64,000 bases of DNA from positions 27,312-91,311 of the forward strand of contig JAFLEA010000003.1 of assembly GCA_017302035.1 (NCBI GenBank). The letters are read 5' to 3'. Under the pieces are notes generated by a model that saw only the letters and a program-made list of their open reading frames with translations, was not told where the DNA came from and ran no database searches. Every line of letters begins with the position of its first letter. Positions within the stretch are counted from its first letter, which is position 1. Positions 1 to 64,000 of the stretch are shown piece by piece. This DNA is from Lysobacterales bacterium (lineage in GTDB: Bacteria; Pseudomonadota; Gammaproteobacteria; Xanthomonadales; Xanthomonadaceae). Made by a program: the position numbers and the translations under genes.

Positions 1-2
1 AG

Positions 3-701
3 CAGTTCCGCGACCTCGAGGTAGGCAAGACCCTGAAGCTGGGCAACCAGGAATGGACGGTGGTGGGCGTGTTCGCGTCCGGCGACGCCCACGATTCGGA
101 GATCTGGACCGACGCGCAGACCCTGGCCACCACCTACAACCGCGGGGCCTGGCAGCTGGCCAGCGTGCGCACCGAAGGCAAGGACGGCTTCGAGAAGTTC
201 AAGGCGGCGATGGCGGCCGATCCGCGGCTGAAGCTGGACGTGGAAACGACCAAGGCCTACTACGCCAAGCAGAGCGGCCAGCTCAACACCCTGCTGACCA
301 TCCTCGGCACGGTGATCGGCGCGATCATGGCCGTAGGCGCGGTGTTCGGCGCGCTCAACACCATGTATGCCGCGGTGGCCGGCCGTGCACGCGAGATCGC
401 GACCATGCGCGCGATCGGCTTCCGCGGACTGCCGGTGGTGATGGGGGTGATGCTGGAAACGATGCTGCTGGCACTGGTCGGCGGGCTGCTGGGCGGCGCG
501 CTGGCGTGGCTGGTGTTCAACGGTTACAGCGCCTCGACCATGGGCAGCAACTTCAGCGCGGTGGTGTTCGAGTTCAAGGTCACCCCCGAGCTGCTGTGGA
601 CCGGGTTGAAGTGGGCCCTGGGCATCGGCCTGGTCGGCGGCCTGTTCCCGGCCCTGCGCGCGGCGCGGCTGCCGATCACCGCGGCACTGCGGGCGGTGTG
701 A
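3..701 (+). CDS. ABC transporter permease, FtsX/MacB family (C-terminal part)
   Basis: The 5' end lies outside the window; the reading frame is open from base 3 to the TGA at 699-701. The visible 232 residues hold the end of a periplasmic MacB-type core domain, then an FtsX domain. That domain has a hydrophobic helix (TILGTVIGAIMAVGAVFGAL), the conserved stretch with REIATMRAIGF, and two further membrane helices, ending in PALRAARLPITAALRAV. The REIAxxRAxGF and PxxRAAxxPxxAAL patterns are characteristic of permeases of LolE/MacB-type exporters, which move lipoproteins, peptides or antibiotics outward with a partner ATPase. The ATPase is presumably upstream. Substrate unknown. Confidence 0.85.
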   Translation, partial: QFRDLEVGKTLKLGNQEWTVVGVFASGDAHDSEIWTDAQTLATTYNRGAWQLASVRTEGKDGFEKFKAAMAADPRLKLDVETTKAYYAKQSGQLNTLLTILGTVIGAIMAVGAVFGALNTMYAAVAGRAREIATMRAIGFRGLPVVMGVMLETMLLALVGGLLGGALAWLVFNGYSASTMGSNFSAVVFEFKVTPELLWTGLKWALGIGLVGGLFPALRAARLPITAALRAV

Positions 702-732
702 CGTCCCGCCGTCGCACCGCGTGTCGTGCAGC

Positions 733-769
733 AGGCCGCGGACGGCCGGTATCCGGCTCGTCCGGGCCT
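733..769. terminator. Bidirectional hairpin between convergent genes
   Basis: AGGCC, CGGACG and GCCGG on the left pair with CCGGC, CGTCCG and GGCCT on the right around a three-base TAT loop, with a small bulge. It sits between the convergent permease (ends 701) and TonB receptor (ends 780). No clear T-run follows, which is common in such GC-rich genomes. Confidence 0.55.
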
Positions 770-779
770 GCCGCCGCGG

Positions 780-3665
780 TCAGAAGCTGAAATCGACGTT
801 GAAGTAGGCCGCCCGGCCCTGGATGCCGTAGGCCGTCTGGTAGAACGGATACCAGGTCATGGTGCCGTCCTTCGGACCGAACTTGTCAAACAGGTTGGTC
901 ACGTCCAGGCCGATGCGGATGTCGTCGGTGATCTTCTTGGACAGACCGGCATTCCACTGCATGACCGCAGGCAAATGGCCCGTGGCCTGGAAATTCACCC
1001 GTGCACCGTTGCGATGGCCATACAGGCTCCCGGACCAGTCGCCGTGATTCCAGCTCAACGCCAGGTTGGTGCCGGTGCGGAACGCCACCGGCTGGTCGCC
1101 ACAGCTGTAGGCGGAGGAGAAGGAGCATCCCAGGTAGTCCTTCCAGCCGTCGCCCTCGACGATCTCCACGTCGTAGCCCAGGGTCCTGCTCAGGCCGGCA
1201 CTCAGGTTGAACTTGCCGATCCCCTCCCAGTCCCAGGCGTACTTCAGGCTGACGTCGTAACCCTTGGTCCGGACCCCGGCCTGGTTGATGGCACCGAGGA
1301 AGTACTCGGTGATGCCGCCCGACGCATTGCGCTGCACATACGCCGCGTACATCGCGCACGCGGCCGAATTCGGATCCACTGGCGTTCCGTCGATGCGCTT
1401 GCCCAACAGGCAGTCGGCGTTGCCGCTGAGCAGCGTGTCCCGATCAAGGTACCGGCTCTTGCCCTTCAGTTCGATTTCCCAATAGTCAACACTGACCGAC
1501 AGCTTGTCGAAGACGTCCCAGACGAAGCCGATGCCGTTCGAGGTCGCGGTCTCCTCGTGCAGCAGGGTGTTGTTGCCGCCCTCGACGTACCACGAGCCCT
1601 GGCGGAACTCGGCACCGCACTGGGTCAGTCCGCCCGGCGTGGTCAGGTCCAGGCCGTTGACCCGGCACAGGTATTCGTTGGTGACGAAGTCGTCGTAGTT
1701 CGTCACCGGCTCGCCATAGAGCCACATGATGTTGGGCGCCATGAAGCTGGTCTGGCGACTGGCCCGGATCAGCAGGTTGTCGAGCGGACGCCACTCCAGG
1801 CTGGCCTGCCAGGTGGTCGCATCACCGACGTCGGAGATGTCGTCGTACTTGTCCCAGCGCCCGGCCAGGTTCGCCGTCAGGCGCTCCAGCAGCGGTACCC
1901 GGAACTCGACGCCGGCGCCATAGCGGTCGCGCGGCCCGCCACCGGCCACGCCGGTGAAGTTGAAGGTGCGGTCGGGGCCATCATAGGTGACCAGGCTTCG
2001 CGGATCCGGGCCCAGCCGATAGGTCGAGTGGGCCGCCTCCAGCACCGCCGCCATCTCCACCTCGCCGGCCGGAAGCGTGAATACCGGGCCGGTGAACACG
2101 ACCTGCGCCTGCGAGGTCTGCGATACGTTCCGGTTGCGGACGGTGTCGACCATCTTCGCGTAATCCTCGGCCCGTACCGGGCCGAACAGGACGCGCGGAT
2201 CGATCCGGTACAGCGGCGCACCATCGACGGCGCCGATCGCTTCGCCGAACAGGTACCGATGGACGCGATCGGTCAGCAGCTGCTTCCAGCTGCTCTTCAT
2301 CTCGTCGCGCGACAGGCTCAGGCTCGCGTCCCAGTCGAAGCGGCTGCCGATCGTGCCGCGCACGCCGAGGTTGGCGCTGACGGTCGTCTGCTCCCATAGC
2401 CGCATCGGCGTCCCGCCCATTTGATGCGGATCCAGCGGTCGCCAGTACTCGAACTGGCCGATGTTCACATCGTAGGCGCTGCCCGAGTTGTACAGATACC
2501 CACTGCTGCGATGGGCCGATTGGCTCTTCGACAACTGCACCAGCAACTGGCCGTAGCCTTCGATGTCGTCGGTGAACCGGTAGTTCCCGGCAACGTAGCC
2601 GGAGGTCTTGTTGTACCGGTTGGAAAGGGTGTCGCCGTCATAGTAGTTGGCGTTGCCGCAGGTACCTGGGCGGGTGCTGCTGGAGGACCAGTACATCGGG
2701 AAGTAGTTCCCGCCCATGAACCGGCAGGTGTTCAGCAGCGCCGCGGTGGCGGTATCGGCATCGACGTCGCCCGCGTACACCAGTTCTCCGGCCTGGTTCA
2801 TCCAGTAATAGTCGCCGTACCCGCCATCCATCAGGGCGGTGTCCAGGCCGTGGGTGGGGCGGTCCGTGCCGGCGTTGCCGGGGGCCCTCATGCCGGCCAG
2901 GATGATGTTCTCGCGTTGCGACGAGAAGATCGGCTGGCGGTTCAGTTGTTCGAACGCGTACGTCAGGCCGCCGCGATCCCAGGACTTCCCGCCGGTGTAC
3001 TGGAGCTGGAACGTGTCGCCGCCGCCACGCGTCGTGGTGCCGCCGCGCAGGCGCAGGTTGTTGCCGTCCCAGTTCTCCTTGGTCACGATGTTGACCACGC
3101 CGGCGACCGCGTCGGAACCGTAGATCGCCGATGCACCGCCGTTGAGTATCTCGATGCGTGCGACCGCCGCGGCCGGAATGCTGCCGATGCTCACGCCGGT
3201 GGTGGCGGCGCCCGAGCTCGCGGCATACTCGGCCATCCGCTTCCCGTTGACCAGGATCAACTGGTAGCCAACGCCCATGCCGCGCAGGTTGAGGAACGAG
3301 GCATCCGGCTGGGTGGTGCTGAGCCCGAGATAATTGTCCGGTGCCGCGCCGGCGACGGTGGCGCCATTGAACTGGGTCATCGTCCCAAGCGCTTCGGCGA
3401 TGGTGCTGAAGCCCTGTTCCCTGATGTCCTCGGCGGTGATCACCACCACCGGCGTCGGGCCCTCCACTTGCGCGCGCTTGATTCGCGAACCGGTGACTTC
3501 GACCTTGTCCAGGGTCTGGGTGGTGGCACCCGGGGCCGGATCGGGATCGGCTGGCTTTTGCGCGTCCTGCGCGATGGCCCCGAAGGTCGCCAGCGGGAGG
3601 GCCAGGCCCATCAGGACGGCTGCGAACAATCGGGAACGCGAAGGCTGGTGCTGACGAATGGACAT
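780..3665 (-). CDS. TonB-dependent outer-membrane receptor
   Basis: A 961-residue outer-membrane active transporter. The start at 3665 was chosen because GGAGAG lies just upstream and the product then begins with a normal signal peptide (MSIRQHQPSRSRLFAAVLMG, cleavage near AIAQ-DA). A TonB-box-like TLDKVEVTGSRI follows, then a plug domain (about residues 60-190: VVVITAEDIREQGFSTIAEAL, LNLRGMG, IEILNGGASAIYGSDAVAGVVNI). A long beta barrel ends in an aromatic residue (…NVDFSF), as required for outer-membrane insertion. The GSRIKR plug type is very common in xanthomonads and is often linked to peptide or carbohydrate uptake. Nearby secreted peptidases fit peptide uptake, but the substrate is not shown by the sequence. 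Confidence 0.93.
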   Translation of the reverse strand: MSIRQHQPSRSRLFAAVLMGLALPLATFGAIAQDAQKPADPDPAPGATTQTLDKVEVTGSRIKRAQVEGPTPVVVITAEDIREQGFSTIAEALGTMTQFNGATVAGAAPDNYLGLSTTQPDASFLNLRGMGVGYQLILVNGKRMAEYAASSGAATTGVSIGSIPAAAVARIEILNGGASAIYGSDAVAGVVNIVTKENWDGNNLRLRGGTTTRGGGDTFQLQYTGGKSWDRGGLTYAFEQLNRQPIFSSQRENIILAGMRAPGNAGTDRPTHGLDTALMDGGYGDYYWMNQAGELVYAGDVDADTATAALLNTCRFMGGNYFPMYWSSSSTRPGTCGNANYYDGDTLSNRYNKTSGYVAGNYRFTDDIEGYGQLLVQLSKSQSAHRSSGYLYNSGSAYDVNIGQFEYWRPLDPHQMGGTPMRLWEQTTVSANLGVRGTIGSRFDWDASLSLSRDEMKSSWKQLLTDRVHRYLFGEAIGAVDGAPLYRIDPRVLFGPVRAEDYAKMVDTVRNRNVSQTSQAQVVFTGPVFTLPAGEVEMAAVLEAAHSTYRLGPDPRSLVTYDGPDRTFNFTGVAGGGPRDRYGAGVEFRVPLLERLTANLAGRWDKYDDISDVGDATTWQASLEWRPLDNLLIRASRQTSFMAPNIMWLYGEPVTNYDDFVTNEYLCRVNGLDLTTPGGLTQCGAEFRQGSWYVEGGNNTLLHEETATSNGIGFVWDVFDKLSVSVDYWEIELKGKSRYLDRDTLLSGNADCLLGKRIDGTPVDPNSAACAMYAAYVQRNASGGITEYFLGAINQAGVRTKGYDVSLKYAWDWEGIGKFNLSAGLSRTLGYDVEIVEGDGWKDYLGCSFSSAYSCGDQPVAFRTGTNLALSWNHGDWSGSLYGHRNGARVNFQATGHLPAVMQWNAGLSKKITDDIRIGLDVTNLFDKFGPKDGTMTWYPFYQTAYGIQGRAAYFNVDFSF

Positions 3666-3901
3666 GGGCGGCCTCTCTCCGGCGGCTACGACTTGGAACG
3701 ACTGGCAGACGGTTGCGGCGGCGCGGACCGGGGCCGGCGGCGTGTTGCATGCCCGGGCAATCCGCGTTCGTCGAAGCACGCACCATGGCGTGCATTGACC
3801 GATGCTAGGCGTGGCCGATCAACGTATGCATCCGGGAAAATCCCTATTCTTCGCCGCGTCCGGCATCCGGCATGCGGGACCAGACCGGGCCGGAGAGGCC
3901 G

Positions 3902-4945
3902 TCAGCGCTCCGGGACGAACAGGAAGTAGTCGTGCACTGCACGCGCCACCTGTGCGATCGCCCGGTCCCGGGCCTCGCCGCCCTTCGCCTTCACGAACAC
4001 CGCCACGACAACTTCGCCGCGGCCATCCGGCAACGCGATCACACCTACGTCGTTGATCACATCACCGACCGTGCCGGTCTTGTGCGCCACTGGCGTACCG
4101 TCGGGCAGCATGCCCCTGAGCCGTCCCTGGCCGGTACGCGTATCCCGCATGATCGTCTTCAACAGGGCAGTGGTTTCCGCCTCGAGCACCTCCCCTTCCC
4201 ATATCCGCCTGAGCAGGCGTGCCATGCCTTCCGGGGTGCTGGTATCGCGAGGATCCCCGTTGTACAGGCGGGTCAGACGGTCGCGCTCCTCGGGACTGCG
4301 CCGAGCCGAATCCAGGCGGGCGTAGGTGGCCGGGTCGAGCGGATGCTCCGCGGATGCTTCGGGCTCGCCCAGGTAGTGGGCGAGCATCTCCCAGATGTAG
4401 CGGTCCACGCGGATCCCCTGCATCCCCAGTGCTTGCATCCGCGCATTGACCGCCGCCGGGCCGCCACCCAGCCGGATCAGGATGTCAGTGGCGTTGTTGT
4501 CGCTGACAGTGATCATCATGTGCAGAAGATCGCGCACGCTGATCGCCGAGCCCGGGGTGAGGTGGATATCCACCGGGCCGCCCATGCCGGGATAGATGTC
4601 CCCCGCTTCCAGCGGGACCTGCTGGCGCAGATCCAGCTTGCCTTCATCGACCAGCGCCAGGATGTGCACCGCGACCGGCACTTTCACCGTGCTGGCCATC
4701 GGGAAGCCGACCCCGGGTTCCACTGCAGCCGAGCGTCCACTGCGCAAGTCCAGCACGTAGACCCCGGCCGATCCGTCCAGGTCGGACACGAGGCGCTCGA
4801 TTTCCTCCTGCAACGGCTCGCTTCGACCGGGCCTGGTACCGGAGGCAAGGACTGCGGAGCTGGACAGCAGAAGCAGCGCCATGACGGCGATTGCTGCTTT
4901 CGGCCGACGCGGCAGGCGCATCATGCGGGAATCGATTCGATCCAT
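3902..4945 (-). CDS. Class A beta-lactamase-like serine hydrolase
   Basis: A 347-residue exported enzyme. The start at 4945 has AAGGAAAA upstream and gives a signal peptide with a hydrophobic core at residues 17-35. All three classical motifs are present: S85-T-V-K88 (SxxK nucleophile/base), S148-D-N150 (SDN) and K289-T-G291 (KTG). The usual RDTTTP region after the omega loop appears as RDTSTPEGMA (233-242). The Glu of the omega loop is probably E186 (DRYIWEML), followed by about 35 extra residues compared with TEM-type enzymes. The likely role is hydrolysis of beta-lactams in the periplasm, but an altered omega loop can change substrate range. The gene lies 62 nt downstream of, and on the same strand as, the P1 peptidase gene. 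Confidence 0.85.
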   Translation of the reverse strand: MDRIDSRMMRLPRRPKAAIAVMALLLLSSSAVLASGTRPGRSEPLQEEIERLVSDLDGSAGVYVLDLRSGRSAAVEPGVGFPMASTVKVPVAVHILALVDEGKLDLRQQVPLEAGDIYPGMGGPVDIHLTPGSAISVRDLLHMMITVSDNNATDILIRLGGGPAAVNARMQALGMQGIRVDRYIWEMLAHYLGEPEASAEHPLDPATYARLDSARRSPEERDRLTRLYNGDPRDTSTPEGMARLLRRIWEGEVLEAETTALLKTIMRDTRTGQGRLRGMLPDGTPVAHKTGTVGDVINDVGVIALPDGRGEVVVAVFVKAKGGEARDRAIAQVARAVHDYFLFVPER

Positions 4946-5007
4946 GGGATTTTCCTTTGGCCGGGCGGCGGCCGTGGCCCTGCACGGTGACTCGGTGGGC
5001 AGGTCCG

Positions 5008-6171
5008 CTAGGGCGTCTTCGACGCGCGGGGAGGTGCCTGGCGCAGCGCCTGCAGTACCGGCTGCAGCGGCATGGCCGCCGCGGTCCCCCGATGGCCGTG
5101 CACGGTCCGCGCCCGGAACAGGGAATTGACGATGGCCTCCTCGGTCGCCTCCGCGGTGGCCTGGAACAGTGGCGACATCGCTTCGCCGGCCACGCTGCGC
5201 GCGGGCTGCACGTCCACGTCTGGGTCGCGCAGGTTGTCCTTCGCGGTCGAGAACGCAATCACGTAGTCGCCCGATCCGTTCGACATCACCGAACCCGTGC
5301 GCGCGACCCCGACCAGAGCACGCCGGGCGAGGCGCTGCAGCTGCGCCGCATCCAGCGGAGCGTCGGTGGCCACCACGATCATGATGCTGCCGTCGCCGTT
5401 GCTCGGTGGCGGCACCTTGAGGCTGCGCGCGTAGGCGGCTGGATCCGGCAGAACCTTCCATACCGGCACCCCGGCAATGGTCAGTTCGCCACCGAAGTTG
5501 CTCTGCACCAGCACTCCGACGGTGTAGCCGCCGTCCTGCCGCGGCAGCGCGCGCGAACTGGTGCCGATGCCGCCCTTCCAGCCGAATGCGACCGTACCCG
5601 CGCCGGCGCCGACGCTACCCTCCTCGACCTCGGCGTATGACACTCCGGTCAGCGCCCGCTCGACCAGTGCCGGTGTCAACGGCCGCGCACGGATGTCGCT
5701 GAGGTAGCCATCGTTGGTCTCGCCGACCACCGGGTTGATCGAGCGCACGTTTTCCATCCCCGGCTGGCGGAGCAGCCAATCCACGGTGGCGTCGGCGACC
5801 TTCCAGGTGCTGAGGGTGCCGGTCAACAGGATCGGCGTCTCCAGTTCCCCCAGTTCCTGCACCTGGGTGATCCCGGCCAGCTTGCCGTAGCCATTGCCGA
5901 CCACGATCGCCGCCGGTACCCGCTGCCGGTACACGTTGCCCGCATGCGGCACGACCGCGGTGACGCCGGTGTTCAACCGCGCACCCTCGGCCAGGGTGGC
6001 ATGGCCCACGCCGACGCCGGCGACGTCGGTGATGGCGTTGCGCGGCCCCGGCGACATCGTGCCGATGGTCACGCCGGCATCGCGCGCACGCGGACGCTGT
6101 TCGGCGGCAGACGCGGGCAGGAGTGCGGCGGAAGTCGCCAGGGCAAGGAGCAGGATGGAACCGGGTTTCAT
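5008..6171 (-). CDS. P1-family (DmpA-type) aminopeptidase/esterase
   Basis: A 387-residue secreted N-terminal-nucleophile peptidase. The signal peptide is MKPGSILLLALATSAALLPA, cut near ASA-AEQ. Family P1 enzymes (DmpA, BapA) cut themselves at Gly-Ser to give alpha and beta chains. Here the matching junction is G261-S262 in NGDGSIMIVVATDAPL, so S262 is the expected nucleophile. Other family blocks are ITDVAGVGVGHATL (47-60), SINPVVGETNDGYLSDIR, the glycine-rich VGAGAGTVAFGWKGGIGTSSR region (187-207), and ARTGSVMSNGSGDYVIAFST. Family members remove N-terminal L- or D-residues, or beta-amino acids, from short peptides. Its position before the beta-lactamase gene suggests one transcript acting on peptides or cell-wall material. 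Confidence 0.9.
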   Translation of the reverse strand: MKPGSILLLALATSAALLPASAAEQRPRARDAGVTIGTMSPGPRNAITDVAGVGVGHATLAEGARLNTGVTAVVPHAGNVYRQRVPAAIVVGNGYGKLAGITQVQELGELETPILLTGTLSTWKVADATVDWLLRQPGMENVRSINPVVGETNDGYLSDIRARPLTPALVERALTGVSYAEVEEGSVGAGAGTVAFGWKGGIGTSSRALPRQDGGYTVGVLVQSNFGGELTIAGVPVWKVLPDPAAYARSLKVPPPSNGDGSIMIVVATDAPLDAAQLQRLARRALVGVARTGSVMSNGSGDYVIAFSTAKDNLRDPDVDVQPARSVAGEAMSPLFQATAEATEEAIVNSLFRARTVHGHRGTAAAMPLQPVLQALRQAPPRASKTP

Positions 6172-6438
6172 GGACGATGGCCTCCGGGCACGGGCGTCAA
6201 GTGAATCGATACCGCAGTGCCGGACACGATACGCCACCGTCGATGCCGGCGGGCACATGCTGCGCACGAACCGGTGGCGGCCACATCCGGGAAAACCCTC
6301 AATCCTGAGAATCCCGCTGACTTTGCGCCAGGACGGCAACGTAGCGCCACGCCAAGGACACGCTTCCGGCGAGGCGCCGATACGGTATCGTCCCGGCAAG
6401 CAAAGCTGCATCCAACCATCGCCCTTGCCGAGGACACC

Positions 6439-7584
6439 ATGAAGATCGCCACATCACGCAGCATGGTCCTGGCCATCGCCGTATCCCTGGTGGGAATGGC
6501 CTGCTCCCGTCCCACGGAGACGGGAACCGTGCAGGAAGCCGCTGCCGCCATGGAAACGGTTGACGACGCGGAGGTCGGGGCCAGGTTCGTCGACGCAATG
6601 CAGCAGCACGGCATTTCCGGCGCGCAGCTGGCGCACGTCCGCGACGGCGTGCTCCGCGAATATGTCCATGGCGTGGTCGGGGACGCGGGAAGCGCCAAGG
6701 TCGATGCACGAACCACGTTCGAGGCCGCATCGCTGTCCAAGGTTGTCGGCGCCTACATCGCGCTGCGGCTGGTCGACCAGGGCCTGATCGATCTGGACAC
6801 GCCGTTGCGCGAGTACTGGCGCTCACCGCGGATCGGGGACGCCGACCCGGCGTCGGCGATCACCGCGCGCATGGTGCTCAATCACACCACCGGCCTGCCG
6901 AACTGGCAGATCTCGCCGTCCGATCCGGCGATTGACGACACGCACCTGGAAAGCCTGTTCGCGCCGGGCGAGCGTTTCGCCTATTCGGGGGAGGGCTTCT
7001 ACCTGTTGCAGAAGACCCTGGAGCATGTTTCCGGGCTGTCCTGGAACGCGCTCGCCGAGCGCGAGGTATTCGCCCCGCTCGGCATGCCCGACAGCAGCTT
7101 CCTGACCCGTTCCGCGCCCACAGCCGACAACGCCTACGGCCACGATCGCGATGGTTCGACCCGCAAGGCCCGGGTGTTCGGCTGGGAGAACACGGCATGG
7201 ACCCTGGTCACCAACGCCGATGACTACAGCCGCTTCGTCCAGCGCGCACTGTTCGCCGGCGAAGGGCTTGCGCCGGCGACGCACGCGATGATGCTCGCGC
7301 AATCCAGCGACGCGGACGATCGCGCACTACCCACGCCGGCCGATCCGTTCATCGCCTGGGGTCTGGGCGTGGGCCTGCAACAGACCGAAGCGCGCAAGCT
7401 CGTCTGGCACTGGGGCGACAACCCCGGGTTCAAGGCACTGTTCGTGCTCGATCCGCAAAGCGGCGAGAGCCTCGTCCTGTTCACCAACAGCGAGAACGGC
7501 CTTTCAACCTACCGGGAAATGCTGCAGCTGTTCCTGGGCGAGGGCGCCTATCCGCTGGTCGAGTGGGCCCGCACGCAGAGTTGA
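6439..7584 (+). CDS. Serine hydrolase, class C beta-lactamase/DD-peptidase fold
   Basis: 381 residues. The N-terminus MKIATSRSMVLAIAVSLVGM-AC is a signal peptide with a possible, weak lipobox before C22. The active-site pattern of family S12 enzymes is present: S98-L-S-K101, a Tyr motif (YSGEGFY) and HWGDNPG near the C-terminus in the KTG/HxG position. Members include AmpC-type lactamases, D-aminopeptidases and esterases, so the substrate is open. It is divergent from the P1 peptidase gene, and the 267 nt between them presumably hold promoters for both. It faces dgcA at its 3' end. Confidence 0.85.
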   Translation: MKIATSRSMVLAIAVSLVGMACSRPTETGTVQEAAAAMETVDDAEVGARFVDAMQQHGISGAQLAHVRDGVLREYVHGVVGDAGSAKVDARTTFEAASLSKVVGAYIALRLVDQGLIDLDTPLREYWRSPRIGDADPASAITARMVLNHTTGLPNWQISPSDPAIDDTHLESLFAPGERFAYSGEGFYLLQKTLEHVSGLSWNALAEREVFAPLGMPDSSFLTRSAPTADNAYGHDRDGSTRKARVFGWENTAWTLVTNADDYSRFVQRALFAGEGLAPATHAMMLAQSSDADDRALPTPADPFIAWGLGVGLQQTEARKLVWHWGDNPGFKALFVLDPQSGESLVLFTNSENGLSTYREMLQLFLGEGAYPLVEWARTQS

Positions 7585-7599
7585 GTCAGGCCCGGCACT

Positions 7600-8583
7600 T
7601 CAACCCCACAACGCGGGTACCGGCGGCGCCATGCGTCCGTTGTCGTAGACGATGCCGTCCGCCCAGTCCTCGGCCTGCAGCCATGGACCGTCCAGGTCGC
7701 ACACCTCGCACTGCTGCGCCAGGACCATGCCGGGCGCCACCGAAACCGAGCCCCCGAGCATGCAACCGACCATCAGGCGGAACCCGGACGCGCGCGCCGC
7801 GGATGCCAGCTCCAGCGCCGAAGTCAGGCCACCGACCTTGTCGAGCTTGATGTTGACGAACTGGTAGCGCCCGACCAGCCCCGGCACGTCGTCCAAGGTG
7901 GACAGCGACTCGTCGGCGCACAGCGGGATCGGGCTGGCATAGTCGATCAGGCCGGCATCGGTACCGGCCGCCAGCGGTTGTTCCAGCAGGTCAACACGCA
8001 ACGGCTGCAGTTGCGGTGCGTACTGGCGCAGCTCGTCCAGTGTCCACGACTGGTTGGTATCCACGATCAAGCGCGCATCCGGCGCACCGCGGCGCACCGC
8101 GGCCACGGCCGGCAGCGGAGAGCCGCGCCCCACCTTGACCTTCAGCCACGGGAAGCCCGCGCGCTCGCGCGCGGCGGCCTCGTAGGCGTCGGTCTCGCGG
8201 ATGCCGATCGTCACTGCACTGGCGATGCTTTGCCAATGCGGCGCACCCGCCCGCTGCCAGACCGGCACGCCGGTCAGCTTGGCCTCCAGGTCCCACAGGG
8301 CTGCATCCAGCGCATGCCGCGCACCGCCGGCCGGCAATGCCTCGCGCAACCCGTGGCGGTCGCAACCGGCTTCGATCGCCGCGCGCGCCTGCTCGATCTG
8401 GGCCAGCATGGTCTCCGGGGTTTCGCCGTGATAGGGCACGCCACAGGCTTCGCCGCGGCCCACCTTGCCGGCTTCGTGCAATTCGACGATGACCACCCGC
8501 GCCTCGCTGCGTACCCCGCGCGCGATGACGAAGGGTTCCTTCAATCTCCAGGCATGCGGCCTGGCCCGCAGGGTGCGCGCCAT
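7600..8583 (-). CDS. dgcA: N-acetyl-D-glutamate racemase / dipeptide epimerase (enolase superfamily)
   Basis: 327 residues with the muconate-lactonizing-enzyme fold of L-Ala-D/L-Glu epimerases. Acid/base lysines are K148-V-K150 and K246 (NIKLDK). Metal ligands are D175 (IVDTN), E201 (LLEQPL) and D224 (CADESL). The family contains dipeptide epimerases for recycling murein peptides and, when paired with a DUF1611 gene, DgcA, which racemises N-acetyl-D-glutamate. Here the DUF1611 gene ends 9 nt upstream on the same strand, so the DgcA reading is preferred. Role: conversion of acetylated D-Glu to the L-form in the cytoplasm. Confidence 0.85.
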   Translation of the reverse strand: MARTLRARPHAWRLKEPFVIARGVRSEARVVIVELHEAGKVGRGEACGVPYHGETPETMLAQIEQARAAIEAGCDRHGLREALPAGGARHALDAALWDLEAKLTGVPVWQRAGAPHWQSIASAVTIGIRETDAYEAAARERAGFPWLKVKVGRGSPLPAVAAVRRGAPDARLIVDTNQSWTLDELRQYAPQLQPLRVDLLEQPLAAGTDAGLIDYASPIPLCADESLSTLDDVPGLVGRYQFVNIKLDKVGGLTSALELASAARASGFRLMVGCMLGGSVSVAPGMVLAQQCEVCDLDGPWLQAEDWADGIVYDNGRMAPPVPALWG

Positions 8584-8592
8584 GCCTCGCCC

Positions 8593-9666
8593 TCAATCCA
8601 GCAATGCGGCGACTGCGCGATCCAGCGGAGTACGCATCGGATCGAAGGCCGGCACGCCAAGCTCGCGTTCGGCCTGGGCCAAAGCTTCATGCGCCGCGGC
8701 CTGGTCCAGCGCCGAGGTATTCAGGCTCACTCCCGCCAACCGTACGCCGGGATTGGTCAGGCGCGCCATCTGCAGGTACAGCCGCTCGGCTTCCTTCAGG
8801 GTCGGCAGTGGATAGTCGGGCCAGCTGACCACATGGGTGCGCAGCGGGTCGTGGCACAGGATCAACGCATCGGGCTGCGACCCGTGCAGCAGGCCCAGGG
8901 TGACCCCCGCATAGGCAGGATGGAACAACGAACCCTGGCCCTCGATCAGGTCCCAGTGCCCGGGTGCGGCATCGGGTGAGATGCATTCGGCCGCGCCGGC
9001 GATGAAATCGGCGATCACGGCGTCCACCGCGATGCCCGCCCCGGCGATCATGATGCCGGTCTGGCCGGTAGCACGAAAATCGGCGTCGATGCCCTGTTCG
9101 CGCATCGCCCGGGCCAATGCCAGCGCCGTGTACTTCTTGCCCAGCGCGCAGTCGGTGCCGACCATCGCTGCACGCTTGCCGCTGCGGCGCTTGCCGGTGG
9201 CGCGCGGCAGGTCGTCCGGAGGACGACGCACGTCCACCAGGCGCACGCCCGCATCCGCCGCAGCGCGGGCCAGGCCCGGCACCGATTCCAGCGGAGTATG
9301 CAACCCGCTGACCAGGTCCAGTCCGGCACGCACGGCTTGCAGCAGGATCGGAGACCAGTGCGCCGGGATCCGCCCGCCCACGGGAGTGACGCCGATCAGC
9401 AACGAACGCGCGCCCGCGGCGTAGGCGGCAACCGGATCCAGTTCCCGCAACCCCAGATCGACCGTGCCGCCAGGCATGCGCATCTGTCCCGTACAGCTCC
9501 CCGGCGCCCAGTCGCGCAGGCCGAAGGCGGTCTTGGCCTTCAATGGACTGGTTTCCTCGCCCAGGAACAGCAGGTAGGGCTTGCGCAGAACCACCGTGTT
9601 GAACGGCTCGCTCAGGGCATTGCCCTTCGGATTCTGTTCCGTCACCGCATGCCATGGTTTGTTCAT
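8593..9666 (-). CDS. dgcN: D-glutamate N-acetyltransferase DgcN (DUF1611)
   Basis: About 357 residues. The start at 9666 (MNKPWHAVTEQ) is the best ATG but may be long; the conserved part begins near residue 20. The C-terminal half has a P-loop-like motif G170-TDCALGK177-KYT, and further conserved blocks are GQTGIMIAG and LIEGQGSLFHPAYAGVTLGLLHG. This is DUF1611, which in the DgcN-DgcA pathway acetylates D-glutamate before racemisation. It is the first gene of a two-gene unit with dgcA. The 244-nt divergent region to a LuxR-type regulator suggests that regulator controls it. Confidence 0.8.
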   Translation of the reverse strand: MNKPWHAVTEQNPKGNALSEPFNTVVLRKPYLLFLGEETSPLKAKTAFGLRDWAPGSCTGQMRMPGGTVDLGLRELDPVAAYAAGARSLLIGVTPVGGRIPAHWSPILLQAVRAGLDLVSGLHTPLESVPGLARAAADAGVRLVDVRRPPDDLPRATGKRRSGKRAAMVGTDCALGKKYTALALARAMREQGIDADFRATGQTGIMIAGAGIAVDAVIADFIAGAAECISPDAAPGHWDLIEGQGSLFHPAYAGVTLGLLHGSQPDALILCHDPLRTHVVSWPDYPLPTLKEAERLYLQMARLTNPGVRLAGVSLNTSALDQAAAHEALAQAERELGVPAFDPMRTPLDRAVAALLD

Positions 9667-9910
9667 TCGAGCATTCCCCGATCCACGTGGTCCCGGGCCG
9701 GCCCAATCCAGGCCCGTCATCATTGTGTGCCGCCACGATACCGGACGAATCGGAAGAAACCCGGATATTTGTCTGCGTGGCAGGGTCACCGTCGCCTGGA
9801 GCAACGGCTTTGCCGGGTCAGCTTGCCAGGCTGTTAGGCGGGTGTTAAAAGCCAACCGAAGACGATACTGAAGACGCATTGTCCGATCCACTCGTGCCCC
9901 GAACGACGCC

Positions 9911-11038
9911 ATGTTGATGCTCGACGCCATCGCTGCTCCAGCCACCGCGAACAATATGGCCGTCGAGCGTGCCGCTCTGGTCAAGGCGCTGGACATGGGA
10001 TCGCTGTGGCAGTCCTGTTCGACGCTGATCAGCAAGGCATTGCCCTGCCATTCCTGCAGTCTGCTGTTCGACATCGATGATTACCGGCCCCAGCAAGGCC
10101 GCCATCACCTGGCGGAGCTGCGCGATGATGGCGCACGCCTGGTCACCAGCCTGGAGGTGGCGGCGCCCTACCTGGACGCCCACCCGCGCATCCCCTGGTA
10201 CACCTTCTCGCAGATCGCCTCACAGGATGCGCATGCGGCCGAGCGGCTGCGCGCACAGAACCCGACGCCCGGTTGGGACGAATTCATCCACATGGCATTC
10301 TGGGACCAGGACCGGCTGGACGCCGTATTGAGCATCCGCATCCGCGCCGGACATGCTGATTTGTCAGCAGGCGAACTTGCCTTCCTGTTGGACCTGTATC
10401 CGCTGCTGGATGCCAGCCTGCAACGGGTACGTGCGCTCGAGTCGGACCGGGTACGGCATCGCAGTTTCGAGGCCCTGCTGCACGAGCTGCCCATTGGCGC
10501 GGTCTTCGTCGATGCCGGCCTGGTGCCGTCGTACATGTCACAGGAAGCCCGCCGCATCTGCCGGCGCTGGAGCGGAGACGGGGACTGCGAAGAACGCCTG
10601 CCGCAGGCGATCGAGGCTCCCTTGCGCGCATGGATGGCAGGCCTGGACCACGACCCAGACGGGTCCTCCGCCAGCCCAGGACGCAAGGCTGCCTTCACCG
10701 TCGAGCATGGCCAGCATGCCGGGCGGCGTCTGCGTCTGGAAATCAGCCCCGCACTGCGAACCTCGACCGGGCAGGTGAACTACCTGCTGGTCCTAGCCCC
10801 GGACGGCGCGGGCGAAGGCGCATCCGACGCAGATGGCTTCCCGCGCGCGCTGCCGCTGCTGAAATGCCTGACGCCCAGCGAACGGAAAGTGGCCGCCCTG
10901 GTTGCCGCCGGCCTGCGCAACGACATGATCGCGCAGCGCCTGTGCCGATCGCGCAAGACCATCGAGAGCCAGATAAGCTCCATATTCCGCAAACTGAACA
11001 TCGCCAACCGTACGCAGCTGGCGCGGATGCTGAGCTGA
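9911..11038 (+). CDS. LuxR-family transcriptional regulator
   Basis: 375 residues. The C-terminal 56 residues form a GerE/LuxR helix-turn-helix (LTPSERKVAALVAAGLRNDM, IAQRLCRSRKTIESQISSIF, RKLNIANRTQLARML). The large N-terminal region (1-310) has no motif I can name; its order of predicted helices and strands would fit a PAS/GAF-like sensor. No receiver domain or transmembrane helix is visible. It is transcribed away from dgcN-dgcA and may sense a related metabolite. That link is inferred only from position. It converges on rarD across a clear hairpin. Confidence 0.8.
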   Translation: MLMLDAIAAPATANNMAVERAALVKALDMGSLWQSCSTLISKALPCHSCSLLFDIDDYRPQQGRHHLAELRDDGARLVTSLEVAAPYLDAHPRIPWYTFSQIASQDAHAAERLRAQNPTPGWDEFIHMAFWDQDRLDAVLSIRIRAGHADLSAGELAFLLDLYPLLDASLQRVRALESDRVRHRSFEALLHELPIGAVFVDAGLVPSYMSQEARRICRRWSGDGDCEERLPQAIEAPLRAWMAGLDHDPDGSSASPGRKAAFTVEHGQHAGRRLRLEISPALRTSTGQVNYLLVLAPDGAGEGASDADGFPRALPLLKCLTPSERKVAALVAAGLRNDMIAQRLCRSRKTIESQISSIFRKLNIANRTQLARMLS

Positions 11039-11039
11039 T

Positions 11040-11067
11040 CCGTCCCCTGCCCCGGGCAGGGGGACGG
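11040..11067. terminator. Bidirectional terminator between luxR-type gene and rarD
   Basis: CCGTCCCCTGCCC (11040-11052) pairs with GGGCAGGGGGACGG (11054-11067) with one bulged G, forming a 13-bp GC-rich stem with almost no loop. It lies exactly in the 31-nt gap between convergent stops at 11038 and 11070. Confidence 0.65.
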
Positions 11068-11069
11068 CA

Positions 11070-12023
11070 TCACCCGCCGATCGCCGCTCCGCGACTCCGG
11101 ACGCGCCACAGGCCCTCGCCGGCATAGATCGCAAGCCCCAGCCAGATCGCACCGAAGCCCACCAGGTGCACCGCCTCGAACGGTTCGCGGAAGAACCACA
11201 CCCCCAGCAGCAGCTGCAAGGTCGGCGCGATGTACTGCAACAGCCCGACCACCGACAACGGGATCCGGCGCACGCCGTAGGCGAAACCGATCAGCGGCAC
11301 CGCCGAGACCACGCCGCTGGACACCAACAGCAGGTCGATGCCGATGCCCCAGTCGCCGGCAAAGCCGCCGCCATGCCCGGCCTCGGCCCACAGCACGTAG
11401 GCCAGTGCCGGCGCGAGCATGAAGAGGCTCTCCACCCCGAGCCCGGCGACCGCATCGACCGGCACCAGCTTGCGCACCAGCCCGTAGAGGGCGAACGAGC
11501 CCGCCAGGCCCAGCGCGATCCATGGCGGCGAACCGGCACTCCAGGTAAGCCAGGCCACGCCCAGCGCCGCGCAAGCGACCGCGATCCACTGCAGGCGCCG
11601 CAGCCGTTCGTGCAACACCATCACGCCCAGGGCCACGTTGACCAGCGGATTGATGAAGTAGCCCAGGCTGGTCTCGACCACGTGGCCGGCGTTGACCGCC
11701 CAGATGTACAGGCTCCAGTTGAACGCGATCACCGCGCTGCTCAGCGCCAGCGCCGCCAGGGTGCGCGGTCGGGCCGCGATCCGGCGCAGCCAGTCCCAGC
11801 CGTCGCGCCACAGCAGCCAACCGACCACCAGCACCGCGCTCCAGACCACGCGGTGGGCCATGATCTGCATCGACGGCACCACCTTCAGCAGGTGCCAGTA
11901 CGCCGGCACCACGCCCCAGATCGCGAAGGTGCCGGCGATGATCGCCAGGCCGCGACGGTCGATGCCCGGCGCGTGCGCCGCGGTGGCGCCTCCCGCGGCT
12001 CCGTTCCCGGCCGCCGGGCTCAC
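11070..12023 (-). CDS. rarD: EamA-family transporter RarD
   Basis: 317 residues from a GTG start at 12023, chosen because it overlaps the upstream gene's stop by four bases (GTGA), a typical coupling junction. The protein is almost entirely membrane helices, about ten. It contains RarD-type sequence such as AIWGVVPAYWHLL, MAHRVVWSA, SLYIWAVNAGHVVETSLGYF, INPLVNVALG and PLIGFAYGVRRIPLSVVGLLQYIAPTLQLLLGV. RarD proteins belong to the drug/metabolite transporter superfamily of inner-membrane exporters; the substrate is generally unknown. It is co-transcribed with the neighbouring EamA gene. Confidence 0.88.
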   Translation of the reverse strand: MSPAAGNGAAGGATAAHAPGIDRRGLAIIAGTFAIWGVVPAYWHLLKVVPSMQIMAHRVVWSAVLVVGWLLWRDGWDWLRRIAARPRTLAALALSSAVIAFNWSLYIWAVNAGHVVETSLGYFINPLVNVALGVMVLHERLRRLQWIAVACAALGVAWLTWSAGSPPWIALGLAGSFALYGLVRKLVPVDAVAGLGVESLFMLAPALAYVLWAEAGHGGGFAGDWGIGIDLLLVSSGVVSAVPLIGFAYGVRRIPLSVVGLLQYIAPTLQLLLGVWFFREPFEAVHLVGFGAIWLGLAIYAGEGLWRVRSRGAAIGG

Positions 12024-12919
12024 CTCCGCATCACCTTGGCCACGGTGATGGTGACCACGCCGGCCAGGATCACCGCCATCGCACCAAGATCGTGCGCAGT
12101 GAAGCGCTCGCCGGCCAGCCATGCGCCCAGCGTCACCGCGATCACCGGATTGACGTAGGCGTAGCTGCTGACCAGGGTCGGGCGCACATGATGCAGCAGC
12201 CAGACGAAGGCGCTGAAGGCCACGATCGAGCCGAACACCGCCAGGTACAGCAGCGCCAGGGTGCCGCGCAGGGTCGGCACCGCCGCGAAGGTTTCGCCAT
12301 GCAGCAGGCCCGCTGCCACCAGCAACACGCCACCGCACAGCATCTGCCCGGCGGCGGTCATGAACGGCGACGGCAGGTCGCGCCCGCGCGACCAGATCGA
12401 GCCGAACGCCCAGGCCACCGGCGCCACCAGCAGCATCGCCAGTCCGAACGGGCTGGCGGTCAGGCTGCTGCCGGCGTTGAGCCAGAGCACGCCGGCGAAA
12501 CCGATCGCGATGCCCAGCCATTCCATCCGGCTGGGATGCAACCCGCGCCACATGCCGAACACGCCCATCCACAACGGCATCGAGGCCACCGCCACCGCAG
12601 CCAGGCCAGAAGACACATGCTGCTGGGCCAGCACCACGCAACCATTGCCCAGGCCCAGCAGCAATCCCCCCATCACCGCCAGGTTCTTCCACTGCGCGGC
12701 GGTGGGCGCGGCCACGCCGCGCCAGCGCAGAAAGGCGTACATCGCGCCGCCGGCCAGCACGAAGCGCGATCCGGACACACCCATCAGCGGCGGCCACCCG
12801 CCTTCCAGGGCCAGGCGGATCGCCAGGTAGGTCGACCCCCACACCAGGTAGACGATGGCGAGGGCGACAACGACGGCCAGGCCGGCGGCGCGTGCCGGGG
12901 CCTGTGCGGGAGCGGACAT
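12020..12919 (-). CDS. EamA-family drug/metabolite exporter (YedA-like)
   Basis: 299 residues with two EamA repeats and about ten membrane helices. YLVWGSTYLAIRLALEGGWPP near the start, QHVSSGLAAVAVASMPLWMG in the middle, and SSYAYVNPVIAVTLGAWLAGE near the end are typical of YedA-like permeases. It is the first gene of a two-gene operon with rarD; the stop TGA at 12020-12022 overlaps the next GTG. Inner-membrane efflux of a metabolite or amino acid is likely. The true substrate cannot be read from the sequence. Confidence 0.85.
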   Translation of the reverse strand: MSAPAQAPARAAGLAVVVALAIVYLVWGSTYLAIRLALEGGWPPLMGVSGSRFVLAGGAMYAFLRWRGVAAPTAAQWKNLAVMGGLLLGLGNGCVVLAQQHVSSGLAAVAVASMPLWMGVFGMWRGLHPSRMEWLGIAIGFAGVLWLNAGSSLTASPFGLAMLLVAPVAWAFGSIWSRGRDLPSPFMTAAGQMLCGGVLLVAAGLLHGETFAAVPTLRGTLALLYLAVFGSIVAFSAFVWLLHHVRPTLVSSYAYVNPVIAVTLGAWLAGERFTAHDLGAMAVILAGVVTITVAKVMRR

Positions 12920-13117
12920 GGGGGACGGGAGGCGGGGGAACCGTTGCGGATTCTAGCGTGCGCGCCGGCGTGCCGGTGCCGCCGCCGGTGGCGGTTCAGC
13001 GTTGCAGCGGTGGCCTCCCGGGCCGCCTGAAGCACCGCCAACGGATCACGCCCGGAAGCTTCCGTCCCTGTCCGGCCCGGCGCAGAATCGGATCCATCCA
13101 TGCGAGGACACCCCACC

Positions 13118-13693
13118 ATGCGACCGCTCCTTCCCCTGGTCCTGCTCGCCGCCCTCGCCGCGGCTCCCGGCGCCCAGGCGCGACCGCCCATGGTCACCGA
13201 CCCGGCCGCGCCACGGGAGCTTCCCGCCGCCGGCCCGGTCAAGGTGCAATGGACCGACCCGGCCGGGTTCTCGGACCTGCGCCTCAGCCACAACCGCTGG
13301 GAGGCGCAGCGGGGCGACTGGGTCGCCGAACTGGCCCGCCACCTGCAGCGTCGCGCCGACGAACGCCTGCCGCCGGGGCAGACCATGGACGTGACCATCA
13401 CCGACATCCAGCGTGCCGGCGGCTTCGAGCCATGGCTCGGCCCGAACTACTCGCACGTGCGGATGATGCGCGACATCTACCCGCCGCGGATGACGCTCGA
13501 AATGCGCATCACCGGCGCCGACGGCCAGGTGCTGGCCGAGGGCGAGCGCAGGCTGTCGGACATGAACTACCTGCACAGCGGCCCGCCTGCACTCAACAGC
13601 GGCGATTCGCTGCGGCACGAAAAGCGGATGATCGACGACTGGCTGCGCCGCGAGCTGCCGACCAATCCGGCGACCGCGCAAGCGGCACGCTGA
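13118..13693 (+). CDS. DUF3016 domain-containing secreted protein
   Basis: 191 residues. The start at 13118 was preferred over an in-frame ATG 18 nt upstream because GAGGA (13104-13108) sits at the right distance and the product opens with a clean signal peptide (MRPLLPLVLLAALAAAPGAQA). The mature part (VKVQWTDPAGFSDLR, WVAELARHLQRRADERLPPG, VTITDIQRAGGFEPW, NYLHSGPPALNSGDSLRHEKRMIDDWL) matches DUF3016, a periplasmic family common in xanthomonads with no known function. It lies 16 nt before msrB, so the two may be co-transcribed. Confidence 0.85.
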   Translation: MRPLLPLVLLAALAAAPGAQARPPMVTDPAAPRELPAAGPVKVQWTDPAGFSDLRLSHNRWEAQRGDWVAELARHLQRRADERLPPGQTMDVTITDIQRAGGFEPWLGPNYSHVRMMRDIYPPRMTLEMRITGADGQVLAEGERRLSDMNYLHSGPPALNSGDSLRHEKRMIDDWLRRELPTNPATAQAAR

Positions 13694-13709
13694 AGGGCCG
13701 GATCGGCGC

Positions 13710-14174
13710 ATGGCCCGGTTCGACCTCGCACCGCCGACGCCGGTACAGCGCGAAGCGCTGATCGCGGGCCTGTCGGCGGACGAGCGCCGGGTGCTGCTCC
13801 AGCACGGCACCGAGGCGCCATTCTGCGGCGCGTTCCTCGACCACAAGCGCGAAGGCACCTACTGCTGCCGGCTGTGCGGTCTGCCGCTGTTCCGCTCCAG
13901 CGCCAAGTTCGATTCCGGCACCGGCTGGCCGAGCTTCTTCTCCGCCTGGGACGAGACCCACATCGCCCGCATCCGCGACGCCAGCCACGGCATGCTGCGT
14001 ACCGAGATCGTCTGCGCGCGCTGCGGCAGCCACCTGGGCCACGTGTTCCCGGACGGACCGCCGCCGACCGGCGAGCGGCATTGCCTGAATTCGGTGTCGC
14101 TGTCCTTCGTCGATGCCGGCCAGCCGCTGCCCGACCCGCTGCGGCGCGGCGGCGCCGAAGCCGGCCCGGCCTGA
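13710..14174 (+). CDS. msrB: Peptide-methionine (R)-S-oxide reductase
   Basis: 154 residues, full length for MsrB. It repairs oxidised methionine (R-sulfoxide) in proteins using thioredoxin. The catalytic cysteine is C125 in GERHCLNSVSLSF. The structural zinc site is formed by C53/C56 (CRLC) and C102/C105 (CARC). FDSGTGWPSF and HLGHVFPDGPPPTG are family signatures. No signal peptide, so it is probably cytoplasmic. Confidence 0.95.
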   Translation: MARFDLAPPTPVQREALIAGLSADERRVLLQHGTEAPFCGAFLDHKREGTYCCRLCGLPLFRSSAKFDSGTGWPSFFSAWDETHIARIRDASHGMLRTEIVCARCGSHLGHVFPDGPPPTGERHCLNSVSLSFVDAGQPLPDPLRRGGAEAGPA

Positions 14175-14271
14175 GCCGGCATCCGCCTCCACGCACCGCG
14201 ACGGCGACGTGAGCGGGCTTTCACTCCTCCGCTGCTAACCTGCGTGCATCCCGTCGTCGCGGAGAAGCGCC

Positions 14272-15045
14272 ATGCGCCTGCTGGTCCTGCTGTTCGCCCT
14301 GGCCATGCCGCTGGTGGCCTGGATGTCCCAAGTCGGTGCATTCGGACCCGACAACGCCACCGTGTCGGGCCGCTACCCGACCCTGTTGGTCGCCGCCGGC
14401 TACGCCTTCTCGATCTGGGGCCTGATCTTCCTGCTCGACCTGGTCTATGCAGTCTGGCAGGTCACCGGCCGGCGCCGCGACGATCGGATGCTCGGCCGCA
14501 TCGCACCGGCGACCGCCATCGGCTTCGCGCTCACCGCCGCATGGATGCCGCTGTTCTCGCATGGCCTGTTCTGGCTCTGCCTGCTCGTGATCTTCGGTGC
14601 ATTGGCGTGCCTGGCCTGGGCTGCACTGCGGCTGTCGGCCGCCACGCCCGCCGAGGGCAGCCGCCTGTGGGCCTGGTTGCCGCTGTCGCTGCACGCCGGC
14701 TGGCTGTCGCTGGCGGCCTTCCTCAACCTGGCGCAGGCCGCACTCGCGTACGGCTGGGTCCGTGCGGACGCCCAGCTCGGCCCCAGCCTGCTGCTGTTCG
14801 CCGCCGCCGCCGCACTGCTGCTGGAGCTGAACCGGCGCATGCGCGGCAATGCCGCCTACGCTGCGGCCGCACTGTGGGGGCTGGTGGCGGTATGGGTGGA
14901 ACAATCGCGCTCGGCGATGCCCGGCGCGGCCACCGCGGCGGCGGTCGCGCTGGCGATCGGCCTGGGCCTGCTGCTGCAGAGCGTCTGGTTGTACCGGCGG
15001 CACCCGCGACGGGCCTGGACCCCAGACGCCCGTTCCCTGCCTTGA
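14272..15045 (+). CDS. TspO/MBR-related (tryptophan-rich sensory-like) membrane protein
   Basis: 257 residues with about seven hydrophobic helices. The stretch YPTLLVAAGYAFSIWGLIFL followed by LVYAVWQ resembles the larger TspO-like proteins of bacteria and plants, which are longer than classical five-helix TspO. Trp residues are frequent in helices (AWMPLFSHGLFWLCLL). GGAGA lies 8 nt before the ATG. TspO proteins bind tetrapyrroles or sterols in the membrane; for this subgroup the role is unknown. It is convergent with a small lipoprotein gene. Confidence 0.55.
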   Translation: MRLLVLLFALAMPLVAWMSQVGAFGPDNATVSGRYPTLLVAAGYAFSIWGLIFLLDLVYAVWQVTGRRRDDRMLGRIAPATAIGFALTAAWMPLFSHGLFWLCLLVIFGALACLAWAALRLSAATPAEGSRLWAWLPLSLHAGWLSLAAFLNLAQAALAYGWVRADAQLGPSLLLFAAAAALLLELNRRMRGNAAYAAAALWGLVAVWVEQSRSAMPGAATAAAVALAIGLGLLLQSVWLYRRHPRRAWTPDARSLP

Positions 15046-15062
15046 ATGTGCGCGGATACCGC

Positions 15063-15425
15063 TCAGACCATGCAGGGAGCTTCGGGACCGGTGGCCACGC
15101 AGTGGCGGAAACCGTGTGGCAAGCCATGCACCTCGTGACGCCTGCCCACCGCCAGGTCGAAGCGGTCCACCAACCGCTGTTCGCATTGCGTTCCCGCATC
15201 CCCTGCGGCGGCCACGGGGCAGGACGCCTCGTAGATGCGGTAGTGGCAACCACCACTGGTGCTGGCGAAGCACTCGAACGAGGCGATGCCGTCCACCAGC
15301 GTGGTCTTGCTGAACAGCGTCTCGGTTCCGTGCTCGACCACCCGGGTGATGCTGGTGGTGGCCGGGCGGGTATCGCAACCGAACAGCGCCATCGCGCAGG
15401 ACAGCAGGGCGGTCAGCAGGCGCAT
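15063..15425 (-). CDS. Small cysteine-rich lipoprotein of unknown function
   Basis: 120 residues. The N-terminus MRLLTALLSCAMALFGC-DTRP is a lipoprotein signal with the lipid-bearing cysteine at C17 (LFGC). The mature part has six further cysteines (FECFASTSGGCHY, ASCPV, TQCEQR, RHCVA, APCMV), suggesting disulfide bonds in the periplasm. I recognise no domain. Confidence 0.6.
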   Translation of the reverse strand: MRLLTALLSCAMALFGCDTRPATTSITRVVEHGTETLFSKTTLVDGIASFECFASTSGGCHYRIYEASCPVAAAGDAGTQCEQRLVDRFDLAVGRRHEVHGLPHGFRHCVATGPEAPCMV

Positions 15426-15564
15426 GGCTTGTCTCCGGCGGCGCCCGTGGCCGGGCGCGCCCAGGGCACGGGATGGGGAGGCGGGTGTTTCATGCAGCGA
15501 CTCCTTGCGGTCGAGGGTGGAGGCGTTGCGTGGCCGCCGCGCGGACGACCACGGCCGGTAGGGT

Positions 15565-16335
15565 TCACATGCCCCGGAACAGGGCCATGTAGGGCACGCT
15601 GACCGGCAAGGTTTCGCTGCGTCCCTTGAGCCGCAGCGTGCCCTTGCCGCTGTCGTCGCGGACCACCGAGGCCACCGCCCTGAGATTGACGATGGTGGAT
15701 CGGTGGATCTGCCGGAACTGGTGCGGGTCCAGAGCTTCGAGCAGCTCCTTCAGCGGCGTGCGCAGCAGCGACTCGCCCTCGGCGGTCACCACCACGGTGT
15801 ACTTGCTGTCGGCGCGGAAATAGGCGACGTCGTCGAGCATGATCAACTTGGTCTCGCGGCCGCTGTTGGCGGTGATCCAGGCCAGCGGCGGCGCGACGGC
15901 CGGTTCTGCCGGGCGCTGCGCCAGGTGGCGCAGCAATGCGTCCAGGACGGCCGGGTCGGGGCTGCCGGAGGCGACCCGGGCCTGCAGGCGCTGCACCGTG
16001 GTCTGCAGCCGGTCGCGCGCCACCGGCTTGAGCAGGTAGTCGACCGCGCCCTGCTCGAAAGCGTCGATCGCGTACTGATCGTATGCCGTGACGAACACCA
16101 CCTGGGTGTGCGGGCTGACCTCGGCCAGCGCGGCGGCCACCTCGATCCCGGTCAGGCCGGGCATGCGGATGTCGAGGAAGGCCACGTCCGGCTTGTGCTC
16201 GGCGATCGCCTCCAGCGCACAGGCACCGTCCTCGCACTCGGCGACGATCCGCAACCCGGGCCAGACTTCGCCCAGCTGCAGCAGCAGCGAAGTGCGCAGC
16301 AGTTCCTCGTCCTCGGCGACCACGCACTCAACCAT
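15565..16335 (-). CDS. LytTR-type response regulator
   Basis: 256 residues. An N-terminal receiver domain (1-120) carries the acidic pocket (E9, D10), phospho-acceptor D55 in FLDIRMPG, and K103 in YLLKP. The C-terminal part (about 158-256) is a LytTR DNA-binding domain (KLIMLDDVAYFRADSKYTVV, LKELLEALDPHQFRQIHRST, IVNLRAV). Such proteins bind direct repeats near promoters. The start overlaps the 3' end of the kinase gene by 8 nt, so the two are one operon. The start at 16335 is the ATG directly before the receiver domain. Confidence 0.92.
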   Translation of the reverse strand: MVECVVAEDEELLRTSLLLQLGEVWPGLRIVAECEDGACALEAIAEHKPDVAFLDIRMPGLTGIEVAAALAEVSPHTQVVFVTAYDQYAIDAFEQGAVDYLLKPVARDRLQTTVQRLQARVASGSPDPAVLDALLRHLAQRPAEPAVAPPLAWITANSGRETKLIMLDDVAYFRADSKYTVVVTAEGESLLRTPLKELLEALDPHQFRQIHRSTIVNLRAVASVVRDDSGKGTLRLKGRSETLPVSVPYMALFRGM

Positions 16336-17626
16336 GGGCTGCGACCCCGCCGGCCGCCACCGCGACGGGTACTGCCTGCGCAACGGCTTCCGGCAGCGGC
16401 AGGGCCAGGGTGGCGGCCACGCCGCTGGGAAAATTGGAGACGACCGAGAACGACGCGCGCTCGCCATAGGTCAGCTGCAGCCGCTCGCGCAGGTTCTTCA
16501 GGCCGATCCCGGATCCCGACGTTGCCGCGGCGCCGTCGAAACCCTGGCCGTCGTCGGCCACGGTGATCGTGGCCTGGCCGTCGAAACGGCGCGCCAGGAT
16601 CCAGATGGTGCCGCCACCGGGCTTGGGCTCCAGGCCGTGCTTGATCGCGTTCTCGACCAGGGTCTGCAGCATCATCGACGGCAGTTGCAGCGACTTGAGT
16701 TCGTCTGGCACCTCGATGTGCAGCTCCAGGCGCGTACCCATGCGGATCTTCAGGATCTCCAGATAGGCCTGGGTGCGCTCCAGCTCCTCGCCCAGGCTCG
16801 ACAGTGCATCGTGTTCGCGCGGCAGCGAGCGGCGCAGGTACTGGATCAGGTGGCCGATCATCTCCTCGGCGCGCGGCGGATCGGCGCGCGCCAGCACCTG
16901 GGCGTTGGCCAGGGTGTTGTAGAGGAAGTGCGGCTCGACCTGGGCCTGGAGCAGGTTCAGCCGGGCCACGGTCAGGGCGTTGTCGGTGGCGCTGCGCTCG
17001 GCGGCGGCCTGCTCGTCGCGGCGCTGCTCGGCGACGCGGCGCGAGACCGAGCGCAGCAGCGCCTCGGCGTTCTCGTAGTTGATGCCCTCGTCCAGTGCGA
17101 ACAGGTCCACCCAGTGCGCTGCATCCGGCTCGCACAGCAGGGTCGCGCCGCTGGTGCCCTCGCCCGGCTGCACGGTAGCCAGGACCCGGTCGTTGGCGAT
17201 GGCGAAACGCGCCAGCAGGTTCCAGCGCGAGGGCCGGGCGCCGCCGAACGGATCGCTGCGGCGTACCTTCGCCCGCACCTGCAGGCTGCCACGCGATTCC
17301 TCCACGTCCTCCACCCGCGGCAGTTCGCGCACCGCCGCGACCACCAGGGCGAAGGCCGCATCGGTGTCCATCGGCAGTTCGATCCGGCGCTGCTGGTGGC
17401 TGCCGAGCTTGGCCGAGTCCAGCGGCCCGGCGATGAGCCGGGTGCGGCGCAAGTGGGTCACCGCTCCGAGGAAGGCCAGCACCATGGTGACCAGCGCCAA
17501 CAGCCAGAAGAAGCTGCCGGGACCGCCGAACAGGCCGCCCCAGGCGAGTGCGGCGATCAGAATCACGACCGACCAGGCGAAGAGGATGCGCAGGATCAGG
17601 AACAGGCTGGAGGACACGGGGAACAC
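16328..17626 (-). CDS. LytS/YehU-type sensor histidine kinase
   Basis: 432 residues. Two N-terminal membrane helices (about 8-32 and 38-57) are followed by a linker and a His_kinase domain with H233 in the motif QVEPHFLYNTLAN. The ATPase part has an N-box (LVENAIKHGLEPK) and G-boxes (DDGQGFDG, GSGIGLKNLRERL). It lacks the long multi-helix sensor of LytS, so it resembles the short AlgZ/YehU-like kinases. It phosphorylates the adjacent LytTR regulator. Xanthomonads use an AlgZ/AlgR-like pair in virulence and motility control, but this sequence cannot show which pair it is. Confidence 0.9.
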   Translation of the reverse strand: MFPVSSSLFLILRILFAWSVVILIAALAWGGLFGGPGSFFWLLALVTMVLAFLGAVTHLRRTRLIAGPLDSAKLGSHQQRRIELPMDTDAAFALVVAAVRELPRVEDVEESRGSLQVRAKVRRSDPFGGARPSRWNLLARFAIANDRVLATVQPGEGTSGATLLCEPDAAHWVDLFALDEGINYENAEALLRSVSRRVAEQRRDEQAAAERSATDNALTVARLNLLQAQVEPHFLYNTLANAQVLARADPPRAEEMIGHLIQYLRRSLPREHDALSSLGEELERTQAYLEILKIRMGTRLELHIEVPDELKSLQLPSMMLQTLVENAIKHGLEPKPGGGTIWILARRFDGQATITVADDGQGFDGAAATSGSGIGLKNLRERLQLTYGERASFSVVSNFPSGVAATLALPLPEAVAQAVPVAVAAGGVAAHG

Positions 17627-17792
17627 CCTTGGCTACGGTTGCCGCGGAGCATAGCCCCAGGTGGCGCCGCGGCAAGCAGGCATGCGACGAAGCCGGGAAT
17701 GCGCCGACGGAACCGGCATGCGGGCGCCCGGATGCGACGGTGCGCCCGGCACGCGGCAAGGCTGTCCTGGATCGCGGAAGCCCGCCCCCGGC

Positions 17793-18116
17793 CTATGCGC
17801 CTGCCGCGCCGGCCGATGCCCGGGGCACGGCCCCGATCCGCGACCAGGCACGTTCGAACAGCAGGCAGGCCTCCGCCTCGGTGAGCACGCTGGCGGCCAC
17901 CTCGGCGCGCTGCAGGTACAGCCGCAGCGACTCGCCGTGTCCGGCGCGCGGATGGTTGAGATACACGTCGTAGGCCGCGCACAGGATTGGCCAGTAGCGC
18001 GCGAAGCTGCGCATGGCCCGTGCCCGCGGCAGGGCGTGGTACCGCTGCCGCCAATGCTCGCGCTCGCGATCGATGTCGATGACCACCGCCTGGTGGTCCG
18101 CTTGTCCGTTGTCCAT
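17793..18116 (-). CDS. Hypothetical protein
   Basis: 107 residues from the ATG at 18116, which has GGGAAG six bases upstream. It is a small soluble, helix-rich protein (DREREHWRQRYHALPRARAM, RSFARYWPILCAAYDVYLNH) with no motif I recognise and no signal peptide. It lies downstream of the iron-permease-family gene but separated by 120 nt. Codon use matches its neighbours, so it is probably a real gene. Confidence 0.55.
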   Translation of the reverse strand: MDNGQADHQAVVIDIDREREHWRQRYHALPRARAMRSFARYWPILCAAYDVYLNHPRAGHGESLRLYLQRAEVAASVLTEAEACLLFERAWSRIGAVPRASAGAAGA

Positions 18117-18236
18117 CGTCTTCCCGTTGCAGACCTGCCCGCGCAAGGATCCGGTCAGGGACGTGGGAATGCGGTGAACGTGGACCCGCACGGGCTGAAG
18201 GGTTCAGCTTCCGATCCGGCCCGGGGACCGCCCGGA

Positions 18237-18647
18237 TCAGTCCCCGTCGCGGCAGGGCGAAGCCCCGCGGGGCTCCTGCTTCCGCCGTGCCATGTCCGCC
18301 AGCGCCTCGTACCGCTTGCGGATCGCCTCCAGCTCGCGCTCATCCATCTCCTCCATGTCCAGCAGGATGTTGTCCGCCTCCCGGGTGGCGCGGATCAGTT
18401 CGTCCAGCTTCAGGTGGATGGCGGCGGTGTCTGCGTTCTGGGTGTGCTGGATCAGGAACACCATGAGGAAGGTGACGATGGTGGTGCCGGTGTTGATCGC
18501 CAGCTGCCAAGTGTCGTTGAAGCCGAACACCGGCCCGCTCAGCGCCCACGCTGCCACCACGGCCAGCGCCAGGCAGAACACCCACGGGGTCCCGGCCGCG
18601 CGCGAGGCCCGCTTGGCGACCAGGTTGAACAAGGTGTCGATGTGCAT
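18237..18647 (-). CDS. Low-affinity iron permease-family membrane protein
   Basis: 136 residues, starting at 18647. It has two membrane helices in the first 75 residues (PWVFCLALAVVAAWALSGPV and an INTGTTIVTFLMVFLIQHTQN segment), followed by a charged cytoplasmic helix (AIHLKLDELIRATREADNIL, EELEAIRKRYEAL-like). The TTIVTFLMVFLIQ-xQN-AAI-KLDELI pattern defines the low-affinity iron permease family (PF04120), named after yeast Fet4. Actual iron transport by the small bacterial members is not established. Confidence 0.8.
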   Translation of the reverse strand: MHIDTLFNLVAKRASRAAGTPWVFCLALAVVAAWALSGPVFGFNDTWQLAINTGTTIVTFLMVFLIQHTQNADTAAIHLKLDELIRATREADNILLDMEEMDERELEAIRKRYEALADMARRKQEPRGASPCRDGD

Positions 18648-18757
18648 GGCGGCGGCAGGCAGTGGATACCGGACCAGACTCCGGCCACGGCGGTGGAAGC
18701 ACGGTGAAGGCGCGCGCCGACGATCCCGCGCCGCCCCCGCCGGTGCGGCGGGGGCGG

Positions 18758-19948
18758 TCAGCCCAGCGCCGTGCCTGCGGCGTGGCCGGAAGCCCAGGCC
18801 CACTGGAAGTTGTAGCCGCCCAGCCAACCGGTCACGTCCAGCACCTCGCCGACGAAATACAGGCCCGGCACCTGGCGCGACTGCATCGTGGCCGAGGACA
18901 CGCCGTCGGTGTCCACGCCGCCCAGGGTGACCTCGGCGGTGCGGTAGCCCTCGGTGCCGCTGGCTACCAGCGGCCAGTGCGCCAGCGTCCCGGCCACCTG
19001 TCGCAGCTGCGGCGGATCGTACTGGCGCATGGGCCGGTTCGGCAGCCATGCCTCGCACAGGCGCTGGGCGAAGCGCCGCGGCATCGCCTCGGCCAGCACC
19101 GTCTTCAGCTCGGCGTCCGGACGGCGCTGCTGCTGCTCGTGCAGCCACGCGTGCGCGTCGCGGCCGGGCAGCAGGTCCAGGCGCAATTCGTCCCCGGGCT
19201 GCCAGTACGAGGAGACCTGCAGGATCGCCGGCCCGCTCACTCCTCGATGGGTGAACAGCAGGGCCTCGCGGAAGCTCCGGCCATTGCAGTGCGCTTCCAC
19301 TTCCAGCGACACCCCGGACAGGTCGGCGAGCCGCTCCTGGTGCCTGCCGCTGAGGGTCAACGGCACCAGCCCGGCACGGGTGGGCAGCACGGCATGGCCG
19401 AAACGGCGCGCCAACTCGTAGCCGAAACCGCTGGCGCCCAGGCTCGGGATCGACAGGCCGCCGCTGGCCACCACCAGCGCCGGCGCGGCGAAGCCCCCCT
19501 GCGCGGTGCGCAGGCGGAAGCCGCCGCCGTCGTCGTGCTCGACCCGCTCGACCGCGCACTGGGTGCGGATCTCCACCCCCGCCGCGGCGCATTCGTCCAG
19601 CAGCATCCTCACCACCAGCTTGGAAGACACGTCGCAGAACAGCTGGCCGGGGGACTTCTCGTGATATGCGATGCGGTGCCGCTCGACCAGGTCGATGAAG
19701 TGCCAGGGCGTGTAGCGTGCCAGCGCCGACTTGCAGAAGTGCGGGTTGGCCGACAGGTAGTTGGCCGGGGTGGTGCCGGTGTTGGTGAAATTGCAGCGCC
19801 CGCCGCCGGACATCAGGATCTTCTTGCCGACCTTGTTGGCGTGCTCGACCACCAGCACGCGCAGGCCGCGCGCGCCGGCGGTGAGCGCGCACATCAGCCC
19901 GGCCGCGCCGGCGCCGACCACGACCGCGTCGTAGCGCGCGGCACCCAT
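18758..19948 (-). CDS. NAD(P)/FAD-dependent oxidoreductase, YhiN/HI0933 family
   Basis: 396 residues. The N-terminal dinucleotide-binding motif GAGAAGLMCALTAG is followed by the family signature KVGKKILMSGGGRCNFTN. The second FAD contact is LVVASGGLSIPSLGASGFGY, and the C-terminal end GLYFVGEVLDVTGWLGGYNF with QWAWASGHAAG is also typical. The start at 19948 gives the fold's normal N-terminus. The family is a conserved flavoprotein group of unknown substrate. It lies 7 nt after yaeQ on the same strand. Confidence 0.88.
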   Translation of the reverse strand: MGAARYDAVVVGAGAAGLMCALTAGARGLRVLVVEHANKVGKKILMSGGGRCNFTNTGTTPANYLSANPHFCKSALARYTPWHFIDLVERHRIAYHEKSPGQLFCDVSSKLVVRMLLDECAAAGVEIRTQCAVERVEHDDGGGFRLRTAQGGFAAPALVVASGGLSIPSLGASGFGYELARRFGHAVLPTRAGLVPLTLSGRHQERLADLSGVSLEVEAHCNGRSFREALLFTHRGVSGPAILQVSSYWQPGDELRLDLLPGRDAHAWLHEQQQRRPDAELKTVLAEAMPRRFAQRLCEAWLPNRPMRQYDPPQLRQVAGTLAHWPLVASGTEGYRTAEVTLGGVDTDGVSSATMQSRQVPGLYFVGEVLDVTGWLGGYNFQWAWASGHAAGTALG

Positions 19949-19955
19949 GCCCGGC

Positions 19956-20510
19956 TCAGTTCGCCCGCGGGTCCGTGCGCGGCATCGGCCGCAGCACCGC
20001 CTCGCGGCCATCCTCGCCCAGCAGGCTGACTTCGCCGTCCTGGATCATCACCGTCAGGCGCAGGCCGCGCGCGTGCAGTCCCGCCAGCGCCTGCACCTGT
20101 TCCGCCGCCAGGTCGAGCACGGTCAGGTTGGCGTGGCGGGCCAGCGCCTGCGCGTTCTTCTCCCACCACACCTCGGCCGCACGGCCGCCGTAGTTCAACA
20201 CCACGACCTGCTGCGCGCGCCCGCAGGCCTTGCGGATGCGCGACTCGTCCGGCTGCCCGACCTCGATCCAGCGCACGATGTCACCGCCGTAGTCGCGCTG
20301 CCACAGGTCCGGATCCTCGTCGGTGCTGAGGCCGCGGCCGAACTCCAGCCGCTCGTCCGCATACAGCGCGAACGCCAGCAGCCGCACCATCAACCGCTCG
20401 TCGGTCTCCGACGGATGCTGGGCCAGGGTCAACGGGTACGTCGCGTAGTGGTGGCGGTCCATGTCGCTGACCTGCAGCTCGGCACGGACCACGGTGGATT
20501 TCAGCGCCAT
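19956..20510 (-). CDS. yaeQ: YaeQ family protein
   Basis: 184 residues. MALKSTVVRAELQVSDMDRH, HYATYPLTLAQHPSETDERL, MVRLLAFALYADE, GLSTDEDPDLWQRD and WIEVGQPDESRIRKAC are YaeQ signatures. The family has a restriction-endonuclease-like fold; YaeQ of E. coli was linked to suppression of RfaH loss, but its biochemical role is not settled. It shares a divergent promoter region with the DUF3297 gene. Confidence 0.92.
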   Translation of the reverse strand: MALKSTVVRAELQVSDMDRHHYATYPLTLAQHPSETDERLMVRLLAFALYADERLEFGRGLSTDEDPDLWQRDYGGDIVRWIEVGQPDESRIRKACGRAQQVVVLNYGGRAAEVWWEKNAQALARHANLTVLDLAAEQVQALAGLHARGLRLTVMIQDGEVSLLGEDGREAVLRPMPRTDPRAN

Positions 20511-20662
20511 GGGGATGTCCTGTCGCGCCAGTACCGTCCAGGGAGGGTGGCGGCGTGGCAGCGGGATATGCGAAGGGTGCCGCATCATACGCGCCACGCG
20601 GGCGGGCCAGGCAGGCCGGACTGGGGGTATCCTTGCGCCACACCCCGAACAGCCGAATGCCG

Positions 20663-20905
20663 ATGAGCGACACGCCCCCCGACCGCCTGGCCATGGATCC
20701 CGCCAGCCCCTTCCATGACCAGGCCGTGCTCGACCGCGGCGTGGGCGTGCGTTTCAACGGCCAGGAACGCGACAACGTCGAGGAGTATTCGGTCAGCGAG
20801 GGCTGGATCCGGGTCCAGGTCGGCCGTTCGCGCGACCGCCGCGGCAACCCGATGACGATCAAGGTCAAGGGCACGGTCGAGCCGTACTTCATCGCAGCCG
20901 ACTGA
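20663..20905 (+). CDS. DUF3297 family protein
   Basis: 80 residues from the ATG at 20663. The sequence (PDRLAMDPASPFHD, GVGVRFNGQERDNVEEY, SVSEGWIRVQVGRSRDRRGN, PMTIKVKGTVEPYF) matches DUF3297, a short conserved proteobacterial protein of unknown function. A possible -10 (TATCCT, 20628-20633) lies upstream, without a convincing -35. Confidence 0.88.
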   Translation: MSDTPPDRLAMDPASPFHDQAVLDRGVGVRFNGQERDNVEEYSVSEGWIRVQVGRSRDRRGNPMTIKVKGTVEPYFIAAD

Positions 20906-20927
20906 ACCTGCGGTCCCGGCGCGGCAC

Positions 20928-21905
20928 TCAGCCACCGCAGCCGGCCATCCTCGCATCGGCGTACCACAGCGCGCGCCGCGCCATGTCGTAGGCGTTGTTG
21001 GCCACGTTCGGCAGCATGTGCTCGGCGCGCACCGGGTCGGCGCCACGCGCAATGGCCGCTTCGGCCTTCTGCAATTCGTCCAGGTGCAGCAGCAACGGCT
21101 GCATCAGCGCGCGCAGGCGGACGCGGTCGCAGTGCGCATACGCCGTCTCCAGTGCCGCCACCTGCTCGCGGATGCGGCGGCTGGCCTCGCCGTCCAGGCC
21201 CGGCGCCGGCTGATAGGCGATGGGTGCGGCCTTGTACGCGTCGCCGGTGGCCTCGCTGCCCAGGTCGGTCGGTCGCGCGTGGTTCAGCGGATTGAAGGCG
21301 ATGTCCGGAGAAGGCCGCGCGCGGGCGTGCTGTACATCCTTGCCGAACAGGAATTCCTCGATCTTGCTCTGCGCCTGGTTGCGCAGCGCCCGGAGGTTCT
21401 CCGGGGAGAAGCGCGAGTCCCTGAAGTTCACCGGGTTGGGCCGCTCGGTCAACCGGCGCATCGCCCGGCCATCGTCGGGCACCGCGGTGCCACTGCCCGG
21501 TGCCGCGGCCGGTGGTCGCAGCCAACGGTCGGACGATTCGGTCGGCAATCGCGGACGCCCATTCTCGTCGAACAGGCCCGGTGACCCGGGTGGCGACACG
21601 ACGACCGGCGGGTCAGGTCGCAACGGCGCCGCGGCGGCGCGTGACGGTGGCGGCACAACGCTTGTGGTTGGCCCCGCCGCAGGCGGCATGGCCGGCGGCG
21701 GCAGGCCCGGACGCGCCTCGTTCCAGCGCTCGGTGAAGACGATCCGCATCCGCTCCTGGACGCCGCGATCGACCCGCACCACCTGAACGATGCCGCTGGC
21801 CAACCGCCACGCCACCACCAGCAACACGACGGTCCCCGCCGCGGCGATGGCTCGCGGCAGGATTTCCTCACGCCATGGCAGGTCGGCGGGTCGGGGCAAG
21901 GCCAT
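20928..21905 (-). CDS. Hypothetical membrane-anchored protein
   Basis: 325 residues from the ATG at 21905; an in-frame ATG 99 nt upstream cannot be excluded, and neither has a strong Shine-Dalgarno. It has one N-terminal membrane helix (AIAAAGTVVLLVVAWRLASG), a proline/alanine-rich linker (about 75-165), and a conserved-looking helical C-terminal domain (RFSPENLRALRNQAQSKIEE, REQVAALETAYAHCDRVRLR, DELQKAEAAIARGADPVRAE). I recognise no family. The topology suggests a periplasmic domain on a single anchor. Confidence 0.55.
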   Translation of the reverse strand: MALPRPADLPWREEILPRAIAAAGTVVLLVVAWRLASGIVQVVRVDRGVQERMRIVFTERWNEARPGLPPPAMPPAAGPTTSVVPPPSRAAAAPLRPDPPVVVSPPGSPGLFDENGRPRLPTESSDRWLRPPAAAPGSGTAVPDDGRAMRRLTERPNPVNFRDSRFSPENLRALRNQAQSKIEEFLFGKDVQHARARPSPDIAFNPLNHARPTDLGSEATGDAYKAAPIAYQPAPGLDGEASRRIREQVAALETAYAHCDRVRLRALMQPLLLHLDELQKAEAAIARGADPVRAEHMLPNVANNAYDMARRALWYADARMAGCGG

Positions 21906-22064
21906 GGAAGGTGGACTGGCGGGAAGAGGGAAAGACCCACCGCGCCAGCCAGAGTTCCCCGGCCGGGACCGCCGTCCCGGATCGATCATGCGCCGGCCGG
22001 CCATCGGAACCGGCTGCGGACGGGGCGGGCCTGCGGTACGCCCCCGGCGAGGCGGGCAAGCGAT

Positions 22065-23270
22065 CTATTCGCCGGTCAGGTCGACCACGTCGAACGGGGT
22101 GACCGGATCGACGTCGGCGTCGTAGTCCACGTCGTCGCGCTCGAAGCCGAACAGCTTGAGGAAGTCGTGCTTGTAGCTGGCGTAGTCGGTGGCGTCGAAC
22201 AGGTTCTCGGTGGTCACCGTCGGCCACAGGTCGCGGCAGGCCTGCTGCACGTCGTCGCGCAGTTCGCGGTCGTCCAGGCGCAGGCGACCGGAATCGTCCT
22301 GCGGCGGCGGGGCGGCCGCGTACAGATGTTCGCGGAAGGTGCGCTCGAGCTGCTCGATCGTGCCTTCGTGCAGCCCCTTCTCCTTCATGATCCGGTAGAC
22401 AATGGCGATGTACAGCGGCATCACCGGGATCGCGGCGCTGGCCTGGGTCACCACCGACTTGAGCACCGCCACGTTGGCCTGGCCGCCGCCGGGCTTGAGC
22501 TTCGCATCGATGGTGTGCGCGGCGCGGTCCAGGTCTTCCTTGGCCTTGCCCAGCGCGCCGTGCCAGTAGATGGGCCAGGTGATCTCGGTGCCGATGTAGC
22601 TGAAGGCCACGGTCTTCGCGTCCGGTGCCAGCACCCCGGCCTGGTCCAGCGCCTCGATCCACAGCTCCCAGTCCTCGCCGCCCATCACTCGGATGGTGTC
22701 GGCCACTTCCTCGTCAGTGGCCGGCTCGACCGTGGCATGGATGATCTGGTCGCGGTTGGTGTCCACCGCGGTGGCCTCGTAGGGCTGGCCGATGGGCTTG
22801 AGTGCGGAACGCTTGAGCTCGCCGGTATCGGGCAGGCGCCGCACCGGCGAGGCCAGCGAATAGACCACCAGGTCGATCGGGCCGCCCATCCCGCGGGCCA
22901 GCTCGATGGCCTTGGCGCGCACCTCGTCGGAGAAGGCATCGCCATTGATCGAGCGGCTCCACAGCCCGGCTTCCTTGGCGTACGTGTCGAACGCGGCGGA
23001 GTTGTACCAGCCGGCGTTGCCGGTCTTCTTCTCGGTGCCCGGCTTCTCGAAGAACACGCCCAGGGTGGCCGCGCCGTAGCCGAAGGCGGCGGTGATGCGC
23101 GCGGCCAGGCCATACCCGGTCGAGGAACCGATCACCAGCACCCGCTTGGGACCGTCGTTGCGCACGCCCTGCGCCTGCACGTGGCGAATCTGGTCCCGCA
23201 CGTTCTTCGCGCAGCCCAGCGGATGGGCGGTGGTGCAGATGAAGCCACGGACTTTGGGATGGATGACCAC
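22065..23270 (-). CDS. fabV: trans-2-enoyl-CoA/ACP reductase FabV
   Basis: 401 residues from a GTG at 23270, chosen because GAGG lies upstream and the product then starts [20 protein letters not shown] like all FabV proteins. The NADH-binding motif is [17 protein letters not shown] (48-64). The catalytic Tyr-x8-Lys pair is Y235…K244 in [12 protein letters not shown]. It reduces trans-2-enoyl thioesters in the last step of each fatty-acid elongation round and is the triclosan-insensitive alternative to FabI. No other fab gene is nearby. Confidence 0.95.
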
Positions 23271-23530
23271 GAATGCCTCGTTCAAAAGCGGATGGAAGCG
23301 CCGGCGCCGAGGACGGCTGCCGCGTGCCACAGTCTAAGTGGTCCGGCTCCAGTCCGCCCTTCCGGGGCGTATGGATGCCTCCCGGACCCATCCGCATTCC
23401 CGCGCCTGCGGCGTCGGCTGGCAACCGGCTGATGGCCGAACAGCGGCTGCCAGCCGACTTCCAAGCGGCAGGTCGAACGACACCGGAGTGGGGTAGAGTC
23501 ATTCAACCGTCCTCAACCGGCCCGCACGCC

Positions 23531-24757
23531 ATGCGTCTCCCGCACGTCCATAGACTGGCCTGCCTGCTCGCCCTGCTCGGCCTGCCGGCGGCGACCCTCG
23601 CCGCCGGGCCGGTGGCCCAGGTGCGGGTGACCTTCGACCGCGAAGCGATCACGACCTCCCGCACCGCGGGCCTGGCCGATGCCGCCGCCGGGCGCGAGGT
23701 CACCGCCGACGACCCGGTACGCGTGGCCTCGATCTCCAAGCTCGTCGTCGCCATCGGCGTGATGCGCCTGGCCGAAGCCGGCACGCTGGACCTGGACGCG
23801 GATGCGTCCACGCTGCTGGGTTGGGAGCTGCGCCATCCCGGCCATCCGGACGTGCCGGTCACCCTGCGCATGCTGCTCTCGCACACGTCGGGGCTGACCG
23901 ATGAAGCCGGCTACTGGCAGGTGCCGCTGGACGGCGCGCTGCGCGACCTGCTGGCCGATCCGCGCGCCTGGGATCCGGCACACGCGCCCGGCACGTACTT
24001 CCGCTACACCAACCTCAACTTCCCCCTGGTCGCCTCGGTGATGGAACGCGCCACCGGCGAACGCTTCGACCGCTTGATGCGCCGCCTGGTGTTCGAGCCG
24101 CTGGCGCTGGATGCCTGCTACGGCTGGGCCACCTGCAGCGATGCGGCCATCGCCCGCGCGGTGGTGCTGTACGAGACGGCCGGCGGCAAACCGGTGAACG
24201 ACGACCTGCATGGGCAGGCGCCGGCCTGCCCGGTGATGCGCGCCCGCGACGGCAGTTGCGATCTTTCGCGCTGGCAGCCGGGAGTGAACAGCGGCATGTT
24301 CTCGCCGCAGGGCGGCATGCGCATCTCCGCCGCCGGGCTGGCGAAGATCGGCCGGCTGCTGCTGCGCGGCGGCGAGGTCGATGGCGTGCGCCTGCTGCGC
24401 CCGGAGTCGGTGGACATCCTGTTCGCGCCGCAATGGACCCTGGTCGACGGCAACGGCGTCACCGCCGAGGAGGACGACAGCGGCCAGTCGCGCGCCGGCT
24501 TCTTCTGCCGCTACGGTCTGGCCGTGCAGACCCTGGCCACGCCGCGACCGGGCTGCCACGACGATCCGTTCGGCGACGGCGTGGAGCGGGTGGGTCATGC
24601 CGGCTCGGCCTATGGCCTGCTGTCGGGGCTGTGGCTGGACCGCAAAGCGGGGACCGGCACGGCCTACTTCGCCACCGGGGTGGCCAACGCCGAGCCGGGC
24701 AGCGCCTCGGCCTTCAGCGCGATCGAGGAGCGGCTGGCGCGCGGCACGGCGCCGTGA
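23531..24757 (+). CDS. Secreted serine hydrolase (beta-lactamase/D-aminopeptidase fold)
   Basis: 408 residues with a signal peptide ([20 protein letters not shown], cut near TLA-AG). S12-type motifs are S67-I-S-K70, YTN in [20 protein letters not shown], and HAG in VGHAGSAYG. Extra cysteines ([29 protein letters not shown]) suggest disulfides. A -10-like TAGAGT lies at 23494-23499. The stop overlaps the GTG of acpH by four bases (GTGA), so the two are translationally coupled. The substrate is unknown; an esterase or peptidase are equally possible. Confidence 0.82.
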
Positions 24758-25359
24758 ACTATCTCGCCCACCTCTACCTGGCCCGCCCGGACCATGACGC
24801 CATGCTCGGCGCGCTGCTCGGCGACTTCGTGTTCGGCCGGAACGCGCTCGAGGACTGGAGCGAGGTGGAGCGGCGCGAGATCCTGATCCATCGCCGGGTC
24901 GACCGTTACACCGACGAGCACCCGCAGGTGGCCGCGGCCCGGCGCCTGTTCGGCGAAGGCCGCCGGCGCTATGCCGGGATCGCCCTGGACGTGTACTACG
25001 ACCACTGCCTGGCCCGCGACTGGGACCGCTACTGCGACATCCCGCTGCAGGCGTTCACCGCGCCGTTCTATCGCTACCTGCTTGCGCGCGTGGACGAATT
25101 GCCCGAGCGCCTGCGCCGGATCGCGCCACTGATGGCCGCGCACGACTGGCTCGGCTCCTACCGCGAGCGCGGCAACGTTGACCGCGCGGTGACCCGGATC
25201 GCCACCCGCCTGTCGCGCAACGGCGAGCGCCTGGTCCAGTGCCTGGACGACCTGCGCCGGCACGAGGCCGCCATCGCCACCGGCTTCGACCGTTTCTTCC
25301 CGCAGCTGGCAGAGTACGTCTCATCGTTGCGTATCAAGCCGGAGCCCGTACCGGACTGA
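24754..25359 (+). CDS. acpH: Acyl-carrier-protein phosphodiesterase (AcpH family, DUF479)
   Basis: 201 residues from a GTG at 24754 embedded in the upstream stop (GTGA). [74 protein letters not shown] and ATRLSR are AcpH signatures. The conserved His/Asp residues belong to an HD-like fold. The enzyme removes the 4'-phosphopantetheine arm from acyl carrier protein in E. coli, although its physiological need is uncertain. Confidence 0.88.
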
Positions 25360-25425
25360 GATCCTGCCCGGCGTCGATACGCTCTGCCTTCTCACCGCCC
25401 GTCGTCCCCCTCGATCGAGCCGCCC

Positions 25426-26082
25426 ATGTCCCTCGCCCTCTACGCCCACCCGTTCTCGTCCTACTGCCAGAAGGTGCTGGTCGCGCTGTACGAGAACGAC
25501 ACTGCGTTCGAGTACCGCCACCTGGAGGAAGAGGCGCACGCGCAGGCACTGGCCCGGCTGTGGCCGATGAAACGCTTCCCGGTGCTGGTCGACGGCCCCC
25601 GCACCGTGATCGAGGCCACCTCGATCATCGAGTACCTGCACGTCGCCCATCCCGGGCCGCTGCGCCTGCTGCCGGCCGATCCGCTGGCCGCGGTGGGAGT
25701 GCGCATGCTCGACCGCTTCTTCGACAACTACGTGTCCACCCCGCAGCAGAAGATCGTGTTCGACGCGATCCGCGCCGAGCCCGACCGAGACCCCTACGGC
25801 GTGGCCGAGGCGCGGCGCATGCTCGATACCGCCTATGCCTGGCTGGAGCGGCACCTGCAGGACGGCCGCACCTGGGCCTCGGGCGACGACTTCAGTCTGG
25901 CCGACTGCGGTGCCGCGCCGTTCCTGTTCTATGCCGACTGGACCCATCCGATCCCGCCGGCCCACCGCCACGTGCATGCCTACCGCCAACGCCTGCTGCA
26001 GCGTCCCGGCTTCGCCTGCGCCGTGGACCAGGCGCGCCCGTACCGGCGCTACTTCCCGCTGGGCGCGCCGGACCGCGACTGA
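25426..26082 (+). CDS. Glutathione S-transferase family protein
   Basis: 218 residues. The N-terminal thioredoxin fold begins MSLALYAHPFSSYCQKVLVA; the cis-proline motif (RFPVLVDG) and the glutathione gamma-Glu contact (IEATSIIEYL) follow. The C-terminal helical domain (about 85-210) includes WASGDDFSLADCGAAPFLFY, whose SLAD matches the N-capping motif of GSTs. Likely cytosolic detoxification or stress protection; the subclass is unclear. Confidence 0.88.
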   Translation: MSLALYAHPFSSYCQKVLVALYENDTAFEYRHLEEEAHAQALARLWPMKRFPVLVDGPRTVIEATSIIEYLHVAHPGPLRLLPADPLAAVGVRMLDRFFDNYVSTPQQKIVFDAIRAEPDRDPYGVAEARRMLDTAYAWLERHLQDGRTWASGDDFSLADCGAAPFLFYADWTHPIPPAHRHVHAYRQRLLQRPGFACAVDQARPYRRYFPLGAPDRD

Positions 26083-26139
26083 GGCCAGCGCAGTGCGCCG
26101 CCACCGCCCGCCGCGCGGCGGCGTGCGCACCGGGCCGGG

Positions 26140-26355
26140 CTAGGAGTCGCCGTGGACGGTGAACGTGCACTCCAGTTCCAGCGGAGGCGGGCCGCCTTCC
26201 GGACGGTCGCCCACCTCGATCACCACCCGCGCGATCAGCTTCGGTCGCGGCCGTGGTACCTGGGTGGTGTTGTAGACCGGGGTGACGTCGACATCGACGA
26301 AGACGCCACCGCCCAGATCCAGGTTGAAGGTGTTCTTGTCCATTCGCATGGCCAT
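26140..26355 (-). CDS. Small hypothetical protein coupled to CadC-like regulator
   Basis: 71 residues. The ATG at 26355 is one base after the upstream TGA and has GAGGAG six bases before it, inside the 3' end of the regulator gene, so translation is clearly coupled. The sequence (MDKNTFNLDLGGGVFVDVDV, NTTQVPRPRPKLIARVVIEV, PLELECTFTVHGDS) suggests a small beta-sheet protein without a signal peptide. I do not recognise a family. Its coupling argues that it works with the regulator. Confidence 0.6.
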   Translation of the reverse strand: MAMRMDKNTFNLDLGGGVFVDVDVTPVYNTTQVPRPRPKLIARVVIEVGDRPEGGPPPLELECTFTVHGDS

Positions 26356-26356
26356 C

Positions 26357-28603
26357 TCATTCTCCTCGTGGTGATGCCATGGGTGCGGGGGAAATTTCCG
26401 CGGTCGGCACGGCGCGGTGCGGCGACCCGGCCAGGCCGGCGCGCCGGAACACCGCATGGGTAGCGATCCGCGACTCGGGTACCCCGGCCTCGCGTGCGGC
26501 CTGCAGCGCGACCTGCGCCTGCTCGCGCTGCCCGAGCACGGCCAGCGCCGCCGCCTTGAACACGGCGACCTCGCCGGATTCAAGGCCCAGCGCCTCGGCC
26601 CGGCGCAGCGACTCCAGCGCACCGTCGCGTTCGCCCAGCTGCGCGCGATACCAGCCCAGCGCGGCCAGCGCGAGGGCGTCGTCCGGCTTGGCATCCACGT
26701 AGCGCTGGGCGAGCGCGAGCGCCTGCGCATACGGTGCGCGCGCCTGCGCGGCGGTGCGCGGGTCCGCCTCGAGCGCATCGCCCAGGTTGCCGAGGTAGAG
26801 GAAATTGCCGGGATTGAGTTCGATCGCGCGCCGGTACAAGTCCGCCGCGCCTGCATAGTCGCCCTTGCGGTAGAGCGCGGTGCCCAGGTTGCTCAGCGCG
26901 CTTTCATTGGGTTCGAGCGCGAGCGAGCGCCGCAGCGCGGCCTCGGCCTGGTCGTTGTCGCCGGCCAGCTGCAGCAACGCGCCATACATGCTCCAGTACT
27001 CGGACAGGTCGGGGCGCAGTTCCACCGCCGTGCGGTACGCATCGATCGCGTCCCGGTAGCGCCCGAGCCGGTACTGCTGGTAGCCCAGCTCGGCATGCAC
27101 CTCGGCGTTGCCGGGACTGGCCTGGAGCGCCTGGCGGAAATCCCGCATCGCCCGTTCGTCCTCGCCGCGCTCGACGTGCACCTGCGCCCGCCGGGCCAGA
27201 CCCTGCCAGCGCAACGCCGGATCGCCGGCGACCAGGTCGTAGTAGTGCAGCGCTTGCTCCGGATCGCCTTGCACCCGGTACAGATCGCCCAGCGCCAGGT
27301 TCACCTCGCCGAGGGTCTGGTCCATGTTGCGCGCGCGCAGGCAGGCCAGGCGCGCATCGTCGAACGCCTTGGCGTTGTGGTTGGATTCGAAGTCCCACAA
27401 CGCCATCCGGCACAGCCCCGCCTGTGCCCGCGCGAAACCGGCATCCGCTTCCAGTGCCTTGCGGAAGTACACCGTGGCCTGCCGGCGCGCCTCCTGGTCC
27501 CGTGAGCCCAGCAGCTGGCCGACCCCGAGCAGGTAGGCGTCGAAGGCCATCGCACTATGGGTCGGGGCCAGGCGCCTGCGCAGGCTCTCGCGCTCCTCGG
27601 GCAAGGTGTCGACCAGCGCCTTGGCCACCGACTCGGCGATGTCGGCCTGGGTGTCGAAGACGGCGTCCGCATCGACGTCGTAGTTGCGCGACCACAGGGT
27701 GTAGCCGCTGCGGGTGTCCGACAGCCGCGCGCTGACGCGCAGGCGCTCGCCGTCACGGCGCACGCTGGCATCCAGCAGCGTGGCCACGCCCAGCAACCGG
27801 CCCTGGGTGCGCACGTCCCGGGTCCGGTCGATCGCCTCCGATGGCCGCCACGCGGCGACCTTCAGCCCGGGGATGCCGGCCAGCGCATTGAGCATCTCCG
27901 CCGACAGGCCCTCGGCGAAATAGCGGTCCTCGCGGGTGTCGCTGAGCGTGGTGAAGGGCAGCACGGCGACGGAAGCGCCGCTGGCCGCCGGCGGCGGCTC
28001 CCGCCCCAGCCACGCCACCAGGGCCAGCACCGCCGCCGCGGCCAGCGCGATTACCCAGGGCCGATGCCAGAGAGGCGGCGCGGCCTGCAGCGGGGCCCGG
28101 GGGCCGGGATCGTGCTCCGGGGAGGCTGCGACCGACGCGTGTTCCGGCCCGCTGCCGCTGGCCGCCGGCGGGGCAGGCGCGGCGTCGGAACCGTCATCCC
28201 GCACGGGTATGGCCCGGGTCGATTCCGCCACCGCCGGTTCCGGCGCGGCCGCGAGCAGGGTTCCGATGAAGCGGTAGCCCAATGCGTGCTGGGTCTGGAT
28301 GTAGCGCGGCTGCTGCGGGTCGTCGTCCAGCGCGGCGCGCACCTGGGCGATGGCCCGGGTCAGCACGCCCGGGGTGACGTGGCGATGGCCCCAGACCTGG
28401 TCGAGCAGCTCGTCACGGCCCAGCAACTCGCCCGGACGGCCCAGCAACGCCAGCAGCACGGCGAAGGCCTTCGGCTCCAGAGGCTGGGGCCGGCCGGCAC
28501 GCACCACGACATGGGCCGCGGCATCCACCTCGATGCCATCGAAGCGGTAGCGCCCGGACGCGCCCTGGCCGTCGGCGTGGGAGCCGTTCCCCGGCTTCAT
28601 CAT
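26357..28603 (-). CDS. CadC-like winged-helix regulator with periplasmic TPR domain
   Basis: 748 residues. Residues 18-115 are an OmpR-type winged helix (YRFDGIEVDAAAHVVVRAGR, LEPKAFAVLLALLGRPGELL, RDELLDQVWGHRHVTPGVLT, RAIAQVRAALDD). A low-complexity linker follows, then one membrane helix (about 183-199), placing the rest in the periplasm. After it comes a TolB/FlgO-like segment (SVAVLPFTTLSDTREDRYFAEGL pattern, 211-330). About ten TPR units (340-730) follow, for example YRRAIELNPGNFLYLGNLGDA. This design is widespread in xanthomonads as one-component membrane-bound regulators (CadC/ToxR style). The signal and targets are unknown. It ends one base before the small gene and diverges from the DUF1232 gene. 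Confidence 0.87.
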   Translation of the reverse strand: MMKPGNGSHADGQGASGRYRFDGIEVDAAAHVVVRAGRPQPLEPKAFAVLLALLGRPGELLGRDELLDQVWGHRHVTPGVLTRAIAQVRAALDDDPQQPRYIQTQHALGYRFIGTLLAAAPEPAVAESTRAIPVRDDGSDAAPAPPAASGSGPEHASVAASPEHDPGPRAPLQAAPPLWHRPWVIALAAAAVLALVAWLGREPPPAASGASVAVLPFTTLSDTREDRYFAEGLSAEMLNALAGIPGLKVAAWRPSEAIDRTRDVRTQGRLLGVATLLDASVRRDGERLRVSARLSDTRSGYTLWSRNYDVDADAVFDTQADIAESVAKALVDTLPEERESLRRRLAPTHSAMAFDAYLLGVGQLLGSRDQEARRQATVYFRKALEADAGFARAQAGLCRMALWDFESNHNAKAFDDARLACLRARNMDQTLGEVNLALGDLYRVQGDPEQALHYYDLVAGDPALRWQGLARRAQVHVERGEDERAMRDFRQALQASPGNAEVHAELGYQQYRLGRYRDAIDAYRTAVELRPDLSEYWSMYGALLQLAGDNDQAEAALRRSLALEPNESALSNLGTALYRKGDYAGAADLYRRAIELNPGNFLYLGNLGDALEADPRTAAQARAPYAQALALAQRYVDAKPDDALALAALGWYRAQLGERDGALESLRRAEALGLESGEVAVFKAAALAVLGQREQAQVALQAAREAGVPESRIATHAVFRRAGLAGSPHRAVPTAEISPAPMASPRGE

Positions 28604-28743
28604 CGATTCCTCATGTTTCCCTCAGAGACTCGGTAAACACGCATGGAACGATCGCAACTACCTCATGACCCGGATTGACGCATTCGGGATGCTGGCCCGG
28701 CGCCGGCAATGCCGCGCTCATTCCAATCCTCTGGAGACACGCC

Positions 28744-29403
28744 ATGAACGCCGTGATGACAACCCGCTGCCCGACCCAGTCCCTGCCTGCCGCCCTGGTC
28801 GATCCCGCTTCCCGGAACCTGCCGCACCGCCGCCAGGCCATCGGCGACTACCGCCCGTCCGAGCCGGACCTGGAGCGCTTCAACCAGCTGCTGGCCCGCC
28901 TGGGCCGCGAACTCCCGCCGCTGGACCTGGACCAGCTGGCGACCGCGGCACGCCAGCTGCCGCCCCCTGTTGGCGGGGAGAATACTCCCCGATGCATCGC
29001 CGAACGAGTTGCGCGGCTGGAAACGGTCGCGGCCATGGTCGCCGATCCGGACTGGGCCGCGGCCAACCAGGCGATGGATTGCGCGCGCCTGGTGCTCGAC
29101 TACACCCGCGAGCGCCGCCGCCTGATCCCCGAAGCCCTGCCCTGGTTCGGCCATCTGGACGATGCCATCGTCGTGGAAGTGGCCTGGCCGATCCTGGGTC
29201 GCGAAGCCGCCTGCTACCGCGACTTCCTGCGCCTGCGCGCGCTGGAGTCGTACCTGCGCGGTTGCGCCCCGGAAGCCCTGCACTTCGATCGCCGGTACTG
29301 GGAAGCGGCCCGGCATGCCGAAGCGGCGCTGGCCGCCCACCGCCGCCGGGTGCGCGAGTCCAGCTACGTGCCGGTGGAGTCGCCCATGTTCCGCATCCAC
29401 TGA
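28744..29403 (+). CDS. DUF1232-like protein
   Basis: 219 residues. The ATG at 28744 has GGAG eight bases upstream. No signal peptide. The central segment WFGHLDDAIVVEVAWPIL resembles the GYLDD-hinge of DUF1232 (YkvA-like), although the rest of that domain is weak. The N-terminal half is helical and charged; the C-terminus has a run of helices (RDFLRLRALESYL, YWEAARHAEAALAAHRRRVR). Function unknown. It is followed by a long hairpin. Confidence 0.55.
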   Translation: MNAVMTTRCPTQSLPAALVDPASRNLPHRRQAIGDYRPSEPDLERFNQLLARLGRELPPLDLDQLATAARQLPPPVGGENTPRCIAERVARLETVAAMVADPDWAAANQAMDCARLVLDYTRERRRLIPEALPWFGHLDDAIVVEVAWPILGREAACYRDFLRLRALESYLRGCAPEALHFDRRYWEAARHAEAALAAHRRRVRESSYVPVESPMFRIH

Positions 29404-29408
29404 CGCGC

Positions 29409-29443
29409 CGCGGCCGCATGCCATGCCAGGGCATGCGGCCGCG
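29409..29443 (+). terminator. 14-bp perfect stem-loop after the DUF1232-like gene
   Basis: CGCGGCCGCATGCC (29409-29422) and GGCATGCGGCCGCG (29430-29443) are perfect complements around a 7-base loop, starting six bases after the stop codon. No T-run follows. It probably acts as a terminator or mRNA-end stabiliser. Confidence 0.55.
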
Positions 29444-29460
29444 ACCCCGGTTCCAGCCGC

Positions 29461-29487
29461 CGATGCCGCCCCCCGTGGGCGGCATCG
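29461..29487. repeat. 11-bp inverted repeat before the methyltransferase gene
   Basis: CGATGCCGCCC and GGGCGGCATCG flank a five-base loop. It is the second hairpin in the 136-nt spacer and lies just upstream of a -10-like TACGAT (29507-29512), so it could also influence the start of the next transcript. Confidence 0.5.
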
Positions 29488-29539
29488 CCTGTTCCCGGCC
29501 TCGGTTACGATGCCCGGCCCCCGTTTGCCCCCACCGACC

Positions 29540-30382
29540 GTGCGCCACTACCCCGGACCGCTGCTCACCTGCGCCACCGCCGCCGCGCTGCTGGACGCGC
29601 GCCAGCGCGGCCAGATCCGCTGGACCGGCTCGCTCGACCTGGGCCGCAGCCAGGACGAAGCGACGCTGGACCCGGCGCACTGGCAATGGCGGGGTGCGGC
29701 ATACCCGTACCCGGAGCGGCTCAGGGAACGCACCCTCTACTGGTTCGACGGCGCCGGCTGGGAGCCGGCGGCGCGCTATGCCGGCGCGCTGATCAAGCTG
29801 GTGCCCACCGAATGGGACGTGCCGACGTTCGAGATCGACGGCATCAAGATGCTGCCGACCTCGAAGGCATCGCCGCTGGACGACGCCCGCCGCAAGGTCG
29901 CGCTGGTCGAGCCGCACGGCAAGGCGGTCCTCGACACCTGCGGCGGGCTGGGCTATTTCGCCGCCTGCTGCCTGGCCGCAGGCGCGACGCGGATCGATTC
30001 CTTCGAGAAGAACGACAGCGTGCTGTGGCTGCGCACGCTCAATCCCTGGTCGCCGGACCCCGGAGCGGAGGCGAATGGCGGCCGCCTGCGCCTGGTGCAC
30101 GCGGACGTGGCGCAGGCGATCGACGCGCTACCCGATGCCTCGTTCGACGTGGTCCTGCACGACCCGCCACGCTTCGGCATCGCCGGCGAACTGTATTCGC
30201 AGGCGTTCTACCACCAACTCGCCCGCGTCCTGCGCCGCGGCGGCCGCCTGTTCCATTACACCGGCATGCCGAACCGCCTGAGCAGCGGCCGCGACCTGCC
30301 ACGCGAGGTGTGCAGGCGCCTGGAACAGGCCGGCTTCGGCGCGCAGCCCGCATTGGACGGCGTGCTGGCGCGGCGGCGCTGA
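29540..30382 (+). CDS. Class I SAM-dependent methyltransferase
   Basis: 280 residues from a GTG at 29540. An ATG at 29510 is in frame, but it lies inside a likely -10 box (TACGAT) and would add only a proline-rich tail. SAM-binding motif I is VLDTCGGLGYFAACCLAAGA. The acidic motif II follows (IDSFEKND), a middle motif is RLRLVHADVAQAID, and motif IV is VLHDPPRFG. The DPPR motif resembles that of RNA-modifying and small-molecule methyltransferases. The N-terminal 110 residues are not a recognised domain. The substrate is unknown; cytoplasmic. Confidence 0.75.
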   Translation: MRHYPGPLLTCATAAALLDARQRGQIRWTGSLDLGRSQDEATLDPAHWQWRGAAYPYPERLRERTLYWFDGAGWEPAARYAGALIKLVPTEWDVPTFEIDGIKMLPTSKASPLDDARRKVALVEPHGKAVLDTCGGLGYFAACCLAAGATRIDSFEKNDSVLWLRTLNPWSPDPGAEANGGRLRLVHADVAQAIDALPDASFDVVLHDPPRFGIAGELYSQAFYHQLARVLRRGGRLFHYTGMPNRLSSGRDLPREVCRRLEQAGFGAQPALDGVLARRR

Positions 30383-30422
30383 TCGCGGCACCCCGCCGCC
30401 GGCAGGATCGGAGCGTGCGCGA

Positions 30423-30872
30423 TCAGTCCGCCGCGTGGCGGTAGACCAGCACCGGCACTTCCGAATGGGTGAGCACCTTGGCGGTCACGCTGCCCAGCAC
30501 CAGTGCCTTGACGCCGCGGCGGCCGTGCGAGGCCATCGCGATCAGGTCGCACCCCTTGGCCTTGGCGGTGGCGATGATCGCCTCGTGCGGATCCTCGCTG
30601 CCGACCGTTTCGGTCGCATGGGCGACGCCGGCGGCCGAAGCCTTCGCCGCGGCCGCGGCCAACCGCTGGTCGGCCGCCCTCCTGGCATGTTCCTCGTAGC
30701 TGCTGCGCGACTCGGCGACCTGTTCGGGCACGTAGGCGATGACGTGAAACGGCTCGATCGCGGTGAACAGGGTCACCCTGGCGCCGAGCGCCTTGGCCAG
30801 CGCAAGCGCCTGGTCGACCGCGTAGTCGGAAAGCGGCGAGCCATCGGTGGGAACCAGAAGATGCTTGTACAT
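30423..30872 (-). CDS. Universal stress protein (UspA family)
   Basis: 149 residues with GAAGGAGAG before the ATG at 30872. MYKHLLVPTDGSPLSDYAVD at the start and IAMASHGRRGVKALVLGSVT with AKVLTHSEVPVLVYR at the end form the Rossmann-like Usp fold. The SHGRRG…LGSVT pattern is that of ATP-binding members. Likely induced in stress or stationary phase. It stands alone between a convergent methyltransferase gene and the padR operon. Confidence 0.92.
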   Translation of the reverse strand: MYKHLLVPTDGSPLSDYAVDQALALAKALGARVTLFTAIEPFHVIAYVPEQVAESRSSYEEHARRAADQRLAAAAAKASAAGVAHATETVGSEDPHEAIIATAKAKGCDLIAMASHGRRGVKALVLGSVTAKVLTHSEVPVLVYRHAAD

Positions 30873-31002
30873 GACGTACTCTCCTTCGGGGATCCATTGC
30901 AGTCTCCCTCCCGGCCACGATGCACACATTGATCCAGATCAAACACCGATCGGGCCACGGCTGAATACGTGGTCGCAGCCTTGAGGGCTGCATGCGCCCG
31001 GA

Positions 31003-31935
31003 TCAGGCTGCAGCGCTGCGCGGCGGCGAAGGCTGCGGCCGGATCAGCGACCATTCCTGCCAAGCGTAGTACAGGCCGAACAGGATCATCATCCCGCCCA
31101 CCGCCAGGAACACCGGTGCGGCCACCGCGTTGGCATGGGCCAGGGCGAACACCTCGAACGCTGCGCCGCCGCCGAACGGCGTCATCGGCGAGGCGTGGGC
31201 GACGAACATCGTGCCCAAGGCCAGGCTCACCGCCGCGCCGGCACGGCGCGTCCATCGCGGCCGGCGGCCGGCCACCAGCGCGACGCCTTCCAGCAAGGCC
31301 AATGCCACCAGCAAGCCCTGAGTGACACCCCGCTGCCAACTGCCCGCGAATGCATTGGTGAGCGCCAGGCCGTCCACGCGCACCGCGTCGGGCAGCAGCC
31401 AACGCGCGAACTCCATCGGCGCGGCGTACATGGCCACGGGAAACACCAGCAGGCATGCCAGCGAGAGCGCCGACAGCCAGCGCGGCGTCCATTCCGGGCC
31501 GCGGCTCGGCGTCCAATGCAGGGCGTGGGGCCGGCGCCGGCGCATCCAGTCGATGGCCGCGAAGCACAGCAGCAGCAGTCCCAGCCACTGCAGGAACAAC
31601 CCGCCCACGTCGGTATCGGGATGGCCGAGCACCGTGTGCGTCACCAGCACCACGGCACCGCCCAGCGCCCAGATCAGGAAATGGTGGGTGTCGGCGGCGG
31701 CCACCAGCGCCGGCCGTGCATGGTAGAGCTGGGCCATCGCGGCCGGACGCCCGAAGTCCTTGAGCAGCGCCAGCGCCATCGCCTTGTCCGGTGCGCGACC
31801 GGCCGCCTCGGCGCGGGCGGCCAGGTCTTCCTGCAGCAAGGCGTGCAATTCGAACGCCACGTCGGCGCGACGCCCGCGCGGCAGGCACGCGACCACGTCG
31901 CGCACCCAGGATTCGATGATCTCGTCGACGTTCAT
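31003..31935 (-). CDS. HAAS-type membrane protein, partner of PadR regulator
   Basis: 310 residues. A soluble helical N-terminus (IIESWVRDVVACLPRGRRAD, VAFELHALLQEDLAARAEAA, LLKDFGRPAAMAQLYHAR) is the kind of HAAS/DUF1700 segment found next to PadR regulators. About seven membrane helices follow. The ATG shares one base with the padR stop (TGATG), so the two are translationally coupled. HAAS-domain membrane proteins are thought to relay signals to, or be controlled by, the PadR partner. The exact function is unknown. Confidence 0.75.
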   Translation of the reverse strand: MNVDEIIESWVRDVVACLPRGRRADVAFELHALLQEDLAARAEAAGRAPDKAMALALLKDFGRPAAMAQLYHARPALVAAADTHHFLIWALGGAVVLVTHTVLGHPDTDVGGLFLQWLGLLLLCFAAIDWMRRRRPHALHWTPSRGPEWTPRWLSALSLACLLVFPVAMYAAPMEFARWLLPDAVRVDGLALTNAFAGSWQRGVTQGLLVALALLEGVALVAGRRPRWTRRAGAAVSLALGTMFVAHASPMTPFGGGAAFEVFALAHANAVAAPVFLAVGGMMILFGLYYAWQEWSLIRPQPSPPRSAAA

Positions 31936-32270
31936 CACTGCACCTCCACTTGCAGGAAACCACCCATCACCCGAACCTGTTCGCGCCAGGCCGCGGCCAG
32001 CGCGGCGTAAGCGCGGACGCCTTCGCCGCTCAACCGGTAGTAGCGCCGCGGCGGCGCGAAGTCCGTGTTCCACTCGCTGGCCAGCAGGCCCTGCGCCTCC
32101 AGCCGCCGCAGCAGCGGATACAGGGTTCCCTCCTCGACCGGCATCCCGCCTTCGGCCAGCGCCTGGCGCAGCGAGTAGCCGTATTGGGGAACCTGAAGCC
32201 TCGAGAGCACCGCCAGCACCAGTACCCCGCGGCGGAGTTCGGTCAGGCCCGTGTTGTCGCGCTCTACCAT
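31935..32270 (-). CDS. PadR family transcriptional regulator
   Basis: 111 residues. It has a winged-helix domain of PadR type (LRRGVLVLAVLSRLQVPQYG, YSLRQALAEGGMPVEEGTLY, PLLRRLEAQGLLASEW, RRYYRLSGEG) and a short C-terminal dimerisation helix. PadR proteins repress their own operon and are released by small molecules. Two 21-bp palindromes over the promoter directly upstream fit autoregulation. AAGGTG lies five bases before the ATG, and the predicted leader is only about 18 nt. Confidence 0.93.
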   Translation of the reverse strand: MVERDNTGLTELRRGVLVLAVLSRLQVPQYGYSLRQALAEGGMPVEEGTLYPLLRRLEAQGLLASEWNTDFAPPRRYYRLSGEGVRAYAALAAAWREQVRVMGGFLQVEVQ

Positions 32271-32280
32271 GCGGCACCTT

Positions 32281-32301
32281 GTACTGTTTCACGCACAGTA
32301 C
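32281..32301. promoter_or_regulatory. PadR operator 1 (over -10)
   Basis: A perfect palindrome: GTACTGT, seven bases, ACAGTAC. It contains the -10 hexamer TACTGT (read on the minus strand, 32300-32295). It lies 11 nt before the padR ATG and shares the core TACTGT-N7-ACAGTA with a second site 31 bp away (about three helical turns), so two dimers would bind on one face of the DNA. Confidence 0.75.
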
Positions 32302-32323
32302 AAGGGTCTTTCTACTGTGTCAA
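32295..32323 (-). promoter_or_regulatory. padR operon promoter
   Basis: On the minus strand, consensus TTGACA (32323-32318) is followed by exactly 17 bases and TACTGT (32300-32295). Transcription would start near 32288, about 18 nt before the padR ATG. Confidence 0.75.
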
Positions 32324-32332
32324 GCACAGTAG
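32312..32332. promoter_or_regulatory. PadR operator 2 (over -35)
   Basis: A perfect palindrome: CTACTGT, seven bases, ACAGTAG. It has the same core as operator 1. It covers the -35 hexamer, so a bound repressor would block RNA polymerase. Confidence 0.75.
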
Positions 32333-32344
32333 CGGAGCGGTCGG

Positions 32345-33238
32345 TTATTTCGAGGCGTCGCCCGCCACTACCGGATAGCCCAGGCTCACCCAGCCCCGGA
32401 TGCCTTCATAGAGGACGGCGGTATGGCCGAAGCCGCCTTCCTCGCGCAGCCACTTGACCACCGAGTCCGCCGCCGCGCGCGGGCATTCGCAGTAGGCAAC
32501 GATCCAGGTGCTGTCGCGCGGCAGGCTGGCCACCGCCTGCTCGCGGTTGGCGTAGTACGGGACCGGCACCGCACCCTCGATGTGCGCCATCTGCCACATC
32601 GAGGTCACCCGCGTGTCCAGCAGGACCATGCGCCGCCGCGCACGCAACTCGCGATCCAGCACCGCCGCGCTCAGGTAGCGTCCGTCCTTCAGCTCGCCGA
32701 ACCGCGGCGCCTCCCCTTCCGGATTGATGACGTACCGGTCCAGCGGCGGCGGCCTGCGCAGCGTGCGGCCTTCGGCGCTCCAGCCGGTGCTGCGGCTGCG
32801 CCGGAACGCGGTCAGGTTGTCGATTTCGGTGGCGGACAGGATCCCGGCGAAGGCCGGCATCGGCGTGCCCTGGCGTGCCTCGACGATGGCATGGCGCAGG
32901 AAATGGTCCGGGGTCAGCGCCAGCATCGCCGCGTTGCCCAGCGCCGTGCCGGTGCCCCCCTCACCCTGGTCGCCATGGCAGCTGGCGCAATGCGCGCGAT
33001 AGACCCGCGCGCCGTCCGCGGCATCGGCCGCCAGGCGGTCGTGGCCTTTCTCCGGGTCGATCGCCAACGGCTCCACGCCAGCGGTTTCGCGCAACCAGTG
33101 GACCAGGTCGCGGATGTCCTGCCGCGCCAGCGGACCGCCGACCTCGTCGAGATAGCCGCCGATTGGCGTGCCCTGGCGCCCGTAGGCGATGGCCTCGCCC
33201 AGGATCCTCGGGAACCGGAAAGGCGGACAGGCAGGCAA
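32345..33238 (-). CDS. Cytochrome c-rhodanese protein, N-terminally damaged
   Basis: 297 residues from an ATG at 33238 that has no signal peptide, although the protein needs export for haem attachment. Residues 10-50 look like the second half of a c-type cytochrome domain (ILGEAIAYGRQGTPIGGYLD) without its CxxCH. A complete cytochrome domain follows with C84-A-S-C87-H88 and a later RQGTPMPAF Met ligand. A C-terminal rhodanese domain (VLLDTRVTSMWQMAHIEGAV, active-site region AYCECPR) completes it. A good ribosome site, ATG (33275) and signal peptide (MLQRRLSTIVWLLACLSAF) lie just upstream, but in another frame. The gene has therefore probably lost an internal segment and been frameshifted. It may be a pseudogene. 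Confidence 0.6.
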   Translation of the reverse strand: MPACPPFRFPRILGEAIAYGRQGTPIGGYLDEVGGPLARQDIRDLVHWLRETAGVEPLAIDPEKGHDRLAADAADGARVYRAHCASCHGDQGEGGTGTALGNAAMLALTPDHFLRHAIVEARQGTPMPAFAGILSATEIDNLTAFRRSRSTGWSAEGRTLRRPPPLDRYVINPEGEAPRFGELKDGRYLSAAVLDRELRARRRMVLLDTRVTSMWQMAHIEGAVPVPYYANREQAVASLPRDSTWIVAYCECPRAAADSVVKWLREEGGFGHTAVLYEGIRGWVSLGYPVVAGDASK

Positions 33239-33393
33239 GCAGCCACACGATCGTGCTCAGGCGACGCTGCAGCATCTGGGGTTCCCCTTGGCGATGGCCG
33301 TTCGGCACCTTATCCCCGCACCACGCACGCCGTGACACGGCCGACGGCGCGGTGGAGCGCGCGGATTCGCCGCGCAACAGCCGGCCGGCCGGC

Positions 33394-33831
33394 TCAGGTC
33401 GCCGGCACGGCCACGATCTCCACGCCCTCGGCGAGGATCCGGTATTCGACCGGGGAGACGTCCAGGCCCTTGGCGTCCTCGCGCAGGTGCTCGACCTGCT
33501 CCGGCGTGAGCTCCTTGCGCGAGAGCACGCCGATCACTTCCGCATGGCCGCTGCTGTCCTTGGGAATCAGGAACGCATGGTCCTTGAACATCACCCGCAC
33601 CGCCTGGCCGTTGTCCTCCAGCATCATCCAGCAGCCTTCGGCCTGGCAGACCTGGGCGATGCGGCCACTGTAGCGCTGCGGCCTGCCCGCATGCTGGTCG
33701 AACGCAGCCACTGCCGCGGACACCGGTACCGCTGCGGTGGCGGGCAGCGGCGCACCGTAGCGGGCCGGCTCGCCGGCATGGGCGAGGCCGGTCAGGGCCA
33801 GCAGGAATGCGGGGAGGAGAATGCGGCGCAT
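33394..33831 (-). CDS. DUF4920 domain-containing periplasmic protein
   Basis: 145 residues with a signal peptide (MRRILLPAFLLALTGLAHA). The body (SGRIAQVCQAEGCWMMLEDN, VRVMFKDHAFLIPKDSSGHA, EVIGVLSRKELTPEQVEHLR) matches DUF4920, with two conserved cysteines in QVCQAEGCW. The fold is related to OB-like domains that may bind metal or act in redox work; the function is not proven. It lies 118 nt upstream of the damaged cytochrome gene on the same strand. Confidence 0.82.
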   Translation of the reverse strand: MRRILLPAFLLALTGLAHAGEPARYGAPLPATAAVPVSAAVAAFDQHAGRPQRYSGRIAQVCQAEGCWMMLEDNGQAVRVMFKDHAFLIPKDSSGHAEVIGVLSRKELTPEQVEHLREDAKGLDVSPVEYRILAEGVEIVAVPAT

Positions 33832-34030
33832 GGGAAGGCTCCAGGACGGATCATGTCCGCCAAGGATACGCCGGGCGATGTGCCGGCTGGGCCAACGACC
33901 ATCGGCTCCCTGCTACCCTTCCCGCGCCGGCAAGCGGACCGCCCCTTCTCCGGGCGAGGACAGCGGGAAGCGCCACCCCCTACACTGGACACCGGACCAT
34001 CCGGCACGTCCAGCATCCAGCGGACCGATC

Positions 34031-34702
34031 ATGATCATCACCCTCCCCGACCTGATCACGCTCGACGAACTCGCGCTGATCAGGCAGAAGATTTCCACGG
34101 TCCAGTTCGCCGATGGCAGGGCCACGGCCGGCGAGTTGCTGCACAAGGCGAAGAACAACCAGCAGATTCCCGCGAATCATCCGGTGCTGAAGGAAATCAC
34201 CAATGTGGTGATGCAGGCGCTGGGACGCAACGATGCATTCATGAGCGTGGCCCAGCCCCGGCGCCTGGCCGCGATGCTGGTCAGCCGCTACCAGCCGGGC
34301 ATGGCCTACGGGTCGCACGTGGACGCGCCGATCATGGGCGAACCCAACCACGTCCGCAGCGATGTGTCCTTCACCCTCTTCCTGAACGAACCCGACGCCT
34401 ATCAAGGCGGCGAACTCTCGTTCGAAACCGGAAGCGGCGAGACCTCCTTCAAGCTGCCAGCCCGCTCGGCGATCTGCTATCCCACCGGGCAGTTGCACCG
34501 CGTGCGGCCGGTGGAACAGGGAGAGCGGCTCGCCGTGGTGGGTTGGGTCCAGAGCCTGGTGCGAGAGCCCGCCATCCGCGAACTGCTGCACGACCTGTCC
34601 GAGGCGCGCGAACTCCTGGCCGGCCTGGAAGGCACCTCCAGGGCCGTCGAGCTGATCACCAAGTCCTACTCCAATCTGCTGCGCCGGAACGCCGAGCCGT
34701 AG
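34031..34702 (+). CDS. Fe(II)/2-oxoglutarate dioxygenase, PiuC/PKHD-type hydroxylase
   Basis: 223 residues, normal length for PiuC/YbiX. The iron ligands are H96 and D98 (YGSHVDAPIM) and H156 (GQLHRVRPV). R166 binds 2-oxoglutarate. LVSRYQPGMAYG, RSDVSFTLFLNEPDAYQGGE and LSFETGSGE are family blocks. PiuC genes often sit next to TonB-dependent siderophore receptors and act in iron uptake, but no such receptor is adjacent here. The ATG at 34031 was chosen by homology; no strong ribosome site is visible. Confidence 0.9.
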   Translation: MIITLPDLITLDELALIRQKISTVQFADGRATAGELLHKAKNNQQIPANHPVLKEITNVVMQALGRNDAFMSVAQPRRLAAMLVSRYQPGMAYGSHVDAPIMGEPNHVRSDVSFTLFLNEPDAYQGGELSFETGSGETSFKLPARSAICYPTGQLHRVRPVEQGERLAVVGWVQSLVREPAIRELLHDLSEARELLAGLEGTSRAVELITKSYSNLLRRNAEP

Positions 34703-34722
34703 CCAGGCGTGGATAAGAACGC

Positions 34723-34738
34723 CGGCGGCTCGCCGCCG
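34723..34738. terminator. Small GC hairpin between convergent genes
   Basis: CGGCGGC and GCCGCCG separated by TC, between the convergent dioxygenase (ends 34702) and alpha/beta hydrolase (ends 34753). The stem is short, and there is no T-run. Confidence 0.35.
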
Positions 34739-34752
34739 ACCGGCACTCGGCG

Positions 34753-35865
34753 TCACGGCTCGCGCAAGACCTCCAGCGCAGCCACCACCGTCTCGGGCGG
34801 GAACCGGCAATGACCTTCGCCGACGCCGGGAAGCATGCGCACCTGTGCGTCGCGCGCCTGCGTCCTGGCCAACGCCGGATAGCCAGCGCTGAAACGGGCG
34901 GTGACGATCGGATCCACGGCGTTCGGCTGCAACACCACCGGCACCGGCGCGGCACCGGTCAGTCCACCGGTACGCCGGACGTAGGCAAGCGCGGCGGGGT
35001 CGGCGGCATAGCGGCGGATGTGTATGCCCAGCGCGGCCTCATCGCCATCGGTACCGTCCATGCCAGTCGTGCTCGTTGCCGGGAATCCGCCTGCCCGCTT
35101 CGCCAGTTCGCGCAGCGCCACGTAGTACAGCCACAGCGAAGACGCAGCGTCCGCGCGCGGGATATCGAAGCGGTGCGCGAACGCGGCCGCACGCATCTCG
35201 TCCCCGGCAAACGCCGCCTCGATCGCATCGCTATCCGGCATAGCCGGCAGCGAAGCATCCGCAAGGCCGCCGGGCGCCTGCGGCAACACGCCCGGGTACA
35301 GCGCCTCGAACGCGGCCAGCGGCGCCAGCGCTCCGCGCGCGAACATGGCCTCGGTCGGAACCGCGACGCCGCACATCGAGACCACGCCGTCCCAGGCCTG
35401 CGGATGCCGCTCGGCACTGGCCAGTGCGACCAGCCCGCCCATCGACCAGCCAACCAACCAGGCCCTGGCGGGGGCGCCATGGCGGGCGACGAAATACTCA
35501 CGCAGCCGCTCCGTGTCGGCGACCGCCTCGGCGATCGCCCAGCCCTGGTCCGAGTAGTCGCTGGCCGCCACCGCGAAGCCGCGGTCGAGCAGCGTCTGCA
35601 TTCCTCCGGGAACCTCCATCGGACGCGCGGGCGAGCCCGCGACCGCGTAGCCGTGCGCGTTGACCACCAGTTCCCCGTTCCAATCGGCGGGGATGTCGAT
35701 GCGATAGGGCGCGCCGTCGAGCGTGCCGGTATCGACGACCGGGGCCGCCCGCACTGCCTGGGACGCGGGGACAGCAACCACGTCCGGCGCGACGCCATGC
35801 CCGGTGGCACAGGCGGCAAGCATTGCGGCCAACGCCGCCGAAAGCCAACGATTCCACCTGCGCAT
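34753..35865 (-). CDS. Alpha/beta hydrolase lipoprotein
   Basis: 370 residues. The start at 35865 has GGGGAGAT upstream and yields a lipoprotein signal (MRRWNRWLSAALAAMLAAC-AT, lipid Cys at 19). The nucleophile elbow is G139-W-S141-M-G-G. The oxyanion region is VVNAHGYAVAG, and GEGHCRFPPETV near the end supplies the likely catalytic His. This looks like a secreted carboxylic-ester hydrolase or peptidase-like enzyme anchored in the periplasm or outer membrane. No specific substrate can be assigned. Confidence 0.8.
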   Translation of the reverse strand: MRRWNRWLSAALAAMLAACATGHGVAPDVVAVPASQAVRAAPVVDTGTLDGAPYRIDIPADWNGELVVNAHGYAVAGSPARPMEVPGGMQTLLDRGFAVAASDYSDQGWAIAEAVADTERLREYFVARHGAPARAWLVGWSMGGLVALASAERHPQAWDGVVSMCGVAVPTEAMFARGALAPLAAFEALYPGVLPQAPGGLADASLPAMPDSDAIEAAFAGDEMRAAAFAHRFDIPRADAASSLWLYYVALRELAKRAGGFPATSTTGMDGTDGDEAALGIHIRRYAADPAALAYVRRTGGLTGAAPVPVVLQPNAVDPIVTARFSAGYPALARTQARDAQVRMLPGVGEGHCRFPPETVVAALEVLREP

Positions 35866-36018
35866 GCCCGATCTCCCCGCCATTGCCGCTGGATGCGTAT
35901 TCCGCCAAGCGATAAGGAAAATCACGTCTGAACCGGTGGTTTCACCGTCGGAAGGCGTGATCCTCGACGATTCCCGCGATGGAACGAGGGCAGCCATCGG
36001 CCGCCCTCGTCGGGCCCA

Positions 36019-38712
36019 TCAAACCCCGACCGGATTCGCCTTCTCCGGATCGATCTTGTACTGCTTGATCGCCCGGGCCACGTCCTTGCCGGTCATCCTG
36101 CCCTCCCTGGCCAGCGCCGCGACGGCGGCGTGGGCGATGTAGTAGCGGTCCACCTCGAAGAACCGACGCAGGTTGGCGCGGGTGTCGGAGCGGCCGAAAC
36201 CGTCGGTGCCCAGCACGGTGTAGGGCATCGGCACGAAGGCGCGGATCTGGTCGGCGAAGCCGCGCACGTAGTCGGTCGCGGCGATCGCCGGGCCCTGGCG
36301 GCCTTCCAACAGTTCGGTCACGTAGGCCTTGCGCGGGGCCTTGGCCTCGGGGTTCATGCGGTTCCAGCGCTCGGCGTCGAAACCGTCGCGACGCAGCTCG
36401 TTGAAGCTGGGGCAGGACCAGATGTCGGCGGTGACGCCGAAATCCTTGTCCAACAGCTCGGCCGCGGCGATGGCCTCGCGCAGGATGGTGCCACTGCCCA
36501 GCAGCTGCACGCGCAACTCGCCCTTCTTCGGCTTGCCGGCGTCCTTGAGCAGGTACATGCCCTTGACGATCCCCTCCTCGGCGCCCTGCGGCATCTCGGG
36601 ATGGGTGTAGTTCTCGTTCATCAGGGTGAGGTAGTAGTACTCGTCGATCTGGTCCTCCAGCATCGACTTCATGCCACGCTGAAGGATCACGGTGACTTCG
36701 TAGCCGAAGGTCGGATCGTAGCTGCGCACGTTGGGAATGCCGCCGGCGACGACTTGGCTGAAACCGTCCTCGTGCTGCAGGCCCTCGCCGTTGAGGGTGG
36801 TGCGACCGGCGGTGCCGCCGAGCAGGAAGCCGCGGGTACGCATGTCCGCCGCCTGCCAGGCGATGTCGCCGATGCGCTGGAAGCCGAACATGGAGTAGTA
36901 GATGTAGAACGGCAGCATCGGCACGTCCGACACCGAGTAGCTGGTGCCGGCAGCCATCCACGAGGACATCGCACCCGGCTCGCTGATGCCCTGCTGCAAC
37001 ACCTGGCCGGCCTGGTCTTCGCGGTAGTACATCAGCTGGTCCGAATCGACCGGCTTGTACTTCTGCCCGAACGGGGCATAGATGCCGATCTGGCGGAACA
37101 GGCCTTCCATGCCGAAAGTGCGTGCCTCGTCGGCCACGATCGGCACCAGGCGCGGGCCCACGTCCTTGTCGCGCAGGGCGATGTTGAGCGTCTGCACGAA
37201 GGCCATGGTGGTCGAATAGGTACGCTCGCCGCTGTCCTTGAGCAGGCGCTCGTACTTGTCCAGCGTGGGTACGGCGAACGACTTGGATGCCTTGCGCCGG
37301 CGCTGCGGCAGGTAGCCGCCGAGGGCCGCGCGGCGCTCCTTCATGTACTGCACTTCCGGCGAGTCCTCGCCGGGGTGGAAGAACGGGATCTGCGTGGCAT
37401 CTTCCAGCTGCTTGTCGCTGACCGGAATGTTGAAGCGATCGCGGAAGGCACGTACCGAATCGTCGTCCAGCTTCTTGGTCTGGTGGGTCGGGTTGAGCGA
37501 CTCGCCGGCCGAGCCCATGCCGTAGCCCTTGACCGTCTTGGCCAGGATCACGGTCGGCATGCCCCGGGTGTTCACCGCCTGGTGGTAGGCGGCATAGACC
37601 TTGTGCGGATCGTGGCCGCCGCGGTTCAGGCGCCAGATGTCGTCGTCGGAGAGCGAGGCGACCATCGCCGCAGTCTCCGGATACTTGCCGAAGAAGTGCT
37701 CGCGCGTGTACGCGCCGCCGAAGGCCTTGCAGTTCTGGTATTCGCCGTCGACGGTTTCCATCATCAGCTTCTTGAGCATGCCGTCGGTGTCGCGCGCCAG
37801 GAGCGGATCCCAGTAGCCGCCCCACAGCAGCTTGATCACGTTCCAGCCGCCGCCGCGGAACACGCCTTCCAGCTCCTGGATGATCTTGCCGTTGCCGCGC
37901 ACCGGGCCGTCCAGGCGCTGCAGGTTGCAGTTGATCACGAACACCAGGTTGTCCAGGCCCTCGCGGCCGGCCAGGGCAATCGCGCCAAGGCTCTCCGGCT
38001 CGTCGGTCTCGCCGTCGCCGAGGAAGCACCAGACCTTGCGGTCGGACTTCTCGATCAGGCCGCGATGCTCCAGGTACTTCATGAACTGCGCCTGGTAGAT
38101 CGCTGCCAGCGGGCCCAGGCCCATCGACACGGTCGGGGTCTGCCAGTAGTCCGGCATCAGCCAGGGGTGCGGGTAGGAGGAAATCCCGCGGCCATCCACC
38201 TCCATGCGGAAGTTGTCCAGCCGGTCCTCTCCGATCCGGCCTTCCAGGAACGAGCGGGCGTAGATGCCCGGGGCGCTGTGGCCCTGGATGAACAGCAGAT
38301 CGCCGGGATGGTTCTCGGACGGGGCACGCCAGAAGTGGTTGAAACCCACGTCATACAGGGTAGCGGCCGAGGCGAACGAGGCGATGTGGCCACCCAGGTC
38401 GCCGGGCTTGCGGTTGGCGCGGACCACGGTGGCCATCGCGTTCCAGCGGATCAGCGAGCGGATCCGCCACTCCAGTTCGGCGTTGCCGGGGCTCTTGGCT
38501 TCGAGCTGGGGAGCGATGGTGTTGACGTATTCGGTAGTCGGCGAGAACGGCAGGAACGCGCCGGAGCGGCGGGTCAGCTCGACCATGTCCTCCAGCAGCA
38601 GGTGCGCGCGCTGGGGACCGTCGCGGTCGATGACCGCCTTGAGCGACTCGATCCATTCCCGGGTCTCGACCGGATCCGGATCGTTCTGCAGCACCTCGTT
38701 CAGCCAGTTCAT
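36019..38712 (-). CDS. aceE: Pyruvate dehydrogenase E1 component, homodimeric type
   Basis: 897 residues with GGGAGTG before the ATG at 38712. It decarboxylates pyruvate with thiamine diphosphate and passes the acetyl group to the E2 lipoyl domain. The ThDP motif is GDGETDEPESLGAIALAGRE followed by NLVFVINCN. Other E1p blocks are GHIASFASAATLYDVGFNHF, FIQGHSAPGIYARSFLEGR and YVRGFADQIRAFVPMPYTVL-GTDGFGRSD. The E2 and E3 genes are not next to it, so aceE is alone here. The coding sequence ends close to the start of the hydrolase gene on the same strand. Confidence 0.97.
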   Translation of the reverse strand: MNWLNEVLQNDPDPVETREWIESLKAVIDRDGPQRAHLLLEDMVELTRRSGAFLPFSPTTEYVNTIAPQLEAKSPGNAELEWRIRSLIRWNAMATVVRANRKPGDLGGHIASFASAATLYDVGFNHFWRAPSENHPGDLLFIQGHSAPGIYARSFLEGRIGEDRLDNFRMEVDGRGISSYPHPWLMPDYWQTPTVSMGLGPLAAIYQAQFMKYLEHRGLIEKSDRKVWCFLGDGETDEPESLGAIALAGREGLDNLVFVINCNLQRLDGPVRGNGKIIQELEGVFRGGGWNVIKLLWGGYWDPLLARDTDGMLKKLMMETVDGEYQNCKAFGGAYTREHFFGKYPETAAMVASLSDDDIWRLNRGGHDPHKVYAAYHQAVNTRGMPTVILAKTVKGYGMGSAGESLNPTHQTKKLDDDSVRAFRDRFNIPVSDKQLEDATQIPFFHPGEDSPEVQYMKERRAALGGYLPQRRRKASKSFAVPTLDKYERLLKDSGERTYSTTMAFVQTLNIALRDKDVGPRLVPIVADEARTFGMEGLFRQIGIYAPFGQKYKPVDSDQLMYYREDQAGQVLQQGISEPGAMSSWMAAGTSYSVSDVPMLPFYIYYSMFGFQRIGDIAWQAADMRTRGFLLGGTAGRTTLNGEGLQHEDGFSQVVAGGIPNVRSYDPTFGYEVTVILQRGMKSMLEDQIDEYYYLTLMNENYTHPEMPQGAEEGIVKGMYLLKDAGKPKKGELRVQLLGSGTILREAIAAAELLDKDFGVTADIWSCPSFNELRRDGFDAERWNRMNPEAKAPRKAYVTELLEGRQGPAIAATDYVRGFADQIRAFVPMPYTVLGTDGFGRSDTRANLRRFFEVDRYYIAHAAVAALAREGRMTGKDVARAIKQYKIDPEKANPVGV

Positions 38713-38964
38713 ATCACTCCCGTTGCCGCGCGCAGGGCCGCGGCGATCCTGTCCCATGAACTCGGGAGTTTAGCGCAAGGGGCCGGGTGTCGACCGGCGC
38801 TACGGGGGCGTATGGGGTGCTTCTGGGCGTGACTGGATGGACCCTAGCCAAAATCAAACCGCCATGGAAATGCGGCGATGCAGCATTGCAATTGCAGGGG
38901 TCAAATAGATCGCAAGAACTGGGGCCAACCAATCATTGCCAGCGAGGCCATTTCGGTTGTCTGC

Positions 38965-39108
38965 CTACGCGCACTCCCCGGAGAGGGTGTTGTCCGTGTC
39001 CGCTGCCGCACGCCAGATGTCAATGAAATCGGCGCGGTAATGCCACGCGAAAAGGAATGCCAGAAAGACACTGACAATCATGATGTCCGGCTTCTTGAGC
39101 TTTGGCAT
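38965..39108 (-). CDS. 47-residue single-TM protein, candidate bacteriocin immunity factor
   Basis: A short gene (ATG 39108, TAG 38965) with GGGAGAT eight bases upstream. The sequence starts MPKLKKPD, a positively charged end, then one hydrophobic helix (IMIVSVFLAFLFAWHYRADF) and an acidic tail (RAAADTDNTLSGECA). It lies 54 nt after the second double-glycine peptide, on the same strand. Small one-helix membrane proteins at this place often protect the producer from its own bacteriocin. No family is recognised, so this role is inferred from position and topology only. Confidence 0.55.
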   Translation of the reverse strand: MPKLKKPDIMIVSVFLAFLFAWHYRADFIDIWRAAADTDNTLSGECA

Positions 39109-39132
39109 GGCGTCATCTCCCGGAAATACTGA

Positions 39133-39154
39133 GCCGCCCCCAATGGGAGGCGGC
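39133..39154 (-). terminator. Hairpin after the peptide genes
   Basis: GCCGCC and CCC pair with GGG and GGCGGC around an AAT loop with one bulged A. It lies 9 nt after the stop of peptide A and before the 47-codon gene. There is no T-run, so it may attenuate rather than fully end transcription, or stabilise the peptide mRNA. Confidence 0.45.
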
Positions 39155-39162
39155 GTTGAGTA

Positions 39163-39363
39163 CTAGTGATGCAGTTTGTAGTGAAGCAAGGAACCGGCAA
39201 TCATGCCACCCGGTCCGAGTGCCATTCCAAGCACTCCCTCGACCGAGCTCAACCCATGCCATGCCTCTCCGATGACCCTTCCGATGACCTGGTTGGCTTC
39301 GGAATTGGTTACGCCGTCCCCACCGGAGACGAACTGGATTTCATCTTGTGTCAGAGCTTTCAT
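39163..39363 (-). CDS. Double-glycine leader peptide A (class IIb bacteriocin-like)
   Basis: 66 residues. The ATG at 39363 has AAGGAG seven bases upstream. The leader MKALTQDEIQFVSGG (1-15) is a classical double-glycine signal cut after GG by the C39 peptidase of a dedicated ABC exporter. The 51-residue core starts DGVTNSEANQVIGR. It continues with an amphipathic/hydrophobic region rich in Gly and Ala, including G-MIA-G, a GxxxG helix-pairing motif, and ends in SLLHYKLHH. The gene begins 10 nt after peptide B. A pore-forming two-peptide bacteriocin is the best reading; a signalling peptide is the alternative. Confidence 0.75.
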   Translation of the reverse strand: MKALTQDEIQFVSGGDGVTNSEANQVIGRVIGEAWHGLSSVEGVLGMALGPGGMIAGSLLHYKLHH

Positions 39364-39373
39364 GGCCGTCTCC

Positions 39374-39544
39374 TTATGAATGCTCGGCATCGAGTTCGGC
39401 ATCCCGCGCCTTTGCGGCCCCACCGATTTCCACGAGCGAAGCCCTGTTGGCATACGCCCATGCAATCACTGCCCCGATTGTGAATGCAGTTCGTATAAAA
39501 CCACCACTGACAGTTTCACATTCATCCTGATCGATGCTACGCAT
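39374..39544 (-). CDS. Double-glycine leader peptide B (class IIb bacteriocin-like)
   Basis: 56 residues. The ATG at 39544 has AAGGAGG eight bases upstream. The leader MRSIDQDECETVSGG (1-15) matches that of peptide A at the key places (QDE, VSGG, same length). The 41-residue core begins with a hydrophobic helix (FIRTAFTIGAVIAWAYANRA) and ends in a charged tail (KARDAELDAEHS). Its TAA stop is directly followed by the ribosome site of peptide A, so both are one operon. The similar leaders with different cores suggest a pair exported by one transporter. Confidence 0.72.
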   Translation of the reverse strand: MRSIDQDECETVSGGFIRTAFTIGAVIAWAYANRASLVEIGGAAKARDAELDAEHS

Positions 39545-39567
39545 GGCTACTTCCTCCTTGAAGTATC

Positions 39568-39581
39568 GCGCCTGATGGCGC
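39568..39581. repeat. Short hairpin in the leader of the peptide operon
   Basis: GCGCC-TGAT-GGCGC, 23 nt before the ATG of peptide B and just upstream of its ribosome site. It may affect translation or be chance in GC-rich DNA. Confidence 0.3.
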
Positions 39582-39656
39582 AGGGCCAATCTAGACCCAC
39601 TGAGTCATCCAGATAACCTGTTTTTCGATGAGAATCATGTAGGAGAAACCTGACCC

Positions 39657-41951
39657 TCACCCCCTCCGCCCACCCTCCATCTGCTCGCGGATCTGCGCAT
39701 CCACCGCAGCGATGGCCGTCATGTTCAATATCCGCCGCGGCGTGGCGCTGCTGGTCAGGATGTGCACCGGCTTGCTGATCCCCATCAGGATCGGCCCGAT
39801 CGCCACACCCTCGGTCACCACCCGCACCAGGTTGTAGGCGATGTTGGCGGCATCCAGGTTCGGCAGCACGAACAGGTTCGCCCGACCCTTCAGCGTGCTG
39901 CCCGGCATCATCTGCTGGCGCAGCGCCTCGTCCCACGCCGTGTCCCCCTGCATCTCCCCGTCCACGTTCAACCTGGGCACCCGCTTGAGCAGCAGTTCGC
40001 GCACCTTGCGCATCTTCAGCGCTCCCGGCGTCTGGTGGCTGCCGAAGTTCGAGTGCGACAGCAACGCGATCCGCGGCTCGATCCCGAACAGCTTCAACCG
40101 GTACGACGCCTGCAGCGTCGCCTCGGCGATCTGCTCGGCTGTCGGCTCGTCCTGCACATGGGTGTCCAGGAAGAACCACACGCCCTGGTTGTTGATCACC
40201 CCGGTCATCGCCGAGGTCGACTGCACTCCCGGGTCCAGGTCGATCAGGCTGCGCACATACCCAAGCTTCTTGTGGAACCTGCCCACCACCCCGGTCAGCA
40301 GCGCGTCGGCCTCCCCGCGCGCCACCATCACCGCGCCGATCAGGGTCGGCCGCGAGCGCAGCAGGTTCTTGGCCGCCGACACCGTCACTCCGCGCCTGGC
40401 CGTGGCCGCGTAGTAGTGCTGCCAGTACTCGTTGAACCGCGGGTCGTCCAGTTGGTTGGTGATCTCGAAGTCCACCCCGGCCCGCATCCGCAGCCCCAGG
40501 CGCTCGATCCGCGCCTGGATCACGTCGGGACGCCCGATCAGCACCGGATAGGCCACCCCTTCGTCCACCACCGTCTGCACCGCCCGCAGCACCACCTCTT
40601 CCTCGCCCTCGGCGTAGGCGACCCGTTTCTTGTCCGAGCGGGCCCGGTCGTACACCGGCTTCATCATCAGGCTGGTCCGGTACACGAACTGGCCCAGCTT
40701 TTCCCGGTAGGCAGCCATGTCCTCGATCGGTCGCTCGGCGATGCCCGAGTCCATCGCCGCCTGGGCCACCGCGCTGGAGAGCTCCACGAGCAGGCGCGGG
40801 TCGAACGGCCGCGGGATCAGGTACTCCGGCCCGAAGCTCGGAGTTTCGTCGCCATAGGCGCTACCCAGGTCCGAGGCCTCGCGCCGGGCCAGGGCGGCAA
40901 TGGCGTGCACGCAGGCCACCTTCATTGCCTCGTTGATCCCGGTGGCGCCCACGTCCAGCGCGCCGCGGAACAGGTACGGGAAGCACAGGGCGTTGTTGAC
41001 CTGGTTGGGATAGTCCGAGCGCCCGGTGGCGATGATTGCGTCCGGGCGCGCGGCCTTGGCGTCCTCCGGCAGGATCTCCGGGTACGGATTGGCCAGGGCC
41101 AGGATGATCGGGTTGGGGGCCATGCTGGCCACCATTTCCGGCTTGAGCACCCCGCCGGCCGACAGGCCGAGGAAGATGTCGGCGCCGCGCACGATGTCCT
41201 CCAGGGTGCGCGCGTCGGTCTCGCGGGCGTAGCGGCGCTTGTCCGGATCCAGGTCGGTGCGTCCGCTGTGGATCACCCCGCTGCGGTCGTAGGCGGTCAC
41301 GTTTTCCTTGCGCAGGCCCAGCGATACCAGCATGTCCACGCACGACACCCCGGCCGCGCCCATGCCGGTGGTGCACAGCTTCACGTCCTCGATCTTCTTG
41401 CCTACCACCTGCAACGCGTTGACCACCGCCGCGCCGACGATGATCGCGGTGCCGTGCTGGTCGTCATGGAACACCGGGATGTTCATCCGCTCGCGAAGCT
41501 TGCGCTCGACCACGAAGCATTCCGGCGCCTTGATGTCCTCCAGGTTGATGCCGCCGAAGGTCGGCTCCAGCGAGGCGATGATGTCGACCAGCTTGTCCGG
41601 ATCGTTCTCGGCGATCTCGATGTCGAACACGTCGATCCCGGCGAACTTCTTGAACAGCACGCCCTTGCCTTCCATCACCGGCTTGCCGGCCAGCGGGCCG
41701 ATGTTGCCCAGGCCCAGCACCGCGGTGCCGTTGGAGACCACCGCCACCAGGTTGCCGCGCGCGGTCAGCTCGCTGGCCTGCTTCGGGTCGGCCACGATCG
41801 CTTCGCAGGCATAGGCCACGCCGGGCGAGTACGCCAGCGCCAGGTCGCGCTGGGTCAGCATCGCCTTGGTTGGCGAGACCTTGATCTTCCCCGGACGCGG
41901 GTGACGGTGGTAGTCGAGCGCAGCCTGCTTGAAGTCTTCTTGTTCGGACAT
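39657..41951 (-). CDS. maeB: NADP-dependent malic enzyme (two-domain type)
   Basis: 764 residues. The N-terminal 420 residues are a malic enzyme: Y41-S-P-G-V-A entry, [58 protein letters not shown] for the cofactor and [11 protein letters not shown]. The C-terminal part (about 435-764) is a phosphotransacetylase-like domain that regulates such enzymes ([40 protein letters not shown]). The enzyme turns malate into pyruvate and makes NADPH. Next to dctA and aceE it fits growth on C4-dicarboxylates feeding pyruvate to acetyl-CoA. Confidence 0.96.
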
Positions 41952-42126
41952 GTCCGTCACGGCGGTGGGCAGGCTTGGGATTCTACCCGGTCGCTCCCGG
42001 GAATCGGGGCGCGGGCCGCGGATGCGGCGGGCAGGCGGTGAACAGGCGCAACGGACCGGAACCGTGACGCGTCGCACCCGCCCGCCAGGTGCCGTTGTTG
42101 CGATGCATCAAATACGGTGGCCGCGA

Positions 42127-43479
42127 TCAGTCGGCGGTGAGCCGGGTGGGGTCGCCCGGGCCGGCGGCCGGGTCCGGGGGCGCGGCAAGCTGCGACGAGG
42201 GATGGCTCAGTGCACGCTCCAGCGCATCCCGGTCCAGTGCCCCTTCCCAGCGCGCCACCACCAGCGTGGCCACGGCGTTGCCGATGAAGTTGGTCAGCGA
42301 GCGGCATTCGCTCATGAAACGGTCGACGCCCAGGATCAGGGCCATGCCGGCCACCGGCACCTGCGGCACCACCGCCAGGGTGGCGGCCAGGGTGATGAAT
42401 CCGGCGCCGGTAACGCCCGCTGCGCCCTTGGAGCTGATCATCGCCACCAGCAGCAGGGCCAGTTGCTCGCCCAGGCTCAGTTCGATGTTGGTGGCCTGGG
42501 CGATGAACAGCGCCGCCAGGGTCATGTAGATGTTGGTGCCGTCCAGGTTGAACGAGTACCCGGTGGGCACCACCAGTCCGACCACCGGCTTGGCCGCCCC
42601 GGCGCGCTCCATCTTCTCCATCAGCGAGGGCAGCGCCGACTCCGAGGACGAGGTGCCCAGCACCAGCAGCAATTCGGCCTTGAGGTAGCGGATCAGCCTG
42701 AAGATCGAGAAGCCGCACCACCGGCACACCGCGCCCAGGATCACCACCACGAACAGCAGCGAGGTCAGGTAGAACGAACCGACCAGCCAGGCCAGGTTGA
42801 CCAGGGTGCCGATCCCGTACTTGCCGATGGTGAAGGCGATGGCGCCGAACGCGCCGATCGGCGCGGCGCGCATGAGCAGGTGGACCAGGCGGAACACCGG
42901 AGCGACCAGCGCTTCCAGCACCGACAGCACCGGGCGACCGCTCTCCCCCACCAGTGCCAGCGAAATGCCGAACAGCACCGCGACCAGGAGCACCTGCAGG
43001 ATGTTGTCGCCGACCAGCGGACTGAGCAGGGTCTTGGGGATGATGTCCATCAGGAAGCCGGTCAGGGTCAGCTCGTGCGACTTCTGCACGTAGTCCTGCA
43101 CCGCACGGGTGTCCAGGCTGGCCGGGTCGATGTTCATCCCCGCGCCAGGCTGGACCACGTGCGCGACCACCAGGCCCAGCACCAGCGCCAGCGTGGAAAA
43201 GAACAGGAAGTAGGCCATGGACTTGGCGAACACCCGCCCGACCATGCGCAGCTGGGCCATCCCGGCGATCCCGGTCACGATGGTCAGGAAGATCACCGGG
43301 GCGATGATCATCTTGACCAGCTTGATGAAGGCGTCCCCCAACGGCTTGAACTGCACCGCCAGCTCCGGCTGGAAGTGGCCCAGCACCGCGCCGCCGACGA
43401 TGGCCAGCACCACCTGGAAATACAGCTGCCGGTACAGCGGTGGCCGTAGCCCGGCATGGACGGCATGGGACGGGGACAT
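42127..43479 (-). CDS. dctA: C4-dicarboxylate transporter DctA
   Basis: 450 residues, full length for the DAACS family. [20 protein letters not shown] at the start, [20 protein letters not shown], the serine-rich loop [35 protein letters not shown] and the C-terminal [20 protein letters not shown] are the substrate- and cation-binding signatures. Eight membrane helices and two re-entrant loops are expected. It imports succinate, fumarate and malate with protons or sodium, and is read just upstream of maeB. It is divergent from gltS; 236 nt between them hold both promoters. Confidence 0.95.
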
Positions 43480-43715
43480 CGGCACTCCGGGCGGCGGTAT
43501 TGCCGTGCAGGCGGGGGTGCCACATGTTGTACCGACTGCGCCGCCACCGCGCCAGCGACCCGTGGGCACCCGCACGGACGAACCGGCAGCCCCGCCCGAC
43601 GCTGGCGGACCGTCGGCGGGCGGCGACAACCTGGCGGGTATCGCCGCCCACCACCGGCCACCGGAACCCGCCTGTCCGTGCGAACATCCGCCCTTCGGCG
43701 ACCGGGGAAGCCACG

Positions 43716-44927
43716 ATGATCGAACTGGACAGCGTGCAGACCGTGGCATTCGGCGGGCTTGCCCTGTTCGCCGGCTATGCCCTGTGCAAGGCGATCCCGC
43801 TGCTGCGCCGCTACAACCTGCCCGAACCGGTACTCGGCGGCCTGCTGGTCGCGCTGCTGGCATGGTGGGGACACAGCCGCGGAACGCCGCTGTTCAAGCT
43901 CGACACCGGCCTGCAATCGCCGCTGATGATCGCGTTCTTCACGTCCATCGGCGTCAACGCCAGCCTCAGGCTGCTCAAGGTCAGCGGCAAGCAGGTGCTG
44001 GCGTTCCTGATCATCGCCAGCCTGTTCGCGGTGGTGCAGAACCTGGTGGGCATTGCGGTTGCCAAGGTATTCGGTCTGCATCCGATGTTCGGCGTGCTGG
44101 CCGGTTCGGCCACCCTCACCGGCGGCCCGGCCACCGGCCTGGCCTTCGCGCCGCTGTTCGAGGCGGCCGGGTTGAAGGGCGCCGAGTCGATCGCGGTCAC
44201 CGCGGCGATGGCCGGCATCGTCTGCGGCGGCCTGATCGGCGGTCCGGTCATCACCTGGCTGATCGAACGCTTCAAGGTGACCAACCCCAACAAGGGACAG
44301 ACCGCTTCCACGCCCATCGCCGACGAGGTCAGCGGCCAGGTGGTGCACGCCGAGATCGATTCGGCACGCGAGTTCAACGCGCTCAAGGCGCTGGTCGTGA
44401 TCCTGCTGGCGATGTGGGCCGGCTCGTTCCTCGGCAAGGGCTTCGACGCGATCGGGCTGACCCTGCCGGCCTACATCGGCGCGATGCTGGTCGGCGCGCT
44501 GGTCCGCAACCTGGACGACTTCACCGGCCTGATCCGCCTGCCGACGCATACGGTGGACCTGATCGGCAACGTGTGCCTGGCGCTGTTCCTGGCGGTGGCG
44601 CTGATGAACCTGAAACTGTGGGAACTGGCCGGCATGGGCGTCCCGCTGATGGTCAACCTGGCGATCCAGGTGGCACTGGTGGCCGCGTTCGCGGTGCCGG
44701 TGTTCATGCTGATGGGCCGCGACTACGACGCGGCGGTGATGGGGGGCGGCTTCATCGGCTTCATGCTCGGCACCACCGCCAATGCGATGGCGGTGATGCG
44801 CGCGCTGGTGCAGCGCTACGGCATCGCCCCGCGCGCGTTCCTGGTGGCGCCGCTGGTGGGCGCGTTCTTCATCGACTTCACCAATGCGCTGATCATCACC
44901 GGGTTCCTCAACTTCTGGCCGCAGTGA
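43716..44927 (+). CDS. gltS: Sodium/glutamate symporter GltS
   Basis: 403 residues with about ten to twelve helices in two inverted halves. The paired GGPATG ([16 protein letters not shown]) and the later [36 protein letters not shown] and LIITGFLN are GltS hallmarks. It imports glutamate with sodium. A D-amino-acid dehydrogenase gene follows after 26 nt, so the two are likely one transcription unit. Confidence 0.93.
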
Positions 44928-44953
44928 CGGCGAAGCAACGGATCGAACCGCCC

Positions 44954-46192
44954 ATGTCCAGCCCTCCTCCCGCCTCCCCAGCCGACCACGGCGTGGTCGT
45001 CATCGGCGCCGGCGTGGTCGGCGTGGCCACGGCGTACGCGCTGGCGCGGCGCGGCAAGCGCGTGCACCTGGTCGACCGGGCGGCGGGACCGGCGCTGGGC
45101 ACCTCCTTCGCCAACGGCGCGCAGCTGAGCTACGCCTATACCGATGCCATGGCCGGGCCGGCGCTGTGGAAGCAGTTGCCGGGCGTGCTGGGCGGCGGCG
45201 ATCCGTCCTATCGCGCGCATACCACGGCCGATCCGGACTACTGGCGCTGGTCGCTGGCGTTCCTGCGCAACGCCACCGCCGGCCGCCTGCGCCGCAACAC
45301 CCTGGCCACGCTGGAACTGGCGCTGGAATCGCGTGCGGCGATGGCCGCGCTGCTGCAGCGGCATGCGCTGGAGTTCGACCACCAAGTGGCCGGCAAGCTG
45401 CACCTGTACTACAAGGCCGCCTCGCTGCCCGCGGCCGAGGCGATGATCGCGCTCAAGCGACCCTACGGCGTGGAGCAGCGCCTGGTCGACGCGGCCGAGG
45501 TCGCCCGCATCGAACCGGCCCTGGCGGACATCCCCGGCATCGCCGGCGCGGTGCATTCGCCCGAGGAGGAGGTCGGCGATCCGTGGCGCTTCAGCAACGG
45601 GTTGCTGGAGGTGCTGCGCGAACGCTACGGGGTGCAGGCCAGCTTCGGCCTCGACCTGCGGCGCCTGGCACGCGACGGCACCTCGGGCTGGCGGCTGGAA
45701 GCGGCCGACGGCCAGGTGCTGCAGGCGCGCCAGGTCGTGGTCTGCACCGGCATCGACGGCAACGCGCTGCTGCGTCCGCTCGGCGTGCGGGTGCCGCTGA
45801 TGGCGATCAAGGGCTATTCGTTCACCGCGCCCTGCGGCCCGGCGGCGCCGCGGACCAGCATCACCGACACTTCGCGCAAGCTGGTGTTCTGCCGCCTGGG
45901 CGAGCGCATGCGCGTGGCCGGCGTGGCCGAGGTCAACGTCTGGGATCCGCAGCCTTCGCCGCAGCGGATGGCCGACCTGGTGGCGCTGGCGCGCGCCTCG
46001 CTGCCGCGGGCGGCCGACTACGACCGGGTCGAGAGCCAATGGGGCGGGCTGCGTCCGGTCACTCCGTTCTCCTCGCCGGTGATCCGCCAGGCGCGGGACG
46101 GGCTGTTCGTCAACCTGGGCCACGGCATGCTGGGCTGGACCCTGGCGATGGGCAGCGGCGAGCGGGTGGCGGCGCTGCTCGAAGCCGCCTGA
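44954..46192 (+). CDS. dadA: D-amino-acid dehydrogenase (DadA-like)
   Basis: 412 residues. The FAD-binding motif VVIGAGVVGVATAYALARRG opens the protein; GTSFANGAQLSYAYTDAMAG, YWRWSLAFLRN, KGYSFT, DTSRKLVFCRLGERMRVAG and GHGMLGWTLAMGSG are DadA-type blocks. It oxidises D-amino acids to 2-oxo acids at the membrane, passing electrons to the respiratory chain. With gltS upstream and dgcN/dgcA elsewhere in the window it fits the use of D- and L-glutamate-type compounds. DadX is not adjacent, so dadA is assigned by similarity only. Confidence 0.82.
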   Translation: MSSPPPASPADHGVVVIGAGVVGVATAYALARRGKRVHLVDRAAGPALGTSFANGAQLSYAYTDAMAGPALWKQLPGVLGGGDPSYRAHTTADPDYWRWSLAFLRNATAGRLRRNTLATLELALESRAAMAALLQRHALEFDHQVAGKLHLYYKAASLPAAEAMIALKRPYGVEQRLVDAAEVARIEPALADIPGIAGAVHSPEEEVGDPWRFSNGLLEVLRERYGVQASFGLDLRRLARDGTSGWRLEAADGQVLQARQVVVCTGIDGNALLRPLGVRVPLMAIKGYSFTAPCGPAAPRTSITDTSRKLVFCRLGERMRVAGVAEVNVWDPQPSPQRMADLVALARASLPRAADYDRVESQWGGLRPVTPFSSPVIRQARDGLFVNLGHGMLGWTLAMGSGERVAALLEAA

Positions 46193-46213
46193 GCGCGCTC
46201 GATCCGCCGGGCC

Positions 46214-47464
46214 TCAATCCAGCGGGCACTCCGCGATCCGGTCCATCCGGATCCGGTTGGCGAACAGCGAGAACGCCAGCATCCCGGCCAGGCCATTGGC
46301 ACGCTCGACCCACGGCGGCAGCCAGCGCGGCGGAGCCAGGGTCCCGTCGGCGAACAGCGGCTCGAAGCGGACCACGTCGTCCAGGGTCATCTTGCCGGCG
46401 AACAGCCAGCGGCACAGGCGCAACCGGTCCAGCGCCAACGCGCGGCGGAAGAAGGTGTGCACGCCGATCAGGCCGCGCAGGTACACGGTGTCCTTGGTGA
46501 AGGCATGGCCGCCGGTCACCGGCACGCCGCGGAACACGCGCTGGGCCGAGGCGAAGCTCTCCTCCCCGGTCTGCCCACCCTCCAGGAAATAGGCGAATAC
46601 CTGCAGGAAGTCGGCACCCTCCAGGGCCATGGCCACCGCCTCGATGCGCAGGCTGATCCGCTTCATCCGCTCGATGTCGATGCTGCCGGTGATCTGCTCG
46701 GCGAAAGTGGCCAGTCCTTCCTGGACCGCGGTGACCCGCGGCGAGGCCAGGGCCAGGCTCGGCAGGTTGGCCTGTTCGCGGCCGTTGAGCGCGGTCAGCG
46801 AGTGCACCAACGCTTCGTGATGGAACAGCTGGCGGCGGTCGTAATCGCTGAACGCGGCGCCGGCACGCAGGCGGATGCGGGTGGCGCCGGCGGCGGCCTT
46901 GGCGATCAGGTCCGGGTCCAGTTCGACCTGGATCACGCGACTGCCGAAGAAATCGTCCAGATCGCCCTGCAGCTGCAGCGCCAGCGCGGTGGCCGAGACC
47001 GGCACCTGTTCCTCCGGCGCGAGCAGTTCGCGGTCCAGTTCGCCGGCGATCTGGATGAAGTGGCGCGCGGCTTCGCGGGTGGTCGGCCCGTCGCCGGGCA
47101 GCGGCTCGTCGGGGCGCCCGAACAGCGCGATCGATTCGGCGCAGGCACCGGCGCGGCCCAGCGCTTCGAGCAGGCGCGCGGCCCGGTCCCAACTGGCGGC
47201 CGACTCGCGCAGGTAGACGCCCAGCGGATGCCGCGGGTCGGCCGCGGCGGCAATGGCGGCCAATTCGGCGCGCGCGTCGGCGAAATCCAGCTTCGGGTAT
47301 TCCACCACCGGCAGCGCCGCCTGCCCGCGCCGCCAGCGTTCCAGGAATTCCACCTGCACCGCGGCCGGCCAACTGGCCAGGCTCAGCAGCTTGATCCCGC
47401 GCACCGCCTTGACCAGGCGCGCGTCGAGCGCGGCATGACGGGCGATGTCGACCGAGGCGTCCAT
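46214..47464 (-). CDS. Flavohemoglobin-expression-modulating QEGLA protein (DUF1704)
   Basis: 416 residues. It has the QEGLA box (248-252, TAVQEGLATFAEQ) and, before it, H216-E-A-L-V-H221, an HExxxH zinc-protease-like motif. Later blocks include RVFRGVPVTGGHAFTKDTVY and LRGLIGVHTFFRRAL. The family is DUF1704; the name comes from a link with flavohemoglobin levels, and an active metallopeptidase is likely but unproven. The ATG shares a base with the rsgA stop (TGATG), so it is coupled to rsgA. Confidence 0.88.
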   Translation of the reverse strand: MDASVDIARHAALDARLVKAVRGIKLLSLASWPAAVQVEFLERWRRGQAALPVVEYPKLDFADARAELAAIAAAADPRHPLGVYLRESAASWDRAARLLEALGRAGACAESIALFGRPDEPLPGDGPTTREAARHFIQIAGELDRELLAPEEQVPVSATALALQLQGDLDDFFGSRVIQVELDPDLIAKAAAGATRIRLRAGAAFSDYDRRQLFHHEALVHSLTALNGREQANLPSLALASPRVTAVQEGLATFAEQITGSIDIERMKRISLRIEAVAMALEGADFLQVFAYFLEGGQTGEESFASAQRVFRGVPVTGGHAFTKDTVYLRGLIGVHTFFRRALALDRLRLCRWLFAGKMTLDDVVRFEPLFADGTLAPPRWLPPWVERANGLAGMLAFSLFANRIRMDRIAECPLD

Positions 47465-48582
47465 CAACGCCGCGGATACTTCTCGTCCAGGCGCCGGCGC
47501 AGCGCCTTGTTCTGCACCTTCGCGTCGGCCTTCTGCGCCAGGCGGGTCGCCAGGCGGTCGGCGGCGCCGGCGATCTCGTCGCGCAGCTTCAGGTAGTTGC
47601 CCACCCGGGCGGGATCGAGGGTGCCGGCCTCGAGCGCAGCGTTCACCGCGCAACCCGGCTCGGTCCGGTGCGAGCAGTCGCTGAAGCGGCACTGCGCGGC
47701 CAGCGCCTCGATGTCGGCGAAACCGCCGTCGGCCAGTTCCTCCTCGCCGGTGGGCTTGAGTTCGCGCATGCCGGGGGTATCGACCAGGCAGGCGCCGGAG
47801 GGCAGCGCGATCAGCGCGCGGTGGGTCGTGGTGTGGCGACCGCGCGAATCGTGCTCGCGCACCTCGCCGGTCTTCATCCGCTGCTGCCCGAGCAGGCTGT
47901 TGGTCAGGGTGGACTTGCCGGCGCCGGAGGAGCCGACCAGCACCGCGGTCATGCCCGGCGCCAGCCACGGCGCCAGCGCCGCCACCGCCTGCGGATCCCT
48001 GGCATCGAGCGCCAGCACCGGCAGGCCCTGGGCGCGCAGATCGGCCAACGCCGCCAGCGCGGCCTCGGTGTCGGTGCCGGCGTGGTCGGCCTTGGTCAGC
48101 ACGATCACCGGCTGCACCCCACCGCCGCCGACCAGCAGCAGGTAGCGCTCGATCCGGCGCGGGTTGAAGTCCGCGTCCAGGCCGCAGACCACGAAGGCGG
48201 TATCGACGTTCGCGGCGATCACCTGTTGCTGGTAGTGCTCGCCGGCGGCGGCGCGCTTGATCGCGCTGCGCCGGGGCAGCAGGGCCAGGATCCGGCGACC
48301 GTCGTGCAGTACCCAGTCGCCGACCGCGGCGCGCTCGTGCAGGGGCACGCCATCGGCGGTGAACACCGGGCGGCGCTGCCATTCCGGCGGCGACTCGGCG
48401 CGGAAACCCGCATCCGGCGCGTCGGACAGCACGTAGCCGGTGCGATGCTGCTCGCTGACCCGCGCCGGGCGGGCGCCCGGGTGGGCGGCGGCCAGCGCCT
48501 GCCAGGCCGGGTCTTCGGCAGCCCCCGTCCATGGCCAGCCGATCCGGCGCAGGGAGGCATTCTCGAAGTGATCAGGATCCAT
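47464..48582 (-). CDS. rsgA: Ribosome small-subunit-dependent GTPase RsgA
   Basis: 372 residues, a circularly permuted GTPase. An N-terminal OB fold (about 65-115) precedes the GTPase. Motif order is TKAD (163-166, G4) before the P-loop G217-SSGAGKST225 (G1), then DTPG (268-271, G3). The C-terminal zinc finger is C-x4-C-x-H-x5-C (CRFSDCSHRTEPGC). It matures the 30S subunit. The start at 48582 was chosen by domain length; the downstream DUF1704 gene is translationally coupled. Confidence 0.94.
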   Translation of the reverse strand: MDPDHFENASLRRIGWPWTGAAEDPAWQALAAAHPGARPARVSEQHRTGYVLSDAPDAGFRAESPPEWQRRPVFTADGVPLHERAAVGDWVLHDGRRILALLPRRSAIKRAAAGEHYQQQVIAANVDTAFVVCGLDADFNPRRIERYLLLVGGGGVQPVIVLTKADHAGTDTEAALAALADLRAQGLPVLALDARDPQAVAALAPWLAPGMTAVLVGSSGAGKSTLTNSLLGQQRMKTGEVREHDSRGRHTTTHRALIALPSGACLVDTPGMRELKPTGEEELADGGFADIEALAAQCRFSDCSHRTEPGCAVNAALEAGTLDPARVGNYLKLRDEIAGAADRLATRLAQKADAKVQNKALRRRLDEKYPRR

Positions 48583-48797
48583 GCCGGCATTGTATTCGGG
48601 CCGCACCGGGCACGGCTCGCGGGCCGGGCAAGCGCCGGACCCTGGCGCGTGCGGCAACGGCCGGGCGGCGGCGATGCGCGGAAGCGCACCTGGCGCGGAT
48701 CCCGGGAATCACCGGGAATCCCTGCCGGCACAGGCATTTACGGGGTTCTTTCGGTACCATGGCCGGCGACGAGTACCCCACGCTCAGGCCCATCCCC

Positions 48798-50075
48798 ATG
48801 TCGTCCACCGAAAAACCGCTCGGCATCCGCGAGCGCCTGTCGGAAGTCCGCTACGAGATCCGCGGCGAACTGAACCGGCGCGCGCACGCACTCGAAGCCG
48901 AGGGGCGCAAGCTGATCAAGCTCAACATCGGCAACCCCGGCGCGTTCGGCTTCCGCGCCCCGGCGCACCTGCAGCGCGCCATCGTCGACGACATCGACCA
49001 CACCGATCCCTACACCCACCAGCTCGGCCTGCCGGCCGCGCGCGAGGCGCTGGCCGCGGCCTACCGCGCGCGCAACGCGCCCTACGTGGACACCGACCGG
49101 ATATTCGTCGGCAACGGCGTGTCCGAGCTGATCGACATGACCCTGCGCGCCCTGCTCAATCCGGGCGACGAGGTGCTGGTGCCCTCGCCGGACTATCCGC
49201 TGTGGTCGGCGGCCACCATCCTCAACGACGGCCGCCCGGTGTACTACCGCTGCGCGCCGGAAAACGGCTTCCTGCCCGACCCGGTCGAGGTCGAGGCGCT
49301 GGTGTCCTCGCGTACCCGCGCGATCGTGCTGATCAACCCGAACAACCCCACCGGCGCGGTCTATCCGCGCGAACTGCTCGAGCGCATGGTGGCGATCGCC
49401 AAGCGCCACAACCTGCTGCTGCTGGTCGACGAGATCTACGACCAGGTGCTGTACGACGGGGCCGGGTTCGAGCCGCTGGCGCCGATCGCCGGCGAGCATC
49501 CGTGCATCACCTTCTCCGGCCTGAGCAAGGTGCACCGCGCCTGCGGCTGGCGGGTGGGCTGGGCGATCCTCACCGGCGCGCCGGCGCGCACCGTCGACTA
49601 CCGCAATGCGCTGGACCTGCTCTCAGGCTTGCGCCTGTGCGCGAACGTCGCCGGCCAGTATGCGATCGCCGCGGCGGTGAACGGCCCGGACACGATCAGC
49701 GAGCTGTGCGCGCCGGGCGGACGCCTGTACGAGACCCGCCGCGCAGTGGTCGAGGCCTGTGCCGCCAGCGAACACCTGCGCCTGGTCGAGCCGCGCGGCG
49801 CGCTGTATGCGTTCCCGGCGGTGACCGGCGCGGCCGCGCGCGGCTTCGACGACCACCAGTTCGCACTGGAACTGCTGGAAACCGAGGATGTGCTGATCGT
49901 GCCCGGCTCCAGCTTCAACGTCCCCTACCGCGACCACTTCCGGGTGACCCTGCTGCCGCAGGCCGAAGTCATGCGCGAGGTGTTCGCGCGCATCGACCGC
50001 GCCCTGGCGCGGCGCGCCGAGGCGGCCGGCAAGGTGGTGCCGATCAAGGCCAAGGCGCAGCACGCGGCGGCCTGA
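48798..50075 (+). CDS. PLP-dependent aminotransferase, AlaA-like
   Basis: 425 residues of fold-type I. The PLP lysine is K244 in TFSGLSKVHRACGWRVGW; NPNNPTGAVYP (180-190), DEIYDQVLYDG (211-221) and the final substrate-binding arginine in DHFRVTLLP are present. Sequence style is that of AlaA (alanine-synthesising, glutamate-pyruvate) aminotransferases. It makes alanine from pyruvate and glutamate in the cytoplasm. No obvious operon partner except the SGNH hydrolase 15 nt downstream. Confidence 0.85.
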   Translation: MSSTEKPLGIRERLSEVRYEIRGELNRRAHALEAEGRKLIKLNIGNPGAFGFRAPAHLQRAIVDDIDHTDPYTHQLGLPAAREALAAAYRARNAPYVDTDRIFVGNGVSELIDMTLRALLNPGDEVLVPSPDYPLWSAATILNDGRPVYYRCAPENGFLPDPVEVEALVSSRTRAIVLINPNNPTGAVYPRELLERMVAIAKRHNLLLLVDEIYDQVLYDGAGFEPLAPIAGEHPCITFSGLSKVHRACGWRVGWAILTGAPARTVDYRNALDLLSGLRLCANVAGQYAIAAAVNGPDTISELCAPGGRLYETRRAVVEACAASEHLRLVEPRGALYAFPAVTGAAARGFDDHQFALELLETEDVLIVPGSSFNVPYRDHFRVTLLPQAEVMREVFARIDRALARRAEAAGKVVPIKAKAQHAAA

Positions 50076-50090
50076 GCGGGCGGGCACGGA

Positions 50091-50765
50091 ATGGCGACCG
50101 ACCGGGCCGAGTCCACCGGGACCGATTTGCCGGCGGCTGTCCCGGCCGGGTTCCTGGCGCTGGGCGATTCCTACACGATCGGCGAAGGCGTCGAACCGGA
50201 AGGCCGCTGGCCGGTGCAGCTGGCCCGGGCCCTGCACGGCGAAGGCTTCGCCCTCGGCGAACCGCGGATCGTCGCCACCACCGGCTGGACCACCGACGAA
50301 CTGGACGCCGGCATCGACGCGGCCCGGGCGCAAGCGCCGATCGGCCACGACCATGCCCTGGTCAGCCTGCTGATCGGTGTCAACAACCAGTACCGCGGCC
50401 GTCCGCTGGATGTGTTCCGGGCCCAGTTCGCCGCGCTGCTGCGGCGGGCGGTCGCCTTCGCCGGTGGCGAACGGGGGCGCGTGCTGGTGCTGGCGATCCC
50501 CGACTGGGGAGTGACTCCGTTCGCCATCGCGCAATCGCGCGACCCGGCACGGGTGGCCACCCAGATCGACGCGTTCAACGCCGCTTGCCGCGAGGAAGCC
50601 GCACGCGCCGGCACCCACTGGATCGATATCGCCCCGGTCAGCCGCGAGCGTGGCGGCGAGCCGGGGATGCTGGTCGAGGACGGCCTGCATCCCTCGGCTG
50701 CGATGTATGCACTGTGGGCGGAGCTGGCGCTGCCGGTGGCGCGCGCCGCATTGGAACAGCAATAG
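50091..50765 (+). CDS. SGNH/GDSL-family hydrolase
   Basis: 224 residues. The nucleophile is S27 in ALGDSYTIGEG, block III is IGVNNQYRG, and the Asp-His pair is in EDGLHPSAAMY near the C-terminus. These are the four SGNH blocks of lipases/esterases. No signal peptide, so it is cytoplasmic as written. It probably belongs to one transcript with the aminotransferase. Substrate unknown. Confidence 0.85.
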   Translation: MATDRAESTGTDLPAAVPAGFLALGDSYTIGEGVEPEGRWPVQLARALHGEGFALGEPRIVATTGWTTDELDAGIDAARAQAPIGHDHALVSLLIGVNNQYRGRPLDVFRAQFAALLRRAVAFAGGERGRVLVLAIPDWGVTPFAIAQSRDPARVATQIDAFNAACREEAARAGTHWIDIAPVSRERGGEPGMLVEDGLHPSAAMYALWAELALPVARAALEQQ

Positions 50766-50988
50766 CCACCGGAGTGACGGCCGCGGGCGGCCGGCGCCGG
50801 GGCATCGCTTGCGCCTGACCGGGCGGATGCGGGCATCCATCCGGCCCCGCCCTGGGACCCCCGGTCGCCATGCCCGCTCCCGTGCGCGTCCCGCCTGCCA
50901 TGCTGATCCCGGCGATCGCGCGCTTCCGCGGCGCGGGACGCGACGCAACGTTGCCGGGGCGTTGATCGCCGCGTCATGGGCGCGGGGG

Positions 50989-50994
50989 TAGAAT
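50989..50994 (+). promoter_or_regulatory. Possible -10 of the glutaredoxin-rhodanese gene
   Basis: TAGAAT (five of six consensus) lies 49 nt before the ATG at 51044. TTGATC upstream is 21 nt away, longer than ideal, so the -35 is uncertain. Confidence 0.4.
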
Positions 50995-51043
50995 GACGGT
51001 CCCGGATTTTCGTCCGGCCCCCTCCCGCTTTCCAGAGCCCCCC

Positions 51044-51970
51044 ATGTCCCTCGATCCCGCCCTGCGTTCGCGCATCGAATCGCTGCTCCAGGCCAACCGC
51101 GTCGTGCTGTTCATGAAGGGCCAGCCGGGCGCGCCGCAATGCGGCTTCTCGGCCAAGGCCAGCGGCGTGCTGGAGGACCTGGGAGTGGAATACGGCCACG
51201 TCAACGTGCTGGCCGACCAGGAGATCCGCGAGGGGATCAAGGCGTTCGGCAACTGGCCGACCATCCCGCAGCTGTACGTGGACGGGGAACTGGTCGGCGG
51301 CAGCGACATCATCGAGCAGATGGCCTCCAGCGGCGAACTCTCGCAGTTGCTGGGCCTGCCGCCGCCGGATCGCACCCCGCCGCAGGTCACCGTGACCGAG
51401 GCGGCCGCCGAGAAGCTGCGCGGCGCGCTGGCCGATGCCGGCAACGGCGCGCTGGCGCTGGCGATCGACGCGCGTTTCCAGCCGCGCTTCCAGATCGCCC
51501 CGCGCAACGACACCGCCATCGCGGTGGAGACCGCCGGCCTGCGGATCCAGTTCGATCCGGCCAGCGCGCGCCGCGCCCACGGCATCACCATCGACTGGGT
51601 CGACGATTTTCGCGGCCAGGGCCTGGCGATCGACAACCCCAACGCGCCCAGGCCGGTGCAGGCGATCTCTCCGTCCGAAGCCGACCGCCAGGTCCGCAGC
51701 GGCGAACTGGTCCTGGTGGACGTGCGCCCGGGCGACGAGCGCGCCATCGCCGCGATCGGCGTGGCCCACCGCACTTTCGATGGCGACGGCCGCGCCGAAC
51801 TGGAAGCGCTGCCGAAGGACACCCGGCTGGCGTTCCTGTGCCACCACGGCGGCCGCAGCGGGCGCGCGGCGGAGGAATTCCGCGCCAAGGGCTTCACCTG
51901 CATCTTCAACGTCGAGGGCGGCATCGACCGCTGGTCGCAGGAAGTGGACGGCGGCATTCCGCGCTATTGA
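51044..51970 (+). CDS. Monothiol glutaredoxin-HesB-like-rhodanese fusion (Grx4 family)
   Basis: 308 residues with three domains. Residues 1-108 are a CGFS monothiol glutaredoxin (C33 in PQCGFS; WPTIPQLYVDGELVGGSDI), which binds and hands over 2Fe-2S clusters with glutathione. Residues 113-205 resemble the A-type/HesB fold (VTVTEAAAEKLRGALA, GLRIQFDPASARRAHGITID, GQGLAIDNPNAP) but stop before the cysteine pair that normally binds the cluster. Residues 208-308 are a rhodanese (C266 in FLCHHGGRSGRAAEEF). The fusion points to sulfur and Fe-S handling in the cytoplasm. Confidence 0.92.
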   Translation: MSLDPALRSRIESLLQANRVVLFMKGQPGAPQCGFSAKASGVLEDLGVEYGHVNVLADQEIREGIKAFGNWPTIPQLYVDGELVGGSDIIEQMASSGELSQLLGLPPPDRTPPQVTVTEAAAEKLRGALADAGNGALALAIDARFQPRFQIAPRNDTAIAVETAGLRIQFDPASARRAHGITIDWVDDFRGQGLAIDNPNAPRPVQAISPSEADRQVRSGELVLVDVRPGDERAIAAIGVAHRTFDGDGRAELEALPKDTRLAFLCHHGGRSGRAAEEFRAKGFTCIFNVEGGIDRWSQEVDGGIPRY

Positions 51971-51976
51971 GGCGCC

Positions 51977-52053
51977 GGGCCGCCGGCAAGCTCGGCTCCT
52001 ACGCATGCGTGCGCCGCCACGGCGCTTGTAGGAGCCGAGCTTGCCGGCGGCCC
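51977..52053. repeat. REP-like palindrome with 26-bp perfect arms
   Basis: Arms at 51977-52002 and 52028-52053 are exact reverse complements, ending in GGCTCCTAC and GTAGGAGCC around a 25-base spacer that holds its own hairpin (GCGCCG-CCA-CGGCGC). GTAGGAGC-type elements are the common REPs of Xanthomonas and Stenotrophomonas relatives. It lies between convergent genes and could also end both transcripts. Confidence 0.75.
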
Positions 52054-52061
52054 TCGATGGC

Positions 52062-52601
52062 TCAGAAACCGCCGCAGGCGTCCAGCCATGCCCGCTCCTC
52101 GGCGGTGCTTTCCCGGCCCAGCGCGCGGTTGCGGTGCGGAAAGCGGCCGAAGCGCTCGATCACCCGCTGGTGCTCGATCGCGTATTCCGTGTAGGTCGCG
52201 TTGCCCAGCGACCGGAACAGTTCGACCGAGCGGCGCTGGTCCGCCGGATCCTCGGAATGCTCGAACGGCAGGTAGAAGAACGCGCGCAGCGTTGGTTCGA
52301 ACGCGGCGTCGTGGCCGGCGGCCAGCGCGCGGTCGGCGCACTGGCGGGCCAGGCCGTCGCTGGCAAAAGCGTGGCCGCTGGCGCGGAACACGTTGCGCGG
52401 GATCTGGTCGAGCAGGAGCAGCAGGGCCAGCGCGCCTTCGGCGGTGTCCAGCCAGGATTCGCACTCGCCCCGCGCGGCGGCCAGGTGCGCATCGAGGAAC
52501 CGTTCCTCGCACTGGCGATCGAACACCTCGCCGCCGTTGAACCAGGCGCGCATGCCGGCCTCGCGCCAGAACCGCACCACTTCCGCCGCCGTGGTCCGCA
52601 T
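52062..52601 (-). CDS. DUF924 family protein
   Basis: 179 residues from the ATG at 52601. EVVRFWREAGMRAWFNGGEV, LALLLLLDQIPRNVFRASGH, FFYLPFEHSEDPADQRRSVE and RVIERFGRFPHRNRALGRES define DUF924, a TPR-like helical family of unknown function widespread in proteobacteria. No signal peptide. Confidence 0.9.
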   Translation of the reverse strand: MRTTAAEVVRFWREAGMRAWFNGGEVFDRQCEERFLDAHLAAARGECESWLDTAEGALALLLLLDQIPRNVFRASGHAFASDGLARQCADRALAAGHDAAFEPTLRAFFYLPFEHSEDPADQRRSVELFRSLGNATYTEYAIEHQRVIERFGRFPHRNRALGRESTAEERAWLDACGGF

Positions 52602-52757
52602 CCCTCCACCTCCCGCATCCGCGAGAGGACAGCCTGCCACGATCGGCGCGGCAATGCCCGCATCCCACGGCGATGCCCTCTCGGCACACTTCCGGCACGT
52701 TGCGTGCCGGGCCGGAGCAGGCTAGCTTCGGGGCATCCGCTCCACCCGGGGAAAACC

Positions 52758-54205
<1,448 letters not shown>

Positions 54206-54209
<4 letters not shown>

Positions 54210-55516
54210 ACCGTCCTTTCGCCGCGATCCGTCGCTTGTCCCTCCTCGCCGGCGGCGCGCTGTTCGGCGCCGGCCTGGCCCTCCCGGCCGCCCCGGTCCT
54301 GGCGCAGGATTCCGGCGCGGTGCTGATCCGCAACGCCACCGTGCATACCGCCGGGCCGCAGGGCACCCTGCGGGATACCGACGTGCTGGTCCAGGGCGGC
54401 ACCATCCGCGCGATCGGCAAGGAACTTGCGGCTCCGGCCGGCGCACAGGTGGTGGAGGCGGCCGGCAAGCCGCTCACCCCGGCCCTGTTCGCCGGCATCA
54501 CCGGCATCGGCCTGGAGGAAGTCTCCGGCGAACCGCCGACCGTGGACAACGCGGTGTCGCTGGAAGACCAGCCGGTGCGCCCGGAATTCGACGTGACCCT
54601 GGCCTACAACCCGGCCTCGGTGCTGGTGCCGGTGGCGCGGGTGGAAGGGCTGGGCTTCACCCTGCTGGCGGCCGATTCCGGCAAGGCCTTCGTCGCCGGT
54701 CAGGGCGGCGTGGTGCGGCTGGACGGCAGCGCCGATCCGGTCGGCCCGCGCGCGCTGTTCGTCGGCCTCGGCGCCGGCGCCGCCGAACTGGGCGGCAAGT
54801 CGCGCGCGTCGCTGTGGATGCTGCTGGACCAGATGGTCGCCGAGGCCCGCGGGCGGATGCCGGCCGATTCGCCGCACGCATTGCTCACGCCCGCCGGCCG
54901 CGCGACCCTGGCGCGCTACCTCAATGGCCAGGGTCGGATCGTGGTCCGGATCGACCGCGCGGCCGACATCCGCCAATTGCTGCGCTGGGCGGCACGCGAA
55001 CGGGTGCGGTTGGCGATCGCCGGTGGCGCCGAGGCCTGGCAGTTGGCGCCACAACTGGCGCAGGCACAGGTGCCGGTGTTCGTCGATGCGCTGGTCGACC
55101 TGCCCGGCAACTTCGACCAGATCGGCGCGACCCTGCGCAACGCCGCGCTGCTGCAGGCCGCCGGGGTCGAGGTCGGCTTCACCCAGTCCGGCGACGCCTC
55201 GCACAACGCGCGCAAGGTACGCCAGCTGGCCGGCAACGCCGTCGCCAACGGCCTGCCCTGGGACGCCGGCCTGGCCGGCCTGACCCGGGTGCCGGCGCAG
55301 GCGCTGGGCGTGGGCGACCGCCTGGGCACGATCGCGGTGGGCCGGACCGCCGACCTGGTGCTGTGGACCGGCGATCCGCTGGACGTGATCAACACCGCGC
55401 AGCAGGTCTGGCTGGGCGGTCGTGCCATGCCGATGCGCTCGCGCCAGACCGAACTGCGCGACCGCTACCTGCATGGCTCCGGCGAATCGGGCCTGCCCCC
55501 GGCTTATTCGCGCTGA
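54206..55516 (+). CDS. Amidohydrolase-like protein lacking metal-binding His motif
   Basis: 436 residues from a GTG overlapping the previous stop by four bases. It has a signal peptide (MNRPFAAIRRLSLLAGGALF, cut near LAQ-DS). The beta-sandwich halves (VLIRNATVHTAGPQGTLRDT, ALGVGDRLGTIAVGRTADLV) are those of an amidohydrolase. The place of HxH (about 94-105) reads LFAGITGIGLEEV, with no histidine, and there is no clear HIH or HSD counterpart. It is therefore probably non-catalytic and may form a partner for the intact upstream enzyme. Confidence 0.82.
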
Positions 55517-55576
55517 CCCGGGGTTTTGCGTTAGGGTTTCCGCAAAGTTGAAATGCCGGCCTGCTCGGGAGGGCCC

Positions 55577-56518
55577 ATGCGCATCGGAATCGTGGTCGAT
55601 TCGACCTGCGACCTGCCATCTGGATACATCGAAGCCAACAACGTGGTCCTGCTCCCGATCACCGTGCGCATCGGCGACGCGGTGCTGGCCGATCACCGCG
55701 ATGAGGAAGCCACCCTCAGCTTCCTGCACGCGCACGTGGCCGAGCGCGGCCACGAGGCCGAGACCACCCCGTACTCGGTGGAGCAGATCCGCGACCTGTT
55801 CCTGGGCAAGCTGGTGGTCGACTACGACCATGTGTTCTGCCTGACCGTGACCCGGAACCGCAGCCCGATCCACGAGCACGCGGTGCAGGCCAGCTTCGCG
55901 ATCCTCAACGACTACAAGCCGGTCCGCCAGGCCGCCGGCTACAACTCGCCGTTCGCGCTGCGGGTGATCGACAGCCAGAACCTGTTCTCCGCGCAGGGCG
56001 TCGGCGTGGTCGAGGCGGTGCGCATGCGCGCCGCCGGCGCCGGCGTGCAGCAGATCCGCGAGCGGCTGGAGGAACTGGCGCTCAACACCCACGGCTACAT
56101 GGTCCCGCCCGACCTGTACTACCTGCGCAACCGCGCACGCAGCAAGGGCGACCGCAGCGTCAGCCTGTTCAGCGCCGCCCTGGGCACCGCCCTGGACATC
56201 AAGCCGATCCTGCACTGCAACCGCGGCGATACCGCGCCGGTAGGCAAGATCAAGGGCTTCGAGCCGGCGGTGCAGAAACTGTTCGACTTCGCCATCCAGC
56301 GCATCCAGGCCGGGCTGATGACGCCGACGATGTGCGTGAGCTATGGCGGAGAACTGTCCGCGCTGCACGCGCTGCCCGGATACGACCGGCTGCGCGAGGC
56401 CTGCGCCGCCAACGACGTGGAACTGTTCGAAAGCGTGATGAGCCTGACCGGCATGGTCAATGTCGGCAAGGGCGCGATCGTGCTCGGCTTCGCCGCGCCG
56501 CCACACAAGTTCGCCTGA
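55577..56518 (+). CDS. DegV family fatty-acid-binding protein
   Basis: 313 residues. MRIGIVVDSTCDLPSGYIEA, LLPITVRIGD, TTPYSVEQIRDLF, VFCLTVTRNRSPIHEHAVQA, RVIDSQNLFSAQGVGVVEAV, and the final LTGMVNVGKGAIVLGF fit DegV proteins. These bind a fatty acid and, in Gram-positives, feed it to a fatty-acid kinase (FakA). No kinase gene is adjacent. The ATG at 55577 has GGGAGGG close upstream. Confidence 0.87.
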   Translation: MRIGIVVDSTCDLPSGYIEANNVVLLPITVRIGDAVLADHRDEEATLSFLHAHVAERGHEAETTPYSVEQIRDLFLGKLVVDYDHVFCLTVTRNRSPIHEHAVQASFAILNDYKPVRQAAGYNSPFALRVIDSQNLFSAQGVGVVEAVRMRAAGAGVQQIRERLEELALNTHGYMVPPDLYYLRNRARSKGDRSVSLFSAALGTALDIKPILHCNRGDTAPVGKIKGFEPAVQKLFDFAIQRIQAGLMTPTMCVSYGGELSALHALPGYDRLREACAANDVELFESVMSLTGMVNVGKGAIVLGFAAPPHKFA

Positions 56519-56580
56519 TCCGCGCGCTGCCGCCGCACCTGGCGCCAAGGCAGCGGTCTGGCGCCGGCCGGGCATGCGCC

Positions 56581-56586
56581 TACAAT
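56581..56586 (+). promoter_or_regulatory. Possible -10 of the 114-codon gene
   Basis: TACAAT (five of six consensus) 27 nt before the ATG at 56614, giving a predicted short leader. The -35 is weak (TCTGGC, spacing 18). Confidence 0.4.
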
Positions 56587-56613
56587 GCGGGCATCGCCAC
56601 TCCGGAGTCCGCC

Positions 56614-56958
56614 ATGCCCGTCCGCTACCAGATCCGCCTGCCCGATCCGACCCAGGCCCGCGGCAGCGAGCCGGCTCTGGCGTTCACCGCCCACGGCCCC
56701 GAGGCGTTCGCCGAACAGTTGCAGGATGCGCTGCGCACGCCCGGGCTGTTCGAGCGCTGGCGCGCGCTGCAACCGGAGCCGGACGAGGTGGATCCCGCCC
56801 TGGGCGCGACCGATCCGGCGGCCGTGGTGAGCGGCGAGCAGCACGACCTGTCGATCGGCCTGGTGGCCACCACCGTCCTCCCCGGCGACATCCTCCAGCA
56901 CCGGCTGCGCCTGCTTGCCGGCAACCGCTGGGAAATGCGCAACGTCAGCCAGGCCTGA
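56614..56958 (+). CDS. Hypothetical protein
   Basis: 114 residues with GGAG eight bases before the ATG. The sequence (MPVRYQIRLPDPTQARGSEP, FAEQLQDALRTPGLFERWRA, VSGEQHDLSIGLVATTVLPG, LRLLAGNRWEMRNVSQA) has no domain I recognise and no signal peptide. It ends one base before the GTG of the Dph6-like gene, so the two are probably translated together. Confidence 0.65.
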   Translation: MPVRYQIRLPDPTQARGSEPALAFTAHGPEAFAEQLQDALRTPGLFERWRALQPEPDEVDPALGATDPAAVVSGEQHDLSIGLVATTVLPGDILQHRLRLLAGNRWEMRNVSQA

Positions 56959-56959
56959 G

Positions 56960-57670
56960 GTGCCGGCCGCGCCCGCGCTGCTGGCCTGGAGCGGCGGCAA
57001 GGACGCGGCATGGGCGCTGCACGTGCTGCGCCGGCGCGGCGAAGTGGAAGTGGTCGCGTTGCTGTCCACCGTCACCCGCGAGCATGCCCGCGCCTCGATG
57101 CAGGGCGTGCGCGCGGATGTGCTGCAGGCACAGGCACGGGCGGCAGGACTGCCGCTGCTGGAGGCACCGATTCCTGCACAGTGCGACAACGCCACCTACG
57201 ACGCGGCGATGGCCGACGCATTGCGGCAGGCGCAGGCGCGCTGGCCGGGACTGCGCACTGCGGTCTTCGGCGACCTGCTGCTGGCGGACATCCGCGAATA
57301 CCGCGAGCAACGGCTGGCGGCAGTCGGTTGGGACCTGGTCACTCCGCTGTTCGGCAGCGACACTGCGGCATTGGCGCGGGAGATGCAGGCGGCCGGACTG
57401 CGGGCCGGACTGTGTTGCGTGGATACGCAGCGGCTCGACGCGCGATTCGCCGGGCACCCGTTCGATGCGGCGTTGCTGGACGCGCTTCCGCCCGACGTGG
57501 ATCCGTGCGGCGAGAACGGCGAGTTTCACACCTGCGCATGGGACGGGCCGATGTTCGACGCGCCGCTGGAACTCGAACGCGGCGAGACCGTGCTGCGCGA
57601 CGGCCGCTTCACCTACACGGATTTCGCCGTGGCAACGGCGCGGCGCGGCGGAGGCGTTCGTGCCGACTAA
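56960..57670 (+). CDS. PP-loop ATPase, Dph6/MJ0570-like
   Basis: 236 residues from a GTG at 56960. Starting there gives MPAAPALLAWSGGKDAAWAL, the normal N-terminus for the family; an in-frame ATG at 56915 would overlap the upstream gene. The PP-loop is SGGKD. LLSTVTREHARASMQGVR, LRTAVFGDLLLADIREYREQ and DPCGENGEFHTCAW complete the Dph6-type (diphthine-ammonia ligase-like) signature. Bacteria lack diphthamide, so the true substrate is unknown; amide formation with ATP is the expected chemistry. Confidence 0.82.
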   Translation: MPAAPALLAWSGGKDAAWALHVLRRRGEVEVVALLSTVTREHARASMQGVRADVLQAQARAAGLPLLEAPIPAQCDNATYDAAMADALRQAQARWPGLRTAVFGDLLLADIREYREQRLAAVGWDLVTPLFGSDTAALAREMQAAGLRAGLCCVDTQRLDARFAGHPFDAALLDALPPDVDPCGENGEFHTCAWDGPMFDAPLELERGETVLRDGRFTYTDFAVATARRGGGVRAD

Positions 57671-57709
57671 CAGTCGGCACGTTCCGGAGCCTCCAAGCAC
57701 GAGCCGCGA

Positions 57710-58539
57710 TCAGCCCCGCAGGGCCGAGGCGTGGTGGGCGATATGCTCACCGATGAAGCTGGCGACGAAGTAGTAGCTGTGGTCGTAGCCCGGCTGCAGG
57801 CGCAGGACCAGTGGATGGCCCGCCGCCGCGGCCGCGGCCTGCAGCAGTTCCGGCCTGAGCTGGCCGTGCAGGAACTCGTCGGCATCGCCCTGATCGACCA
57901 GCAGCGGCAGCTTCTCCCGCGCGCCCTTCACCAGTTCCGTCGCGTCGTAGCGCTTCCACGCCTCACGGTCTTCGCCCAGGTAGGCGGAAAACGCCTTCTC
58001 GCCCCATGGCACCTGCGACGGCGCCACGATCGGCGAGAACGCCGACACGCTGCGGTAGCGGCCCGGGTTGCGCAGCGCCACCACCAGCGCACCGTGTCCA
58101 CCCATCGAGTGCCCGCTGACCGCGCGCGCATCGGTCGCCGGGAAGCCCGCCTCTACCAGTGCCGGCAACTCGTCCACCACGTAGTCGTACATGCGGTAGT
58201 TGGCGGCCCATGGTGCTTGCGTGGCATTGACGTAGAAGCCGGCGCCCTGGCCCAGGTCGTAGCCGTCGGCATCGGCGACCGCCTCGCCGCGCGGGCTGGT
58301 GTCCGGGGCGACGAGGATGATCCCGTGCTCGGCCGCGTAGCGCTGCGCACCGGCCTTGGTGATGACGTTCTGCTCGGTGCAGGTCAGCCCGGAGAGCCAG
58401 TACAGCACCGGGCACGGGCCGTGTGCGGCCTGCGGCGGCAGGTAAACGGCGAACTGCATCGTGCAGCCGAGTACGGAGGATGCGTGTCGGTACACGTCCT
58501 GCCAGCCGCCGAAGCAGGCGCGATGTTCGACACGTTCCA

Positions 58540-58540
<1 letters not shown>
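57710..58540 (-). CDS. fghA: S-formylglutathione hydrolase
   Basis: 276 residues. The catalytic triad is S145 ([10 protein letters not shown]), Asp in DQGDADEF and His in [37 protein letters not shown] and APDTSPRGE are esterase-D family blocks. It releases formate and glutathione from S-formylglutathione, the second step of formaldehyde detoxification. Its ATG shares one base with the stop of frmA (TGATG). Also called frmB in E. coli. Confidence 0.94.
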
Positions 58541-59953
<1,413 letters not shown>

Positions 59954-59971
59954 GGTCGGACGAGTGGCCTG

Positions 59972-59986
59972 TACTGGGGGGCAGTA
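59972..59986. promoter_or_regulatory. FrmR operator (TACT-G6-N-AGTA)
   Basis: TACT, six G, C, AGTA, the palindrome-with-G-tract recognised by RcnR/FrmR-type repressors. It overlaps the -10 hexamer of the frm promoter and lies 19 nt before the frmR start, so a bound FrmR would block transcription. Confidence 0.75.
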
Positions 59987-59988
59987 TA
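59983..59988 (-). promoter_or_regulatory. -10 of the frmR-frmA-fghA promoter
   Basis: On the minus strand TATACT (five of six consensus), giving a start near 59976 and a leader of about 22 nt. The -35 is weak. Confidence 0.55.
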
Positions 59989-60093
59989 TGCGATGGCCGC
60001 CTGGAAGTGTCGTCGGGCGTTGCCGGGAGCGGCGGCGGGCGGCGGCCGCGGAGAAGCGGCTCCGGGCCGCTGTCCTGAACGCTGTTCCGGCTG

Positions 60094-60129
60094 CGTGTCC
60101 TGTATGCACGGTTTTCCGCGCATACGTCC
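60094..60129 (+). promoter_or_regulatory. Conserved upstream element, copy 1
   Basis: A 36-nt segment (CGTGTCCTGT…TTCCGCGCATAC…TCC) that agrees at 31 of 36 positions with 61491-61526. Both lie 22-28 nt before the ATG of a secreted protein gene, suggesting a shared promoter or regulator site. Confidence 0.5.
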
Positions 60130-60151
60130 TACAACCACCCGAGGCCCCGCC

Positions 60152-61402
60152 ATGAACATCCGCCGCCACGCCCTCCCGCTCGCCCTCGCCGCCGCCCTGC
60201 TGGCCGCCCTGCCCGCCAGCAGCGCCCCTCCGGGTCCGCCGACCCAGGTCTGGATCGATGTGGCCACCCATTCCATGCCGGGCATGCCGGATCCGGGTGC
60301 GATGGGCGGCCTGGGCGGCATGGCCGCGCGGATGATGGGCGGCGCCCGGGGCGAGGTGCTCGGCTACCCGGACGCGCGGGGCACGATGATGCCCGGCAAG
60401 TTCTTCGACATCGCCATGCTCAACCGGCCGGCGCCCGGGCAGCCATCGGCACAGCAGGTTCCCGCCGGCCTGGGCCTGGGTCCGTCGCTGCCGCTGCTGC
60501 CGCCGAAGACGGTGGTCCATACCGAGCAGCCGGGCAGCAGCCCCGAAATGCCCGATGCGGAAATCCACCTCAAGTTCTACTGGGGCTGCGGCAACGAAGT
60601 GCGCGCCGGCCAGCCGCGCGAGATGCACCTGCGCGCCAAGGGCGGCAAGTTCGAGTTCAGCGGCGACCCGATGCAGGGCCGATACGCGCCCGAGCGCGGC
60701 GTCCAGCCCGATCCGTCCTACGTGCTGTGGCCCAATCCGCAGGCCCGCAACCGCGCGCCGGCCAACGCATCGCTGGTCGGCGCGCACCGCATCACCGGGC
60801 CGGGCGTGCCCGAATCGCTGAAGTTCGACCTGCAGTCGAATGCCGACTTCATGCCGAAGATCGCGCTGACCCAGTCCGGCGACCTCGCCACCGGCATGAC
60901 CCTGGGCTGGCAGCCCGTGGACCGCTCCAAGGCCTACTTCCTGCACGCGCTGAGCATGCAGGACAAGACCACCATCGTGATCTGGAGCAGCGCCGAGGTG
61001 CCCGACGCCGGGTCGGGGGTAGTCGATTTCCTCACCGGCGGCCAGATCGACCGCTGGCTCAAGGAGAAGGTGCTCCTGCCGCCGTCCACCACCTCGTGCG
61101 CGATCCCGAAGGGCATCTTCGCCGGCAGCACCGGCGAAGCGACCCCGCCGATGCTGAGCATGATCGCCTACGGCCCCGAGACCAATCTCGCCTGGCCGCC
61201 CAAGCCGGCCGATCCCAAGCAGCCCTGGAACCCGGAATGGAACGTGCGCGTGCGCACCAAGTCCACCGCCGGCGCGATCCTCGGCATGGACCTGGGCGGC
61301 ATGGACGGCATGGACGGCGGCGGCCCGCAGGCGCAACCGCAGCAGAAGCCTGAGGAAAGCACCGGCAAGAAGCTGCTCAAGGGCCTGCTGCGCAACCTCT
61401 GA
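60152..61402 (+). CDS. Secreted protein of unknown function
   Basis: 416 residues with a signal peptide (MNIRRHALPLALAAALLAAL, cut near ASS-AP). After it comes a Met/Gly/Pro-rich stretch (MPGMPDPGAMGGLGGMAARM), then a domain with IHLKFYWGCGNEVRAGQPRE and LWPNPQARNRAPANASLVGA, and a tail rich in Met-Asp-Gly and Gln. I recognise no family. The neighbour at 61555 also encodes an exported protein and shares the upstream element, so the two may act together. Confidence 0.6.
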   Translation: MNIRRHALPLALAAALLAALPASSAPPGPPTQVWIDVATHSMPGMPDPGAMGGLGGMAARMMGGARGEVLGYPDARGTMMPGKFFDIAMLNRPAPGQPSAQQVPAGLGLGPSLPLLPPKTVVHTEQPGSSPEMPDAEIHLKFYWGCGNEVRAGQPREMHLRAKGGKFEFSGDPMQGRYAPERGVQPDPSYVLWPNPQARNRAPANASLVGAHRITGPGVPESLKFDLQSNADFMPKIALTQSGDLATGMTLGWQPVDRSKAYFLHALSMQDKTTIVIWSSAEVPDAGSGVVDFLTGGQIDRWLKEKVLLPPSTTSCAIPKGIFAGSTGEATPPMLSMIAYGPETNLAWPPKPADPKQPWNPEWNVRVRTKSTAGAILGMDLGGMDGMDGGGPQAQPQQKPEESTGKKLLKGLLRNL

Positions 61403-61490
61403 GCCGGCGCCCCATCGTTGTGGCCTGATCGCGTGCCGCGTCGCCGATGCGGCCACGGCCGGGCCGTGCGCACTTGTCGGACCGGACCCA

Positions 61491-61526
61491 CGTGTCCTGT
61501 CTGCGCGGCGTTCCGCGCATACCTCC
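61491..61526 (+). promoter_or_regulatory. Conserved upstream element, copy 2
   Basis: Second copy of the 36-nt element, 28 nt before the ATG at 61555. Five mismatches to copy 1. Confidence 0.5.
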
Positions 61527-61554
61527 ATCAGCCTCCCGCTCACGGCCCGATCCC

Positions 61555-63246
61555 ATGACCCTTGATGCCGCATCACGCCTGCTGCTCGCCCTCCTGCTGG
61601 TGTCACTGGCCGCCTGCTCGAAGCCCGACGACGTCCCCGGCACCTCGCCCGGAGCACCGGTCCAGGAAGCCGGCCTCACACCCACCCAGGCCGAACTGGA
61701 CCGCTTCATCGCCGAAGGACCGGAGCCTTCGCTGCAGGCGCTGCGCCCGCCCGACTACTGGCTGCACTACCGGCTGATGCAGGCGACCGGCGTCGAGGAG
61801 GCGCTGGGTGGCGAGGGACAGGCCGTCGCCGCATTGAAGGCGTTGGCCGAGGACTACGAACGCCAGGCGCGCGGTGCGCAGGCGGACGTGCCGAGGATGA
61901 TTCCGGTCGCCTTCACCGGTGAAGGCATGACCAGCGGCTTCCTCGGCCTGGGCATGGGCACCTTCGGCGGGCTGATGACCGGCGGCCTGATCTCCAGCAC
62001 GATCGCCGATGCCTCGGACGCCACGCTGGCCGAGCTGGCCAAGGACGGACCGATGCAGCTGGGCGGCAAGGAGGGCGGCTACAAGGTCACCGTCGGCGCG
62101 GACGGCAGCATCCACCAGGACATCGAGTTCGAGGGCAAGGTCGACGACGGCCTCACCGGCAAGGTCAAGGTGAAGATGAAGATGGATGCCTGCCCCGACG
62201 CCCAGGGCAGGATCACGGTGGTGTCGGATGTCGATTCCTCGGTGCGCGTCGCCGCCAAGGCCGGCACCGGCGGCTACGTGCGCTCGCGCTTCGTCTACGA
62301 GCGCTGGCTGGACGATGACGCCCAGTTGATGCAGGGCCCGGAGGGCTCGGCCTCGCGCATGGACCTGAGGATGGGCGGCTACGAGAACTACGAGTCCCAG
62401 CACCTGGACATCAGCGCCGGCTGGAAACGCGGCGGCAGCGAAGTCTTCGAGAACCGCCTGGAGCAGGGCTTCAGCATCTTCCGCCCCGACGAGGTCCAGC
62501 GCACGAAGAAGCTGCTGGAGGGCGCGCAGCTGATCCAGACCCTGTTCGCGGAGATGCTGTTGCGCGGCACGGGCAAGCAATCGCCCTGGGAGTCCGGCCG
62601 CTGCATCAAGCTCGACGCGACCAGCACGCCGGGCAAGCGCAGCGGGGTGAAGCCGTCGACGTCCTTCGAGGTCACCGCCGCGCCGCGGGTGAAGTCCGAC
62701 GGCAGCTTTCCCGCCGGCACGGTGCGCGCCACGCTCACCGGCGGCCAGAGCCTGACCCGCGAAGGCGAGAAGGTGCGCGCGGATGCGCAATACACCTACG
62801 TCGCCCCGGCGGAGAAGGACAAGACCGCCAGCATCGCCTTCGAGGCGCGCAGCAAGCGCGGCGTCGGCCGCGCCACGCTTGAGTTCGACACCCGGGAACG
62901 GCGGGCGTACCGCATCACCGTGTTCCCCGGGTGCGGCGGCGTCCGCGGCGAGGACATCTGCGACCTGTCCAGACCGTTCGCGATCGAAGGCACCGCCTGC
63001 GCCGGCGGCGCCAGCAGCCGGATGGCCTTCACCCCCTCGGGCAAGGCCGGCGGAACGATGGACTGGAGCACCCGCATCGACTCGATCAGCGCCGGTTTCA
63101 ACGGCACCTACACGGTCGAGGAAACCGAGGACGGCGCGCTGCTGCACACGACCCTCACCGGCTGCGCGATGGGCCCGGGCGCGAAGGCCTGCGGCGGCAC
63201 CGGACCGGACCTCCCGATGGAGAAGGTGGACACATGTCCCGAATGA
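61555..63246 (+). CDS. Lipoprotein of unknown function
   Basis: 563 residues. The signal MTLDAASRLLLALLLVSLAAC-SK is a strong lipobox with lipid Cys at 21. The mature protein has a glycine-rich hydrophobic stretch (GMTSGFLGLGMGTFGGLMTG) that could touch a membrane, then mostly beta-rich sequence with scattered cysteines. No domain recognised. It carries the same upstream element as the gene before it, and the damaged gene after it overlaps its stop codon. Confidence 0.6.
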   Translation: MTLDAASRLLLALLLVSLAACSKPDDVPGTSPGAPVQEAGLTPTQAELDRFIAEGPEPSLQALRPPDYWLHYRLMQATGVEEALGGEGQAVAALKALAEDYERQARGAQADVPRMIPVAFTGEGMTSGFLGLGMGTFGGLMTGGLISSTIADASDATLAELAKDGPMQLGGKEGGYKVTVGADGSIHQDIEFEGKVDDGLTGKVKVKMKMDACPDAQGRITVVSDVDSSVRVAAKAGTGGYVRSRFVYERWLDDDAQLMQGPEGSASRMDLRMGGYENYESQHLDISAGWKRGGSEVFENRLEQGFSIFRPDEVQRTKKLLEGAQLIQTLFAEMLLRGTGKQSPWESGRCIKLDATSTPGKRSGVKPSTSFEVTAAPRVKSDGSFPAGTVRATLTGGQSLTREGEKVRADAQYTYVAPAEKDKTASIAFEARSKRGVGRATLEFDTRERRAYRITVFPGCGGVRGEDICDLSRPFAIEGTACAGGASSRMAFTPSGKAGGTMDWSTRIDSISAGFNGTYTVEETEDGALLHTTLTGCAMGPGAKACGGTGPDLPMEKVDTCPE

Positions 63247-63835
63247 CACTCCCGACACGCCGGTTGCCGCGGGAGCGCGGCCACCCGCTCCCGGTCCTCG
63301 CTGCGGCGCTGTTGGCCGCACTCGCCTGCCTGGCACCCGCCGGCCAGGCCGATGCCGGCGAACTGGTCTCCGGCGGCGGCGTGATCACCGGGCGCCCGAC
63401 CCACGACATGCGCATCACCCTGTGGCGGATCCGTCCGGACGGCCAGGCGCGCCGCGTGTACTACACGCTCAAGGCCGGCCGCGCCCGATCGGGCAGAACA
63501 CCGACGCGATCTGGGCCCTGACCGTGGACGACCAGGGCCGGATGGTCGTGGCCAGCCGCCTGCTCGCCGACCGCGCGCGGCGCCAGGTCATGCGCCTGGA
63601 CGAAACGCGCGGGAAACTCATCGTGCTCACCGGGCAGTCCTTCGGCAAGGAATTCGCCGGCAACGACTACCGCCCCGGCCACGAAGAAGCGCCGTACGAC
63701 GGCGTCGCCGCGCATGCCAGCTTCCGCGAGGCGAAGAACCTCTGCTATGGACCTGACCGCACCCCGTTCGTGCTCGACGAACACCAGGTGCGACGCTTCG
63801 ATGCCGACGGCCTGGTGCGCACCTGGGCGTACTGA
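63234..63835 (+). pseudogene. Secreted protein gene broken by a frameshift
   Basis: The ATG at 63234 overlaps the previous stop. Frame 1 gives a signal peptide (LAAALLAALACLAPAGQADA) and then GELVSGGGVITGRP…VYYTLKAGR. It continues only to a stop at 63521 in unnatural sequence. From about 63487 a second frame (-1) reads on sensibly (IGQNTDAIWALTVDDQGRMV, VASRLLADR, PFVLDEHQVRRFDADGLVRT) to a TGA at 63835. The two halves look like one protein with a beta-propeller-like repeat style. The frame changes in GC-rich DNA near 63480, by a single-base loss or a sequencing error. Confidence 0.65.
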
Positions 63836-63841
63836 AGCCGC

Positions 63842-64000
63842 CTACAGGCGCGCGGCCAGCGCCTCGGCGGCCGCGCGGTCGACCTGCTGCGGCAACACGG
63901 ACCCGCGCATCGCCGGCAGCGCCTGGTCGAGCAGGCGGCGCGCCGTGGCCGGATCGCCCTGTGCCAGCCGGACCGCGGCCAGGTCGGCGCGCAACGCCGC
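63842..64000 (-). CDS. C-terminal end of a TPR-like protein (partial)
   Basis: The last 52 codons of a gene that begins outside the window, stop at 63842-63844. The sequence (ALRADLAAVRLAQGDPATAR, RLLDQALPAMRG, DRAAAEALAARL) is helix-turn-helix repeat-like, as at the end of TPR domains in xanthomonad regulators and kinases. Nothing more can be said from this fragment. Confidence 0.55.
   Translation of the reverse strand, partial: AALRADLAAVRLAQGDPATARRLLDQALPAMRGSVLPQQVDRAAAEALAARL

What the first reader, a model, noticed from the sequence alone, without database searches (positions are those of the whole stretch)
38965..39544. A compact two-peptide bacteriocin-like operon with matching double-glycine leaders
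Seen: two consecutive small genes (56 and 66 codons) with strong ribosome sites 10 nt apart. Both start with a 15-residue leader of the same plan, M-[K/R]-…-QDE-…-VSGG, and have different Gly/Ala-rich hydrophobic cores, one with a GxxxG helix motif. Known: class IIb bacteriocins (lactobin A/cerein 7B type) are two unlike peptides with shared double-glycine leaders, acting together as a pore, and need a C39-peptidase exporter. Inferred: this is a Gram-negative member of that plan. It is hidden between aceE and maeB in metabolic surroundings.
Basis: partly seen in the sequence, partly recalled or inferred. Interest (0 to 1): 0.85.

Follow-up and report, generated by a model that had tools for sequence, protein, structure and literature searches.

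The report
Two-peptide bacteriocin with look-alike immunity gene

Summary
The two small genes with matching 15-residue double-glycine leaders are real, on the minus strand (A 39544→39374, B 39363→39163). A third gene, C (39108→38965, 47 aa, no leader), lies in the same interval and was not described. A-B-C recurs in eight genomes found with the B profile; a ninth, divergent triad came with the C profile (its B assigned by position and leader). dN/dS is below 1. The genome holds a C39-peptidase ABC exporter with an HlyD partner on another contig; in Xanthomonas sp. XNM01 the exporter follows C directly. A secreted two-peptide bacteriocin of class IIb plan is well supported, but the lactobin A/cerein 7B cut-off is not met. 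New point: C is homologous to the mature core of A. A profile of C proteins scores nine of nine A cores at 18–37 bits; no control exceeds 7.2. Within loci C matches its own A better than chance pairing (4 of 5040 permutations, seven lineages), though not for the window's own pair. C also occurs without detected A/B in three of 17 genus members. Best reading: C is the immunity protein, an inner-membrane mimic of subunit A. Killing, immunity and mechanism are inferred. The maeB–aceE gap is a bacteriocin-cassette hotspot.

The parts
39374..39544 (-). gene A: 56-aa precursor; leader MRSIDQDECETVSGG, mature core FIRTAFTIGAVIAWAYANRASLVEIGGAAKARDAELDAEHS
   Evidence: homologues in eight other genomes; dN/dS 0.29-0.41 among three relatives
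39163..39363 (-). gene B: 66-aa precursor; leader MKALTQDEIQFVSGG, Gly-rich core with GxxxG motifs and conserved H, P, G positions
   Evidence: dN/dS 0.20-0.65 among three relatives
38965..39108 (-). gene C: 47-aa leaderless protein with one hydrophobic stretch, homologous to the core of A; proposed immunity protein
   Evidence: dN/dS 0.26-0.45 among three relatives
39133..39154 (-). RNA hairpin between B and C; a hairpin stands in this gap in all nine loci, mostly of unlike sequence
   Evidence: window z -1.81, 9 of 200 shuffles fold as well; the other eight loci z -3.2 to -5.8
39364..39373 (-). 10-nt A-B gap; SD of B overlaps the stop codon of A
39553..39559 (-). Shine-Dalgarno site AAGGAGG of A

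Best explanation
A-B-C is a bacteriocin operon. A and B are precursors of two different membrane-active peptides. The C39 peptidase domain of an ABC exporter encoded elsewhere in the genome cuts both after Gly-Gly and exports them with an HlyD partner and presumably a TolC-type channel (not searched for). Outside, the two peptides act together on the membranes of close relatives (inferred). C, the last gene, is the immunity protein: a leaderless homologue of mature A, kept in the producer's inner membrane with its C-terminal half in the periplasm (inferred from the basic N-terminus and one hydrophobic stretch). It would protect by imitating A, taking A's place in the A-B assembly or at A's target so that no working pore forms. 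Because C must match its own A, the two diversify together. Shown: the operon, its conservation, the exporter genes, A-C homology, A-C matching over seven lineages, C genes without detected A/B. Inferred: secretion, killing, immunity, mimicry.
For: A-B-C in eight genomes, and in G282 with a B known only by leader and position. C39 frames of 703-821 aa in 9 of 9 genomes tested (eight triad genomes and G239; G282 not tested); the exporter directly follows C in XNM01 and lies about 5 kb away on the same contig in G164 and G305. A core ~ C: hhalign probability 97.9; A vs B aligns only over the leader and adjoining residues, C vs B not at all. The 15-row C profile scores 9 of 9 A cores at 18.3-36.7 bits; of 10 other double-glycine cores the best reaches 1.9 (one not reported), of 5 B cores -0.6 (one not reported), of 900 shuffled A cores 7.2 (26 not reported). 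In whole-genome scans the first C profile reaches A in 8 of 8 triad genomes at E 2e-7 to 0.04. Matched A-C scores are equalled by 4 of 5040 re-pairings over seven lineages, the observed one included. In G282 the divergent A (..ERNNIRDFAEGVFEGYEEN..) has a matching C (..QRNNISSFVAGFLEGYEEN..). C without detected A/B in G239, G188, G272 (3 of 17 genus members). A spare C in XNM01 resembles the A of G282 (score 70). The 207 nt between C and aceE in the window hold only overlapping mechanical ORFs, so C is the only convincing local immunity candidate.
Against: No activity, secretion or immunity data. The window's own A-C pair is not its best match: it scores 39, and 7 of the 15 other C proteins score 43-64 with the window's A. 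Without G282 the permutation result is 4 of 720. In the tree 7 of the 8 A cores used form one group (support 0.76), so the A/C split is mostly old; only the G282 A joins a C (0.92). The G282 A was not reached by the C profile in the genome scan, nor its B by the B profile. The exporter is on another contig here, and C39 domains are common in the family (55 of 99 genomes, stand-alone ones included). C could be a third peptide or a helper.
Confidence: 0.62

Rival explanations
1. A two-peptide bacteriocin whose immunity lies elsewhere; C is a third active peptide or a helper (a leaderless co-toxin, or an inner-membrane chaperone that holds A for export).
For: C resembles A closely, follows A and B in the same direction and could co-assemble with A; a CPBP-type gene (PF02517; linked with bacteriocins by recall and by PMC5380434) sits in the same gap of G087 and G227.
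Against: C occurs without detected A/B in three genus members and as extra copies in XNM01 and G282, which suits immunity better; no CPBP gene was found in the window's gap.
Confidence: 0.2
2. A and B are secreted signalling peptides, not toxins, and C is part of signal control.
For: Double-glycine leaders also carry pheromones (recalled); B has a weak hit to pheromone VP1 (E 0.15, 12.3 bits, cut-off 85).
Against: The gap is shared with other double-glycine peptide and CPBP cassettes. Neighbouring genes were not annotated systematically, so a regulator nearby is not excluded.
Confidence: 0.08
3. A and B are RiPP precursors that need modification enzymes.
For: One B homologue has a sub-threshold hit to TigB (18.5 bits, cut-off 70).
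Against: In XNM01 the run is A, B, C, C39 ABC, HlyD, second C, with no room for an enzyme gene between.
Confidence: 0.05
4. Contact-dependent, surface-bound toxins of the Cdz kind rather than diffusible peptides (not exclusive with the best explanation).
For: Two adjacent double-glycine small proteins, GxxxG motifs in B, type I exporter (PMC5380434).
Against: A is 56 aa, below the 60-151 aa of the Cdz-like proteins listed there; C has one hydrophobic stretch, CdzI three predicted transmembrane domains.
Confidence: 0.25

Closest known systems
Class IIb (two-peptide) bacteriocins, e.g. lactococcin G, plantaricin EF/JK, lactobin A/cerein 7B (general knowledge; immunity proteins from passages of PMC6957408)
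   Same: Two unlike adjacent precursors with shared double-glycine leaders, hydrophobic cores with GxxxG, a small membrane protein gene beside them, a C39 exporter.
   Different: Gram-negative host; below the NCBIfam and Pfam cut-offs; the proposed immunity protein is a homologue of one toxin subunit, whereas immunity proteins of this class are described as having transmembrane domains and otherwise very little similarity to one another, some being of the Abi family.
Caulobacter Cdz system (CdzC/CdzD/CdzI; PMC5380434: abstract, passages and sections 13, 18, 32 seen)
   Same: Gram-negative, two small leadered proteins plus a small membrane immunity gene in one operon, type I secretion, glycine zippers.
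   Different: CdzC and CdzD have 86 and 84 aa; CdzI has three predicted transmembrane domains and no obvious homologues; here C has one hydrophobic stretch and is related to A; exporter not linked in the window genome's assembly.
Class II microcins (MccV type; passages of PMC13174018)
   Same: Double-glycine leader, peptidase-containing exporter plus membrane fusion protein, small immunity protein.
   Different: Single-peptide toxins (recalled); Pfam MccV model not met (13.6 bits, cut-off 27).

Membership tests
class IIb bacteriocin, lactobin A/cerein 7B (TIGR03949) | score above the NCBIfam cut-off | tested here: not met
   A 14.5 bits, cut-off 21.5; B not matched
class IIb bacteriocin, general plan | two unlike adjacent precursors with shared double-glycine leaders, conserved together | tested here: met
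   8 of 8 strong B hits among 395 genomes have A (and C) beside them
class IIb bacteriocin, general plan | C39-peptidase ABC exporter in the genome | tested here: met
   G000:C92, PF03412+PF00664+PF00005, HlyD beside it
class IIb bacteriocin, general plan | joint killing by both peptides and a protective immunity protein | not testable with these tools
   needs experiment
class II microcin (Pfam MccV) | score above the Pfam cut-off | tested here: not met
   B 13.6 bits, cut-off 27
Cdz-like system | toxin proteins of 60-151 aa with a leader ending in G[G/A/S] | tested here: not met
   B (66 aa) meets it, A (56 aa) is too short; both leaders end in GG
Cdz-like system | glycine-zipper motifs not interrupted by proline or charge | tested here: inconclusive
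   B has GxxxG motifs, one beside a proline; judged by eye
Cdz-like system | type I secretion genes within about 10 kb | tested here: inconclusive
   met in XNM01, G164 and G305; other contig in the window genome; 0.83 Mb away in G087
Cdz-like system | contact-dependent killing by surface aggregates | not testable with these tools
   needs experiment

The most novel reading that the evidence does not exclude
Immunity by subunit mimicry: the immunity protein of a two-peptide bacteriocin arose from (or gave rise to) one toxin subunit by loss (or gain) of the export leader, stays in the producer's membrane, and blocks assembly with the second subunit or the target; toxin subunit and mimic then co-diversify, and spare mimics are kept as protection against neighbours' variants.
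Probability: 0.45. Interest if true: 0.8.

Novelty: new variant of a known kind. Interest (0 to 1): 0.62.

Why it matters
How immunity proteins of two-peptide bacteriocins work is called a mystery in PMC6957408 (passage). Here a toxin subunit and its proposed immunity protein are homologous and seem to co-vary, which suggests a simple, testable mechanism (a dominant-negative subunit) and predicts from sequence which C should protect against which A. In ten paper searches (listings with abstract starts, and parts of three papers) I saw none describing such a pair; most subscription papers are not held, so this does not show that it is unpublished. The maeB-aceE hotspot also gives a place to look for more cassettes.

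Tried and rejected
Plasmid collection: no match for B of the window or of XNM01. Phage, viral-contig and E. coli collections were not searched. Rfam: no family in the window. Window A, B and C have no match above a curated cut-off in Pfam or NCBIfam and none in PHROGs at E 0.1. Among the 8 B members the best matches are TigB (E 0.0015), Bacteriocin_IIc PF10439 (E 0.0031; 4 of 8 members at E up to 1) and lactococcin G-alpha/enterocin 1071A (E 0.0074); bit scores were shown for the first member only. 8 A members: lactobin A/cerein 7B in 2, best E 0.022. 15 C members: NCBIfam best E 0.042; Pfam one holin-family match, E 0.0016.

B profile in 299 genomes of the order: outside the family only hits of E 0.002 and weaker. 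C profile in 312 genomes of the class: only the own genome at E 0.001. In such scans not every first-look candidate is scored (for example 15 of 28), so absence is not strict. Weak hits at E 0.001-0.1 lie mostly in long frames of other genes and were not followed; a few in short frames were read and are other double-glycine peptides. Rows left out: G288 and G305 from the seven-lineage test (close to G234), G288 from the tree, 4 of 9 B cores.

AlphaFold on C and A with three-row alignments gives helices only (C helix 6-46, pLDDT 79, pTM 0.37; A helices 6-32 and 34-55, pLDDT 80, pTM 0.41); no structural argument is drawn. The C39 protease at G000:C1 was set aside as exporter because its frame is only 337 aa. 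A hairpin before A, looked at in four loci, is uneven (z -0.1 to -3.8) and is not claimed.

Full report
WHAT IS THERE. On the minus strand between maeB and aceE lie three small genes, not two: A (39544→39374, 56 aa), B (39363→39163, 66 aa) and C (39108→38965, 47 aa). Each has a Shine-Dalgarno-like site; B's overlaps A's stop codon; 10 nt separate A and B and 54 nt separate B and C. A and B carry 15-residue leaders of one plan ending VSGG; C has none. A scan of the window for such leaders behind an SD site finds just this pair; 60 order-2 Markov sequences give 0.05 hits per 64 kb and no pair (pattern written with knowledge of the family).

CONSERVATION. Single-sequence searches of 198 family genomes found A and B side by side in the same two other genomes (G087, G172), and B in G164. 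A profile of B found 8 strong hits (E 7e-13 or better) among 395 family genomes; the other 19 listed hits have E 0.005 to 0.05. Reading the eight loci showed A-B-C in all: the window, G087, G172, G227 of the window's genus, and G164, G234, G288, G305 of a second genus. A ninth, very divergent triad, G282, came from the C profile; its middle gene is called B for its leader and place, as the B profile did not find it. Among G234, G288 and G305 dN/dS is 0.29-0.41 for A, 0.20-0.65 for B and 0.26-0.45 for C, which fits translated genes under constraint that change fast. Outside the family nothing strong was found (order, 299 genomes, B profile; class, 312 genomes, C profile).

EXPORTER. The window's genome has a C39-peptidase ABC transporter (PF03412, PF00664, PF00005) with an HlyD protein beside it on contig C92, while the window is on C49; its distance is unknown. 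A C39 protease on C1 with a 337-aa frame sits among repeat-rich genes. Nine of nine genomes tested (eight triad genomes and G239) have a C39 frame of 703-821 aa; any C39 domain occurs in 55 of 99 family genomes, so this agrees with export but does not prove it. Linkage is better evidence: in XNM01 the order is maeB, A, B, C, C39 ABC, HlyD, second C, and in G164 and G305 exporter and triad lie about 5 kb apart on one contig. In the single-contig genome of G087 they are 0.83 Mb apart.

C IS A LEADERLESS RELATIVE OF A. Profile comparison aligns C with the last 39 columns of A (probability 97.9); A and B align over the leader and adjoining residues; C and B do not align. Per locus, A core versus C scores 3.9 to 11 standard deviations above shuffles that keep the hydrophobic pattern, in eight of eight loci. 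A profile of 15 C proteins scores all nine A cores at 18.3 to 36.7 bits. Of ten other double-glycine cores that I chose the best reaches 1.9 (nine reported), of five of the nine B cores -0.6 (four reported), of 900 shuffled A cores 7.2 (874 reported). In whole-genome scans the first C profile picked up A in all eight triad genomes (E 2e-7 to 0.04), and the 15-row profile found the window's A at 1.1e-5, but not the A of G282 at E 0.01.

A AND C GO TOGETHER. Over seven lineages matched A-C scores sum to 422 against a mean of 286 for re-pairings; 4 of 5040 reach it. Without G282 it is 4 of 720; in the five lineages of the genus 1 of 120. G282 contributes most: its A and C share a motif (RNN...EGYEEN) seen in no other triad, and a spare C elsewhere in XNM01 resembles that A (score 70). 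The second C of XNM01 is the closest of all to XNM01's A (score 82). Against the idea: the window's own pair scores 39, below 7 of the 15 other C proteins (43-64), and the tree keeps 7 of 8 A cores in one group (support 0.76), with only the G282 A joined to a C (0.92). So the matching is in the data but rests on few lineages.

C WITHOUT A AND B. Of 17 held genomes of the genus, 8 have C: five with the triad, and three (G239, G188, G272) with another double-glycine peptide nearby but no A or B seen in the loci read, by the B profile beyond a leader-only hit in G239, or by the C profile, which also reaches most A. An A profile of its own was not run. G109 of another genus has a C hit and no A or B hit. 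In the genus of G164, 4 of 27 genomes have C at E below 1e-14, all four with triads. Genes kept without their toxin are what one expects of immunity genes.

RNA. Each of the nine B-C gaps folds into a hairpin; the sequences are unlike except among the close relatives G234, G288 and G305. Eight of nine have z from -3.2 to -5.8; the window's is weaker (z -1.81, 9 of 200 shuffles). Only G305 has a run of four U right after the stem, so I read the hairpin as an mRNA stabiliser or partial attenuator that sets the toxin to immunity ratio (inference).

HOTSPOT. In 12 of 17 genus members maeB and aceE could be placed on one contig in the same order. In 11 of these the gap holds double-glycine peptides, a C39 exporter or CPBP-type genes; the twelfth (G136) has a relative of a 277-aa unknown gene found there in others. 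The remaining five end at contig borders or are arranged otherwise. The window's gap is the smallest, about 0.9 kb, with the triad alone.

MECHANISM. See the best explanation. The mimicry step is a hypothesis from homology, matching and stand-alone C genes.

KNOWN SYSTEMS. By plan it is a class IIb bacteriocin in a Gram-negative host, close to the Cdz system of Caulobacter (PMC5380434: abstract, passages and sections 13, 18 and 32 seen), but it fails the lactobin A/cerein 7B and MccV cut-offs, and A is too short for the Cdz-like list. Immunity proteins of two-peptide bacteriocins are described as having little in common beyond transmembrane domains, with the mechanism unknown (PMC6957408, passages). 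A 2026 screen covers class II microcin candidates from Xanthomonas (PMC13174018, passages); I did not see the candidates' sequences, so overlap cannot be excluded.

Noticed in passing
window 38758-39659 and L036, L087, L094, L125, L126, L131, L169, L170, L172, L174: The maeB-aceE gap is a cassette hotspot in this genus: several unrelated double-glycine peptide families, CPBP (CAAX-type) proteins and, in G010 and XNM01, a C39 exporter with HlyD.
   Followed up: partly
L036:5937-6770 (minus), relatives in L087, L094, L125, L171: A 277-aa protein with no Pfam match (E 0.001) or PHROGs match (E 0.1) recurs in this gap.
   Followed up: no
L036:6807-7085, L074, L083, L087, L125: A second double-glycine peptide family with a conserved TCG(D/E)LR near the end, also in two copies beside the C39 exporter of G087.
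   Followed up: no
L087:11015-11236, L170, L172, L174: A third double-glycine family with a P-x-T-x-P stretch near the end, encoded close to a CPBP-type gene; a candidate toxin-immunity pair.
   Followed up: no
L002 (G000:C1:51000-51404): A C39-family protease without an exporter-sized frame beside Asn/Ala-rich repeat proteins, reminiscent of amyloid export gene clusters (recalled, not tested).
   Followed up: no
L041: G106 has two further double-glycine peptides between HlyD and C39 exporter genes, and a 57-aa possible membrane protein.
   Followed up: no
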